From positions 7,962,309-8,026,308 of the forward strand of contig OU744446.1 of assembly GCA_916610825.1 (NCBI GenBank): a DNA stretch of 64,000 nucleotides. Direction: 5' to 3'. Position numbers and translations under genes: made by a program. Positions 1-64,000 of this stretch are shown here, piece by piece; positions within the stretch are counted from its first letter, which is position 1, and each line of letters starts with the position of its first letter. Origin of the DNA: Haliclystus octoradiatus. Its lineage: Eukaryota; Cnidaria; Staurozoa; Stauromedusae; Haliclystidae. The notes beneath the pieces were generated by a model. That model saw only the letters and a list, made by a program, of their open reading frames with translations, was not told the DNA's origin and searched no databases.

Positions 1-300
1 CCCATCATATGCAAATGAGTTCGTCTTAATACAAAAGAAGCCTTGAAACTCTGTCTACTGATTGGCGCGGCTTGGTAACTTCAAATGCACCCCATCATAT
101 GCAAATGAGCAAGCTGGATACAAAAGAAACAGGACTTTTCTGCCTCGTGATTGGCGCGGATAAGATCACTTGCACCCCCTCATATGCAAATGAGTTCGCT
201 TCAAACTATACACGTGATTAAATTTTGCTTATTTCTGTATTCTGATTGGAGCGGTTTTGCAACATCAAATGCACCCCCTCATATGCAAATTAGCTTCATC
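1..300. promoter_or_regulatory. Array of octamer (ATGCAAAT) and CCAAT/E2F-like sites
   Basis: Four exact ATGCAAAT octamers lie at 9-16, 99-106, 184-191 and 283-290. Each of the last three is preceded 34-38 bases upstream by ATTGGCGCGG or ATTGGAGCGG (61-70, 150-159, 245-254). That decamer combines an inverted CCAAT box with an E2F-like GGCGCG core. A CCCCATCATATGCAAATGAG-type block recurs around each octamer. Octamer plus CCAAT modules are known from animal H2A/H2B histone and some snRNA promoters. No gene body is visible here. The controlled gene could lie left of base 1 on the minus strand, or be the small ORF at 827. The motif pattern is seen directly; the promoter role is inference. Confidence 0.55.
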
Positions 301-387
301 CGGGACATGTCAAAATAATCTGAACCAGGAAAGAAACTGAAATCCAGATTAATCGGATTTTCTTGTCAGTAACAACCACACTTTGGT

Positions 388-803
388 GTTCTCATAGGTC
401 GTGGCTAGATCAGGGGTAACTCAAGGACATTTTATGATTTTTTATGGATTCTTTTATTTGTATTAAATTTGGTTTTCAACCGATTTTTAAAATTCTTTTT
501 GCATTTGATACCTTTGTATATTTATCAAAAATCTACCATGTATAATTGAAAAATTAAAAGTTTTTCAACTTTTAAACTAAGCTTCGTGATAAAACTTTTT
601 GGCTGATTAACATTTGTTGCAAGAATTTTTTCATTTTTTTTATTTTAGACAAGACAGATTTGTAGTAAATATATTAAGGTACGATATGCAAAAAGAATTT
701 TGAAAATCGACTGAAAACAGAATTTAATACAATTAAAAGAAGCAATAAAAATTCATAAAAATGTCCTTGAGTTACCCCTGATCTAGCCACGACCGTTCTC
801 ATA
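388..803. mobile_element. Foldback MITE with 9-bp target duplication
   Basis: The element spans 397-794 (398 bp) and is flanked by the direct repeat GTTCTCATA at 388-396 and 795-803. Its ends are inverted repeats more than 100 bp long, starting GGTCGTGGCTAGATCAGGGG and ending with the complement. A 9-bp duplication with very long inverted repeats is typical of Mutator-like (MULE) non-autonomous elements. An 8-bp hAT duplication cannot be excluded, because the subterminal CAGGGGTAACTC matches the hAT-like MITEs at 26.8 and 32 kb. There is no coding capacity. Confidence 0.8.
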
Positions 804-826
804 CCATTCCAAATCGAGAAATCATC

Positions 827-1000
827 ATGGCGGACTTTCAACTAACATTTGAGCAAGCTATTTTAGCACTTTCTGATGAGAATGAACAGGACCTGAAAGT
901 TGTTTATGATGAAATTATGTGTGAAATGCGTTTTCTTTCTTCTGATGAACATTACGACTTGATAGATGATATAGGAATAGAAACGCAGAAATATATATAG
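827..1000 (+). CDS. Small acidic ORF, 57 codons, unknown function
   Basis: This ORF starts with ATGGCGGAC in a good initiation context (ATCATCATGG) and ends at TAG. The predicted peptide is acidic, with many Asp and Glu and an Ser-Ser-Asp-Glu segment near residue 38. I do not recognise a family. Acidic amino ends of this style occur in the first exons of some transposase genes (piggyBac-like, for example), but no catalytic part follows in any frame. It begins 24 bases after the target duplication of the upstream MITE, which would have landed in its 5' leader. It may be a first exon, a remnant or a chance ORF. Confidence 0.35.
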   Translation: MADFQLTFEQAILALSDENEQDLKVVYDEIMCEMRFLSSDEHYDLIDDIGIETQKYI

Positions 1001-1034
1001 CCTACCAAAGTCGTTGGAAAGCTGTGAAAGTAAG

Positions 1035-1500
1035 GATACGCCACATTTTGCTTCAAGGTATGAATTATGAAATGATATTTCATGGATAATTTACTTCATA
1101 TTTTGTATTCCCTCGACCTTTTGTTCGACTGTTGGTTTGTTAAAACTTTCCTTGTGTTTATATATTTTGCTATGTAAGCCAGAACGCCACGTTTTGATTT
1201 AAGGTGTGAAATTCTACAAATATCTACTTTTAAATTTCATTTATGATTTACTTCATGTTTTGTATTCCCTCGACCTTTTCTTCGACTGTTGGGGCTTGTT
1301 TACACTTTCCTTGTGTTTATATATTTTGCTGTGTAAGCCAAACCGCCGCGTTTTGATTTAAGGTAGGCCTATGAATTATCAAATTAAATTTCATGGTTGA
1401 TTTACTTCATGTTTTGTATTCCCTCGACCTTTTCTTCAACTGTTGGCTTGTTTACACTTTCCTTGTGTTTATAATTTTATAGATATCGTTGTGTAAGTTG
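1035..1500. repeat. Tandem repeat, about 155-bp unit, nearly three copies
   Basis: The block starting TTACTTCAT(A/G)TTTTGTATT recurs at 1091, 1248 and 1402 (periods 157 and 154). Each unit then has CCCTCGACCTTTT, a (G/A)ACTGTTGG motif, TTTCCTTGTGTTTATA, a GTGTAAG-type block and a purine-rich AAGGT segment. Copies differ by scattered substitutions, so the array is not recent. No ORF is preserved across the units. Confidence 0.8.
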
Positions 1501-2220
1501 GAATTTAGAACTTCTGATCTAATTATTAATTCAGGGTATAATACTGTGCTTGTGTTTTATTCAATCCTACAATAGTTTCATTAATTTCTTGTTGGTTTGT
1601 CTAACAGATCCGAAGCAAACGGCAACTGCCTTCACAGTTCAGCATCTTTGGTTCTTTACAGGTGACAATTCTCTAGTTAAAATTCTGAGGAAACCGATCT
1701 TTGCATCATATTTTTTGTGTTACATGGTGGAGTAGCTATTTTCAGATATTAAAACTGTGTAAAAGAATTCATCAAAGCCTACTCAGTTTCTAATTACAAC
1801 AATCTAAAACAATGATTTTATACATAAATAAGGATAAATCTATAATATCAGATTATATTATGTAAACTTTTATGATTGAGTAAATTACATGCATGGATTA
1901 TACCTAATATGCTTTTCATACTGTATAACCAAGGCTGTCTATGATATTATCTTCTGACAATCTATTAACCATAGTGCCAAGCAACCTTAAGTCCTGTGGT
2001 CTATGGAGGTAAATATTTTCCTGTTCCTGCCCCCATCTTATGGAAAAACTGGACTGGAATATTGGGAGACCTGCACATTGAATGAATTTGAAATCAAACT
2101 AACACAACTATTTTTGTATAGTTTATGGTAATTAGCAACTTAATCGTTAGTATATTTTTTCAAGGTTTCACACCTATGTTAATATGATCTGTTAGTACTA
2201 TTATTATAATTATTTCACTG
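1501..2220. other. Unannotated AT-rich stretch
   Basis: No conserved coding pattern, RNA gene or long inverted repeat was recognised here. The only notable text is CCTGCCCCCATCTTATGG near 2025 inside otherwise AT-rich sequence. Confidence 0.4.
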
Positions 2221-2224
2221 CTGT

Positions 2225-2310
2225 AAATATTACATTTAATTATTGTGAAGCGCTTAGATAAATGCCTATATAGTCATTATATAACATTATATTATTATTA
2301 GTATTATATA
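2225..2310 (+). repeat. Possible L2/SINE-type 3' tail
   Basis: The string TGTGAAGCGCTTAGATAAATG is followed by CCTATATAG and then ATT/ATA-rich sequence. Many animal L2-clade LINEs and V-type SINEs end in a GCGC-containing hairpin followed by TATATAAAT and a short A/T repeat tail. Only the tail is visible, so this is a weak call. Confidence 0.3.
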
Positions 2311-2424
2311 TTTTGAGTCAATTCAATTGCTTATTGGTGGGTATCAAATCTGAATATATTGTCATTTGAAAATTGATTTTGAGATCAAGAAACTGCGTTT
2401 ATAGGCGGTCTAAGAGCTTTAAAT

Positions 2425-2560
2425 TTTCAAAAATTTTCCGGGGGGGCATGCCCCCGGACCCCCCTAGATGGGTGGGGCTTTGCCCCGCCACGGGGGCTGC
2501 GCCCCTAAACAATAAATTCTTGCACCCCATAGGATTTTTCCTGCATCCGCCCCTGATTCC
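2425..2560. repeat. GC-rich hairpin cluster
   Basis: This is an island of G and C in AT-rich DNA. It contains three short near-perfect hairpins: CCGGGGGGGCATGCCCCCGG, GGGGCTTTGCCCC and GGGGCTGCGCCCC, followed by CTTGCACCCC. The same kind of block is known to me as part of dispersed repeats in several marine invertebrate and fish genomes, but I cannot assign a family from this window. The 82-codon ORF through it is likely non-coding. Confidence 0.6.
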
Positions 2561-2654
2561 TTGTGATACAAATGTGGTGCCAGTTGAAAATGATGGTGTA
2601 TCAAAACAAATGGATAAATAATCAAATATGTAGTTATTTGGTTATTTAGTTAGT

Positions 2655-3293
2655 TCTTTGTTGTTTCCAGCTGACATTCAGTTTGCTGTTGGTTTAATTA
2701 GTCACTATTGTTCCAATCTGGATCAATCTCATTGGACAGCTGAAAAACATGTAGTATTTAGTGTAGTAGTATTGATATATTTAATAGGTACTAAACATGT
2801 TCGTCTGATGTACCAAAGAAGCTTGAGAGATATTCTTTGATATTGTCAGTGGTGCTGAGTTTTCCCATGATATTGACGATAGATTCTACATCTAGTTCGA
2901 TTTTTATACTTGAAAATGGACCTATCAGTTGAAATAGTGAAAAACAAAAATGTGTGTTTGTTTGTCAACTACAGAAGCAGAGTATATATCATTACGCAGT
3001 GCAGCCAAAGGAGCATTGTTTCTTATTCACACTTGGTGACTTAAATATTGATGCTCATCCAGGGTACAATAAAAGAAGAAAATCAAATGGTTATAGCGAT
3101 GTCCAAAAATCCTGCTCATTATTCTAGAACAACACATATAAATTAAATGTCTATTTGTTAGAGGAGCAGTATCAGAAAGTAAAATTAATGCTGCGTAATG
3201 TAATACCAAAGAAATGTTACCTGATATGTTAACAAAGCCTTTGTATAAAATTCAGTTTGATTATTTGAAAGATTCAATGAAGTTGAATTATTG
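2655..3293 (+). pseudogene. Ty1/copia pol remnant (end of RT, RNase H)
   Basis: Translated pieces in shifting frames match the end of a copia polyprotein. A segment equivalent to RPDI-FAV at 2668 (ADIQFAVGLIS) is followed by the HW-A-K and YL-GTK motifs. After a broken stretch comes the RNase H motif TTEAEYISL near 2975, and then the terminal MLPDMLTKPLYK near 3215 and a TGA at about 3291. Stops and frameshifts separate the blocks, so it is dead. Integrase and most of RT are missing. A purine-rich GAGTGGGAG then precedes TGTTAAAA, which could be the polypurine tract and the start of a 3' LTR. Confidence 0.85.
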
Positions 3294-3301
3294 AGAGCAT
3301 G

Positions 3302-3420
3302 AGTGGGAGTGTTAAAATTATCATGTTATCAACAACAACAACAATATTAACATATCATATTTATGATTGGTTAATTGATTAACGCATGACTTTATTATAT
3401 TAGGGCGTGTAAGATGTAAA
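3302..3420 (+). repeat. Possible 3' LTR start of the copia remnant
   Basis: After GAGTGGGAG at 3302-3310, sequence beginning TGTTAAAATTATCATG follows the copia stop codon by only a few bases, as expected for the polypurine tract and LTR junction. No second LTR copy exists in the window, so the right boundary is a guess. Confidence 0.4.
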
Positions 3421-3568
3421 TTGTTTTTGCATTTTTATCCGTTGTATGTGTGACGTGTTGTCGAATTGTCGACACTGATCAAATGTTACTACAGTCTTAT
3501 GAAATCTTTTAATGCATATTTTTTTTCAAAACTTGTGTGTTTATTTAGCTGATATTTTCAACATGCAC

Positions 3569-5215
3569 TGGTATTTAGCATATAGTGTCTTGGTATTTTC
3601 AGGCCAGACAATTAATTCTGGATTTACATATGGCTATTGATAGTATCAGAGTTGCGTGCAGACGTAATTAGGTCTAAATTTTAATGGGGGTCAATCCCAC
3701 TTTTGTTCTGCAATTACTTATGGAGAATGCTCTATAGTCTTTTACTGTACTTTAATTGAGTTTTAAATACTATGGAGTTTCACAATGGTTTTGTGTCTGT
3801 TTTCTTCTGTATTTCAGGTATCTTTACAGTATATATTGTTAAACATTTTATCTACTATCTTAACAAAGCACAGGCACGTGTTGAAGTGATCAAGTAATTA
3901 CTATACAACATGTACTATACAAACTTCTATGAACTTTCAGTTCAACTTTTAAAAAGATCTCTGATTAAAAAGTTCAAAAAGCAACAAGGTCAATCTAGCC
4001 CTCCAAAGCTCTCTTCAAAATGTTCAATGCTGGATTCGTTGCCCGAAAATCTTGGCGTCAACATTTCCCCCCCCCCCCCTTTTTTTAAACCACTCTAGGA
4101 CAAGTTTTTGTCCACGTGTTAGCAGACTCTACTGTTTTACCAAGTTTCTGATTTACATATAGGGTTTGCAAGATTGCTAGTCATTCTGCGGTAAAATCCT
4201 TTTTATTTAAAATGCATATAAAATGGACATAAATGATAACGACAAGAGAAAACTAGCAAGATTGTTGCAATGTTTTGAATTATAAATGCATTTTATTGTT
4301 CGACTTTTTGTCTTTGTAAAGAATTTCATTATTTATGTAATACTGTACAATACATTATGTAAGTTAGATTTATTTTAAACTATATTTTATCTTATGTAAA
4401 CATTTGTAATCTTTCTTTTTAGCTTGACAATGAATTACATTGATAATTCGAAACGTTGCAGTAATCCTCCTATAGTAATGAATTTCTTGCCGTTATCATT
4501 TACGTTGGAATGTTTTACAAAAGAAAAATCTTATAAAAAATGGCATAGAAATGAAAAAGAAAATTAGAAAGACATAACACAATGCTCGAATTTTTATATA
4601 TTATGATTCTATTCTGAAAATATGGAAATAAATTTCAGTGAAGTCAAGAATAGGATAAGCATTATCAATAACTAACAATGTTTCTACTTTAAGTTTTCCC
4701 GCTGTGTGAAAATATTGATCACGTGACTGCGCATAGCGCACTGGATCATTGATATATTATTCATCAATTGATTTGCAAAATCTATAAAAGCATGTAATTA
4801 TAGTTAATACACGGAGTATTCATGAGACCAAGACGGAGTAATATTAGCATTGTGACAGTTCATGACATAGTGATGGAAATATTAGTGCAAGCCACTTTAT
4901 ACAATATATAGTCAACAATCAAACAAATCATGACCTCAATATTGGGTAATAATTGCAACATCACTCGCACGTATTTATTGGGAGACGGTTATTATGAGGA
5001 AAGAATTATCTTTGCAACAATTACAGCAGAAAATAATTTGTAATAGGAATGTAATTTTTGTCTTCTAGAAACCGAATTACGCCAGCCGATCGTATTTCTC
5101 AACCACTTTAGTGGCTCAATAAATAAGAAATTATTTGCCTTCAGAAATTATTTTGAGAAATAGGAATTCCAAAAGGCTGATATAAATAAACTATGATCGT
5201 TTGAAGGCCGAGTCT
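3569..5215 (+). pseudogene. GPCR-like pseudogene, copy 1 (internally deleted)
   Basis: This region repeats the architecture of copy 2 at 7880-11035. The shared 5' part is 3569-3850 versus 7880-8165, both with a TTCTGTATTTCAGGTATCTT block. The shared start of the coding part is near 4918-5035, encoding an Asn-Cys-Asn-Ile-Thr-Arg glycosylation-like amino end followed by YLLGDG and EERIIFATITA. Coding then stops abruptly. From about 5065 the text resumes with the carboxy tail seen in copy 2 (R-N-R-I, then a QP- or FST-like segment). Everything between the extracellular amino end and the tail is missing. Not functional. The GPCR identity rests on copy 2. Confidence 0.6.
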
Positions 5216-5600
5216 ATACGCACGACTAACGATGTCATTAAATATGTCATTTCGTTCAGTTAATTTCCTGCATACACGAATTACATGAAAGGTAAATAGC
5301 CAGCACAATTTTAACAAGGGTAATTTGTCTCCTCTTGTTCAATTGTTTTGAATGAGGTATTAAATATTAGATTATGCCTACGCAGTAATTGTATTATTGT
5401 GTATTTAAATATTGTTTATCTTGTACAAACCTCAATACAGTTCTTGCAATTCGTGCAGTCATTTAGTATCTACACCAACAATAGTTAAAATATAAATTTA
5501 TTACTCTTTGTAGAATTCTTTATTGTTGATCGAGTACAAACCTTGGTACAGCTCTTGCATTTCGTGCAGTCATTACTCTTTGAAGAAGACTTTATTGCAC
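5216..5600. repeat. Two-copy direct repeat of about 109 bp
   Basis: GTACAAACCTCAATACAGTT at about 5423 recurs as GTACAAACCTTGGTACAGCT at about 5532. Both are followed by CTTGCA(A/T)TTCGTGCAGTCATT. The unit is diverged by several substitutions. Nothing else is recognised between the end of GPCR copy 1 and here. Confidence 0.6.
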
Positions 5601-5628
5601 ACAAGGCACGCCCGATCAGAAAAGGCAA

Positions 5629-5811
5629 TTGTCATTAGAATTTAACAGACCTTCTGAAACAATAAATTATACGCCATATTCAGGAGGAAATGATAACTCT
5701 ACCAACGATAATAATAATTCAGCAACTTTTAAACAAGTAGGGAAAATTGTAGATTACAGATACAGCAATTGTGTTCACAAAACCTCAGTCACAGGTCTCT
5801 CAAGATCATGA
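5629..5811 (+). CDS. Possible exon, unknown
   Basis: An open frame without an ATG runs into a TGA. It encodes an Asn/Ser-rich peptide, including a run of Asn residues near the middle, then KQVGKIVDYRYSNC. The composition looks more protein-like than the surrounding frames and the frame is open for about ten more codons upstream. No family is recognised and no splice acceptor stands out. It may be a last exon or a chance ORF. Confidence 0.2.
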   Translation: MSLEFNRPSETINYTPYSGGNDNSTNDNNNSATFKQVGKIVDYRYSNCVHKTSVTGLSRS

Positions 5812-5829
5812 TTTATTTTTGGGGTAGCC

Positions 5830-7870
5830 TTGTGAGTCATTAGAGTGTTATCCTGGGAGCAGACCTTATAGTTGAAAATCTCACTTCCTCGTTAGTAAGG
5901 TCTGCGCATCCGAGATAAATCTCTTGTTCTGACAGGAAGTGCTGAGACGACCTAAAGATGGAACCACTCTGATTAAAACGCATACTTTTGCAATGTCGAT
6001 CATTCGTGGGAAAACAACACATCCGGAATCAAGAAAATTTTAAAAAGGTTTTAACCTATTTATTTTTATATACACAGCTCCACTTTCATGGAACTTTTCG
6101 ATTTTCTTTCAGTGGAATTACCAGAAAATAGTTCATCAAGATTTGCCTATTAAATAGGCCAAATCCAAGCTATTATTGGTGATACTGTGGCGTTTCTGTC
6201 TCTAAATAAATTATGTTTCTCGACTTGAGTATTCATTCAGTTTGAACCGGCAATGAACATTTGACTGAATTCATCAATAAGGTCAGTGATTTAGGCCTAC
6301 CGTTTTGTTAATCAGTTGCTTTCAAGTCAATTATTTGAAATAATTTTAAACAGTAAACACGGCAATCCAAATAAAATTAAGCTTGAGAAACATTTCTTTT
6401 ATTTGAAAATTATGTAAACCAACGAGAGCATGATAACATCTTTTTAATAAAATCAAAACTTGATATGTTAATCCGTTCTGTAAATTACGTAAATTGTTTA
6501 TCATTGATCGGTACACATTGATGCGAAGACAATTTTAAATGTTTGACAGTTTAATTAAAAGTATTTTCTAAACAATAGCTCAAAACCTCAACCAATCACT
6601 GACCAGTACAATATATGTTGTACTCAACATCGATTGCCTGAAATCGCAATAGCTTTTAATTATGACACTTCCTCTCAGAACAAGAGATTTGAAGATATAC
6701 TCAAGATTTTAAGTGCAGATTTGAAGGCACTGCTGGAATTAAGGTTGATTGACACTGTTATTGTATATGTTCTTATGGGTTGTTATAGCCACATTGAGTT
6801 TATCCTTCTTTTATACACCTGGTCCATATTTATATATCATAGTTTATATTAATGGTTTATTCTTATTGTTGCTTTATTTATTGCAAAGTTGTGTATTATT
6901 TGTATTACGCATATATATAGTTGCATGTTTCTTTATTTATCGGCCATCTTTATTATGATTCTTCAGTAGATAATTTTTCAACGGTGGCTTCTCTGCCAAT
7001 TTATGAATCTAGGTTTTGTAGTAATTGTTTGTGAACGTTAGGCAATATCCAAACAGCCCTGATCTACTTTTTGTGGGGTTGGGAAATTTGACATAATGAG
7101 TTTTATTTTATTTATATGATACTTTAGCGCTTGATATTGAGCAAGGCAAACGAAGGCGGGGCCATCTAGACTCGTTTCGTCCATTTCAGGACTAATCAAT
7201 AGAAATAGCACAGCCAATTGGGCAATGTCAGAGACATGAGATGGGTCAGGGCAGATCGAAACGGCAAGAGGATTTAGAATCTCAGTTTAATTCAATTGAT
7301 TGAAGTTAGCGAAATGTTTTCAGTTTATTTTTGTGTAGCGATCAAATAATTGTAGAGATAAGTAATATAAACAATTTTGAGAGACAGTGGAAGTCAAATA
7401 CAATACAATTATATATAATATGATATGATATATTTTTCATTTTAACCTGCAAATAAAGGACACTTTACACTATAGAAATTGTCACTTATACATACGGCCT
7501 CAAGATTAAGAACTAAGTTAATTAAAGGTTACTAATTAATTAAGACATGAATATGACCTTATTGCTATATGCATAAATACATATGACATACAGTATCAGA
7601 TTAACAACTATTAATGTAAAGATATGTATCTATAGATTAGCTATATGGAATATTATACGACAGATTATTTTATCTATAAAATACTTTAGAAAATGCTGAC
7701 AAATTAAATGATCGTAGTTTCTCCTCGAATTGGGCAATCGGTTTTGATGTAACAAATTTATCCGTCAGATTGTTCCACCAGGGTATTATACATTAAGAAT
7801 TATATATTATTCAGAATCTTGATTTGTTACAAAACAAATCAGAAATATATACATAACATATACGATGTAT
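5830..7870. other. No gene recognised
   Basis: The stretch is AT-rich. Two overlapping hydrophobic ORFs near 6640-6958 look like translated A/T-rich sequence rather than genes. No inverted repeats, RNA genes or family motifs were recognised. Confidence 0.4.
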
Positions 7871-8348
7871 AATCGTATATGCACTGGTAATCAACACGTA
7901 ATGTCTTGCTATTTTCAGACCAAACAATTATTTCTTGATTTGCATATGGCTAGCTACTTTAATGGTACCTGCTTGCAGGCATAATTTAGTCTAGGTTTTG
8001 ATGGGGTTCACTCCCACTGCAGTTCTGTAATTACTTGTGGAGAATGCACTAGTAATTTACTGTAATTTAATAGCCTTCTCAATATTATGGAATTTCGCAA
8101 TAGTTTTTTTTTTGTAAAATTCTTCTGTATTTCAGGTATCTTTACAGTTTCAGGTATATTGTAAAACATAAAGCATAGACTAACAAACTTTCAATTCTGA
8201 TTGGATCATACATTAATGTTAGTATTTGTCATTCCTATGCAAAATCTATAAAGCATATAATTATAATTAATACACGGGATAGCAGTGACTGACTACTATT
8301 TATTATTGTGATAATGTCGTATATGATGTATTCATTTTTAAATCATCG

Positions 8349-8636
8349 ATGTGGACAATATCAACATTTGGTAGAAGTCAAATTATGCGATATATACAGT
8401 CAACAATCAAACAAATCATGGTTTCAATATTGGATGCTAATTGCAATATCACTCGTAAATATTTACTAGGAGATGATTTTAATGATGAACAGATTATATT
8501 TGCAATAATTACAGCATTTTTATCCGTTATTGTCATATTGTTTAACTCAGTATGTTTATTTACAATGCAAAGAGTAAAAATTATTCGTACACCATCAGGT
8601 AATGTTCTATCAATTCTTTCAGCTATAGTAATGTAA
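8349..8636 (+). pseudogene. TM1-containing exon of GPCR copy 2
   Basis: This is the longest surviving open piece of the receptor. It has a potential N-glycosylation site in the predicted extracellular amino end, one clear transmembrane helix of about 20 residues, and a basic QRVKIIR loop. It ends at TAA in what should be TM2. The homologous part of copy 1 keeps only the sequence before the helix. Confidence 0.55.
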
Positions 8637-8824
8637 TGTAATCTAAGTATTTGACATGAATTAGTATTATACTTACAAGTATATATGTATATTAATAATT
8701 ACATGTCAACTTTAGCCAAAATGACTAGGAAAAAACATTGTTTCTACTTTCGAGTAGTAAGTATAGATGTGTACATATATGAGGATTATAGTATTTAAGT
8801 GTAGCATAATGCAATAATTTAAAA

Positions 8825-9905
8825 TATTTTTTTACTTTTTATTTTTTATTTATTGTTATTTTTTATATATATTTTTATTCAATCAAGCATGGTAAAATTA
8901 TCTTCAAACAAATTAAAGGATTTCTAATTAAAGTTATAATGATAGACGAAATATATGGTACTGATTTCATTTGTTGAGTTTGATCAATCAGATTGTTGGA
9001 AGAAGAAGCCCTGATTAGTCCATTAATTGTTGGTTTGTCTGATATTAATGATAAGAAATTATCTAAGCTATATTTGAAACTCTGGTGATTCATAAAAGTG
9101 TTCAACACACGCAGGTTATTTGGGAGGATGTTGAAGAGTTCTGCACTATGGTATAGAAAAGTTGTTTCACGCAACCGTTTAATTCGTGTTGGAATTGAAT
9201 GATTAGTTCTAGGCAAGATTATTCGTAGGCAAGATTATTCGTAGGCCAGTTCGAGGGCTGACTGAATAATTGAAACCAGGATTTGGAGTATAGCCATGGA
9301 TGCATTTCCAGACATAAATGATACAAAAGCGATCTCTCCGTCTTTGAAGGTTGTTTATTTTTTGAGCTGATGTAGCCTTTCCCAGTAGTTGGGGCTATCC
9401 ATGCCACTTATTCCAATCAAGCGCCTTGTAAATTTTTTTTGGACATTTTCTAGGTCGTTGATGGATGATGCCTTTGAAGGTGACTGTAGAAGAGAACAAT
9501 ATTCTGGTGTGTTGCGAACTAGGGCTTGATAAAGCATCATCATTGGTTTCTGGCTCCTGGTATGCAGAACATGAAATATCCACCCAATCATGCGGTTTGC
9601 TTTCTGAATAATTAATAGATGCTATGTGTTGATCAAATGTGGCAGAATCACACATAATGATCCCCAAGTCTCTCAAGGAATTAGATTGCGGGATTATATT
9701 GCCAGTCGATTTTTTTGTAGCTATGATTTATGGTATTTTTATTTTTCTGAAAATAAACTACTTCAAATTTATTCTCAATGAACAACATGCCTGAATATGA
9801 TGCCCATGCATATCTCAACTCTAGGTCATTTTGAATTAGCGTTGCCTTTTCTGATGATGCTGAGCTTCCCAGAATCTTTGTGCCATGCGGCAAAAGACGA
9901 TACAT
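8825..9905 (-). pseudogene. 5'-truncated LINE (RT carboxy part)
   Basis: On the minus strand, shifting frames give the end of a non-LTR reverse transcriptase and the downstream thumb/connection region. From high to low coordinate: a TKILGS segment after a degraded YADD box (LPHGTKI); RDLGIIM near 9670; RMIGWIFHVL with QALVRNTPEYCS near 9500; then VQKKFTRRLIG, YWERLHQLK and a basic RRRDR helix. The tail ends in T-rich plus-strand sequence at 8825-8876, consistent with a poly(A)-like 3' end. The insertion splits the GPCR-like pseudogene. Clade is probably in the CR1/Jockey/L2 group. Confidence 0.8.
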
Positions 9906-10084
9906 GGATATGTTGCACTGGTGTATTGATATTGGAACTGATGTATTAACATCACAAATTGCACTGGCATTCTATATTAATGTGGATTTATTTCAATATT
10001 GTAGACTTTTACTAATCCGATCCGCTCTTAGTTGTTCATTCCTTCTAATAACGTTACTTGGCTTGATCTTGGTAACTACAGATA

Positions 10085-10380
10085 GACCCTGGGGGTAACT
10101 TAAAATCAATTTTCTCCTATAAATCTTCACGTATTCTTCATATTTTACCTTTCTTCGAATCACAGATCCAGAGTTATACTTTCGAACCACTTTCAATTAT
10201 TTCAAATGATATGATTTTGATCTGCCTCGTTTCTCATTTCTGCTGTTTTTGCAAGCTTTTGCCGGTTTTGTGGGTCTTCTTGTCTTTTTGTCGGAATAGC
10301 CACTATATGACCAAACAAAATGAAGCGAAGAAGAAGAATGCCTTTAATTCATAATATTCTGAAATAATTATATATCATTG
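10085..10380. other. Short spacer with one hAT-like terminus
   Basis: CCTGGGGGTAACTTAAA at about 10088 resembles the terminal sequence of the hAT-like MITEs at 26764 and 32008, but no matching inverted end was found, so it may be a solo terminus within the receptor pseudogene. Confidence 0.3.
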
Positions 10381-11102
10381 GACGATGCTATAAATTCATT
10401 CAAATTTGTATTTACAATAGTATTTTGTTTCTATCTATCATGATGTCCAAGTTGTTTGGCTTGCTTGATCTAAACATGTGAGTTAGCCAATCAAATTACT
10501 AGAGCAGCATTTGAAAATCTCTCGAGTTTTACAATATCATTTGTGTTTTATTGCTTCAGTAATTATAACATGTACAATATTGCTAGGTATTGCTAGTATG
10601 TTTAAAACCAAACAAAATAATATGTAAAACCTCTATGTTTACATTTGCTATTTTATTATTCAATGGATCTGCTTTGCAAATCATGGGGGCATTAATTTAT
10701 CTTGGTGTAATGCTTTCTACTGTTTATTAATTTCCAATTATGCATGGAACCCAAGAATTTATTCATTTAAAATGCGTTAAACAAGACGTGAAACGAGAAG
10801 AGTTTGTAAAAGAATATTTTGCGGATCATCGGTTGGCAGAGATAATAGATCAAAACATCGGAAGAGAGTTTTCAATGTGACTTTTAGAAACCGTATTGGA
10901 CCAGCCAACTTACTGCGTTTCTCAACCAAATTAGTGATTTGATAAATAGGAAATTCTATCCATTGAGATCAAAAAGAAATTAGAATTGCGAATGACTGAT
11001 ATGAAGAAATGATGATGGTTTGAGTTCCTACAACACGTGTACAATTAGTCCACATAAATTCAATAGTTTTTATTCAAGAAATTAAATGTTGAAATGTGAC
11101 TA

Positions 11103-11520
11103 TAAAGCCCTGGGCAAACGACAGCAACAGTTGGGCGACTTTTAAATCCTTCGAAAATCCTTGTCGTTTAGCCACTCTTTTGATTTTGTCTGACGTGTTG
11201 CATCGTGTATTTTATTTGTCGCATTCTGTTTGGTGGCAATCAAACCTTTTCCAAGTCTTTCCAAGGATTTTTGTTATCGAACATCTTCATTATCCTTTTC
11301 TCGAACCATTTCGTTCGAAATGTATCGAACTCTTTCGATGTTGTGGTCATTTCATGGCTTTTTTTTAAGTTCAGTCTTAGTTTTTGTAGAAAAGTCTTGT
11401 GAATTTCGGGTCCGTTTAGCCGCTCTTGAAAAGACTGCTTCAGAACACGAAAAACACACGTCAGACAATTACCGATTTGTTGCACAAAAGTTGCCATCGT
11501 TTGCTGAGCAGTTGCACAAC
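11103..11520. mobile_element. Degenerate foldback MITE
   Basis: The left end CCCTGGGCAAACGACAGCAAC is roughly inverted at the right end (GTTGCCATCGTTTGCTGAGCA, near 11497-11517), with further inverted internal matches such as GTCTGACGTGTTGCA against the ACACGTCAGACAATTACCG region. Several overlapping ORFs through it on both strands are by-products of this symmetry. Confidence 0.5.
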
Positions 11521-11824
11521 ATCAATGTAGACACATACGTACATCTGCTTGAATCCTAACGAAATATCGTATTCCATTGTTTTGTGTTTCCATAGTGGCT
11601 TTATATTTCAAGGTCTGTAAACAACTTAACACAAGTATGAATTTACGTTTTTATTTTATACTTTAACTAACATATATTTTGTTATTTTGCTGTTGTTCCT
11701 AGAAGCCTGGATTTTATCAACTACTTTGGTTGGTTTATTTTGTCAATTTTTAGTAAAGCTGATTTAATTTTCTGTTTATATTTACTGTTACTATCACTAT
11801 GTAAATCGATACATTTGTTAATAA

Positions 11825-11843
11825 GCCAGCATTTTCACAACAT
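11825..11843. repeat. Half-copy of the GCCAGCATTTTCACAACAT element
   Basis: GCCAGCATTTTCACAACAT matches the right terminus of the foldback element at 13160-13300 (one substitution). No partner arm lies nearby, so this is a solo end. Confidence 0.5.
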
Positions 11844-11879
11844 TTGACATTTCAAAGAATGAAAAAATCGTCTCTACTA

Positions 11880-12763
11880 TTAGGCTAGGGTTATATGGAT
11901 GCACCGAACTCAATTCGAATTAGGTGCGACATCGAATTGCATTAAATTCGCATTTGGGGTTATACAGACGAACCGAATGTCGACGATCTTTAAAAACTGG
12001 CCAAAATGTCACTTGATAGGAAGTAGTTTTCTTGGAATTATACCGCATGGTTTGAAACCAGAGTGTTTTGTTTGCATTATTTTTCATTTTCAGCGATTTT
12101 TCCGTTCTATTTTGCCTATCTATAGTTTGAAACTTGTATGATGTAGTAATCTCACAGGTTTGCAAGCATTTTTATGGGAGACAGTTTTTGCTCTATCAAG
12201 GCATAATACTCAGAGCAAATTCAATGCAAATTTCCATTATAATAACATATTATGATAAAAGCGACCCCAATTCTAGTGCTGATGCATTGTGATTGACTAA
12301 AATAAAACGTTTTTAAAATGTTTTAAATCATGATTTTGGAAAACATCAGCTTCCCTGTCAGCCATCTTTCAATCATATAAACAAGTCACCATAACAACAT
12401 CCCAAAAGCGATGTTCTTTCTATCGTATTGCCATGGAAACATCCTTTAAAATAATTTATGATTTGCGCATCCCCCGGTTTATTGCCATATAAGGTAGATA
12501 TAGGAGCTCAGTCACGGCACCGTGAGTCGAATGTATTTAGTTCGGTGCGATGATAGCTCGCTCGTATAACGCGGCGATGAATTTAATTCATGGAGAAGAG
12601 CTCCGCACGTCAAGCCTTGACGTGCGGAGCTAGCTTGACGCATTTAATGTTTTTTGAGGAATGTTGATGAACCGAATGATGTTATACGAAGCGCGCTATC
12701 ATGAGATTTAATTCGAATGAATGAATCAATTGAGTTCGGTGCGTCCATATAACCCTAGCCTTA
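11880..12763. mobile_element. PIF/Harbinger-like MITE with TTA duplication
   Basis: The element spans 11883-12760 and is flanked by TTA on both sides. The ends are inverted: GGCTAGGGTTATATGGATGC at the left against GCGTCCATATAACCCTAGCC at the right, and homology continues inward through CACCGAACTCAATTCGAAT. A 3-bp TTA/TAA duplication with GG-starting termini fits PIF/Harbinger. No transposase is encoded. A partial relative lies at 57040-57305. Confidence 0.8.
12599..12631. repeat. 33-bp perfect palindrome
   Basis: Two exact 16-bp arms (AGCTCCGCACGTCAAG and its complement) are separated by a single C. It lies inside the Harbinger-like MITE and is missing from the relative at 57 kb. Confidence 0.85.
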
Positions 12764-13159
12764 GTCAAGGATTACGTAATGTTTTAATTTAGTCACTTGA
12801 TGACAACAGTTTTGCGCGAAAGTTTTGTCATGAAGATTGTGATTTATCATTTTATATGAGTCGAAAAATACAAATAATATAATTTGTCTTTTTCTGTAGC
12901 CAGTGTTTGCTCTTTATTCGAAATTCTCAAGTGATTTCAATATTTCTGCGATGGACAGTGACAAAGAAAGTGCATACGATTCAGAGACTGATTATTAAAA
13001 TGTAGTGGGGTTTGATTTAAAATTGACCACGAAGTAAAGCAAAGAAGGACAACCGAAAAGAAAGATATTATTGAGCAAGAATGATTTGAATAAATTTAAA
13101 TCTTAATCGAATGACGCAGAAGATGACTTCCCATTTTAGAAATTTCTTTCCGGCTCCGG

Positions 13160-13349
13160 ATGTTGTGAAAATGCTGGCTTCATTTGGCCACCTCAGCCAG
13201 CATTTTGCCAGTATTTAGCCAGCACTGGCGATTGATGTTGTGAAATTGCTGGGAGAATGCTGGCTGGGGTGGCCAAGCGAAGCCAGCATTTTCATAACAT
13301 TGATGCGAAAGTTTATCAGATGTTGTGAAAATGTTGGCTTCATGTGGCC
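13160..13349. mobile_element. Small foldback element plus partial second copy
   Basis: The element at 13160-13300 has inverted ends of about 50 bp: ATGTTGTGAAAATGCTGGCT against AGCCAGCATTTTCATAACAT, with a TGGCCAC...GTGGCCA inner match. A further left-end copy starts at 13320 (ATGTTGTGAAAATGTTGGCT). The family also has a solo end at 11825. Confidence 0.7.
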
Positions 13350-14840
13350 GAGGCTTTGCATGACGACCATACTTCAAATACATAAAGGATTGGTTGTTTA
13401 CTTTTGAGAGGCCTATAGCTAATATGTTTGTCATTTTTGGATTTAATAAGAGTGGGTTTGAATTGAGCCAAGATGTTAGAGATTTAAGGTCTTCATTGAT
13501 TTTGTGTTGCATTGATGAAACAGAGCCAAGTAGATTGGGTTTAAATGTATAAAAGCATTTGTGTGTCATCAGCAAATTGTCCAGGGATTCCTTTTGAGAT
13601 AGCATCTTGGAGATCGTTCATATATATTAGGACTAGCAAAGGTCCAAGTATGGAACCTTGTGGTACCCCACACCTTAACTTTACTGCATCTAATGTCAAA
13701 TTTCCAACTTTCCAACCATACAACTTGCTCTCGATCAGTCAAGTATGATGATATCCATGATAGTGTACCGTCACTCAGTCCAAAAAGTTTGAGTTTGTGT
13801 AGCAGTATGCTATGTTGTAAACTGTCGAATGCTTTGGATAAATCCAATAGTATTAATAGTGAAAGTTCGTGTTGGTACATGGTCTTACAAACATGTTCAG
13901 TAATGTTCAATAAAGCAGTGATAGTTCAACGTCCGAGCTTGAACCCATGCTGGCATTTATTTAGCAGTTTTGAAATGTTTGGATATAGTTGGAAATATAC
14001 AATTCGTTCTAAAATTTTGGATAGCAATGATAGTAGGGTAAGTGGTCGATGTTGATCAGGCGTATATGCAGCTGGTGTTTTAGGAATAGGAGAGACAATT
14101 GTGAACTTGAAGTTTGTTGGGAATAAAGATGTTTTTATTGAAAGGTCGACTAGATCTCTTAGATAAGTGACAATAGCATTTAGCGGGGAATGGAAAATGT
14201 ATCCATCAAGTCCATCATTACCTGGCGATTTTCAATTTGGTAGCTTACCGACAGCTTTGATGATGTCAATTTCTGTCACAGCTGATACCTCAAATGACTT
14301 ATGAAGTGGCGTTATCGTAGAGTAGTTGGAGGTTGTCTGTGAGATTCTTTTGATGTTATTTCCTACATCGCCGAAAAGTTTATTGATTTCCTTTAACTCT
14401 TCCTTAGTTGTTGCGTTGCATTTATGTTTCTGTTTCTTTGTTAACTGTTTAATTTGATTCCATATCTCCTTCACACTTCCACAACAGTCATTAAATTTTG
14501 TTCTGTTATAGTCTCTTTTTGCTTTCCTTAATTTGTAATTTACTTTACTTCTGAGTTCATAATATTTTCCAATCTTGTCATTGCAACAAGTCATTCCAAT
14601 TTCATCCATTCAAATATGGCATCATTGCAATCTTGCTTTATTTATTTATTTAAAATCGTTTCTTAATTCAATTGTCACCTAAGGTGCATAGTTTGGACGT
14701 AAGACGATGGTTTATCAGGCGAATGTTTTTCAAGATGTAATATATTTTGTAATATTACAGCTGAGTTTTCAATGTCTTCATTTTCTAGTGCTATTTGAAA
14801 TTCTGTCACATCTGTGTTAAATAGATCTTTGCAGATATAT
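13350..14840 (-). pseudogene. LINE fragment (endonuclease tail and RT core)
   Basis: On the minus strand, from high to low coordinate: a linker near 14830-14650 with EKHSPDKP, typical between the endonuclease and RT; a basic KVNYKLRKAKRDYNRTKF helix; then RT blocks LLILLDLSKAFDSLQH near 13850, CGVPQGSILGPLL near 13680 and FADDTQM near 13565, the catalytic Asp pair being intact. A later block, TSWLNSNPLLLNPKMTN, matches the typical segment after the active site. Several frameshifts disrupt it. The order and motifs fit CR1/Jockey/L2-like elements. The 5' endonuclease and the 3' end are missing. Confidence 0.85.
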
Positions 14841-17800
14841 CACTTAATTCCCACCTGAAAATCAAGGTCACAAATAAATAGGACACTTAAGGATTGACCT
14901 AACAGAGGTTTAGGAGGAGACCATCATGTGGACATACTTCGGTGACAACAACATGCATTTTCCGTCAATGTTTCAATAGACAAATTCGGCTAAGAAATAA
15001 CGTGACTTGAAATGGGTATTGCATCACGTGACTCAAGTAAAATATCAATTGAAGTACCGCAGAACAGAGCAACATGTAGTTTTACTTTAAGCAATTTATT
15101 TATTAAAATGAGTTTGAATCTTAGAATTTGTTATTCTAAATATAATTTTAAATGTTGAATTTAACGTTAAACTTGATTTCATTGTTATGAGGAGAATAAA
15201 TCTGCATGTAAATCGGTGACAAAAATTGCAAAGCAACGAGTAAACTTCTATTGATTTGTTATTAAATTACAATATCATTAGGATTTTGAAATACATTTAA
15301 TATGCAATAAATTGAACATAAATATTTCAATGTTAGTCACAAACATTTTGATTTCAAACGAATTATATGGCTGATTTTTTCTTGACAGAATTTGAGTTAT
15401 TCTACTTCTATATAGACTTTCACCAGAGTTGTGACACTGTTCACGTTCTACACGACAGACAGAAATTCCGCTTTGTAAAATATATATAGCCATATAATAA
15501 CTACACCATCTGTAGTAAGACTAAAACACATGAGCAAAACTAGCAAGAGAACTTCGCACTTCTGAATACGGCAAGACGGTTTTCAATTCTTAACTTCTTG
15601 ATACACAGAGTTTGTTGGACGGCTCAGTACACGGCACAGGCTATTAAAAAAATACATCATAGATATAGTTTGCATTATATGCATCATTCTTCCATAATTT
15701 AAAGCTCATGTTTGATCGTCTATCCTTCATAGATCGAAAACGAGCGAGAAAACGGCGCCAAAAAGGTAGCTTTCGATGAAAATTTCTGTTGGCTTTATAA
15801 CAGCTTTGAACTTCCTTTTTCCTTCGCTGTCATCATTGAAATGAGTAAATGAATGTGATTCTTCATTTTCAGTGCATTATTCCAGTATTTATACATAGTA
15901 ATTTTCCCAAAAAGTAATGTCCCAATCGGTAAAACTTGACGTCTTCTTTCTAATCGTTCAAAACGTTCTGCCTTCTAATCGTTGTAACTTTTCTCCCAGG
16001 GGGCATAAACAAGACATGAAACACGCCATCAACAATGTTGAGTAAACAACTAGTCACAGAAGTAGCTTCTTGAATCTATAAATCAAATTAATCTTCCAAT
16101 AATACGAATTTACAAGCTTTGTTAAACTGCAGATTAGTACTTTCGACCGCATTCAACAATTCATTCGTTCGACTGTAAACACCAACTTCAGATCACGTGA
16201 CCATGCATTCGTTTCTTAGCCGAATTTGTCTAGTTATGATTAGTCGAAACCGACTAGGGTACTATTCGATGATCTGCATTCTGATTGGTTGCTCCATCGT
16301 TCACTATTTTCTCATAGTGAACGCTGTGAACGCTGGCAAGTTCCCTTTCAAGTTTCAAAATGTAAACAAGCGATTCGCAAAAGTTTTTGAATAAAGTTTT
16401 TATACGAATTACGAGAGTAAATTATAAATTCCGTCCCTAAGAAAACAAAACAAGTAACAAAATATGAGATGAAGTTGTTCAAAGGTTGGCTATGCATATA
16501 TACAATTTTATTCTTATTTAACAATCTTCTCGCAACTTCTCGCTACTTTATTGCAGATATAAATTAGTCCGCTAGTCAGCTAAAGTTTATAAACAACAAA
16601 CTTTTATATTACAAACAGAAAACATTTATGTATTTTAGATACTCAATAGTTACCTTGCTCAAGTTTGCTATTTTGTGGTGCTGTATTTTTGTAGCCAGTA
16701 TTAATATCCAACTGTTTTGTTTTAAAAATTAAATCTGAATCAAGTGGAATTAAACTTCATCCTTCAAATCACGACGCCATTGTCGTCATGGATGCCTTTG
16801 ATTGACGGTTGTATTTAAAATTAACTATGCAAGAAGTGAATAAATCCCAATAAATAGTTGGAATTTATTTCATTTGATATATGTTTGGCTTGTACCACTA
16901 ATTGGTTTCTACTAAAGCAATTAGACAACTCGCCCTTGTTGTCTACCTTACAGGCTCTCGCGGCAAGTGTCTGACCGACATAAACTTCTACAATTTTTTG
17001 AATCAAATTAGAAGTACTACAAAATTTAAAATTACATCTATTAAAAATAGATAAATTATACGTAAAACGTCTCAATGGGTATAAATCACTATACGATTGT
17101 TGTTCTGCAGCTAAACCATGTATCAATTACAAAATATTATATTATTTGAATTCAATTATATTCAAGTTTTAAGTTAAAACCAAACATAGTCTTCGTCCAG
17201 ACTATTTGCTTTGTAGCATTAAAATAAATCTATTTTCTCTTCATCTTCAGAGTGTTGAAAACATGGCTTAAGACTCCAGCGGAAATCAACATACTACCCG
17301 GTTCCCTTTAGAGACTTCGGCACTTAATAATATCATGGTTATGGAAATTGCGAGAAGCAAAGTTATTTGTTCAAATATTTTAAACTAAATCGAAAATTGG
17401 AGAAAATACGGGATAATATCAACAAAATAGAGTCGAAGTATATAAGGGTATTGACATTGAGAGAATCTAACATCTAACGTTTCCATTTAACGTTTAATTT
17501 CAAGAAATAATGTTTTCATAAATTTGAAGAAATAACTTTCAGAACGGGCTCTGGTCAAATTCTGACCCAGTATTTCCGACCAACTTCCGACGGATGTCTG
17601 ACCGACTAAGATCTCCGAACAACTAGAGTTTCGACAAATTTACTTTTTGTTGTGTAATGTAATGTGTAATAATCAAGCTGTTCTGTCTTGTATATGTGAA
17701 GTTGTCATTTCCATGTGTAATTGACGCCATCACCCTATGTAACTCCTGTAATCTATGTATGTGTAAGTTGAATAATAAATCAGTTCCAGTTTGACCGTCG

Positions 17801-20800
17801 TTGTGTTCGCTGGGACTCAATGTCGCTATAGAAAAGTCAGCTAAGCTATACGACACTTTTTCAGGCCATGCTCCGACCAATTCCGCTTACACGGAGGTCG
17901 GATTTGGTCGGAACGACGTCATGCGTTTAGCGGGTAAATTCTTTGTACAGTATAACAGTGTATTGAAAAAATCAAATGCAACACAGTCTAGAGCTATGCA
18001 TTCATTTTATTTATGATCTCAACGTTTTGTGACTATACATAAGCACGAGTATAGACTATATCAATGTATTAGCAATACTAAAAGTGACTTAAAGTGGGTT
18101 GGACTAGCTTGGCTACTTGGAAGCTATATTTTCGGTATTTAATTAGATCAATGATTTCAATCCTTGTAATCATTCCATTTATACAAATGCAAACTTCAAA
18201 AGTATTTCTATGGGTACAAATCGAAATCTATACAGTATACATCTGAAGAAGTGAAAATCACATAATTATCGCACACATATGTTGTGTAAGCTACACGGGA
18301 AGCTACATGCCACGTGTGGTGTGTTGCTTGCAAATGAGAATTTATCTATAAGATTTCAAATCTTATTAGGTCATATCTTATCAAAATCTAATCGGTTTTA
18401 ATCTAATAATTGTCTTTTGTTATTATGATTTGTGTTTACATATTAAAGCTCATCATTTACATGTTAACTTATAGAGTACTAATTAAGAGATATCATTTTA
18501 TTATCAATGTTCGGTTATGTGGCAAATGTATAAATTTATGATATACTTGGGATACACATAACTGTAATACTACAAATTTATATTAAAGACAAAAACATGA
18601 GACGTAAAGTTGTTTTTCCGATTTAATCCCTCTTATGGAAACTGGCTCCCGTATATGGTATATTAAAAAAGTGAGACACAAAATTGTAACTTTAACTGGA
18701 GCTTTGATGGAGAAATGATCTTGCAAAGCAAAAACACAAGAACAACATGCTATTAATAGAAAAATGTTCTCTATCTAAAGAAAGCAATCTCCCAATATCC
18801 GGGATATATACTTTAATTATATTATTGAAACTTTGACATAATTATAGAAAATATGTCTTAAAACTAAAAGTAGCTCTAGAATCAAGTATTTTTTCTTTCT
18901 AACTGAAGAACTCTATCAGGAATTTTCAGATTTTTGAAGCTTCATGGATATCCCAAGGGGGTATTTTCCATACTTTTGGTGTATGGGGGCGTTCAAATCA
19001 TTTTGAGGTATACTATTCATGATGTTGGTCTCTGCAAATTTTTCAAAATTTTTATGATTGAATCTGTGCTTTGTAAAAATATATTTTGGGTATATAAATA
19101 TATATATCTTTTTCATGATGTGATACGTTTTTATAGTCATTGTGCCAAAGTTCTATTTGAGCAACCCCATCGATCAAAGCACACCTTGGAAGTCACCCCT
19201 TGCGCTGGATATATTGAAATAATCACACGTTAAAAATGTTCAGCAATGATGATTTCATTCAATTTCATTTGTTTGATTTCTGTGCTCCCTCTATCGATTA
19301 AAGATTACACCCTTCAATGTATTTTTGGAAGTTAGCCCCGGATCCTGCCCACTTAGTTTATTTAACATTAGTTTCATTTTACCTGTGTATACTACATAGC
19401 TGATAAGAAATAATTAATTTTTATGCTCATTGCATTCGTTCTTTGTAATCAGATCATAGAAATACCATGTGAAAAAAACATCACGTATTTTAGATCAATT
19501 CATTTATTTCGCATCAGCATTTATGATATCATTGATAAGTTCGTAATGCAAGTATATAGAGTTCCTTCTAAAATATATACTGTATCTAATAGTATATTTT
19601 GTGGGATAAATGGTAGAATTATCTGATCAAAGAAGTTCTGATGTTTCTGTGCCTGTATCGAAGTCAGCCCATTGTACAATTTTGGTTCAATCATCCAGTG
19701 TGTAGAAATTTATATAGAAAATAATTGTGGGCTTTCATCTATGCGCATAATTTAACAGCCTGGCAACTATATTTGAAGCCTCAAGAAATGAGCTTGAAAC
19801 CAATTATAAGCTCTTTGCATGTGTCGCAGTCCCGGTGTCTCAGTTTTACTGTTATCAGAATTATTTTATCAGACGATGAAATAATTTTAATCTATCGTTT
19901 ATCTATTTAAATAAAATTCAATTAATAAAATAGTGAACGACAATCTTACTGCTGTGAAACATAATTTCCTTGTAAAATTGCTGCTCTAAATCTCTGATAA
20001 AATGATAATGAGTCACACTTCATTCATGGCGATCGCCTATATTTTTGCATGCATATAAAGTGACATATTTCTCATTTGTCATCAAGCAAGTAAGAAAGCG
20101 CTGCTTTTCACTCCTATATATAGATAGAAAAGAGAAAATATACACAAATCATGCTTGCTGCATGCATTTTAGATAATTCATATCATGCAAATGAAAATAC
20201 ATGGTGGAGGTATGCACAGACTCAGTTCCTCGTCGGTTCACAGAAAGTGTTTACTCTGTATTTTAACTTTGATGTTACAACACTCATCGTAATTTCAAAT
20301 AGCTGTTGAATGCTGTTCAGTTATCGTTCCCACCCAAATGAACTTTTATCTCATGTAGTTGTATTTACTGTAAATTACGAGGTAAAGGAGCATCAAAAAC
20401 ATATTTCAAATGGTGTTGTTGGAAAACAACGTGAATGAAATTTCCACTCGGAGAAATTCCATACATACAAGAAATATATTGTCAACATTGTATAGAATAT
20501 GCACTTTTTGATGGCTTTCTATGTTAAATAAACGAGAACACAAAAAATATGTATGACATGACATATAAATGCAAATAGAGTACATGTCTCCTAACGTTAC
20601 TTCTCAGGCTGCAGTTCCACAATGCAGGATCCGAGCCAAGCGTAGTGATTTTCGTACCGGTTAGGCATTCGAATTACACTAGATAACAAAGTAATCCGGT
20701 AACCGATACTTATTCGGTACGATTTCTATCCAGTCACTGATAGGTGAATGCCTCACCTCAATATTAAGTTTTTTCAATTAGTCTTTATATGCTGGTTTCG

Positions 20801-20990
20801 TTCTTCATTAAGTTTTCTCTTCAAACAAAGTGAGAAAATGGAGCAGGACTCAGTTATCACAAAGATTAACAACAACAAAAACAAATATATGGCGAAACAA
20901 CTAGACATGCTATCTTATACCGTATATGATATCATTTCTATTGAGATATTTTGCATACTCAATCATTCACACATATTAGAAAGACTTCAA
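14841..20990. other. Long stretch with no recognised gene
   Basis: ORFs here are short, AT-driven and without family motifs. A GGCGCCAAAA E2F-like site lies near 15753, and 17540-17640 and 17870-17915 contain GGTCGGA/TCCGACC blocks that may be parts of a diverged inverted-repeat element. The 20590-20740 segment has CGTACCGGTTA and ATTCGGTACG in partial inversion. None of these is strong enough to annotate as a gene. Confidence 0.4.
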
Positions 20991-21144
20991 TAAAGTATAT
21001 CTATATCTATATAATATAATCTCTTTTTTATCTTATTGATTAAGATAGACTAAATATCAATAAACATGCAATGTGTATACATATTTCCATTAACTTATAT
21101 TAATAACAACAATTCTTTTTTCTTTAATATAAAATATTAAACAT

Positions 21145-21150
21145 TTTATT
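21145..21150 (-). terminator. Poly(A) signal of the ARID3-like gene
   Basis: AATAAA on the minus strand, 53 bases after the stop codon. It is the first canonical signal downstream of the last exon. Confidence 0.5.
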
Positions 21151-21202
21151 AGATTCTTGCAATTTCCTAAATTAATATTCTAAAATTGTAAACCAGCAAT
21201 CA

Positions 21203-22081
21203 TCATTGGTTTTTTGTTAATGTCCCAGTGAAACTTTCGCCGTTAACATCAACAGTTAAATAAAGTTTATTTTCATATTTACGATGGATTTTGAAACCAA
21301 CTATGCAAGTACTTTCCCACACACTTGTTGGTTCGTCAAACTGATTGATTCTTCTTTTGGCAGGTGATAGAGTTGAGGGTGTAGCTTCCGGTGATGGATA
21401 CATACGTTTTTGTCCGCTACTATTATATGGATGATGTTCAAAATAAGGTTGATTTGCACCTCGTTGGATATATCCTAGTGGTGGACTACGATCTTGTCTA
21501 TGACAATGGGGACTTTCGCAACAATTTGGGCCGTTATGATTTTTACTGCTGTTAGTTGTTGATGTTGTCGTTGTACTGCATCTCTCAATACCGCGTGGAT
21601 GATGTATCTGATCGTTATTGTGGTGTTCAATCGGGGTCGGCTTTATTAAACGATGTTCTGGATATGGTAAATGAGGTTTACTTGCAATCGAGCCTTTTTC
21701 AATTCGATGAGATTCAAGTGCATGAGCTGAATTTCCATCATTGGGTTTTTGTCGTTGCATAGGGATTGATACTTGACTTTCAGAATTAGGTGATATTGGA
21801 GATTTTGATGCAAGTCTTGGTAATGTTTCTGTGCTTTCTCTGCTTGAGGAAGAACGGCGTTTATCTGTAACACCAGCTGATCGCGTTGTAATCCCATTTG
21901 ATGCGAGATTTGCGTTAGCACTTTCGTCCGTTTGATCGCTGCAATTACTAAGTGCTTTGTTTGATTTTGGATCAACCATAGAACAGCGATCTAGTTCTTC
22001 GTTGGATTCTGGTGACAACCTCTCATGACTAGAATTACCAATAACGTGGGATCGCGGAGAGTAATTTCCACGCCGAGGCTC
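21203..22081 (-). CDS. ARID3: ARID3-like last exon
   Basis: 879 bp starting EPRRGNYSPRSH after a TTTTTACAG acceptor and ending at TGA. Low-complexity Ser/His/Pro sequence with a KRRINQ basic patch leads to the REKLES-like carboxy end. The alpha part of REKLES is hard to recognise, so self-association may be altered. Confidence 0.88.
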   Translation of the reverse strand, partial: EPRRGNYSPRSHVIGNSSHERLSPESNEELDRCSMVDPKSNKALSNCSDQTDESANANLASNGITTRSAGVTDKRRSSSSRESTETLPRLASKSPISPNSESQVSIPMQRQKPNDGNSAHALESHRIEKGSIASKPHLPYPEHRLIKPTPIEHHNNDQIHHPRGIERCSTTTTSTTNSSKNHNGPNCCESPHCHRQDRSPPLGYIQRGANQPYFEHHPYNSSGQKRMYPSPEATPSTLSPAKRRINQFDEPTSVWESTCIVGFKIHRKYENKLYLTVDVNGESFTGTLTKNQ

Positions 22082-25000
22082 CTGTAAAAAGATAATCAGC
22101 AGAACATTGGAGTTAGGCACGAACATAATAAAGCATTAATTTATCCTAACGACAGCAAGAGGGATATTTGTATATAACAGATCACAAGAGCGTCCTGAAA
22201 ATCGTATACCATATAAGTCGTAAGTCTCTTTGGTCAGCGTAGAAGAACCGTATTACGGTCTAAAATTACTGTTCTATTCGACATCAAATTAAAATAATTC
22301 GCATACTACTTTATTAGTAGAACAACCTTATAAAGCATTTACCCAAGATCGAAACAGCCATCGCGGTGGAGGTAACTCCTTCTGCCTTGCGCAGGACGTC
22401 CCTGTCTCAGTCATAGATAAGCCGTTGAATGAGACCGATTAACTATATAACACGTTTTGCTGCTACTGCATGATCCTACCTCATTACTCCCTGCGTTGCG
22501 CATGTCACCATGGCACGGAGGGCCAGCAATCAGGACACCACGTGGTTGATCTTGAGAAGGAGGTGGACTGCGGTGATAAGGTGATTGGTGATAACCAGAA
22601 GAGCTATCATCGTTGCCATGATAACGGCCTTCATTTGATCCAGGACCAAGCTCAAGTTTGAGAGATTGATATTCCATTGTTGTAAGATTCTTGTCTAAAG
22701 CACAGCCTCTTTGATTGCAGTCGTACGCATAAAGAAGTTTCAGGTATCTGAAAAATAACAAACACAAGAATAATTAATCAAGAAGCTTTTTGATCGATCG
22801 TTTGAAAAATTCAAATAGGCAAGAATTCCAGAATGAAATTATTTTGCTTAAATATGTAAAACACCAGTTTTCTTCTAATGCAAAGCTATTGATAGGTTAT
22901 ACACTTAGAGAGCTGAAATAAGGCTTCAAAACGACGCAATCAATTAATTTACAATACAATACAGTATCTTGAATTACACATAATTCGCAATTTTTCATCG
23001 TAGGAGCATTTTCAGCTATATTGATATCAATATTATGAGAACCATATTCTAATAAAACATTCTGTAGACAACTCACGATCGCCTCCCTCTAGTAATGGTT
23101 TGAAGCTGTGCATTTCCTTTGGCAAAGTATTAGCCCATTTGTAGGTATGCATGTTAGTATCAACATTGCACAAAAATAAAATTTTATAGTATTGCTTGGT
23201 AAATTAGTTTTGGTTGAGAAAAAAAGTAAAACTTTCTAAATTTTCCTACAAACAAGTAATTTTCCACTCTCGTACTAATCTAATCTACAATATGTTAGTG
23301 GTATAGTCCGATAGAAAAACTAATCAATAATAGAGACACTTTGATTATCAGATATTTACTGAAATAGTCTAAAATAAGAGTCAATTACTCACTTACATAT
23401 TCTGAACTAATAGTAAACAAATATTTTAAAACGAGCTCCGTGACTGGTTCCAGATTCTTTTCAAGTCTATTTAAGTTTTGACGATAAGAACCTGGAACTA
23501 GTTCCAGTTAACTTTTCAAAATATTTTTAACTCCATGTGGTTTGGAATACCTTAATGGATAATTGCAGATTATTTCAAATAATAATCTGATAGTGAAGGT
23601 CTCTAGTATTGGTTGATTTTTTCTATGGGACTATCCTAGTATAGTCCAACTTTTTTAGATAGTGTGTCTAGCTACTACACAGGTTGCAGGCCGGACTGCA
23701 GACTTGCCCTGATTTCGAGCCATGTTGAAAAAGTAAAATTTTGCAGCAAAATTTATTTTCCGAAAATTTCTACCTGCTCTTTTTGGCTCAACAATGGTAT
23801 ATTTTCCATCACATGCATATCAATATATATTAACAACAACTGATCATTTTAAAATTTTTATGGTTACAAAATATAAGAAATGTAACTTTGTCAAATTAAA
23901 AATAATCCGTTAAATGATGCATACCGTTATTAGTAAATTAATAATTATAATGGATTTGTTAGTCTACCTTGCTTTTAGAGTGTACGCAGCACTGGTTAAT
24001 GTAGCTGGAATTCCCAGAAATTTGCGAACGGTATTCCATCTTCTATTTTGAATCACCTGAAATGGAATTCGCAAACATTTAATAAACTTGATTTAAAGAA
24101 TAGTGAAGTTCACAACGCATCACAAACGCCAATAAACGTCAAGTTATACCAAACAGGGACATTAAGGTTCCTAAACATGACATAATATATGAACAATACA
24201 GTGCAGACCATTTAACTGCAAACATTATCCGAAATTGTTTAACAAGGACTTGAACAGAAAGTAGCGTGTAAGGTTTCATAAAAGTAATGTAGACGGTATC
24301 GCCCTACCGAAGGAACCCGTACCACTCCTCTATTTCTAGATGAGTGACTTTTTTCGCTGAGAGCAATGATTTTAAACGCTCATTGTTGATCTCAGCCGCG
24401 ACACTGCAGATCAATGTCAACAGATTTCATGGCAGATAGGTCTTGATTGTCAATGCGCAACGATGCGCCGCAGCTAATCACAATGCAATTCCCTCTGGAC
24501 CATTCCATCCGCCATCGTCGAAGTCAAAGTCAAGGCAGAGTTGACCTTAGGGGGATTTGAACCACAGTTGATCAGGTTTCATAGCCAGTGCAAATAAACA
24601 GGAAAACCACTTATCCGAATTACATTTAAGTGGGGTACACTATAATTATATAATGGGAGATAGATAAATTGACCACTATATGCAGGTGGCCTTTATAAAC
24701 AGGGCTACATATATATTTGAATAGAAACAGCTTTTTATATATTGCAAAAGTGACCATTTTGGACAGGTCGTCGCTTTATATAGGAGACCGTTATAACAGC
24801 TTTGACTGTGGTATGCAGAAGAGTGAATTCACATCAGTTTCATTGTCAGATTAAATATAGATCTAATCCGATGCAATATGATGAGTCATCATCATCATCA
24901 TATATTCAGAAACCTTTCAGTTACATACAACGTTTTCAAAGGACAGATTTAATAGGATTGTGTGTAATAATGAAGGCTATCGATAAAAGATTGGAGATAT

Positions 25001-28000
25001 TTTAGAAAAAAATATTCCCCATTCAAGTTATTGGTGTTATACAAATCAAAGACAGAGTAATCGAGAACGAAACCCGTCAATATTAATCTGATTGAGTATA
25101 AATAGTATTTTATGGCTCACCTCGTGTACGCCACCAAGATTACGGACAATAATAAATAACTTATATAAATCAAGCATTTGTCTACCAACTGATGGAACTC
25201 TTGACAATGCTGAGCCTATGAAAGAAACATAAAATATAAATGAAGCAGATGTGTACAGGATCCGGAGTGAAATTATGACTCCGACAGGACTATCAACATT
25301 GGCAACAGGAGCCTTATCGGAGCAGGAATCGGAGCCGGAGTCTAGAAAGCAATCCTGGTAATTTCTGAGCATAGTAAAGGTGAAAATTGCCTTGATAATT
25401 CTACAGAGAAGCTGGATTTGCTACTTTTTCAGAATGGGTTAATTTATTTTGCTTACTTAACTTCTGCTTGATAAATTAATTCCGTTTACATACATTAGGG
25501 ACGGATTCGGAATTGGAGTCTATTTTTCTCACTCGGAGTCAAAGGCTTCTTTAAGGACTTCTTACGGATGCAGAGTCTGAAAATTATGACTCCGTACACC
25601 CTCTGAAATGAACGTCTTTCGTTTGAAAAATGATAGAATAGATTATATTATGTCTCATTTAACATTAAATATATTAATCAAGAAAGTATTTTGAACAAAT
25701 TTGAAAAATAGATGCTGAGTGAGAACAGGTCATGCTATAGTAATAATGAATTTCATTATTTTGATAGAAAATGTGTCAGATTGACTTAAGCCAGGATTTG
25801 TTCCTATGTTATTACGGCCAAACCAAAATGGGCACTTTGATGATTTTGACCAAAAAAGGTGTGGTATTTGCGTGTTTTGGAGCTTCAGCACCTTCAAAAT
25901 GTGCCCGAAATAAGATGAGTCAACATTTTTATTGGGGTCCCCACAAACACAAACACACACATAATTTACAGCGGTGCGGACACAGCATATTTTTTTTATT
26001 CCATACAATAAATTGTTCTTCTTGTATTCATTGGTATTATTTGGTCTAACCTCTTTTCTTCATGAAATCAAGGTAATGATCAAGGAATTCTTTGCGCTTT
26101 GGGTCCATGTCAAGCGAATATAACTAAAAGACAGAAATAATATGTGTTTAGCAAAAGCCAATATTATTGAAAATAAAAAACTTCTATGACCCATTCTATA
26201 GTAAAACACACCGTATACAATACAGCAAAAAGGCTGTGAGTAATTTCATCCAGCGTTAGTGTGATATCAAAACTAAATTCAGTTTAGTATTAAAAGTGTT
26301 ACGTCGGAGCATTAATTTTAGACAAAACAATAAGTGATGAAGATCCGGGCCAGCTTTTCCCTCTGTGTCTGAAAGAGGGAGCAGCAAGACAACAACTAGC
26401 GTCATTTAAAAAATTAATGTACAAAATTAGTAAACATATTTTATATAGTAAACACATTTTGTGACAAGACGCAAGCAATCTAAGGAAATCAGAAATAGAA
26501 TGATCAAATCTTCTTCTCAATGGAAATGTCTCCATAGTTACGGTACCTAAGTAGATTCTAGATTAACATATCGGTTGGAAATGTAACACTTTTCACTACA
26601 ACTTGTATAATACGTTTCTTCCCTTTTAAATCTGCCCCCAGGGCCTTCACATATCGGCGTCGGCATCCCTGATACAATTCAAGTACCGTTTGATGTAGAA
26701 CTTGTATAATATCCTACTTAAATTGAGTTATAATCCAATAGTTCAAAATACAAGCATCAGAGTCCAAAGGGTAACTCAAGAAATTTAAAGAACGGGGGAA
26801 TTTCAATTCAAAAATTTGCGATCCAACATTTTTTCTTTCGAAAATTGATACCTTACATATTTATTCATGGCAAAACGTAAACCCAATTTCTTTTTCGACG
26901 CACATTTGAAAGTGGATTACTGCTTAGTGGATTTACATCAATCTTTCTTGCTCATCGAAAAACAATATCTCGAACATTTAGTGATAATTCTGAAATAGAT
27001 ACCCCAAAAAATTGCGAAGACCATGCTAAGGTACCCTCAGTAATCGGGACGTCCCCGTATACCAGCCATTTGAAGTTACCCCTCCGGTATCAGAGTTCTA
27101 GGGCTTTAGAGAGAAATTAAGTAAAGACATTCGAAAAACATTCGAGTTTTGAAGAATATACATGCTGTTCGAATTATCCAACAACTTACCGTGAAGCTCG
27201 GATTATACGAACGGATGCCACAATTCGAAAATAGATTTTCAGTATTTTTTACAGTAGCAACATATCAGTGGAAAGTAATGATCTCAAGATAGCAGCTAAT
27301 TGATCTTCTTTAAGAGTATATAGTACGATAGTGTAATTTCTGATAACAAATATTTAATAGATAAAAACATTACAGTATGGCTAACAACCGAGAATCACGT
27401 GACGTCGTACCGTTATAATAAAAAAATTTGGAGCATTTTATCATGATGTAATGTTCTTGTCAACTATCGAATTAGTAATGAAAAATAAAGATTCGTATAA
27501 TATTATTAATCAAAATAGTTATATATTTCTGAATGATAGAGAAAATCTTTATTTTGAATAATTTAGAAGTTAAATTATTGATCATAGTACCACTATTCTA
27601 TAGGTTTCTCAACTTCTGAGAGAAAATAATAATAAATGTTATCAAAATAATAATAAACAATAAAGAGAAGTAATAACGCGTGGACGTATTAATTAAAGAG
27701 ATTTTTATTTGTGATCAACAAAACAAAACAGTCCTCAGCGAGGTCGTGTGCGGGAAGAGGGGACTGCGGGACAGATGTTTCCCGCAGAAAATTATCAATT
27801 TCATATAGAAATGAATTCTACCAAAGCGTATTGCAAATCTGCATTGTTTTCTGCACTGTAAACCCATAAATATAAACACAATTTTGACTCTCTAATCGTT
27901 GTATTTGATTAATTTTATTGTTCTATTTTACTAGGGCCACACGCCCCTTTTGGGTCTTCCGAGATTATGAAGCTGCAAAATAATGTACAATAATCATTTC

Positions 28001-28656
28001 CGTTGAAGACTTTCATGCAGAACATATTTTTTATCAGACTACATCGATTACAGTATTATCCGTGGGAAAAACAATGTCTGTCCGCAGGAGATATTGTGAA
28101 TTATATCAAAAAATCGTATATTTTCAAAGAACAGCTGGCAAAGAAATTTTTTTAATGTTTTGTTATTTAACGGGTTTGTTTGCTTGCTTGCAGGGCTAAA
28201 CTTCTAAACCACGGTCTAAACATTTGTGTCTGGCAGTCGGCCTAAAAAGTATTGAAAAGTATTTTCAAAGCCTTAAACAATGTGAATTGTTATGAAATCA
28301 ACCATTCCTGTACAACACCGACAACAAAGACAAATAAATAACACAATAAAAAATATCGAGAAAAGAGGGGAAAGCCGTATGTTTACCTCTTGAAGTGTAC
28401 CACGATTGATGAGAAACATTTGTTGCATTTGACTCTCAGTGTCGTCGTCATCATTTCTCATGTGATTATTACTCATCATAGCATTATCATTATTTGGTTG
28501 TATATGTTGATAATTTGATGGTATAGAACATACTTCTTCTTTTGTATATTCAAATCGTTGTTGTTGGTGATGATTGTCGCCATCTTTCAAATCATGTAGC
28601 TCTGCTGGCTCAACTTTAATAATATCACCGGCATAATCATCAGATATTTGTTCCAT
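21203..28656 (-). CDS. ARID3: ARID3/dead-ringer family transcription factor, six exons
   Basis: A sequence-specific AT-rich DNA-binding factor of the nucleus. Exons on the minus strand: 28656-28387, 26123-26051, 25215-25121, 24056-23968, 22747-22480, 22081-21203. All introns are GT-AG and the phases (0,1,0,2,0) join into one frame of 557 codons plus stop. Residues 1-90 are acidic and Gln/Asn-rich. The ARID runs from about 92 to 190: LDMDPKRKEFLDHYLDFM, then GRQMLDLYKLFIIV and NLGGVHEVIQNRRW, then TLTSAAYTLKARYLKLLYAY, matching the extended ARID of ARID3 proteins. Residues 200-515 are Ser/Pro/His-rich and likely disordered. The last 35 residues (KLYLTVDVNGESFTGTL) match the beta part of the REKLES domain, the family hallmark. 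Length is close to vertebrate ARID3A/B. The start was chosen at MEQISDD; an in-frame ATG at 28728 would add 24 residues. Confidence 0.92.
22480..22747 (-). CDS. ARID3: ARID3-like exon 5
   Basis: 268 bp, phase 2 to 0. It opens with YLKLLYAYDCNQRG, the last ARID helix, then becomes Ser/Pro/Gly/His-rich. The donor is GTAGGA. Confidence 0.88.
22748..23967. other. ARID3-like intron 4 with an inverted-repeat element
   Basis: The intron carries an element whose ends are inverted over about 80 bp. ATAGTCCGATAGAAAAACTA near 23305 pairs with sequence ending near 23650 (TTTTTCTATGGGACTATCC), and the match continues inward through AGAGAC and ATCAGAT. No target duplication could be fixed. Confidence 0.55.
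23290..23660. mobile_element. MITE in ARID3-like intron 4
   Basis: See the inverted ends at about 23300-23380 and 23570-23655. The centre holds GACTGGTTCCAG and CCTGGAACTAGTTCCAG blocks that are also partly self-complementary. Non-coding. Confidence 0.5.
23968..24056 (-). CDS. ARID3: ARID3-like exon 4
   Basis: 89 bp after a TTTCAG acceptor and before GTAGAC, phase 0 to 2. It encodes VIQNRRWNTVRKFLGI and TLTSAAYTLKA, the ARID recognition helix region. Confidence 0.9.
24317..24571 (-). repeat. tRNA-derived SINE, copy 1 (5'-truncated)
   Basis: Homologous to 36157-36500 over the body: TTTTTTCGCTGAGAGCAATG, CACTGCAGATCAA, ATTTCATGGCAGATAGGTCT, GATGCGCCGCAGCTA. On the minus strand a B-box-like GGTTCAAATCC lies at 24563-24553. 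The A-box head present in the other copy is missing. It lies in ARID3-like intron 3. Confidence 0.75.
25121..25215 (-). CDS. ARID3: ARID3-like exon 3
   Basis: 95 bp between a TTTCATAG acceptor and a GTGAGC donor, phase 1 to 0. It encodes the ARID segment with VPSVGRQMLDLYKLF and NLGGVHE. Confidence 0.9.
25247..25605. mobile_element. Possible MITE rich in ACTCCG/CGGAG
   Basis: The left end GTGTACAGGATCCGGAGT and the right end ACTCCGTACACC are inverted, and the block AAATTATGACTCCG occurs at both ends. It sits in ARID3-like intron 2, about 30 bases upstream of the exon 3 acceptor. Confidence 0.4.
26051..26123 (-). CDS. ARID3: ARID3-like exon 2
   Basis: 73 bp after a CTTTTAG acceptor, phase 0 to 1. 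It encodes the first ARID helix, with the DPKRKEFLD signature. Confidence 0.9.
26756..27096. mobile_element. hAT-like MITE with 8-bp duplication
   Basis: The element at 26764-27088 is flanked by ATCAGAGT at 26756-26763 and 27089-27096. Its ends are CCAAAGGGTAACTCAA and the inverse of TTGAAGTTACCCCTCCGG. An internal ACGTCCCCGTATA block near the right end is shared with the element at 32008. An 8-bp duplication fits hAT. It lies in ARID3-like intron 1. Confidence 0.8.
28387..28656 (-). CDS. ARID3: ARID3-like exon 1
   Basis: 90 codons, ending in TLQE before a GTAAAC donor (phase 0). It encodes an acidic head with IIKVEPAE, a sumoylation-like consensus (V-K-x-E type), then a Gln/His/Asn-rich segment and a DDDD run. 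Confidence 0.85.
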
Positions 28657-28728
28657 ATTTATTATTGAAATAAAACAATTATTTACACATGCAAATCTTT
28701 CAACTCTAAAAATACCAGCTAGCGGCAA

Positions 28729-30540
28729 TAATATTTTCTGTAATTTAACTCGCTTTTGAAAAAATTATTTTCAGATTGTATGATCCATGTGAATGATATA
28801 TCTGATGACTTTTGAACAAATTATTATGTTAAATAAACCAAATAAATCACTTGCTCGATAATTTATCCAAAGCATGTGTTTAAAATAAGTCAATAAACAT
28901 ATATATGGGTGTTTGAGAGCAATTCAAAAATTATATTTATAAGAATGGTCGCTCCAATATTTTGATGATGTTGCTTTGCTCCCGGCCACCCGAAATATTC
29001 AATCATCAAGCGAAGTATATTGATAGGAGTCTTTGACAAGAACAAAGGCAACTCTATTTGTATGATAAATGGCCACACGGTCAATTATCGCGATATCATT
29101 ATTATCATCTAGCTTTTGTTGAACAATGACAAATAACGCCTTGACAACAGACGCGGAAGGGAGCTACATATAAAATTAACAAAAAGCTTTCTCTACTATA
29201 TATCAGTATTTTGTAAATTCAAAACATTGTTAAAAAAAATGTGTCACATTAAAACATTAATAAACAAATAAAAGTTTTCATAATCAAAATATATTTGATG
29301 TAATTTTATTGGTAAATATATTAATTCAATGGCATCTGGACACATCTGTAGCGTTTGTCAATCTATTGTTTCGTAATGTTTTAATCTTTGCTCTCATGCG
29401 GGACAACAAAGATTATTAACTCTAAATCTGATCAATTTCAAAAGACGTCAGCTAGTTTCCCAGCAAAATTACAAACGCCTTCTTCTAGTTTAAAATGTAG
29501 AAACAATTGTATCAACGAATTCATCTACTAAGGGCAGGTGTTATCTATGAGGACATTAAAAGAGATATACTCGTAATAATATTAAGCACATTTATGCTTA
29601 GTACCTATTTGATTCAAATTTATTATCAAAGCTATCACATGAATTTATCCAAATTGCCTTGCTTCAAATTTGATGTTTACCATATATAATCTAAAATCTA
29701 ATTGTATTTATCTATTGGGTATAGCAATATCTACAGCTATAATATATAATTATTTTTCCGCGCTATTTATTGTACTGTAAATACGATAATTAATTAGTGA
29801 TATTGCTATCTATATTATAAGAACAATACTATACAAAAAGGGATTAAATTATTAACTTTATTGAGTTTTGTTACTAGGAATAACTAGAAATAACAGCATT
29901 TGAAACAATAAGATTATTATACTTCTGTATATAATCTTTTTCGTATGTAATATTTTCCGGGAATATTTTATGTACAACTTGGCATAAATTTTGTTTTATA
30001 CTCCTCGTCATCAGTTTTTAAATGCAATATACAATATTGTCATGATTTGAATATAACATCAAATTTATAATATGTTGTTTAATTAATTATTGAGGAATGC
30101 CGAGTAAATCAAACCATTTGCCAAACATTCTTTTGAATTTTGAACTCAATCAATATTTAAACTTTTTATAACTTAATAAAAAAAATTGTTTACTCAATTA
30201 TAATTTACAGATTTATCTTTCTTCGGGCAAAGTACGTGATTTTGTGTTTAATCAAACCATCAGATACACTTATTGAGATATGATTTAATCTGTTTAACAA
30301 ATCTCTATTGAAAATGGCTTGAAATGGTACTATCATAAAATAAACTGAAGATTAATACGTTAAGTTTGTCAATTAATTAAAATATAACGTCAATTCTATA
30401 AGATAAATATTCTTTCGTCGATATGGAGATATATGTACTGTACAAAATATTTCAATTTGTCTTCAGCCGACACTGATCACTTCTTTTATTGAAAAACATT
30501 ATCAACGTTATCATCATTACTGATTCACAGAAGCACAAGA
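28729..30540. other. Upstream of the ARID3-like gene; no gene recognised
   Basis: AT-rich sequence without convincing ORFs. It should contain the ARID3-like promoter and 5' UTR, but no TATA box or initiator could be assigned with confidence. Confidence 0.35.
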
Positions 30541-30544
30541 GAGC

Positions 30545-31236
30545 CTGGATCGACCAAAGCCATCTATTTACAAGAGTTGGGACACGCTTTCATGTGCCGC
30601 TATCGTCTCCTATTGGATAGATTCCATTCACGTGATTTTTTGGACGTCATTTTCGTACTTTCGGCACCAGGGTTCTTGTTCTTTTGGCACCAGGTTTCCT
30701 GTTTTTAAGCGAAGCGCGCGGAAAAATACAACTTTTATCAGTGAAAACAAACATGTAAAACTATTAATTGTTGTGTTAATATACGAAATAGTAATCGAAA
30801 TAAAAGTATTGTTTACTATTCCAACTGGGGACGAGAACTAGAAAAAAGTTGTCTTTGACTGCAAAGAATAAGCGTATAAGATCGTAAGAGATGTAGTCCG
30901 TACTCCACAAACCCCTTGTCCATTTAGCAATTCCAATAGCATTGATCTGATTTATTCTCGCGCAACATGCTGATGAGATTGATAACAAAGTATACATTGA
31001 TGTAAATGTTTATTCTTATTTTGAGAGTCCAGCAAATGAATATGGAGAAAGGCAACTAATCAATGGTTATATTACTTAAACGATCGCAAACCATTTCACT
31101 TAGTTCTAAAACGGCTGAAAAAAACACAACATTCTCTTGCACATGCGCACTGCTGTTAAAAACGTGCTCGGGTTCAGGCCAAAATACAGAAATGGCATGC
31201 GTGTCCCAACTCTTTCAAATAGATGGCTCTGGGATC
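30545..31236. mobile_element. Foldback element with about 45-bp inverted ends
   Basis: AGCCATCTATTTACAAGAGT and TTGGGACACGC near 30558-30588 are inverted at 31196-31230 (GCGTGTCCCAACTCTTTCAA, ATAGATGGCT). The interior has two near-direct GGCACCAGG(G/T)TT copies near 30663 and 30688. No target duplication was identified. Confidence 0.6.
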
Positions 31237-31999
31237 GACGCATGACAGAAGCGTGACAAATACGATATAGAGGAATTTCAATGACGTTGCAATTCACGCG
31301 CGAAAACCATTTTTATGTTGATCAGTCGATAAGAATAAGACACAATATTTTGCGTCCAAAGTTTCGATTTATTCTAAAATCATCTTCAGGCAGTTGTTCG
31401 GTTGCATTTGTTTACTGTTATATTCTCACCCATTAAATAGTTAGTCCCAGTAGATTGTCCACTTTCGGACGCCATCCCGGCTTTAGTAATAATAATTTAC
31501 TTTATTTGTTAAATAAATCCCGTTTTCAATAGATGATATATATTATGCTAATTAGCTGTTCCTTATATAAACGACGTAAATGAGTTCATTCTATTAATTT
31601 TTACTGCCTGGAGATCATTTTAGAACAATTCCCCGGGAATATTTCGAAATTGTAGCAAAATATTGGGTCTTGTTCTTATCGCTGATCAATATGATGAAGT
31701 TAAACTCAAGCATATCTTATTCAACAAAATCCATTTTAAGGCGTTTTATAGGGTAACTCATTCAAAATCATGACTGCAGAGGATGGTCGAGAGTCAATCG
31801 CTTCTAAAAACGAAGAATGACGTATGACGAGAGGAGGGTATGACGTAAACTAGAAATCCTCTATTAATACAAGATGAGGCTCAATATCTCAATGGCCATG
31901 GAGTAAGACGGTTGGGACATTGGTTGAGATCGTCCTCCAATATTGTTCTCTATTGTTACACTGCGTGCGCTTGTACATGGTTATCAAATACTGTACGAA

Positions 32000-32319
32000 C
32001 TTTGATGCCCAGGGGGTAACTCCAGCTCTTCAGGGACGAGGGAGTGCCACTTTGGAAAAAGGTAAAGTACCCAAAAAGTTCCAAAAGTTCGATTGATTCT
32101 ACCCAAAAAGTTCCAGCAGATTGATTGATTTTAAGTAAATACACAAGAATGATGCAAAAATTATTCAAAAATTATTGAAAAAGTCAAAAATAGGATACCC
32201 AAAAGCTCCATATTTGAAATCTCATACCCAAAAAGTTTTGTCTCAGCTTGAATATGGACCCAAAAAAGTGGCACGTCCCCGTATAGCCGTCATAGTGGAG
32301 TTACCCCAGGGCTTTGATG
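32000..32319. mobile_element. hAT-like MITE, second family member
   Basis: The element at 32008-32311 is flanked by CTTTGATG at 32000-32007 and 32312-32319. Ends: CCCAGGGGGTAACTCCA and TGGAGTTACCCCAGGG, inverted. The subterminal CACGTCCCCGTATAG matches the copy at 26764. The ACCCAAAAAGTTCCA and related blocks are repeated inside. Confidence 0.85.
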
Positions 32320-32904
32320 CTATTTATAGTCTTAGCTCACAACTCCAAAATCATTAAAACTTGATTACAGGATGTTGATGCATGGATGATGCATTTGATT
32401 CATCTCTGTCACCTGCCCCAGCAAGAGACGGAAGAATCCAAACCGATTGTAAAATTATAGCAAATGAATATCGAGAAACTCAGTCACGATATAAAGACAT
32501 ATAAACCACGAAACCACTCATATAATTCCACGTAGATAGACTTGGTATTGGATAGACCACCTGCAGGGATTGACAAAAACAGTTTAAAATGATCATTTTC
32601 TTCTCCATTCGTGCATTTCCTGAAAGTAGCACACAATCTTAAAATATTCCAAGACGTCCCTGAACCCAGGAATTCAATAGAAAAAGAAAAAATTGCTAGG
32701 TCAGATGCCCAATTTATTGTATGTAGTACTAGATTGGATGATGAGTTCAAATCTGAATTATCCTTAGAATTTCTACAATCCCTCGTGAAATATAAGTCAG
32801 AAAGAGGCAGGTATGTATAATTCATTGTTTATGTTCTCTATTCTCAACGCTCTCTATAGCTCAATAGTTAACTCCAACATGAATGGATCGATGTTTAACT
32901 CATG

Positions 32905-32910
32905 TTTATT
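32905..32910 (-). terminator. Poly(A) signal overlapping the oxygenase stop codon
   Basis: The minus strand reads TAATAAACATG at the end of the coding frame, so AATAAA begins two bases inside the TAA stop. Whether it is the signal in use is unknown. Confidence 0.4.
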
Positions 32911-33316
32911 ATTTTCCTAAAGCAACTGTAATTGACCGCTTCCCAGTAAAAGGCATGCGACCATGTTGCACTTGAAAATTATCTATGACAAGAACGTCCA
33001 TTCTTTCTAGTTTAATCGCTACACTATTATCATATGTAACTTGTCTAACATTACGACTAAATTCTTTTTCAATTTCCTCTCCGTCTCCATATGTCACATG
33101 AGTTGGGCATTCGTCATCGTTCATATGCAACCACTTCTCAGCGTCATCATGAAAACGAAAATTATCACATGAAGCAAGTGTCATTTGATTAAACCAGAAT
33201 TCCTCGCCTGTTACGGGATGGGTCCGTAATGGTCCACGGTTGAACCAAAAATGTAACCAGTTGTTATCACGCCATTCCCAGCATCCATTACTTTTTTCAA
33301 GTACTCTTTCAACTTC
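32909..33316 (-). CDS. Oxygenase last exon with the distal His and Arg
   Basis: 408 bp after a TTCAATTCAAG acceptor. It contains WFNQM, GDGEEI and VIDNFQVQHGRMPF. The final residues are VALGK, then TAA. Confidence 0.85.
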   Translation of the reverse strand, partial: EVERVLEKSNGCWEWRDNNWLHFWFNRGPLRTHPVTGEEFWFNQMTLASCDNFRFHDDAEKWLHMNDDECPTHVTYGDGEEIEKEFSRNVRQVTYDNSVAIKLERMDVLVIDNFQVQHGRMPFTGKRSITVALGK

Positions 33317-36300
33317 CTTGAATTGAATATACAAGGAAAAAAATAATAATATAAGTTCTTGTTGCTCAAAGAATTATGAGATTTCATAGAAATGAATGTC
33401 TTATTTATACCATGAGATACCATATGTCATGTTTATGATTAAATTTTGACAGAAGAACAAAAGAGGTAATGTTAGAAATTTAAAACAAATATGAGCATTT
33501 GAAAAGCCATCTTCTTAAACAACAAAAATAGTAGTTTTCTAATAATTTCTACCTGAAAATAACTTATGACATACATGCAGTTATAACGTATAGTTTATCT
33601 TAGGCGTAGGAATTGGGGCAAAAGTGGGCCTTTTCCCAAAAAATGTATTGAGAAAAAATTCATGGCAGTTTTTCGGTTAGGGCAAATCAATAAATTGTAA
33701 GTTTCTTTTGGTACTGTGAAAGTGTTCAGAAACTTTACTCTGCATTAATAGAATTCAACACATTTTGCAAAAAAGGTTTTATAAACAGATGTATATGCAT
33801 TGCCTGTAAGCCTAATCGCAAGCCTCCTTCTTATCACTCTCCAATCTACTATTCATAATTAATTTTATTCAATATTAATGGTAGCTATATCGCTTAATTA
33901 TTCTGAAGAGTCTACCCCTACCCGTTTTTCAATATAAAAAATCCAGAACTCAGCTACACGCTTTATAATTATATTTACGTCTGAAAAGATTAATTAAGAC
34001 TGTAAGTTGTGACATGATCATTGTTGCGTTGATCCAATTAATGTTTATGAAGAAACGTTTATCTCAATTTTCGGGAAGATCAAATTATTTCTTATATCTC
34101 TTCAATAAAATAAAATTATTCAGTCATTCGGTATTTCGCGTAATATGTTGAGTTATGCATGATGCTGAAAAATAAAAATAATCAGTGAACAATAATCCAA
34201 ATTATCTTGCTCGCTCCACTCGTGACAATTCTTATATCCTAATAAATTTCATTTCATATGTATGTATGTATTTTTGTTTGTCAAATATGACGCGAGCACA
34301 TAGGGATGTACATCCACTTACGTATGCCGCTGAATAATTTAATAGCTAAATACAAGTAGTTTATTATACTTGTAATCATTTATATAACGAATAATATCAT
34401 AATTTTTATTGTATTTATTTATTTATTTATTCTCAATGATTTTTGAGAAGTAGTGTTAAATTAATAAATTAAATTAAATAAAAATGAAGAGAGGTGTTAG
34501 TAAAAATTACGATATTGACTCAGGTCTAATTTATTCCGTTCTGATTTGAAACTTGTGACATTTCCACAAATCACTATACATTGTTAGAAAGTTCGTGCCA
34601 CCATGATCTCGTTCGTATGGCGAATGCATGCTGGACGATGCCGGTTTAGGGACTTCTGGACATTGTAATTGCAGAGAATGTCCGCGGAGGTCATGTTTGT
34701 CATTATTAAACTAAAAATATCATCAAAGTTTAATTCGACTATAGTCCTTATCGATCTTAAATACCATACATAGATCTTGCTTTAATCGACGTAGCTCAAG
34801 CGTCTCAATGTCTAAAGCATCTAGCCTGTCCTTGTAGGAATCGAATTTGATTCCAGATACCCAACACAGATAACTTGTGAATTTTTGTTGAATTCTTTCA
34901 ATGCTATATTTATCATTTACAAGTTGGGGACTCCATACAGGTGTCGATGACTCCAATACTGGCCTAATATATACTTTATATGCTCTTAGCAGCATAGTTG
35001 AGTCTCTGGAGATAAATAAGCGCCTCACAAGTTAGCTCATCGATGAAGCTTTTGATACCAAATGGGCACAATGGTCTGAGAATTTTTAATTACTTGTTAG
35101 ATAGATACCAAGATCACGACATTTAGATAAATGATGTAGTTTATGATCTGCTATAAATATTCTTGCTTAGAAATGTTCATGTTACCAAAAGAAAAAACAT
35201 GACTTTTAGAAAAAATATTTTTATTTGCCAAGTATCACACCAAGTCACCAAACTTGTTAAAGTTGTTGATAAAGGGGTAGTGATTAGTGATTAGTGATTA
35301 GTAAAGCAAATCAATAAAGTGCCAAAATAGCTGAAACTGTTTATCTAGCATCAAACTCTTTTCGGCTGCTTAATTCCTTTCATAATTGCTTCCATTATCA
35401 ATCACTATCTGTGTCATTATTTATTGTTGCCAAACAATTTGAATTTCGTTACTTATGCAACCCAACGTGAACACTTTCGCTATTAACTTGCAAATATATA
35501 TTTCTTCAACCTAGATAAATTTCATCAGCTACAAAGACTTCTAAAAATCAGCTACTATGGTTGGTGTGTTTTTGAAATCCAACACCGGGAGAAATTTATA
35601 TCATTGTCCAAGCAATAAAATATTATATTTTATTTTGACAAACAGAAAACGAAATGTAGAATTGAAGCCTGCACTTATTGGAAAACAACGAGTTGAATGA
35701 ATAATTCGAATATTTAGCTTGGAAATCGACTGAGAATAAAGCAAAACACTGGACGATACCCAGGCACACAAGCTTTCATATACTCAAATATGTGTAGCTA
35801 TAGATAGGCCTACTGTTTGTAGCTATATCGTGTTTGTGATTAGTTAAGTTATTGTGTTTCGTGATCTATATATACCTGTTTATAAGAATTTGCTTTTAAA
35901 ATCGTCGTTTTTTGTTGTTGCGCTTTCTATCATTCTCTCATGAAAACTATGATAGCTTGAATGACCCTATCCTATAAGAACACGTTGAACTTTCCAATGC
36001 TACGGTTAGAGCATTTACAATTAATTTCTACTCTATTCCATTTTTAGGGATTAAACTCTGAAAACTGCTAGTCATCTGTATAAGCGTAAGTGCTTGTGCA
36101 TTTGGGAGATCTTTGCGCTCACACCTTTACAAGTCGTACGAACGTTGTTGCCATACTCAAGGCAACCGTAGCACTCCTCTAATTCTAGAGGAGTGGATTT
36201 TTTCGCTGAGAGCAATGATGTTAAACGCTCTTTATTGATCTTAGCCGTGACACTGCAGATCAACTTAAACAGATTTCATGGCAGATAGGTCTCGATTGTC

Positions 36301-39300
36301 AATCAATACGCAACGATGCGCCGCAGCTACTCACAATGCAATTCCCGTTGGACCATTTCATCCGCCAGATGGTACTCATTTGATGTTTTAGATAAAGTCA
36401 ATGCTGAGTTGACCTTCGGGGGATTTGAACCAAAGTCGATCACATTTGATCCGATTTGAAGTTCGGTTGCTCTGTCATCTGAGCTTATCCTCCCAGTTAC
36501 AGACACCACACATACAGATACAAATTTGTGCTGCACCGAGGCAGCCGTATCGATATGCGAGCGACTTCACGCATGAAATGCAATCGTAATTATCAATTCC
36601 TACTGATAACAAATGATAAATTAATGGATGTATGTCATTATAACAATATCGTTTACCTTTTTTTCGTTTGTATGAAATGTCTCTTGCCATGGTTTGTATT
36701 GTGTTATTGAACTTTCATCTGGGCAGTTTCTGATATAGCGCAATTTCTTTTGTATCACTTTGTCAACATACTTGGGATTGATTGATTTAAGTAAATTACG
36801 ATTATGACAAAGAATAGTCTCTCCACCGCAGCCAGGACCTGCAGGTTCTTTTCCATAAAAGATCACCTTCAGGAAAATAAATAACTTTCGTAAAAGGATG
36901 AATACGTAAATTAAATGTCTCTTGAGATTAATTCGTATATAACTAAACCCTCTATTTTGTTATAAATATATAATTTTCGAACGAATTTATGTCGTCATAT
37001 ATTTGAATTCTAAACTTTTGAACTTTTGGCCCCAGAAAAATATACTTTAACTTCATTTCAATTTTTCACGGACTTGAATTTTATTAAAACATTTTTAAAA
37101 GTTGATAATTTGACTTGATGTAACAAAGATAATAATGTGTACAGATTATTTTCTTTTAAATTTATAAGTCCCGAACACCGAATAAAAGTAAATCCTGAAA
37201 ATATTTTCAGACAGATAATGAGTAACAGAAAAAATGTGTAGTCATTGACTCTATTTATTTATCGGAATATATATACAATATATAGCGTCCTATAATCCTT
37301 TTATGCTGATATTATTTTGTTTTAATTCGTTTTTTTTTTTTTAAATGAAACTAAAATTAAAAGAGTTGTTAAAATGATATCATCAGTTAGATGATTATTT
37401 TAATTTTGATAGTTTCTAATACCACAAACGACACATGTGATTAGACCATGATCAGACAAATAGCTAAAGAGCATCTGATTTATTATTCACAGCAAGATAA
37501 TGACGCAGAGAGGGATTACAGGAAATACCTAAGTTACACAGTGTTGCTACATTATACATGAAAGTGATATATTTACTAGTATTGAATTATACGACACAAG
37601 CAAACAGTTTCATTCTAAAGATTTCAATTTGAATTCGATTTGGCTGCCTGCTACATTATCAACCTATGAAATTGTGAAAATCTCTGAATTTGATAATACA
37701 ATGAGATCAAATGAAGTATCATAGGAAGTTTACTATCTTAAAGCAGAGCCAGAATATCATAATATTCATACCATAAATATTTTACTGTACAAGGTTATCT
37801 CGACACAAATGTTTTCATATTTTTCCGACAACGGAGTATCTATATTATTTCGTCAATGAGACGTATATAAGTCGCGGACAGACCACAATTAAAGAAATCT
37901 ACAAATAATTTATTCACAAACAGAAAATACTATTAATATAGAGATAACGTTTTATTTCAAGTCATATATTATTCATAACAATGATACACCTGTGTTACTG
38001 TGTTACTAGGTTAATTTATATAACTTAAACAGATGTGTTCTAATTGGAATTCGAAAACAGGTGAATATCAAGATATCAAAAATGAAAGCCATACAAAGAA
38101 TTCAGTTGAACAGTATCTTACTTTCATTATGTATAACTATATCGAAAACAAAATCGAACCCCACCAGAATAATGCTAATGATATGCATACTTTGACAGTT
38201 ATACGTATAGTAAAGCTGGTTTATATCTGCTTGTTTTAGATAGTCACATATCTATTTTTTTTAAGTTACAATTTATTACCTTTATTGTATGAATACATCA
38301 TTATGTTGAAGTAAGATTAATGGAAAGACTAATTTAGCCAGTGCTAATGTAAAGAATAATCGTATTCTACTTGCTTTTATTAAATCAGAAGAATATCATT
38401 ACCATTAGAGGGAAACAAACATGTGCATTGCAAATTTAGGCGGCAGAAGGTAAACAAGAATATTTTATCAGAGCTTCCCATCTGATGGTTTATTTGTGGC
38501 TCAAATCTTCTGCAAAGAATGAATTTGATCGTATAAAGAGCATGGTGATGTATGTCACTGCTCCTCAACAATCAATGTCATTGTGCCATGACTCTTTTCT
38601 ACCCAATGTTTACGTTTAGTACAGTAAACTATATACCTGTAGTAGATCAGGTCTACTTTCTTTGCTATGTTGGTCGTCCTGCATTGGTGAAAATACTGTG
38701 ACTAGTATCTTAGGATGACTTCAGAAGACAAAAATGCATCTAGCAGGACAATTTGAGTAAAATTTAGAAAGGTTATATAGTTTGGTAGTGCCGAGGATGA
38801 GATCATTCAATTTTTACTTCAATGTCAGCTGCATTAACCTATACCATAGTTTATATAGTGGGCTATATCATTATACCACTATATAAGCTATACCTATACC
38901 CATCCTATATTAATGAAATTTGCAAACAAGAAGGTCAACTACATAGAAAATTATAGCACGGTCCATTTTTGAATTTGTTCCACTAAGTCCCAACAAACTC
39001 GGGAACCAACTGTTACATTTGATCTTGTATAGTGCCTGATATTAGTCATAAACAAGAATAATAAGAAGTCCATCTCATGCAAAAAACACAGATTGTATTT
39101 AATTATTTATATACTTTACTATTTATAAATGGAGTTGCAAACTTTCAGGTCAAAAAATGTATACGAAATATTTACCGTACTTTTTGAAAGTTGAAAAAGT
39201 AATGAAACTCAATAGTGAGGTCCGCTTTGATTTAGCTACCATAGCAATCGCATGATAACAAGATTGATAATCTTAATGACAAGCTTTACAGGGGTAGCCC

Positions 39301-42300
39301 AGATAGGTATGTGCCATATGGTGAGAAATAACGCCATGTCGTGTACCCCTTTACCTGAGAATCACATCAGTTTTTATACCACACCCCCACTAGTTATTCT
39401 CTAATTCATTGGCATTAAATATTTCAAAATTATCGTCAGTATTTGCATTGCTTTTTGCGCTATTGTGGATGAAATGACACCCGGGAAATACAAAGGATTG
39501 TACGTTATTTCATATAATCGAGTTTAAAGTCTGGCACAAGATTTCAAACTTCTTACCGTATTACAAGAAACAAGACTACTCCTGAACATGCTAAGCATGA
39601 GTTTAAGTTAGAGAATTTGAAATGTGTTACAATATATAACAAACCTTTCCAGAACAGTTGTCAGAATATGCTTGCTCGTTGTGTGGCTCAATTATTTTAT
39701 GCGGTGACTCTGTTGCACTGGCTTGGTAGAATGCACTGTTGTCTTTATCCACCGGGCGGCTAACTGTTCCACCTTTATTGTACATGTATTCTGTATTTTC
39801 ATAATCCAATGAATTATATAACACAGCAAAATCATCAACAGAAGGAAGAGGAAGACCTTTGAATAATACAGCACCATGTTTTAATAGGTTTCTACCAAGA
39901 TATTCACGACAGTGTTTTCCAATGTTCTCCAGTGAGCTCTCATTTTCACTGGTAAGAACTGGTAAAAATTTGACAATGTGTGGTAAACCATTATGTTGAC
40001 CAAGTTTCACTGGAGGCATCAATTGATCTTTGTATCCAGGGAAATATTGACATTTTCTAATGTCGATTACTTGTTCTTGATTTTTATCAATGTCAAAGTT
40101 AGTTTCAGCATATAGGCATACATCGTCAGTTGATACTACAGGTAAGTCATGTAGATAGCGTATCAACTTGAAATAAACTGAGATTCGTTTCTGGTTGTGC
40201 CTTAGTATGCAATATATCATTGTGATAATCGCTAAAATATATTTAAATCAACAGAAATGAGCTTCAACAGGTAATAAACTGTACAGACCGCTATATATTA
40301 CTGATCCATCAAAAACTGTGTAGTGATAATCAAAAATTCACATAAAATATCTTTGTTCATGTTGAAAATAATTTTCCGCTAATTTCTTGTCGGCTTTCAT
40401 AGAGAGTAATTAAAAATTATACAAACGCCTCAGGAGCTCCACGAATGGTCGAAAAATATTTCAACAACCAGTCCATTGTAATTGGTATAAAGTAGTTACT
40501 TCATGCGTTACTTCATGGTTGATGAGTTTACTATTCTATTTAACTTGTGTATTGTGGAAACCACTTCACTTTGCTGGTTTTATAGTTGAATTGTATTGTC
40601 TAAATCATGAATATACTAACACTGAGTTACCCACTTTGCTGAATGATCTGTGATGCATACATACACTCATACCATTTACTATTATAAGTATACCAATGCA
40701 CAACGCCAAGTTTTAGCAACTGCATATACAACAATAAAGCTATTTCACATCAGCCATATTGTAAGACAACATAGTTGTATTCTGGTTTGGTATAACAATG
40801 GGCCAACAATGCATCCCGGGGTCACAGTCTTTTCAAAATACACCACCTGGGCTATCAATCTTTTCTTTAAGGAATTCTCGAGGGACTCGATGGGAAGATG
40901 TGAAAAGCTTTTTCTTTCTACGGCGATGGTGACGCTGGAAGCAAATATCTGCAATGCATGCAAGAGAAGGGAACATTATGAAGAAAGGTAAACACTTTGA
41001 AGGGATGTAAATCGTGAAATTGTAATTGTTAACGAATGGTTCAAAATGTGAACATGGCTTTACATTCATAATGATCCTGACTCAATTTTGTGGAGTTTAT
41101 CAAGACATTTCATTGAGGCCATTATTCGAAAAGCAATTTGATCATTGCGTTGATGACAAATTAAGTTTATTGTAAATCCTGATTTCTAAAATTTTAATAG
41201 ACTTAAAGACATAAAATTGACTGGCAGCCTTTGCGGGTGCGCGATTAATATGGTGCATGATACACCTGTCCATTACTCCATTAAAAAGCTGCGGTGGCCT
41301 ACACTGATTTGTTGATATTTGAAACAAACTGAAAGGTTGTAAATGTTAGGTCGCTAGTATCTTGTACAGTTTGCATGTAAAAGTACAACCACTCCAGGCC
41401 CGACTCCAGGTAATAAAATTGTACGTGACATGACTACTGTCGGAAGTAGGCTGGTCTAGTGTATTTTTCAATTTGTAATTAGTGTCAATCAAATGAATTT
41501 TAATTGCATAAATTATTCACTAAATTCTTACAGCATGGTGCTATTTCTGAACTAAACGTCAGGGTTTTTTCCTTCTTTTGAATCTGTTAATTTTGTTCAT
41601 ATATCAAATTTTTATAATGGCGAATGCATCTTCCCAGAATGATGTAGATATAGCTATAGACGTATTAATAGAGGGCCAAGGATTAGACCATACAAATTGT
41701 TATGGGTCTGAACTGTATGATTCGGAGAGAGAATGCACTGTTGGCAATGATTGTCCAGATGAAGTAGTTTAGCCTAGTTTGTTAATTTGTACACTAACAT
41801 AAATGCAAAAGTTATGTAATTGCTACTGCAATGCCAAATGTGGAAGAGACTAAAGTTCAGGAAATTAATCATTGTAGCTATAGGTGGTAACATGTAACTG
41901 TAACAATCTGTGTGTGAGAAAGTCAGGTAAACATGCTGGCTGCCCCTGCAGAGATGCCAACAAGATAGTTTGTGTTCTGCAACTAAAGACAGTTGTGCCT
42001 ATCTGCAACCATGCTGCAACATACAGTTGTGGGAAAAAACAACGAACAACTGGTAGTTAAACCTTGTAAAAATGCGTGGAAAGTAAGTAATAATTGTAGT
42101 CATAATTCTGAGAATTTGATATGATACATTTCTTTCTCAAACTCTGGTTCCCGTTTTTCTACCAGGATTCTACAAATAAAGACAATGCACCAATCCATGA
42201 AACTGAAGGGTTTTTAATTTTATTGCGTTAATTCAACGAAGAAAAGGTCATGGTAGAGGTTTGTGAATATATTTCATATAGCAAAAATTTTGGTTCTTCT

Positions 42301-43944
42301 GTATATGAGTCATAATTCATGGTCACATGTCTAAAATTGTGCTTACTTGGAAAGAGTTTTAAAAGTGTTTCTGTGCCATTGAATTTCAACATAACGGCTA
42401 CGTGTCATTAGCGGTCACTATGTTCAGATCTTATAGTTGAGCGGTATGCACATGTATTCATAATAGGCAGTAAAAATTTAAAGCAAACAATCAATGTATT
42501 TTAATATAATTGTCTGAAATCGTCAGGTATAAATTATAAGTTGATGCTATGGATGCTACAACTAAATATTAGTTTAACATTTGAATAATTTTTAAGTAAA
42601 CAAGACATTTGCGAAGAATATAGATAAAGCAATAGAATCCGTTAAAACATGTTGACTTGAATACATTCCATTCGTGATTGAAGCAGCTGGTAATGATAAA
42701 AGCTGATAATCTGCAATGATAAAAGCTGATACAAAAGAACCAATTACAGCAAAATCTGTAAAGGTCACCATACATTGCATACACCTATTATCGCGGTCGG
42801 TACAAAGTATTTTTATTTCAGAAAATTTCATTTCCCATTACATTTTACCCTGCAGAAGTAGACCTAATGTTCAACATGCTGATGTGATATGGTACAATTG
42901 AAAATATCATTGATTTACCCCCCCCCCCCCTTCCTTGGGCTCTAATTATGTATCATGATAGTATGACAACCACCTGTCTAGTCAAGGAGTTAGCCACTAA
43001 TCAAGGAGTTAGCTGCAGAAGATGAAATTTCTGAGAACGAAGATTTTGTTGATTCATATGGAATAGAAGTATGAAAGCATGAATCATTAAACCTCCTCTA
43101 TAAGATTTCATAAGATTTAAGAAAAGTCGTGTTCATTTCCGAAAGCAAAACGATTTCCGTAGACTCTAACGCTTTCACAGATTTAATTGTCGACACCTCT
43201 ACAAATAATCAGATTACAATAATAACGCACTAAGTGATAACAAACCCTCTTGGGATCAACTATCTGGAACGTATTGTGCCATAAAACGCACTACTTGATA
43301 ACGTTTTTTTCAATAATAATTAATTGACTTTGACCGCATTTTGGCCGGGACAAAAATAATTTAACGGATTACGCGATAAAACGTATTGTACGATAACGTA
43401 GGGTGCGATATTGACTGTATACAATTGACTGCATGGTTCAAATTCTAGGACTAAAATTAGGATAGAAATCGGTATAATGAAATCAGAAAACAAACAAGTT
43501 AAATTATTTCATTTTATCTAATTACAAATAGCATTGAACAGTGGATCATGAAATCAAAATTTACATTACATAATATATATTATTACACATACATGATAGA
43601 ACATACTTGATTAATCTGTGTTGATGAAACCCATGAATGTCTCATCTATGAATAATATATGCGAATTGCCTTCAACTGGACTATTGACAGTTGTAAAGCA
43701 AATCTTCGTTGCCCATCATCAGGAGTCACATAGCCACAACAGTGTTTTGTAACTAACCTTCAAGTTCATGAGTGTATTTTTCTAGATAAAACTTATAGGC
43801 CCTCTCAGAAGTAGCTTTTATATTGTTATTATCATCGATAAATGCTTCGAGAACAGAATCTTTTATTGTTGGTAACCGCTCCAAACATGCATTATAAATT
43901 GGATTATCTTTTGTCAAACTTCCTTGTTGTCCACCAGCAGCCAT
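32909..43944 (-). CDS. Clavaminate-synthase-like Fe(II)/2-oxoglutarate oxygenase (TauD fold)
   Basis: An oxygenase that would couple 2-oxoglutarate decarboxylation to oxidation of an unknown substrate. Core exons on the minus strand: about 40177-39645, 36866-36657 and 33316-32909, with GT-AG introns and phase 0 between them. The order of motifs matches plant and microbial clavaminate-synthase-like proteins: LLKHGAVLFKGLPL, the iron motif H-x-E in IEPHNEQAY, YGKEPAGPGCGGET, a substrate-region GEEFWFNQM, and DVLVIDNFQVQHGRMPF with the distal His and the Arg that binds 2-oxoglutarate. A candidate first exon (43944-43758) joins in phase 1, giving 445 codons in all, which is longer than the roughly 330 residues usual for the plant protein. 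The first exon is the least certain part. No targeting signal is obvious. The substrate cannot be named from sequence. Confidence 0.8.
33317..34700. other. Oxygenase intron, proximal part; nothing recognised
   Basis: AT-rich intronic sequence with no ORF or repeat structure that stands out apart from TATG microsatellite-like text near 34256. Confidence 0.4.
34700..35170 (-). pseudogene. LINE fragment (post-RT region)
   Basis: Within the oxygenase intron, on the same (minus) strand. It encodes RDLGIYLT near 35100, then LLRAYKVYIRPVLESSTPVW, IERIQQKFTSYL and DIETLELRRLKQDL, a block found after the RT domain in CR1/Jockey-like LINEs. One in-frame stop follows LTSN. Truncated at both ends. Confidence 0.8.
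36157..36500 (-). repeat. tRNA-derived SINE, copy 2 with A and B boxes
   Basis: On the minus strand the head reads AAGCTCAGATGACAGAGC (A-box-like, near 36487-36471) and GGTTCAAATCC (B box, 36431-36421), spaced as in tRNA. The body is shared with copy 1 at 24317. Pol III promoters of this form drive SINEs. Located in the second oxygenase intron. Confidence 0.8.
36657..36866 (-). CDS. Oxygenase middle exon
   Basis: 210 bp, phase 0 to 0, between a CCTGAAG acceptor and a GTAAAC donor. It encodes VIFYGKEPAGPGCGGETI, the Gly-rich strand typical of the family, and ends ETFHTNEKK. Confidence 0.82.
36870..39640. other. Oxygenase intron; no other gene recognised
   Basis: The only repeat-like element is GTGTAGTCATTGACTCTATT near 37236, also found (with substitutions) at 59438 and 59716. 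A T12 run lies at 37331. The 38830-38890 segment is self-complementary around TATACC/GGTATA words. Confidence 0.4.
39645..40177 (-). CDS. Oxygenase exon with the H-x-E iron motif
   Basis: The reading frame is open up to an ATG at 40220, so the 5' boundary is inferred from the CAG acceptor at 40178. It encodes the family amino part (GAVLFKG) and ends with IEPHNEQAYSDNCSGK before a GTTTGT donor. Confidence 0.8.
41617..42060 (+). pseudogene. Transposon-type Cys-rich remnant
   Basis: An acidic 51-codon ORF from ATGGCGAATGCATC ends at TAG (41772). About 100 bases on, another frame encodes CNCNNLCVRKSGKHAGCPCR, a spaced Cys-x-Cys pattern with a CPCR motif. Such Cys-rich ends occur in carboxy parts of several invertebrate mobile-element proteins, but I cannot name the family. 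It lies in the candidate first intron of the oxygenase on the opposite strand. Confidence 0.4.
42062..43740. other. No gene recognised
   Basis: Contains a C10 run at about 42919 and AAAACG(C/T)A, ACGATAACG words near 43270-43405 that recur as small repeats. ORFs are short and overlap on both strands. Confidence 0.35.
43758..43944 (-). CDS. Candidate first exon of the oxygenase gene
   Basis: ATGGCTGCTGGTGGACAACA starts a 62-codon frame ending in THELE before a GTTAGT donor (phase 1). An acceptor at 40178 (ATCTCAG) continues in the same phase. The peptide (RAYKFYLEKY region) has no family motif I recognise, so it could instead begin another gene. An upstream GTG-initiated extension was not used. 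Confidence 0.45.
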
Positions 43945-43989
43945 GGTTATCGAGAAATGGAGAATATTTGAATATACATTCACTACCTC

Positions 43990-45260
43990 GCTTTGAGTCA
44001 GCCTCGAAAAAGATGTGCAATGAGCCTATGAGGTGAAACAATATCTACCAGACCTGTTCAACTACATCGAAATGTCATATTCAACAGTTCCTTACCTCTT
44101 TTGTGGCCAAGAGGGTATACTGAAATCAGCAGAGGGTGTCCAACAAGGTTATCCTCTTGGATCGCTCCTGTTCAGTTCAGTTCTACAGCCATTAATTGAT
44201 AAACTAAAAAGCATTTTTAAGGTCTGGTACTTAGATGACGGGTTTCTTTGTGGAAGAGTCATTGCCATTGTTAAAGACATCAACACGATCCAGCAGATTG
44301 ATGAAACGCTAGGCCTACAACTAAATCTCCAACCTTCAAATGTGAGGTCATATCTAGCCAACCCAGGAGAATTCCCGAAGAACTATTGGAGTTCAGAAAA
44401 ACAAAATTATACGTCCTGGAGCTTCTTGGTGCCCCAATAGAGAGCTCAGCGAAGAACAATATTATGTCAATAAAGACAACTGATCTGAAGCTCATGAAAA
44501 AGAGGTTGAAATTGCTGGACGCACATCAAGCTCTTTCCTACTCCAACATTGCTTCTCATCTCCCAAAATTATTTACATCATTCGCTCAACATGCTGCATT
44601 GACCGACCAGAATTGGAGGACTGGGATCAACTATGCAGAGATGCGCTAGAAGAGTTGCTTAATATAGATTTTGATGAAAATGCATGGAAATAGTCAACTT
44701 TACCGGTAGCACATGGAGGGATAGGAATAAGATCTGTAAAAGACTTTGCCCTTTCAGCATTTCCAGCGTCAGTAATCGGAACAGAAAGTCTGGTACAGCC
44801 TCTCCTCGATACTGCCTTCGAAAGAAAGAAAGTACAAGAATTTGAAGTCTCGATAAAGCAGAGAATCTGGTGCTTGGCTTAATGCCCTACTATCACCGTC
44901 ACTTGGACTATTCTTAGACAACAAACAGTTAAGAATAGCATTGACTATCCGACTTGGCATTAAAATATGCGAAGAGCATACTTGTCGTTGTGCATGCCAG
45001 TGCTCACAAATGGACATCATGGCATAGTATGCAAAAAAATCAGCTTGTCGATGGACAAGGCATTCCGAAGTCAACAGCATTATCCACCCATTATTTTCTT
45101 CAGCTCACATTCCATCTACATTCGAGCCAGCAAGATTTTCAAGAGAAGATAGTATGCAACCTAATGGTATGACCCAAATTCCCTGGAAGAAAGGTAAACT
45201 GGTATGTCTGGTAGACACCCTATCAATTTCAAATCAAACTTTATCTCGAAACGAAATTAA
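43990..45260 (+). pseudogene. RT of the YLDDG type (non-LTR element remnant)
   Basis: Shifting plus-strand frames spell an RT and its downstream region: AEGVQQGYPLGSLLF near 44140 (the QG-PLG fingers/palm block), FKVWYLDDG near 44220 with the catalytic Asp pair intact, ELLGAPI near 44425, then a helical region, LPVAHGGIGIRS near 44710 and an IPWKKGK segment near 45185. Frameshifts and stops split these. This protein type, with LLGAPI and a late PW-KG motif, is a repeated invertebrate retroelement family; I leave the clade open. It ends just before the BEL/Pao element. Confidence 0.75.
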
Positions 45261-46362
45261 GTATGGCACTTGAGAATGACAAAAATTGGAAAGACATTGA
45301 ATGTTACCGACCATGCGTGAACATTTGTTTTGGTTAATTGTTTGATATTTGATAGTTGTATCATCACTATTTTTAAATATTGTTGAACGAAAATCGAAAT
45401 TGAAATAAATAATAATGAGTAAAGGTGCAGCGCAACACCAAAGGTAATTATATTTATATTGTAATTAAGTAATCTAATCAGTATATTGTATTTTATTAAT
45501 TGTTGTTGTTAATTTGTTGTTTAGAAAAACAGTCGTGATATATAGAAAATTTCTCTCGTATTTCTTTGCATTAAATCTGCACCAAATGCAACCGAATTCT
45601 GTCGGTTACATCAAGTTTTTCTTCGTTGCATTGTCGAATATTGGAGAATAATCAAGATGATGACAATATCAAGATCAAAAGTGGAACAAGATGATGTCCT
45701 TTCCAACCTTGTGAAAGCAGTGAAGAAAGAATTAAGTAACATTTACGATGAAATAGTAAAACTCGATTCAATCAAATCTGAACAGGTTTTAATAGAAACA
45801 CGAAAAAACCTGCAAGCAACATGGAAACAGTATGTTAGATTTTTTTATTTATTTATGTCAACTGTCAACAACGGAGACAATGCGATTAAAACAGAGCATA
45901 GTCCCTAAGTTACAAGACAAGAACAATATGAAGCAAAATTATATGAACTTTTAGTAATTATAGATGTAACTTCGTTCAAGGCAATATTGCCAGATAATGA
46001 AGATAATAAGAGTAGTAGTAATATTAGCAAAAGATCGGGCAGAACGATGTCAAGCCGATCATCCGTTCGATCGGACATTAAATTTTGTAAAGCTGAACGC
46101 GATATACGAAGAGCAAAGTTAGAGTTAGAGGAGATAGCAGAACAAAAAGGCACATATTAAAACAGAACTTTTAGATGCCCAATTACAAGCAGCCAATAAA
46201 ATCGATAAGGCAGAAGAGCAATTAGATAATTTAGATAAATATTCTAGCAATTATAGTTACAATTCTTCATCTGAATCAGATGAAGAACTTTCGAGTATTA
46301 AGTCAAAACCTAAAAGTATTAAAAGTAAAGTAAGGGAATCAACGCAATATACGAACATTAAC

Positions 46363-47238
46363 ATGACTGATAAAAATGACTTGGCTGCAGCAGCGCGACC
46401 GTCGATAGTTTTAGATGCTGCTCTCCAAGAAGCTTTGCTGGCAATACAAAGAATCAGCTCAACCTGTGAACTACCAACACCAGAAGTAATCAAATTTTCA
46501 GGTGAAACAGTGGAATTTCCACGTTTCAAATGTCGTTTTCAGGAATTGGTTTTGGATAAATCACTGAGCGAGACACAAAAAATTTCTCGACTTTTGCAAT
46601 TTGTTTCCGGACCAGCACTGACTGCGGTTCAATGTTACGAAACTGCTGACCCTGGAAAACTAAAATTAACTTTAAATTGTTTAGACGAAAGATATGGTCA
46701 AGAGTTTTCAATTGTTGACGCCTGTTTAAAATCTATCACAGATTGCAAGCAAGTAATTGAAGGAAACGCTACTTTGTTTCGTGAATTTTTTGACCGAATC
46801 AGAGCAACTAGAAACACTTTGAGTAATCTAAACTGTCTTAACGAGAAATCAAACGATGACATCTTTGAAATGGTCTCAAAAACGCCAGACAATATAATAA
46901 ACAAATTGTTGGATGAAGTTTGTAAACTCAGAGAGGCAAAAACAAAACCAACGATCGATCATTTTTTGAAAATTCTTGATCGCCAATCAAAAGCACTGAA
47001 CGATCCGATATTTGGGAAGTTAAAATCACTAAAAGCCAATAAAACAATGAAGGATTCAATTTCAATTCCAGTAAAATCAAACAACTGCGACACATATAAA
47101 ACGTCAACGATGACAACAACAGGCAACGAAACGAAGAATTCATCCTCAACACCATTTATTCTTGTTTGTCCTTTATGCGGGCCTTTATGTGAAGACAATC
47201 ACAGATTAAATGTTTGTACAAAATTCCGAGACTATTAA
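46363..47238 (+). CDS. BEL/Pao Gag ORF fragment, 291 codons
   Basis: The longest intact reading frame of the element. It contains the Pao Gag capsid-like domain (VIKFSGETVEFPRFK, then LLQFVSGPALTAVQ) and ends just before the zinc knuckle, which lies in another frame after a one-base shift around 47220. Confidence 0.8.
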   Translation: MTDKNDLAAAARPSIVLDAALQEALLAIQRISSTCELPTPEVIKFSGETVEFPRFKCRFQELVLDKSLSETQKISRLLQFVSGPALTAVQCYETADPGKLKLTLNCLDERYGQEFSIVDACLKSITDCKQVIEGNATLFREFFDRIRATRNTLSNLNCLNEKSNDDIFEMVSKTPDNIINKLLDEVCKLREAKTKPTIDHFLKILDRQSKALNDPIFGKLKSLKANKTMKDSISIPVKSNNCDTYKTSTMTTTGNETKNSSSTPFILVCPLCGPLCEDNHRLNVCTKFRDY

Positions 47239-49092
47239 TTTGAAAGACGGTTTGAATTTTGTGAAAGAAATATCATTGTGTTTTCGTTGTTTAAAACCTC
47301 GACATATCTCAAGTGACTGTAGAAGCAGAAATCTTTGCGAAATTGGTGCAAACAGCGACATGCCACACTACTACATTGTCCTGAACAACAAAGAGACAAT
47401 ACGCAAGGAAATGCTAATAGCACACACATGGACAACAACGATATCACAGATACAACTGAAGCCACTTTCAATCATTGTCAAGCAACATCACAGATGAACG
47501 CAACTAATGCTTTAATGCAGACTATACCAGTAAGATTATACGGACCTCGGGGAAGCCTAGACGTTTACACAATTTTGGATTCTGCATCAAACGTAAATAT
47601 ATGTGAAAATTGGTTTCTTAAAAAATTGGGAATAAGGGGAACAGTAGGACATTTCTCCTTGACAACAGTGAATACTAAATCAAATGAAGTCTATGAAAAC
47701 AAATCTGACTATATCAAAAATCAATCAGAAGGAGCCAATCATAAATTTAAACTCTGTATGGACAGTCGAATCACTGAATATTACACCCAAGGGTGTCCAA
47801 GACGTAGATGTCAATCAGTATGATCATTTGAAGGATATTCAATTTCCAAAATTGACAGGTACATCAGTACCATTGCTGATAGGGACATGCTGTCCAGAGG
47901 CTCTGATTCCAATAAGCTACAAAAGGTCCGGAACAAAGAAACAACCTTAGGCAATCGAGACAGTACTTTTATGGTCGGTAATTGGACCGTGGGAAAGTTC
48001 TTCACCATATCAATGCCATGTCAGCCAAATGAATGAAGACAGTGACCTGTCATTACAAGTAGCAAAATTCTGGAAAATTGAAAATTACCCAACCAAAATA
48101 GAGGTGTTAAAGAATATTCCGTTGAGGATTGCAAAGCAATGTCTATAATTCAAAATTCTGCCACAAAGATAGATGGACATTATCAAATAGCGTTACCTTG
48201 GAAATCAGAGAATCCTTTGCCTGACAATTTGTCCATGGCAGAAGCAAGACTTACGTCACTCAAGGAACGTTTAATAGCTTATCCAATATTATTATCAAAC
48301 TACAAGGACGTAATTGACGGGCACCTATTGAATGGATTTTGTGAAAAGATTCCACAAAAAATTCAACAAAATGAAGAGAAGAAGGTATGGTACCTTCGGC
48401 ATCACCCAGTTATTAATCCCAACAAGAACAAAATTAGAATCGTCTTTGATGCAGAAGCACTGTATAAAGATGTATCTTTAAACAAATCCCTACTCCAAGG
48501 ACCAGGCATGACAAATAATTTGATAGGAGTACTGACAAGATTCCGACCTGGTCCAATTTAAATGTAGACATTGCAGCAGTGTTACATTAAGTCAGAGTAG
48601 TAAAAAGTAACACTGATGCATTCAGGTTCCTGTGAAGGGAAGATAGAGATTTGAATAAACCTCCAATAGCATTTAAAATGCTGGTACACATATTTGGCGC
48701 ATTTTCTTCACCTTCAATTGCAAGCTATGCACTTAAGAAAACTGCTGATGATGACACGAAGCTAAAAATTGTGTAAGGGAAAACTTCTATGTTGATGATT
48801 GCTTCGTTGCAGTACAGAGCGAAGAAGATGCTATTCACATGGCTTAATAAAGAGCTAACAGAATTACTAAAAACTGGTGGGTTAATGGATGAGTAATAGC
48901 AAACAAGTTTTGGAAACGATACCAAAAGAAGAAAAAGCACAGCCAACGTTGGACATCAACACAGAAGATCTCCAAAGGAAAGAGCACTGGGATTACAATG
49001 AGAGGCTGAAAAGGATGGATTCGGATTCAGAATTGTGGAAAATTCAAAACCATCAACAGAGAGAGGAATTTTATCAACTGTAAGCTCAGTGT

Positions 49093-49599
49093 ATGATCCA
49101 CTTGGGATTGCTATACCATTCACAATCAGGACAAAGATTTTTTCAGCATTTATGGAAATCAAAATTAAGTTGGGATGAATCTTTAGACATGAAACATTTG
49201 GAACCCTGGCATAGCTGGTGTGAAGAACTTCGTCAATTACAACATTTAACAATACCTCGTAACATCTTACCGATACCCCAACCAGAAGTTGAAAGAAATG
49301 AGCTCCATTCGTTTGCCGATGCATCAGAATACGCGTATGGTGCAGTCACATACCCTCGTCAAGTAAACAAAAATGGAACTTTCAAGTTGTCCTTTATAAT
49401 AGGAAAGTCAAGACTTGCACCACTAAAAAAACTTACAATCCCGAGGCTTGAATTACAAGCGGCTGTTTTGAGTTTACGCATGACTGAGAAAGTGAGAAGA
49501 GAATTACCGATACAAATAGATGATGTGGCTTATTGGACAGATTCTACTCTCGTACTTCAATTCTTGCAAAATGAGTCAAAAGATTTCAAACATTTGTAG
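49093..49599 (+). CDS. BEL/Pao RNase H fragment
   Basis: Open frame with DWSFADASE-type motif (HSFADASEYAYG), then RLAPLKKLTIPRLELQAAVL and YWTDSTLVLQFL, the classical BEL RNase H blocks. It ends at a premature TAG after NESKDFKHL. Confidence 0.8.
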   Translation: MIHLGLLYHSQSGQRFFQHLWKSKLSWDESLDMKHLEPWHSWCEELRQLQHLTIPRNILPIPQPEVERNELHSFADASEYAYGAVTYPRQVNKNGTFKLSFIIGKSRLAPLKKLTIPRLELQAAVLSLRMTEKVRRELPIQIDDVAYWTDSTLVLQFLQNESKDFKHL

Positions 49600-50202
49600 C
49601 AAACAGGATTGCAGAAATCTTAGAATAAACCAACACCTGTCAATGGAACCATGTCCCATCCAAGTTGAATCCTGACGACGAAGCCTCAAGGGGATTGAAA
49701 GTGAATGAAATACTAACAAAGTCAAGTTGGATTAATTGCCCATTATTTTTGCAACAAGATAAGACCAATTGGCCGATTCAGAATATGATATTTGATAATG
49801 ACGATTTAATTAGAAACCAAAAGGTCAAGAAGGAGGACAATATTTGCAACGCAACTATCCATTCAGATCTACCTTCCACTATCGAAAATCTTATTAACTA
49901 TTATTTATCATGGCTTAAGTGGCAATTCTCAGCAGCCTGGCTAATTAGATTTAAAGAATATCTGAAATGGAAGGTTCAGAAGAAGAGTAATGAGCTTATA
50001 AAAACCGGCATACTAACTATCCAAGAGATTCGCAATGCAATTTCCAGCATCATTGTTTGGGTACAAAGAAAAAAATATATAAAAGAAGTAAAATTGTTAG
50101 AAAAACAACAACACTTACATCAACAAATCTCTATTATCAAACTCCAACCTATTATCGTCAATGATATTCTACGTGTAGGAGGCAGAATCAACGAAGCACC
50201 TC

Positions 50203-51360
50203 TTGCATATGAAGTACATTATCCAATTATTATGCCTAAAGATTCGCCGATGTGTCTCATCTACTTATTTTGCATTATCATATGATACTTGGTCATGTCG
50301 GCACAGAACATGTTTTGGCAGATTTGAGGCAGAAGTATTGGATCATTGGTGCGAGGAAGGGATTAAAGAATGTATCGAAATTATGTGTCACCTGCCTGAA
50401 GGTAAGAGGAAAAAGAGGACAGCAAATAATGGCATGTTTACCATTCTGCAGATTGCCTCCCTTTCTACCACCATTTACGTTATGTGGTTTGGATTACTTT
50501 GGCCCCTTCCGATTAAAGAATGCAGCTCTGTCAAACATTATAGATGTATTTTTACATGTTTTAATATGAGAGCAGTCCATTTTGAAATAGCGTATTCATT
50601 GGACGAAGATTCATTTATTAATTTTCTACGTCGTTTCATCATCAAGAGAGGTGCACCGAAAGAAATTTGGAGCGACAACGGGACCAATTTTGTTGGTGCA
50701 AACAATGAATTAACAAGTGCATTAAAAGAATTGAATCAAGTGAAGGTTTCCAATTATTTGAGGGAAGAAGAGACAAAATGGCATTTTGATCCACCAGCAG
50801 CAAGCCACATGGGAGGAGTGTGGGTTAATACGAAGCACAAGAAAGGTCATGAAAGCTATCATTGGTGACGCTCTATGAATGACGAATCACTCCACACATT
50901 GATGACGGAAGTAGAAGCCATACTAAACGGACGACCAATTACTCCACTCAGTGATGATGTTACAGATGAAGAACCCCTAACTCCAAATCACCTTCTCACT
51001 CAACGAAGAGGTCCACAAAACCCCCCTGGCATTTTTACAAGTAATGACAATTATACTAGGAAGCAATGGAGAAGAACACAATTATTGGCAGACAATTTTT
51101 GGAAGAGATGGGTGAAAGAATACTTGCCTTTTCTAAAAAAGAGACAAAAATGGTGTGTTCCAACAATAGATATGAAAGTAAATGATCTGGTCCTGCTTAC
51201 AGACGACATCAAAACAAGAAATCATTGGCCACCTGCAAGAATAACACAAGTATTTAAGGGCAGCGACGGTTGCGTGCGCACAGTCAATGTTCAAATTAGA
51301 GGTTCCGTTTACACAAGACCAATAACAAAAATTTGTTCGCTACAAGCAATACATGATTAA
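50203..51360 (+). pseudogene. BEL/Pao integrase and carboxy domain
   Basis: Two frames across 50203-50868 carry the zinc-binding head and the DDE core (AVHFEIAYSLDEDSF, SDNGTNFVGA). After a TGA at 50866, the 161-codon frame from 50875 carries the DUF5641-like end. The catalytic acidic residues seem present, but the frame is not continuous. Confidence 0.8.
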
Positions 51361-52113
51361 TAAGGGATTACAGCACTCCTGTGAGTGGGTTATCGGAATT
51401 TAGATCCACGAGTTCCCTAACAACAAACGAGAAATCCATATCGTAAACAAGGCCGCCGAACTTACGATATGGATTTCGACTTCGTTGTTAGAGAACGAGT
51501 GGGTCTAAATTTCGATGGCCTACGAACAAAGAGTGATGTAATCATTTTAATAATGATGTAACATAACCTTTGTCTGGAACATCAATTATCTCTCATCAAT
51601 TTCACTACAACAATGATTTGTTTTGGCTAATTTAATGGGTCATTGATTTTTCATTAAATGCAATTTGAATGAAATTGTTACGAATATCATTTCAAAATAT
51701 AACGCGAAGAATTCAATATGTTTGCAATATTAGAAATATATAGAAAAAGTTACATCTGAATATTGAAAATCCCAAGTTGTTACTCTTTTTAATTTCTAAA
51801 TTGCATTTTCAATTACAGAGTATACATTTAAATTGATTTTATGAAAAATTATTCAATCTGTCGGAGCTAGTTGCCATTTTTAAAACATGTGTTCTAGTTG
51901 TTCGGCTAAAACCGTGCAGGTATAGGTCTATAACCGCACACGTGCGGGTATAGGCCTATACATGCACGTTTTTAGGGGTTGCCATGGAATTTCGTGGGTT
52001 GTCTTGACATAACTGCTAAACACGTGGTACAAATCCACCAATCATGATACAAGTTTTTTTCAAGTGATTATTAAATTCCGATAACCCACTCACAACAGTG
52101 ATGTAATCCCTTA
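51361..52113. mobile_element. MITE inserted next to the BEL/Pao stop codon
   Basis: The ends are inverted over about 40 bp: AGGGATTACAGCACTCCTGT from 51363 against CACAACAGTGATGTAATCCCT ending at 52111. TA flanks both sides; TTA cannot be excluded. An inner palindrome at 51398-51514 pairs AAATCCATATCGTAA with TTACGATATGGATTT. Another inverted/direct repeat, GTATAGG(T/C)CTATA, lies near 51920-51960. Confidence 0.75.
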
Positions 52114-52615
52114 TTATACATCAACAGCACATCATCTATCAACATTATAAATTTTCTACTATCTACAACAATTTCAAAGAAGATTTCCATTCAAAAGAAC
52201 TCATGTGCATCATTGTATTTTCAAACAATTATTTACACATTAACTATTCAACCCTCGCAACATACGTGTTAGTTTACAATTATACAAATAATATTAAAAT
52301 TTTCAATATTGTGACTCCGTCTTGCTGGGGGGAATTAAGTAGTGGTTTTATATTGTATTCGTGTCATCGTATATTTGTCTATTGTTAATCATTTCCTGTA
52401 AATCTATATGTGTGTAAACTGTAACACGTAAACGATCTGTTTGACCTCTTACTATCTTACTGTACGGTCGTGTCTGTCGTATCAAAGAGCTCTGACTAAC
52501 GGCCATAGTAGCCCTTAGCATCTCTCCCTGTAATGTCAGCAGGCACGGCCTACCATTATCATAATAAAGAGCAGCAACATTATGGATTGTGTCGTTATTT
52601 AATCTTGCACAAAGT
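52114..52615 (+). repeat. Probable 3' noncoding end/LTR of BEL/Pao
   Basis: A GGGGGGAATTAAG tract at 52328-52340 could be the polypurine tract, making the LTR start near 52338 and end near 52610. No second copy exists in the window to prove the LTR. Confidence 0.35.
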
Positions 52616-52639
52616 CATTTACCAATGTCCTTGAAAGTG

Positions 52640-54001
52640 AAAGTGACGAAAGCAATGATAATTATTCTCAATTCTTTGTTGAAGACGTCGAAGATGACGA
52701 TGATAAAATGGAAAGTGTTTTTCATGGCTCCCTATTGACAATACCATTTCTGACTTCGAAATGACAGGTGGAACGCCTCATTACTCATGCTCAGGTGAGT
52801 CATTCAGAACATCACGTCATTTAACTACATTTTTTACATTTCTTTATTTCATTGTTTATATACTGCCTTTGTAGAACATACTGCTGCATCCACGTCAGAA
52901 CATTTTGAGTTAAACAACAACTTGTACTATATAACCTTCCATCTTCTTCCAAAATATCAGCTAAACAACCATTCCATACGATGCAGGTCATGCAACATCT
53001 GAGTTCAATGACACAGAATAAATCTATATCATTGCTTTTCCCCGAAGCAGTCTTGGCGCCAAGAATTTAGCGAGGTTAGCGTATTTATTATATTTTGACA
53101 TCTTTTTCGCATTGGTGTTGTTTCAATTCCCAGAATTTCCTCATCGAATTATGTTATCTTTCCAGGTCAATGAAGCTGTTGTTGGTGCTTTGCCGTCAGA
53201 CATGTATAATGCCGCATTTAAATTAGGAAAACATTTAGCAGACATTGAGCATCACTTATCTGTTAGATTAGATGATTACTCTTTACTGAAGTCCAGCAAC
53301 AAACAACATCAGAACTGGGCATTTTCAGTCTGTGCATTTTTTCACAACTTTCATGAAAATGCTGATTTATGCTGCTGCTAAATTTCTCCAAACATTACGA
53401 TAGCATTCCTCTATTGATTTCAATTACAGGTCCGGACCAACAGAGATCTGATGAACAACAAAGCGGCAATGATTGTCAAACGCGGAATGGAGAATGTTAA
53501 AGCATTTTTATGAATTCATGAATTCAACAAGATCCGATGAATGTTGGCGAAATGATGTCAGTCAAGATAACACGTCCAAATAAAAACTCAAGTTGACATA
53601 AATCTAAGGCCCTTGGATAATAACTAATTATAATTTCACAGGTAATGTACAATTACTATATTTCATGTTCATTCTACAATAATTATATTTTTTGTTAATT
53701 TGCTATTAACCCTGTGGTGTTTATATCATATCATATCATATAGATATAACGCAAAAAAGCAGCATCGCTCTCTCTCTAACGTGAGATTTGCCTTACAGAG
53801 ATGCTATGGTATTTGTTGGACTTCAATTTTGTGCAGTCAACCGTTGATTTTGTTCATGTGAATACTTTACCTAAAGACAGTAGGTACTTCGTTAAAAAAT
53901 TCACCAACAAAGCACCCGCTTCTGCATTTACCAACTATGAACTTACATCTGTCATACTAAGGGATTCTTTGCCAGCTTGGCGACAACACACACCTGAACA
54001 A
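52640..54001 (+). other. Exon-like ORFs of unknown function
   Basis: Several segments look spliced. An acidic stretch at 52640-52793 (LESESDESNDNYSQFF) ends in CTCAG before GTGAGT. At 53166 a TTTCCAG acceptor opens VNEAVVGALPSDMYNAAF and LGKHLADIEHHLSVRL. At 53430 an ATTACAG acceptor opens a 27-codon tail ending in TGA. At 53799-54001 a TTTGCCTTACAG acceptor and a GTACGT donor bracket a 67-codon frame with TLPKDSRYFVKKFTNKAPA. I recognise no family and could not join all pieces in phase. They may be a decayed transposon gene or parts of more than one gene. Confidence 0.4.
53799..54001 (+). CDS. Candidate internal exon, unknown product
   Basis: 203 bp with strong splice sites at both ends; 67 codons open from 53801 to the donor, phase 0. 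The peptide has VNTLPKDSRYFVKKF and LRDSLPAWRQHTPEQ. A 16-base candidate exon follows at 54361. Confidence 0.4.
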
Positions 54002-54039
54002 GTACGTTATTAAAACCATTCAACACCCAGTAAACACAC

Positions 54040-54330
54040 GACGTCGTCGGGACAAATGACGACGTCGTGAATCAGGCGTCAGTACGTCGTTCGTGGTCGG
54101 TCGGCCTGGTGACTGATCCAGGACGCTTCACGACTTTTAAAGTTTTTTAATACCTCGTTTTGTCAGTCAAAATTTTATGACGAAAAGCGTGTATTTCTTT
54201 TGTTTATTTCTGGTTGCTTTTAAAGTTTAATTGATAAAAGTATCACACAAAGTAGTGAATCAGGCGTCAGTACATCGCGCGCGGTCGGACGGATTAACGA
54301 CTGGTCCAGGACGTTTCACGACCTGGTTGA
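54040..54330. repeat. Two diverged copies of a GTCGTGAATCAGGCGTCAG block
   Basis: A roughly 75-bp block starts at about 54068 and again at about 54258: GTGAATCAGGCGTCAGTAC, then GGTCGG, a GACTG, and TCCAGGACG(C/T)TTCACGAC. Each copy ends with a short inverse of its start (GTCGTGAA against TTCACGAC). Confidence 0.6.
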
Positions 54331-54360
54331 ACAAATTATAAATGATTATTATCTTTGTAG

Positions 54361-54376
54361 ACAAGGATCACCAGAG
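54361..54376 (+). other. Candidate 16-base micro-exon
   Basis: ACAAGGATCACCAGAG lies between TTATTATCTTTGTAG and GTAAGTCAG, both strong splice signals. Its use is unproven. Confidence 0.3.
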
Positions 54377-55044
54377 GTAAGTCAGTTCAAATCTATGTAT
54401 TGTAATTTAATACTTCTTCAGTAAGCTCAAAGTGAAAAAAAATTAAAATTTACAACGATAGCGAGGGAGTCGAACCGCAGACCCCACTTCTGTTGACCTT
54501 TGGAACGGGCTCGTGAAAGATATTCAATTTCTTCTACTGCCTACGACCCATTCTTTGGGTTGCTAGGGATACTGTAAAATGACGACGCCGCGAATCAGAC
54601 AAGGGGTCTGGGTTTGATATACAGTGTGCCGCGAAATACAAACCACGACTTTGACGGGAGGAACTATTTCTTCAATTCTTGTCAGTGACGCTCTTGCCTA
54701 TCAGTCGTTTAACGAATTACTCCTGAAGAATTTAAATTGTTGAATAAAATAGCGAAAAGTTACTCTGTTGTTGCCTCTTTTTACAAGTTAATTAAACAGA
54801 TATCACGCAATTCAAGGTATGTCCACTACCGACTTCTGTCATATTACTAGGCCTACACAGCCAGGATATCTTCTGATATACTTTATTTGCTATTCAATAA
54901 CGGGCACTACGTTTAATGGGTAAATCTGGACAAGGAGAACACTGCGCGAGAAATATCTAAATAAAAACATGCAATAGAATAGATAATATCTAATTATGAT
55001 AGAGCAATAATATACAAGTGTAACTTTTTCAAGTGTGAAAAATA

Positions 55045-55303
55045 CCCCGGGGGACTTACATACATTGGCTATACGGGGAGACATACTATTTTCAAGGGGC
55101 GCCTTTTCCAAATTCTTGAGAAATTTTGTGGTGCTATTTTAGAGATACCGAAATTTCAGAACTTTTAGTTTTATTTACTCGTGGAAACATGAAATTTTAG
55201 GGTCTCCGTCCTTACTTGCTGTGAACTTTTGGGGGTTTCTTCTCAATTTTTGAAAATGGCACCCCCCCGTCTGAAATATATCGAAGTAAGCCCCCCCCTG
55301 GGG
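55045..55303. mobile_element. hAT-like MITE with CCCCGGGGGACTTAC ends
   Basis: The left CCCCGGGGGACTTACATA and right GAAGTAAGCCCCCCCCTGGGG ends are inverted. Flanks AAAAATAC and GAGAATAC match at 6 of 8 bases, a plausible old 8-bp duplication. Confidence 0.6.
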
Positions 55304-55567
55304 GAGAATACAATAATTTGATATTTATTAGTGTCAATTTGGGTTTGCTATCATTATAGATGACTATTGATAATATAAGTTAAAGAAGAGCTATTGTTAT
55401 TTGTGTTTTATCATAAAATAGTAATTTATCTTTTATCATAATTAAATAAGATGACTTTTTATTATGAAACATAACGCAGTTGGAAGTCAACTGCTCTGCA
55501 ACGCATGCACCACTGACACAAATCCTATAATAAAAATAAATAGTAAGTTATTACATATATTCTCATA

Positions 55568-56001
55568 TTCGTTTATAGGGATGCACCGAATCTTCTGTTG
55601 GCCGGAAAAAGTTCTGTGATTCCGGCCATTTCACCGAACCAGCCGGAACCATTTCATTAGATTCGGCCAGTTCGGCTAATATACATTCTAGCATCACAAT
55701 AAGAAAGATAATTGAAAAATAAACGTCTTAATCAACGAAGTACATATTCTATTATTGAATAACCATCATCGTCGCATGTTTTTAGACCTCCGAGACTGAT
55801 GTTTATGAAAGAAAACTTACTGAATCTCGAACTTACTGAAACTTACTGAGCCTTGAACAAGCTTTTCTAGTCAACACAAAATTTCCTAAAAATTTTTTCA
55901 AGTTCTGCAGAATATTCGGCCGGAATTCCGGCAAGCTTGACCGAACCTCCTGGATCCGGCAAGTGGCCGAAACATGGGTTCGGTGCATCCCTACTCATTT
56001 A
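55568..56001. mobile_element. hAT MITE with TAGGGATGCACCGAA ends
   Basis: The element at 55576-55993 starts TAGGGATGCACCGAA and ends TTCGGTGCATCCCTA. Flanks TTCGTTTA and CTCATTTA agree at 6 of 8. The interior is rich in CCGGAA/TTCCGGC. The termini match a widespread animal hAT family. Confidence 0.8.
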
Positions 56002-57039
56002 TTATTAAACATTCAAATTTTTTTCAGTTTAATAATATAAGTCAATCCGGAATGAAAAAATACTAGAAATGTTACACCGGAATTAGCTCCTGGCCAATTT
56101 TTCGCAAATAATATTTTTATGAAGCTATTTGAGGCGAAACAAAAAAGTTATTCAGTCACATGTTTAGAAAATTACCAAAATAGCTGGTGCGCGACTGCTA
56201 TTTGAAACACCACAACTTTTTGTTCGTTTCTTCTCTAACCAAAACAGCACAGGGTAGAATCCAAGCAAGTATATCAAAGTGCAATAATCAGAAGAAAAGA
56301 AATTGGGAGACATTTTAACTGACCTATATTGTTATGCTGAGCAATTCTACATCCTTTTCATACCAAAAAATTCTTGATAAGGAATTTCAAAATGATGTCA
56401 AAAGTTTTGACTACTATGCTATAGATTGGAGCAAAAAATGGATTTTATACAATTTTATTATAAATAGTACTAGAAGTTACAAATTGGATAACGTAAAATG
56501 TAGCATAGCCTGTCATAAATAGCCCTGACGTGAGTATAGATTAGACTGGTTGAAATAAAAATGAAAATGTTCAAGGCACAATCCATTTCTCATTTGACTT
56601 GCTCTAAAAAGTAGTTGTCCAAAATTTGAAGGTTGTCCGACATCGGGAAATGGGCATGCCCAAGGCGTCTCTAAATTAATGCATAATGCTGATGGGGAAA
56701 AACACTCATATTTTTCAACAGGGGAAAGCTAATTATTATATACATTGTGAGGAACAGGCATTTTTTATTGGAATAGTCTAGGGTTAAATAGTCTAACCAA
56801 TATATTGAAATTATTGAGAGCACTATCAGCAAGGCCATCTCTTGAAATCTGTAAAAATCTTTCAGCAAATTTGAGATAATCGACATTAAAAATATTAGCA
56901 CTTTCCTAATTAACTTTACATATCAATTTATCAACTTAAATTTTTTCTTTGCAACTTAATGTGTATTTGGTCAAATACATTTTAATTCGTAGACATGATA
57001 ATCTACATAATTATTTGTTGTTCTATTACGAACGGATGA

Positions 57040-57305
57040 AAGACGTCACCATGGAAACATCAATAGAACAATCACATGAATCCTTTTTCAACTTGTAACC
57101 CCCGGTTTATTGCCATATAAAGGCAATTACGGAGACAGTCACGGCTCTGTGATGAAGGTGTATTTAATTCGGTTTGCTCGTATAACGCGAAGGCGCGCTT
57201 AATGCATTAGGTTCGCTGTTAGGGCGCTTAACAGCGAACTTAATTCAAATGAAAGAAATAATCGAAATGTATTAGGTTCGGTTCGCTAGTATAATCCATG
57301 CCTAA
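57040..57305. mobile_element. Partial relative of the Harbinger-like MITE
   Basis: CCCCCGGTTTATTGCCATAT, CAGTCACGGC and TCGTATAACGCG follow the same order as at 12470-12580 in the larger element. The right end, GGTTCGCTAGTATAATCC then TGCCTA, is diverged. Confidence 0.65.
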
Positions 57306-59440
57306 TGTTTAATGTTGTTACTACTTAGATATTAAAATGGCAAATAGTGTAACTGAAATCCGTATCATGTTTAGTTTAATCTTTTCCAAAACGCTTCAGT
57401 AATTGCATTGTAATATTGTCAGCGCCGGATTAACATTTCAGGGCCAATAATCACTCCCTCTCCAAAGGGCCCTAAAATGGGTGTGGCAATCATAGAATTA
57501 GCCTCACTTTCAAGTTATCATCTCAGTTTGAATTCATAGTCGCCATTTTATTTTTGTCCGAAGAAAAACGATTCACGCAAAAATAAAATGTTGTTATTGC
57601 AGTGGTAGAATGATAGTTTTGCAGTATTTAAAAAGATTTTGAAAGATTACAAAAGACACAGTATTATTTGTTTTATCAAACCTATTTTGTTTTGCTGTTT
57701 AAATTAACTTTACACTATTCAAAACAAGATCGAATGATGAAAACATTTGTTGAATGTTTAGGCCTACTTTTGAAAAGTATTATTCAAATTGTTGCTATTC
57801 GATTAGCATTTAATATACTAGTAAAATCAGTAGATAGTTATCTTACAAATTGATTTTTTTTAAGGGCCCTTAAAAAACGAAGGGCCCTAAGCTGAAGCTT
57901 ATTTAGCTTACGAGTTAAGTTTTCAAGATTATATTATAGCTAACTGAAATCGAATAACGCGTTTGCAATGTCTGTTTTGCAATGGCAATCTTAAATGGCT
58001 GTTTCTAAATATAGACTTGATATTTTTTCATCTAGTTTTTTTACATCACTTCGATACACGTTTGAATATGACATACTGAGAAATGAAATGAATTGTATTG
58101 CCCGTTTTAGTATGAGAGACATTTAAAGTGGAAAAACATAAAAACCGGCTTTTTTCAAGCTATAACCGGAGGACGGATAATAAACAACATTACAAAGCTT
58201 GAAAACGAGGTACTTTTCAGCAGCAAATGGGTTGTAGCTGACAGACATGTGATGTCTACAAGCGCGTCAATGTTTTCGGAAAGGTGGGTTGTTCACACCA
58301 ATTGAAATTTCTAAAACGTAAACACGATTTTGATACCGTAGAAGTCAGGATTGCCATTTTTCGTTCGGATCTGACCACAAATTAGTTTATAGCATTTCAA
58401 TAATGAAATACAATTCTAGTGGCTAGATGTTAACTATTCATGTAAGTTTTGTTCATTTACAAACCAAATGTGTTCTCTGTATTTGGTTTTAAATAATTCA
58501 GGAAATTCGATTCCATTATATTCCGCATTTCACCGATTTTGGCGCCAAAAGTTATGTAGATGTGACAATCACATTCAAAGTTTAGTTACGAAGTGTTATT
58601 TCAATCACATACTGTATGATCCTTGATTGTATGATAAACATAAAATGCTACGCTGATTTATAAATATTAGTTATCCATGCCAAGCATGCTTGAGGTTCAT
58701 TAGAATCATTAATCAGAAACTAAAAACAGATTAAAAAATTGAAAAACTAGCGGCGTGTAATTTATCTCGTAAATATGAAAATACACATTAATATTGATGC
58801 TAGATAGAACCAATCGTTTAAAATTTGCTACATGATAACTTACCATCAAGATAGTGAATGTGTTTGCCCAGCATAGGCCAAACATTTGTTTTGTCCTTAT
58901 TAAAGTTTACGTAGCAATCATCGTAAACTTGTGCAATGATCACTTGTATTTATTGTGACATATTAATATTATCCATTTTCTTCAATCATACATGAAAAAT
59001 ACATGAACAATCACATGATTATGCGATCTATGACTAATTCTGGAGTAAATCAAACCAAGATCTAACCTGCAACTGTATCAACATTTATTTGCACACTTTT
59101 TCAACACGCCACATCCCACAATGCAGCGGAAGGACAAAGCCTCTCAAATTAGTTATGAAATCTCAAATGGAGGCTACCAGAAGTAGTTGATTTTCCACTT
59201 GCAGATTACATTTTCATTTTATCACAAACAATGAAATGAATTACATTATAGAAATGCAATTCATATTTTCTAACAGCCACAACAAGGCAATGATAATTAT
59301 CTAACTGTCAACTACTATAATTCCATATATACCTCTATATAATCTATGTATTGTCATAAATTAATTAATAATATCTATCAATAGTATCTGTCCGATGATA
59401 ATAAAGCGATAAACTTCAAGTTACAGAAAATGAATGCGTA
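57306..59440. other. No gene recognised
   Basis: Contains AGCGCCGGATTAACATTTCA near 57421 and two GAAGGGCCCT/AAAGGGCCCT blocks near 57465 and 57885, perhaps ends of a further repeat. A perfect TTTTGGCGCCAAAA palindrome lies at 58537-58550. Confidence 0.35.
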
Positions 59441-59515
59441 GTCTTTGACTCCATTATTATTATTTACGCTCTGTCAAATGACATTGAACACTATCTCAAC
59501 TGCTGTTAGATACCA

Positions 59516-59673
<158 letters not shown>

Positions 59674-59891
59674 TGAAGTTATTACGTTACAGAAATGAAA
59701 TTCATCTAATGAATGTGTAGCCTTTGACTCTATTTCATTATTAGTGATAAAAATAATAATAAAAATAATACATTCATTTAATAATTTGGTGTAGTAAAAA
59801 TCGAAGTCGCAAATTACTTTAGTTCTGAAGTTAATAAAAAACATTACAATCAAATGATTAAACAATGCTTCATTGCATAATCTTTAGATTG

Positions 59892-61895
59892 ATGGATCGT
59901 AAGTCAAGGAAAAGAATATGGATGAAAGCTCACAGGGAAACAAAAAAAGTTACAGAAAAAGCACATAAGCCTAGCAAAAAACCAAAAGTTACAAAAAAAA
60001 AGGATAACTCAAACAAGGAGTTTGAAATAAACCCTGTCTTGATTGCAAATGATGGTCTTGATTCATCCCCTTCTGGCAATGAGAGTGACGGGCCAATGAA
60101 CGAGCCAGTGCTAGTAGCTACATATCTAAATTATGGATTTAATGGTGATTCTGAAGCATGTCCTAATAAACCATATGTGCCAAACAAAAAAGATAATAAC
60201 AAAAGCAGTGAAGTAGCTAAAGACATAATAGATTGGTGCAAATCATATAACGCAACAATGAATTCTACTGACGGTATATTGAAATTAATACATAAGCATT
60301 TTCCAGAATGTAGTACATTGCCAAAAACTGCAAGAACTTTATTAAAAACACGGAGAAATATAAGACTGTCAAAAGTTTCTGGCATGGATTACTATAATTT
60401 TGGTCTGGAAAATCAGTTGACAGATTTCCTTTCTAAGCTGGATAAATCTGTAATTTCAAGTCTACCACTTATAGAGCTACTATTCAATGTGGACGGCGCT
60501 CCTCTATATCGCAGTTCGAGATCTTGCTTTTGGCCAATACTCTGCACAGTCAGTAATATAACTCCAAATATCGTCTTCCCTGTGGCAATTTGTGCAGGGT
60601 ACAGTAAACCTAAGGATTTACATTTTTTGGACAATACCGTAAGTGAATTGAGAACGTTATTGAAAGAAGGATTAGAGGTGGGCATTGAATATTGCCTCAA
60701 AGTTAAAGTTAAAGCAATTGTGTGCGATGCACCAGCAAGGGCAATGCTCAAACGGATGAAAAATCACTCTGGTTATCACGGATGTGATAAATGTGAAGTC
60801 AAAGGAGAATACTCGAGAAAAGTTATATTTACATCAGTTGGGCGAAAACGAACAGATTTCAGGTTCCGTAAAAGAAAAGACATTGAACATCATCATCAAA
60901 TAAAGAGGACACCTTTTGAAAGAATCAAAGATATAAATATGGTGAAGCAATTTCCAATATGTTTCATGCATCAAGTCTGCCTTGGAGTTATGAAACGTCT
61001 TATAAAAATGTGGATTACTGGAAAACGACGATATAAGTTATCGTCCGCTTTAATCAGAAAGGCAGACCAAAGGATTAAACTTATTAAAAAAACAATTCCT
61101 GCTGACTTTGCCCGAAAACCCAGACGTCTCTGTGATTTTAAATTCTGGAAGGCAACGGAATTCCGGTTATTTCTTCTTTATACTGGGCAATTCATACTGA
61201 AAGACATTCTCCCACAGAAAGAATATAAAAATTTTCTATGCCTAAGTATAGCTATGTGCATTTTAGTGAGTCCTGATTTGATTAAAAATAATGATAATGT
61301 TAATTATGCAAGAAATTTGTTAACTTACTTTCTACAAATGTCAAGAAAATTATATGGCAAGGGATTTATGGTCTACAATGTGCATTTACTTGCACACATT
61401 GTGGATGATGTACAAAATCTGGGTCCATTGGATAGCTTTGCTGCTTGGCCCTTTGAGAGTTTTCTGGGTTCTTTGAAAAAGAGTGTACGATCTGGGAAAA
61501 AGATGTGCACAGAGGTTGTCAACAGAATATTGGAAAACAAAGAGTGTGTCCCTGTTCCAAAAAAGTCTTTTAATAATCAACATTTCTTTTCAAAGAAAAT
61601 CTCTGCAAAGGAGCCAGACAACATTTTTTATGCTGGAAACAACACTTATTGTGAAATTGTAAAAATTATTGATGTGGATATTAAGAACATTCCAACATAC
61701 ATTTTGTGCAAGCAATATAAAAGTTGTATTCCAATTTTTGAAGAACCTTGTAGATCAACCTTAATTGAGTTTGCAAAAACAATTTCAACAAGATACAGAA
61801 TGAAAGTAATGCCAATTGAAAAAGTATTATCAAAGTGTATCACCTATGACAAGGGAAACTGGAAATTTTTCTTAACCTTACATCATCAATTTTGA
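59892..61895 (+). CDS. TNP2-like transposase (EnSpm/CACTA superfamily)
   Basis: A single-exon, intact frame of 667 codons from the ATG at 59892; a further in-frame ATG at 59865 would add nine. Residues 1-45 are very basic (Lys-rich, nuclear-signal-like), then a Ser/Asp-rich segment. Family blocks follow: LLFNVDGAPLYRSSRSCFWP near residue 200, VCDAPARAMLKRMKNHSGY with GCDKC near 290, FPICFMHQVCLGVMKRL near 365, KFWKATEFRLFLLYTGQ near 430, and YNVHLLAHIVDDV with FAAWPFESFLGSLKK near 510. These correspond to the Tnp2-type transposase and its DUF4218-like carboxy region. No stop or frameshift was found, so it may be recent or active. No CACTA-type termini were identified in the window. It probably cuts and pastes DNA in the nucleus. 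Confidence 0.85.
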   Translation: MDRKSRKRIWMKAHRETKKVTEKAHKPSKKPKVTKKKDNSNKEFEINPVLIANDGLDSSPSGNESDGPMNEPVLVATYLNYGFNGDSEACPNKPYVPNKKDNNKSSEVAKDIIDWCKSYNATMNSTDGILKLIHKHFPECSTLPKTARTLLKTRRNIRLSKVSGMDYYNFGLENQLTDFLSKLDKSVISSLPLIELLFNVDGAPLYRSSRSCFWPILCTVSNITPNIVFPVAICAGYSKPKDLHFLDNTVSELRTLLKEGLEVGIEYCLKVKVKAIVCDAPARAMLKRMKNHSGYHGCDKCEVKGEYSRKVIFTSVGRKRTDFRFRKRKDIEHHHQIKRTPFERIKDINMVKQFPICFMHQVCLGVMKRLIKMWITGKRRYKLSSALIRKADQRIKLIKKTIPADFARKPRRLCDFKFWKATEFRLFLLYTGQFILKDILPQKEYKNFLCLSIAMCILVSPDLIKNNDNVNYARNLLTYFLQMSRKLYGKGFMVYNVHLLAHIVDDVQNLGPLDSFAAWPFESFLGSLKKSVRSGKKMCTEVVNRILENKECVPVPKKSFNNQHFFSKKISAKEPDNIFYAGNNTYCEIVKIIDVDIKNIPTYILCKQYKSCIPIFEEPCRSTLIEFAKTISTRYRMKVMPIEKVLSKCITYDKGNWKFFLTLHHQF

Positions 61896-61909
61896 CGGAT
61901 TTTAAAGCT

Positions 61910-61925
61910 TATAGTCTATAGACTA
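61910..61925. repeat. Short palindrome after the transposase
   Basis: TAGTCTATAGACTA is a perfect 14-bp palindrome about 15 bases after the stop codon. Confidence 0.6.
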
Positions 61926-62465
61926 AACACTAAATTAATATAGTATTAAAGGGTTATCATACACTTGCTATGCATTTTATCAATTATATAAATGAAAATC
62001 GGCATGGCCAAAAGGCTTAGCCTCCAGGAGTACTAGAACATTTTCAATTTTTCTCTTCTGTTTTTTTTAATCAAAAATAGATTCTATAAATCAAAATTGA
62101 TAAATTTTTCCATGAGTTTGGTTGTAGACTTCTAGGATCCCACTTTTGTCATGCCCTAACTTACTAGATCCCGAAAGGCTAGAGCAAATTCAGAAGAAAA
62201 TTAGCAATCTTCTGATTTATAAGCCAACCCATACTGTACATAATTAGCCTACATAAATACATATGTTAGAAAAAATGTTGCAAAATTAAAACAAAACAAA
62301 ATAATAGCCATTTTCAACAAGAAAATGCTGCTGTTGGAATATTACAAAGATTTGGACATTCAGATAAAGGTAAAAAATCTGAATGGTATGTTATATAACA
62401 TTTTAAACTGCATTGTACTTTCATTTTCTTTGTAATAGTATATTACCTTCAATAATCTATCCCGG

Positions 62466-64000
62466 ATGTCAACATACACCGTCGTCGAATTTGAACAGGA
62501 TAAGACTACTGCTGTAGTTCCAAACCAATGGCTTTCTGCAATTAAAGATAACAAAGTAATTTGAAAAGGCATTCAAGAGCTCCACAAGTATAAAACTATA
62601 AATTTATAAATGCATAACTTTGTTAATGAATTCAATGTGATATAAAATAGGGGTATTGCTATTGGCCAAAAGATGGAGCAGGATGGAAATCCAAAAAAAA
62701 TCATCCTGTCAACAAAAGCAGATGGGACAAATATAGAGTATGCATACGCAAAAGATTCGGTAAATATATTGTCTCACATTGATAAAGTAATTTGAAACTT
62801 GCAACACACAAAAAATTGTTTGTGTTGAAAAATTACTGATTTTCAAAATAATGTATGACGTTCTAAAGATACATACATGGAAGGGAGAAGGTACAGTGCT
62901 GAGGTATCTGCAGAATCAACAGAATATGAAAAACAGCTGCAAGTAGGAGAAGGTGATAAATATCAAGACTGAAATTTTATCAATGCTAGTATCCAAAGTG
63001 AAGTTAGAATGACTCATATTGAGATAACTTTTAATTGGCTGTTTGATATTTATAGATACTATTAATGATCAGCAGTATGTTACACCGCCTTCAAGAAAGA
63101 AGAAAAGGAAGACGCAAGTACGAGAAGAAGGTGATAAATATCAAGACTGAAATTTTATCAATGCTAGTATCCGAAGTGCAGTTACAATGACTTATATTGA
63201 TTTATTTTAGAAATTTTGGAAACGCTATTCTAAAATATCATGTCATCATCCTGATATCCCGTGTGATTGCACAGGCCCAAAATTATGCATTTTGTTTCCT
63301 AATATAGAATTACTAATTAATATTTACAAATTAATATTTCCCTTGCGAAAAAAAGTTCATAAGTTCATGAACGTGAAATTGCCCAAAAGATCATGAACCA
63401 TTCATGAACAGTTCATGAACTTTCAGGCAATTTCATATTCATGGACCTGTTAATGAACTGGTTAATGAACTCTTTGTGACTTTTCATGAACTGTTCATTA
63501 ACTGTTCATGAAATTTCAGACATTGTTTCACAAATAACTATTGTTTTAGTTCAACCTTCTATCAATTTCATAAGTTAAACAGAAATATCTGATGATTTTA
63601 GGATAAAATGGTACAGTACTACACACTTACCGTGCTTGTAGGCCTATCAATATTTACTAAACTCAGAAAAATTGGAAGACAGTCCGGAAGCTGAAAACCT
63701 AAGGTTTGCTTTTGAAACCATACGGTCTGTAAACTACATAACATGTGGTTTTCTGCCTAGCTCAAATAGCACCTAAATGAATTTCGTAAATTATTCAATT
63801 CCTAATTTCACGCTGTCACAAAACACAAATTGTTGTTACATCAAAATATCTGTATAATGACATATAATAGATAACTGTCACAAGTGTTGTTTGTTATTTA
63901 AAGATACCAGCACTGATGAGCCAGATTACCCAACTCCACCTCCAAGAAAAAGAAAGACAGTGCAAGAAGAAGGTAAGTAATCTAATATATGGCTAGCATG
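62466..64000 (+). CDS. Multi-exon transposon-associated protein, 5' part
   Basis: Five exons join in one frame: 62466-62555, 62651-62759, 62869-62952, 63056-63130 and 63904-63972, with GT-AG introns and phases 0,1,1,1,1. The gene runs off the window. The start MSTYTVVEFEQDKTTAVVP and the next-exon GYCYWPKDGAGWKS resemble a domain seen at the amino end of proteins encoded near EnSpm-like or BEN-type genes in invertebrates. The later exons are short, start with Asp-Thr and carry PPSRKKKRKTQ or PPPRKRKT, nuclear-signal-like basic patches. Same strand and about 570 bases after the transposase, so it may be the element's second gene. Function is unknown; DNA or chromatin binding is inference. Confidence 0.6.
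62952..63220 (+). repeat. Tandem exon-intron duplication
   Basis: The intron after the exon ending at 62952 begins GTGATAAATATCAAGACTGA and the intron after the exon ending at 63130 begins identically. The match continues for about 70 bases with a few substitutions, through AATTTTATCAATGCTAGTAT and ATGACT(C/T)ATATTGA. A roughly 178-bp unit was duplicated. Confidence 0.85.
63350..63525. repeat. Cluster of TTCATGAA palindromes in an intron
   Basis: The words GTTCATGAAC, GATCATGAACC, ATTCATGAACA, GTTCATGAACT and GTTCATGAAATT occur within about 170 bases. TGAAATTGCC and GGCAATTTCA near the two sides of the first part are inverted, so the cluster can also form longer hairpins. It lies in the fourth intron of the gene above. 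Confidence 0.75.

Follow-up and report, generated by a model that had tools for sequence, protein, structure and literature searches.

The element and its two genes

The right-hand part of the window, by which we mean the whole 64,000-nucleotide stretch of DNA analyzed here, carries a transposase gene and a multi-exon partner gene on the same strand, both inside a mobile element that continues past the window end. Positions called extended carry the window numbering on into the surrounding locus (L009). The features are as follows.

54024 to 54025, no strand: left copy (CA) of a 2-bp target duplication; the right copy, CA, is outside the window at extended 66300-66301
54026 to 64000, plus strand: part in the window of the 12,274-bp mobile element, which ends at extended 66299, 2,299 bp beyond the window end
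54026 to 54048, plus strand: left end, CCCAGTAAACACACGACGTCGTC; the right end, reversed, is CCCATGAAACAAAAGACGTCTTC
54040 to 54066, no strand: two GACGTC palindromes near the left end (at 54040 and 54061), the first inside the inverted end itself
58083 to 62593, no strand: stretch missing, by alignment, from a copy on chromosome C6, covering the transposase reading frame and partner coding exon 1
59892 to 61895, plus strand: intact TNP2-like transposase, 667 codons
62466 to 62555, plus strand: partner coding exon 1, MSTYTVVEFEQDKTTAVVPNQWL block
62651 to 62759, plus strand: partner exon 2, YCYWP block
62869 to 62952, plus strand: partner exon 3
63056 to 63130, plus strand: partner exon 4, basic repeat PPSRKKKRK, adjoining a 178-bp tandem repeat
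63904 to 63972, plus strand: partner exon 5, basic repeat PPPRKRK
Extended 64067-64168, 64253-64449, 64577-64736, 64887-64981, and 65077-65190, plus strand: predicted partner exons beyond the window

The transposase had been described as an undisrupted frame of 667 codons, and its reading frame, taken from the second ATG, indeed contains no stop. Counted from the first ATG, the frame would span 59865-61895; however, two relatives, L002 (MERIMKKRVW) and L005 (MDRAGYKRIW), start at the counterpart of the second ATG, which indicates that the start at 59892 is right. In six aligned copies from four families, residues D210, D288, C307xxC310, H507xxxH511, and E531 (numbered from 59865) are invariant. 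The protein thus has the CACTA/EnSpm (CMC) signature: catalytic-type D, D, and E, plus C(2)C and H(3)H motifs in the interval from the second D to the E. These residues were assigned after the D, D, E plus C(2)C, H(3-4)H signature given for EnSpm and Plavaka (PMC12730594) and not after a structure. Pfam matches are all below the curated cut-offs, both for the window transposase (DUF4218, 20.7 bits against a cut-off of 27) and for the four relatives scanned, among them L002 (Transposase_21, 21.0 against 28.6; DUF4218, 16.0) and L005 (DUF4218, 23.4). No solved structure matched the transposase at E <= 1, and a structure predicted from the single sequence was unusable (mean pLDDT, 36.6). The transposases of two family B copies differ by 5 synonymous and 9 other changes (dN/dS, 0.48), which are too few to tell whether selection has acted.

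The partner, predicted to be a same-strand multi-exon gene with exons in phase, has AG/GT at its intron borders and keeps a single frame, and it contains both the WP block and the basic repeats attributed to it. Extension to the right of 64000 adds five predicted exons, with a stop at extended 65190, 1.2 kb beyond the window, for a predicted reading of 364 aa; the inverted right end of the element was also found there. The segment at 62325-62369 could be read in phase as an extra exon but is not needed, since the start MSTYTVVEF at 62466 is common to families D and E as well as A. Two comparisons gave partner dN/dS values of 0.30 and 0.15. The partner start lies ~570 bp downstream of the transposase stop, and both open reading frames occur in tandem in SmTRC1 clone B4 and in Spm tnpD (PMC1636069), so that the two coding regions could belong not to separate genes but to one primary transcript with alternative splicing, like that of Spm and SmTRC1. 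We give this arrangement almost an even chance; the partner's own start, shared by the three families, speaks against it.

Alignment to the C6 copy placed the borders of the element at 54025 and 66302, and the ends were then read from the sequence. The inverted ends match each other imperfectly (CCC...GGG), and CCC is present at both ends of the window element and of the relatives whose ends were read. CACTA or CAC ends were not found in the window element, whose terminal letters are CCCAGTAAAC / CCCATGAAAC; strictly speaking, it is therefore no CACTA element. A genome scan with the end pattern gave 181 matches, compared with 24 for the backward control, and the left-terminal 141 bp have 26 matches in the genome, 3 of which are internal repeats of copies already counted. 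Target repeats of 2 bp flank the window element (CA/CA), the C6 copy (TA/TA), and family D (TA/TA), and an exact 2-bp repeat flanks 7 of 9 further end pairs (10 of 12 overall, absent at 2 of 12). In a search for an empty site, the left 500-bp flank gave four partial matches (70 to 77%; at most 355 of the 500 bp of query) that stop short of the junction, and the right flank matched nothing in the genome except itself. For the five long copies of family B, the fetched stretches did not show a left end. Stop-to-stop stretches in the left 5.8 kb of the element revealed nothing resembling a third gene (longest, 113 aa, partly simple repeat).

Copies, derivatives, and relatives of the pair

A second copy on another chromosome, C6, aligns with the window element in five blocks that are 87 to 99% identical (95 to 99% in four of them) but is missing the transposase, and based on its sequence it looks like a deletion derivative. 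Substitutions between the two (6 in 737 exon columns and 17 in 2,540 other columns) are too few to judge selection. There are also gene-free short derivatives of 77 bp and 318 bp. A domesticated single gene is ruled out by the copies, the ends, and the target duplications.

A search for other copies with the same gene order had been proposed, and the partner does lie downstream of the transposase on the same strand in 9 of the 10 relatives fetched; these 9 are on several chromosomes and have transposases 41 to 48% identical. For one relative, C2:26577205 (open 653-aa frame, 38% identical), the fetched 10 kb contain no partner. Three partner motifs, scanned for on both strands of 11 stretches (the window extension and the 10 relatives), gave 20 matches in 9 stretches; every match lies downstream of the transposase on its strand, with the order constant, whereas the shuffle control gave 1 match in 20 single-base shuffles (73.7 kb, one strand); since the motifs were written from some of the scanned sequences, this shows order and place and is not an independent discovery. 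A same-strand transposase is close to 20 of the 34 partner loci (chance, ~0.2% each), or to 17 of 30 if only rows with E <= 0.01 are counted. Together with the pair in the relatives, this co-location rules out chance neighbors. For 11 of the 34 partner loci, no transposase matched out to 13 kb, and of the 38 transposase loci, 18 had no partner assigned to them. The lone partner loci include the C6 deletion copy and two loci (C8:11815453 and C8:21230507) that have family-B-type ends less than 4 kb away (C8:11812173 and C8:21227736). In the window copy and in family D, one pair of ends encloses both genes. Searches outside this genome yielded no confirmed relative, either among contigs of other genomes (99 pattern matches) or among viral contigs (39 matches).

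The recurrence of the pair in distant sister families of the same genome makes it very likely, as judged from sequence, that the two genes travel and work together. The original prediction of a two-gene EnSpm-type unit is supported by the ends, the target duplications, the second copy, the short derivatives, and the recurring pair; the genes are not found apart in all relatives, and mobile copies exist. We hold the identity of the element and the pairing of its genes to be nearly certain.

Possible role of the partner protein

The last conserved block of the partner, located in the exon at extended 64577-64736, resembles Pfam DUF4806 (PF16064). The family E partner reaches 25.4 bits against a curated cut-off of 25 and the family C block reaches 19.3 bits, below it, while neither the family D partner nor the window partner has a DUF4806 match, the assembled window partner matching no Pfam family at all. 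The blocks of families A, C, D, and E nevertheless align, with invariant L, W, G, K, and F. A profile of the block searched against solved structures gave three chance-like matches and no BEN protein. Searching the genome with Pfam DUF4806 found nothing, which says little because the control genomes were equally empty; an intron splitting the domain would explain it. In one paper, DUF4806 is classed as a DNA-binding domain of the BEN type, and BEN domains have been tied to chromatin-modifying factors (PMC11075544). DUF4806 genes are described as expanded families with no known role, with 69 members in one Hydra species and 54 in another (PMC7642931) and four on zebrafish chromosome 4 (PMC11075544).

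Besides the pair of GACGTC palindromes close to the left end, four more lie in the 300 bp next to the right end. GACGTC was counted 17 times in 1,500 terminal bp and 3 times in 28.4 kb from the interior of elements, a comparison made with a motif picked after the ends were seen and in which one copy near each end of the window element is part of the inverted end.

We propose that the TnpD-like transposase would cut at the CCC ends and make a 2-bp staggered insertion. Given its basic stretches, the partner is probably nuclear; with its putative DUF4806 (BEN-like) domain, it would bind the GACGTC palindromes near both ends, bring the ends together, and load the transposase, by analogy with TnpA and TnpD in maize Spm. 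The DUF4806 match and the GACGTC clusters tip the balance slightly toward the partner as a candidate helper that binds the element ends. Alternatively, in a real two-gene element, the partner might regulate the element promoter, steer insertion, or counter host silencing. The link of BEN domains to chromatin-modifying factors (PMC11075544) and the action of Spm TNPA on the element promoter too (PMC1636069) are consistent with such a role, and the GACGTC clusters could be promoter elements; however, GACGTC is found at both ends even of the gene-free 77- and 318-bp derivatives, and we regard this alternative as rather unlikely. That the partner is an ordinary host gene beside a lone transposase, as the 11 distant partner loci might suggest, is extremely improbable, being already contradicted by the constancy of pair, order, and strand in the relatives, by the shared pair of ends, and by the lone loci that are a deletion copy or lie near element ends.

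Overall, we read the element as a probable DNA transposon that is related to CACTA and belongs to the TRC kind known from animals, with two tandem genes and a second protein that would bind the ends like plant TnpA. More tentatively, and with the odds somewhat against it, DUF4806/BEN-type proteins may fill the place of TnpA, missing so far, in animal CACTA-type (TRC) elements, combining an N-terminal VEF...VVP..W / YWP module with a C-terminal BEN-like domain that recognizes GACGTC arrays. If so, such helpers or their descendants would make up the unexplained DUF4806 expansions of animals, for example Hydra and zebrafish. The analysis provides full copies of an animal CACTA-type element, with defined boundaries and the two genes between them, a second gene conserved between families whose transposases share less than half of their residues, and a concrete proposal for the role of a large, nameless animal gene family, with a DNA motif and fragments for testing it.

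Comparison with known systems

Plant CACTA elements have CACTA ends and 3-bp duplications, in contrast to the CCC ends and 2-bp duplications here. Deletion derivatives and clustered subterminal motifs are features that the element shares with En/Spm and other plant CACTA elements. Maize En/Spm and plant CACTA elements encode two proteins, TnpA and TnpD, one of which has the transposase domain (PMC1636069). Fungal PlavakaA resembles the present element in its 2-bp duplications, and three of the four relatives scanned have weak Pfam Plavaka matches below the cut-off; however, fungal Plavaka/EnSpm elements have other ends (TGT..ACA and CATCA..TGATG) and a TET/JBP dioxygenase as the extra gene (PMC12730594).

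The earlier suggestion of an undescribed system went too far. In 2006, the TRC elements (SmTRC1 of Schistosoma mansoni, and elements of Aedes and Tribolium) were reported as animal relatives of CACTA that have CCC ends and 2-bp repeats, so the kind of element is already known, including the tandem reading frames (PMC1636069). The likeness extends to the transposase, of Transposase_21 type in TRC and putatively so here, to the CCC ends (CCCAGTCAAC in the 9.2-kb Aedes TRC), to the 2-bp direct repeats (in 7 of 14 SmTRC1 copies), and to a second protein in a tandem frame, PrA in SmTRC1. We found no conserved DUF4806 partner in such elements in the literature. Whereas proteins other than the transposase are reported to show no detectable conservation among TRC elements (PMC1636069), the partner here is conserved between families and carries a DUF4806-like block.

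Borders and mobility of the element

In a search of the genome (261.9 Mb in 33 contigs, with the window at C1:7962309-8026308), a stretch of contig C6 aligns in five blocks with window position 54025 through extended position 66302, where extended positions continue the window coordinates rightward past 64000.

Blocks of the C6 copy, in window or extended coordinates
54025-56930, 96.2% identity
56937-57874, 98.8% identity
57867-58083, 87.1% identity
62593-63200, 95.1% identity
62939-66302, 99.0% identity

Outside these borders, the window and C6 flanks are unlike each other over the approximately 40 to 65 bp read. The element is 12,274 bp long (54026 to extended 66299), and its left end, CCCAGTAAACACACGACGTCGTC, and reversed right end, CCCATGAAACAAAAGACGTCTTC, are inverted termini such as the original prediction had proposed looking for. 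The 2-bp flanking repeats are CA/CA at the window copy and TA/TA at the C6 copy. The C6 copy lacks 58083-62593, the span that holds the transposase and coding exon 1 of the partner (the spliced gene 3' of the transposase), and a shared AAA is seen at the joint. Together, these sequence features indicate that the C6 copy is an internal deletion derivative. Between 56930 and 56937, this copy also contains ~2.25 kb of different sequence.

A search with the 141-bp left end gives 26 genome matches at E ≤ 0.001 (three are internal repeats of copies already counted), including 3,014-bp and 77-bp derivatives that each lie between the same two ends. The general end pattern CCCNNNAAACANNNGACGTC, with at most 1 mismatch, has 181 genome matches, versus 24 for the backward pattern. 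Among the end-pattern matches listed, nine pairs of opposed ends were chosen, and an exact 2-bp direct repeat flanks seven of these nine (the exceptions are C2:605048 and C2:5574807). The ends of family D, a relative in the same genome, are flanked by TA/TA. When the nine pairs, the two family A copies (window and C6) and family D are taken together, 10 of 12 have the 2-bp repeat, with 0.078 expected per pair. The derivatives, the bounded ends and these repeats demonstrate that mobile copies exist, and the total absence of such copies, which the original prediction had associated with a domesticated gene, is not what we found.

GACGTC occurs 17 times in five terminal 300-bp stretches (both ends of A, both ends of D and the right end of B), whereas the interior of the elements has 3 occurrences in 28.4 kb, and the 54 kb of the window left of the element has 9. 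Because the motif was chosen from the very ends counted, a p-value for this enrichment is inflated, but the contrast is large and common to three families.

Other features in and around the element
extended 65254-65573 (locus L009), palindromic repeat of ~300 bp inside the element, 3' of the partner gene, recurring near the window start (426-758) at 70-75% identity
extended 66867-68079 (L009), open stretches to the right of the element, resembling by eye a hAT-type transposase remnant
46363-51360 (+), BEL/Pao retrotransposon split into several ORFs (Pfam DUF1759, Peptidase_A17, DUF5641)
32909-33334 (-), TauD dioxygenase family ORF, 47.0 bits
39627-40220 (-), TauD dioxygenase family ORF, 21.2 bits, under the cut-off of 27

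The two TauD-matching ORFs are probably exons, either of a single gene or of two. Pao-type retrotransposons are not known outside animals, and the one in the window points to an animal host.

The transposase and its partner

Coding features of the element
59892-61895, TNP2-like transposase, frame without disruption
62466-63972, partner exons, same strand, in one common phase with AG/GT borders at the predicted joints
extended 65190, stop codon of the predicted partner gene

Both the intact transposase and the in-phase partner exons are thus as originally claimed, and extension to the right of 64000 locates the predicted end of the second gene. The whole partner model, drawn from the window and the flanking genome, has ten predicted coding exons and 364 residues starting with MSTYTVVEF. 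Tandem repeats ~178 bp apart surround its basic-repeat exon (62939-63022 and 63114-63200). Because the C6 copy (L029/L031) has more matches at ~178-bp spacing than the window copy, the number of basic repeats may vary between copies.

All Pfam matches of the transposases are under the cut-off. D210, D288, C307xxC310, H507xxxH511 and E531 are invariant in all 6 transposase copies aligned, from four families, and this signature is ascribed to EnSpm and Plavaka in PMC12730594.

The partner's DUF4806-like block (PF16064) reaches the Pfam cut-off of 25 in family E (25.4) and falls short of it in family C (19.3), and there is no DUF4806 Pfam match in the partner of family D or of the window. In alignment with the window's block, those of C, D and E are 19-38% identical to it. 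DUF4806 is described in PMC11075544 as a DNA-binding domain of BEN type. The substitution patterns of the partner exons show purifying selection: dN/dS is 0.30 in a first comparison (6 synonymous and 7 other changes) and 0.15 in a second (18.8 and 15.2 changes; Fisher p about 1e-6), in which the second copy has a stop.

The gene pair across the genome

The genome has at least 71 transposase matches, and we fetched ten of the best besides the window (38-48% identical). Nine of them make up families B, C, D and E; B has five copies, which are 97-99% identical over kilobases, and E has two. In the tenth, C2:26577205, no partner was found within the 10 kb fetched. In the other nine of the ten, the partner lies 3' of the transposase on the same strand, and the predicted two-gene unit therefore recurs with the same gene order. 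The partner exons seen are one with VEF...VVP..W, one with YWP (YP in family D), the DUF4806-like exon and the C-terminal exon, with the set incomplete in some relatives. Four of five long family B copies (C2:35236177, C6:8448090, C5:11082980 and C2:5148809) have an extra, inverted DUF4806-type exon 6-14 kb away on the transposase's other side, and in some the left arm contains long inverted repeats.

When partner exons from families A, B, D and E were searched against the whole genome, 93 rows resulted, of which 49 were entered; the remainder repeat the same loci, save C2:30396768 (E 0.53), which was omitted. Of 71 listed transposase rows, 57 were entered, the other 14 falling inside two loci already counted. 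This yields 33 partner loci and, among the matches listed, 38 transposase loci. Three kept partner loci (C5:9077165, C6:12178511 and C4:33173746) are supported only by rows with E of 0.1 or higher; the partner at C4:33173746 was confirmed in its fetched stretch. Among the matches listed, 20 partner loci lie ≤13 kb from a same-strand transposase (one pair, C6:19475418, is scrambled, and another, C2:26525528, is 11.6 kb apart), 3 are near an opposite-strand transposase, these being family B inverted duplicates, and the remaining 10 of 33 have no transposase nearby. The same-strand count is 20/34 with C2:30396768 restored and 17/30 on rows with E ≤ 0.01 alone. The chance that a random place lies so near a transposase is 0.004, and half that with strand. 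No partner was assigned at 18 of the 38 transposase loci among the matches listed (really 17, because the partner of C2:21504789 was merged with its tandem neighbor); many of these loci, though not all, are short fragments.

Proposed mechanism and nearest known elements

Alongside the observed ends, duplication, derivatives, paired genes and conservation, we propose that the transposase would act on the CCC ends by cut-and-paste, making cuts staggered by 2 bp, and that the partner would bind the GACGTC arrays. By analogy with the cooperation of TnpA and TnpD in Spm, the partner might then pair the ends and load the transposase. In Spm, according to PMC1636069, DNA binding by TNPA is stabilized by TNPD, which interacts with TNPA.

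The original prediction of an undescribed system goes too far. The kind of element is known, the closest described being TRC (PMC1636069), while the conserved second gene was not found described in the searchable literature, which excludes Repbase, supplements and most subscription papers. The passages on DUF4806 examined there do not tie this domain to such an element. Like the window element, TRC has CCC ends and 2-bp repeats, and SmTRC1 has two tandem ORFs, as there are two genes here. In contrast with SmTRC1 and TRC, whose other proteins were judged not detectably conserved (PMC1636069), the partner described here is conserved.
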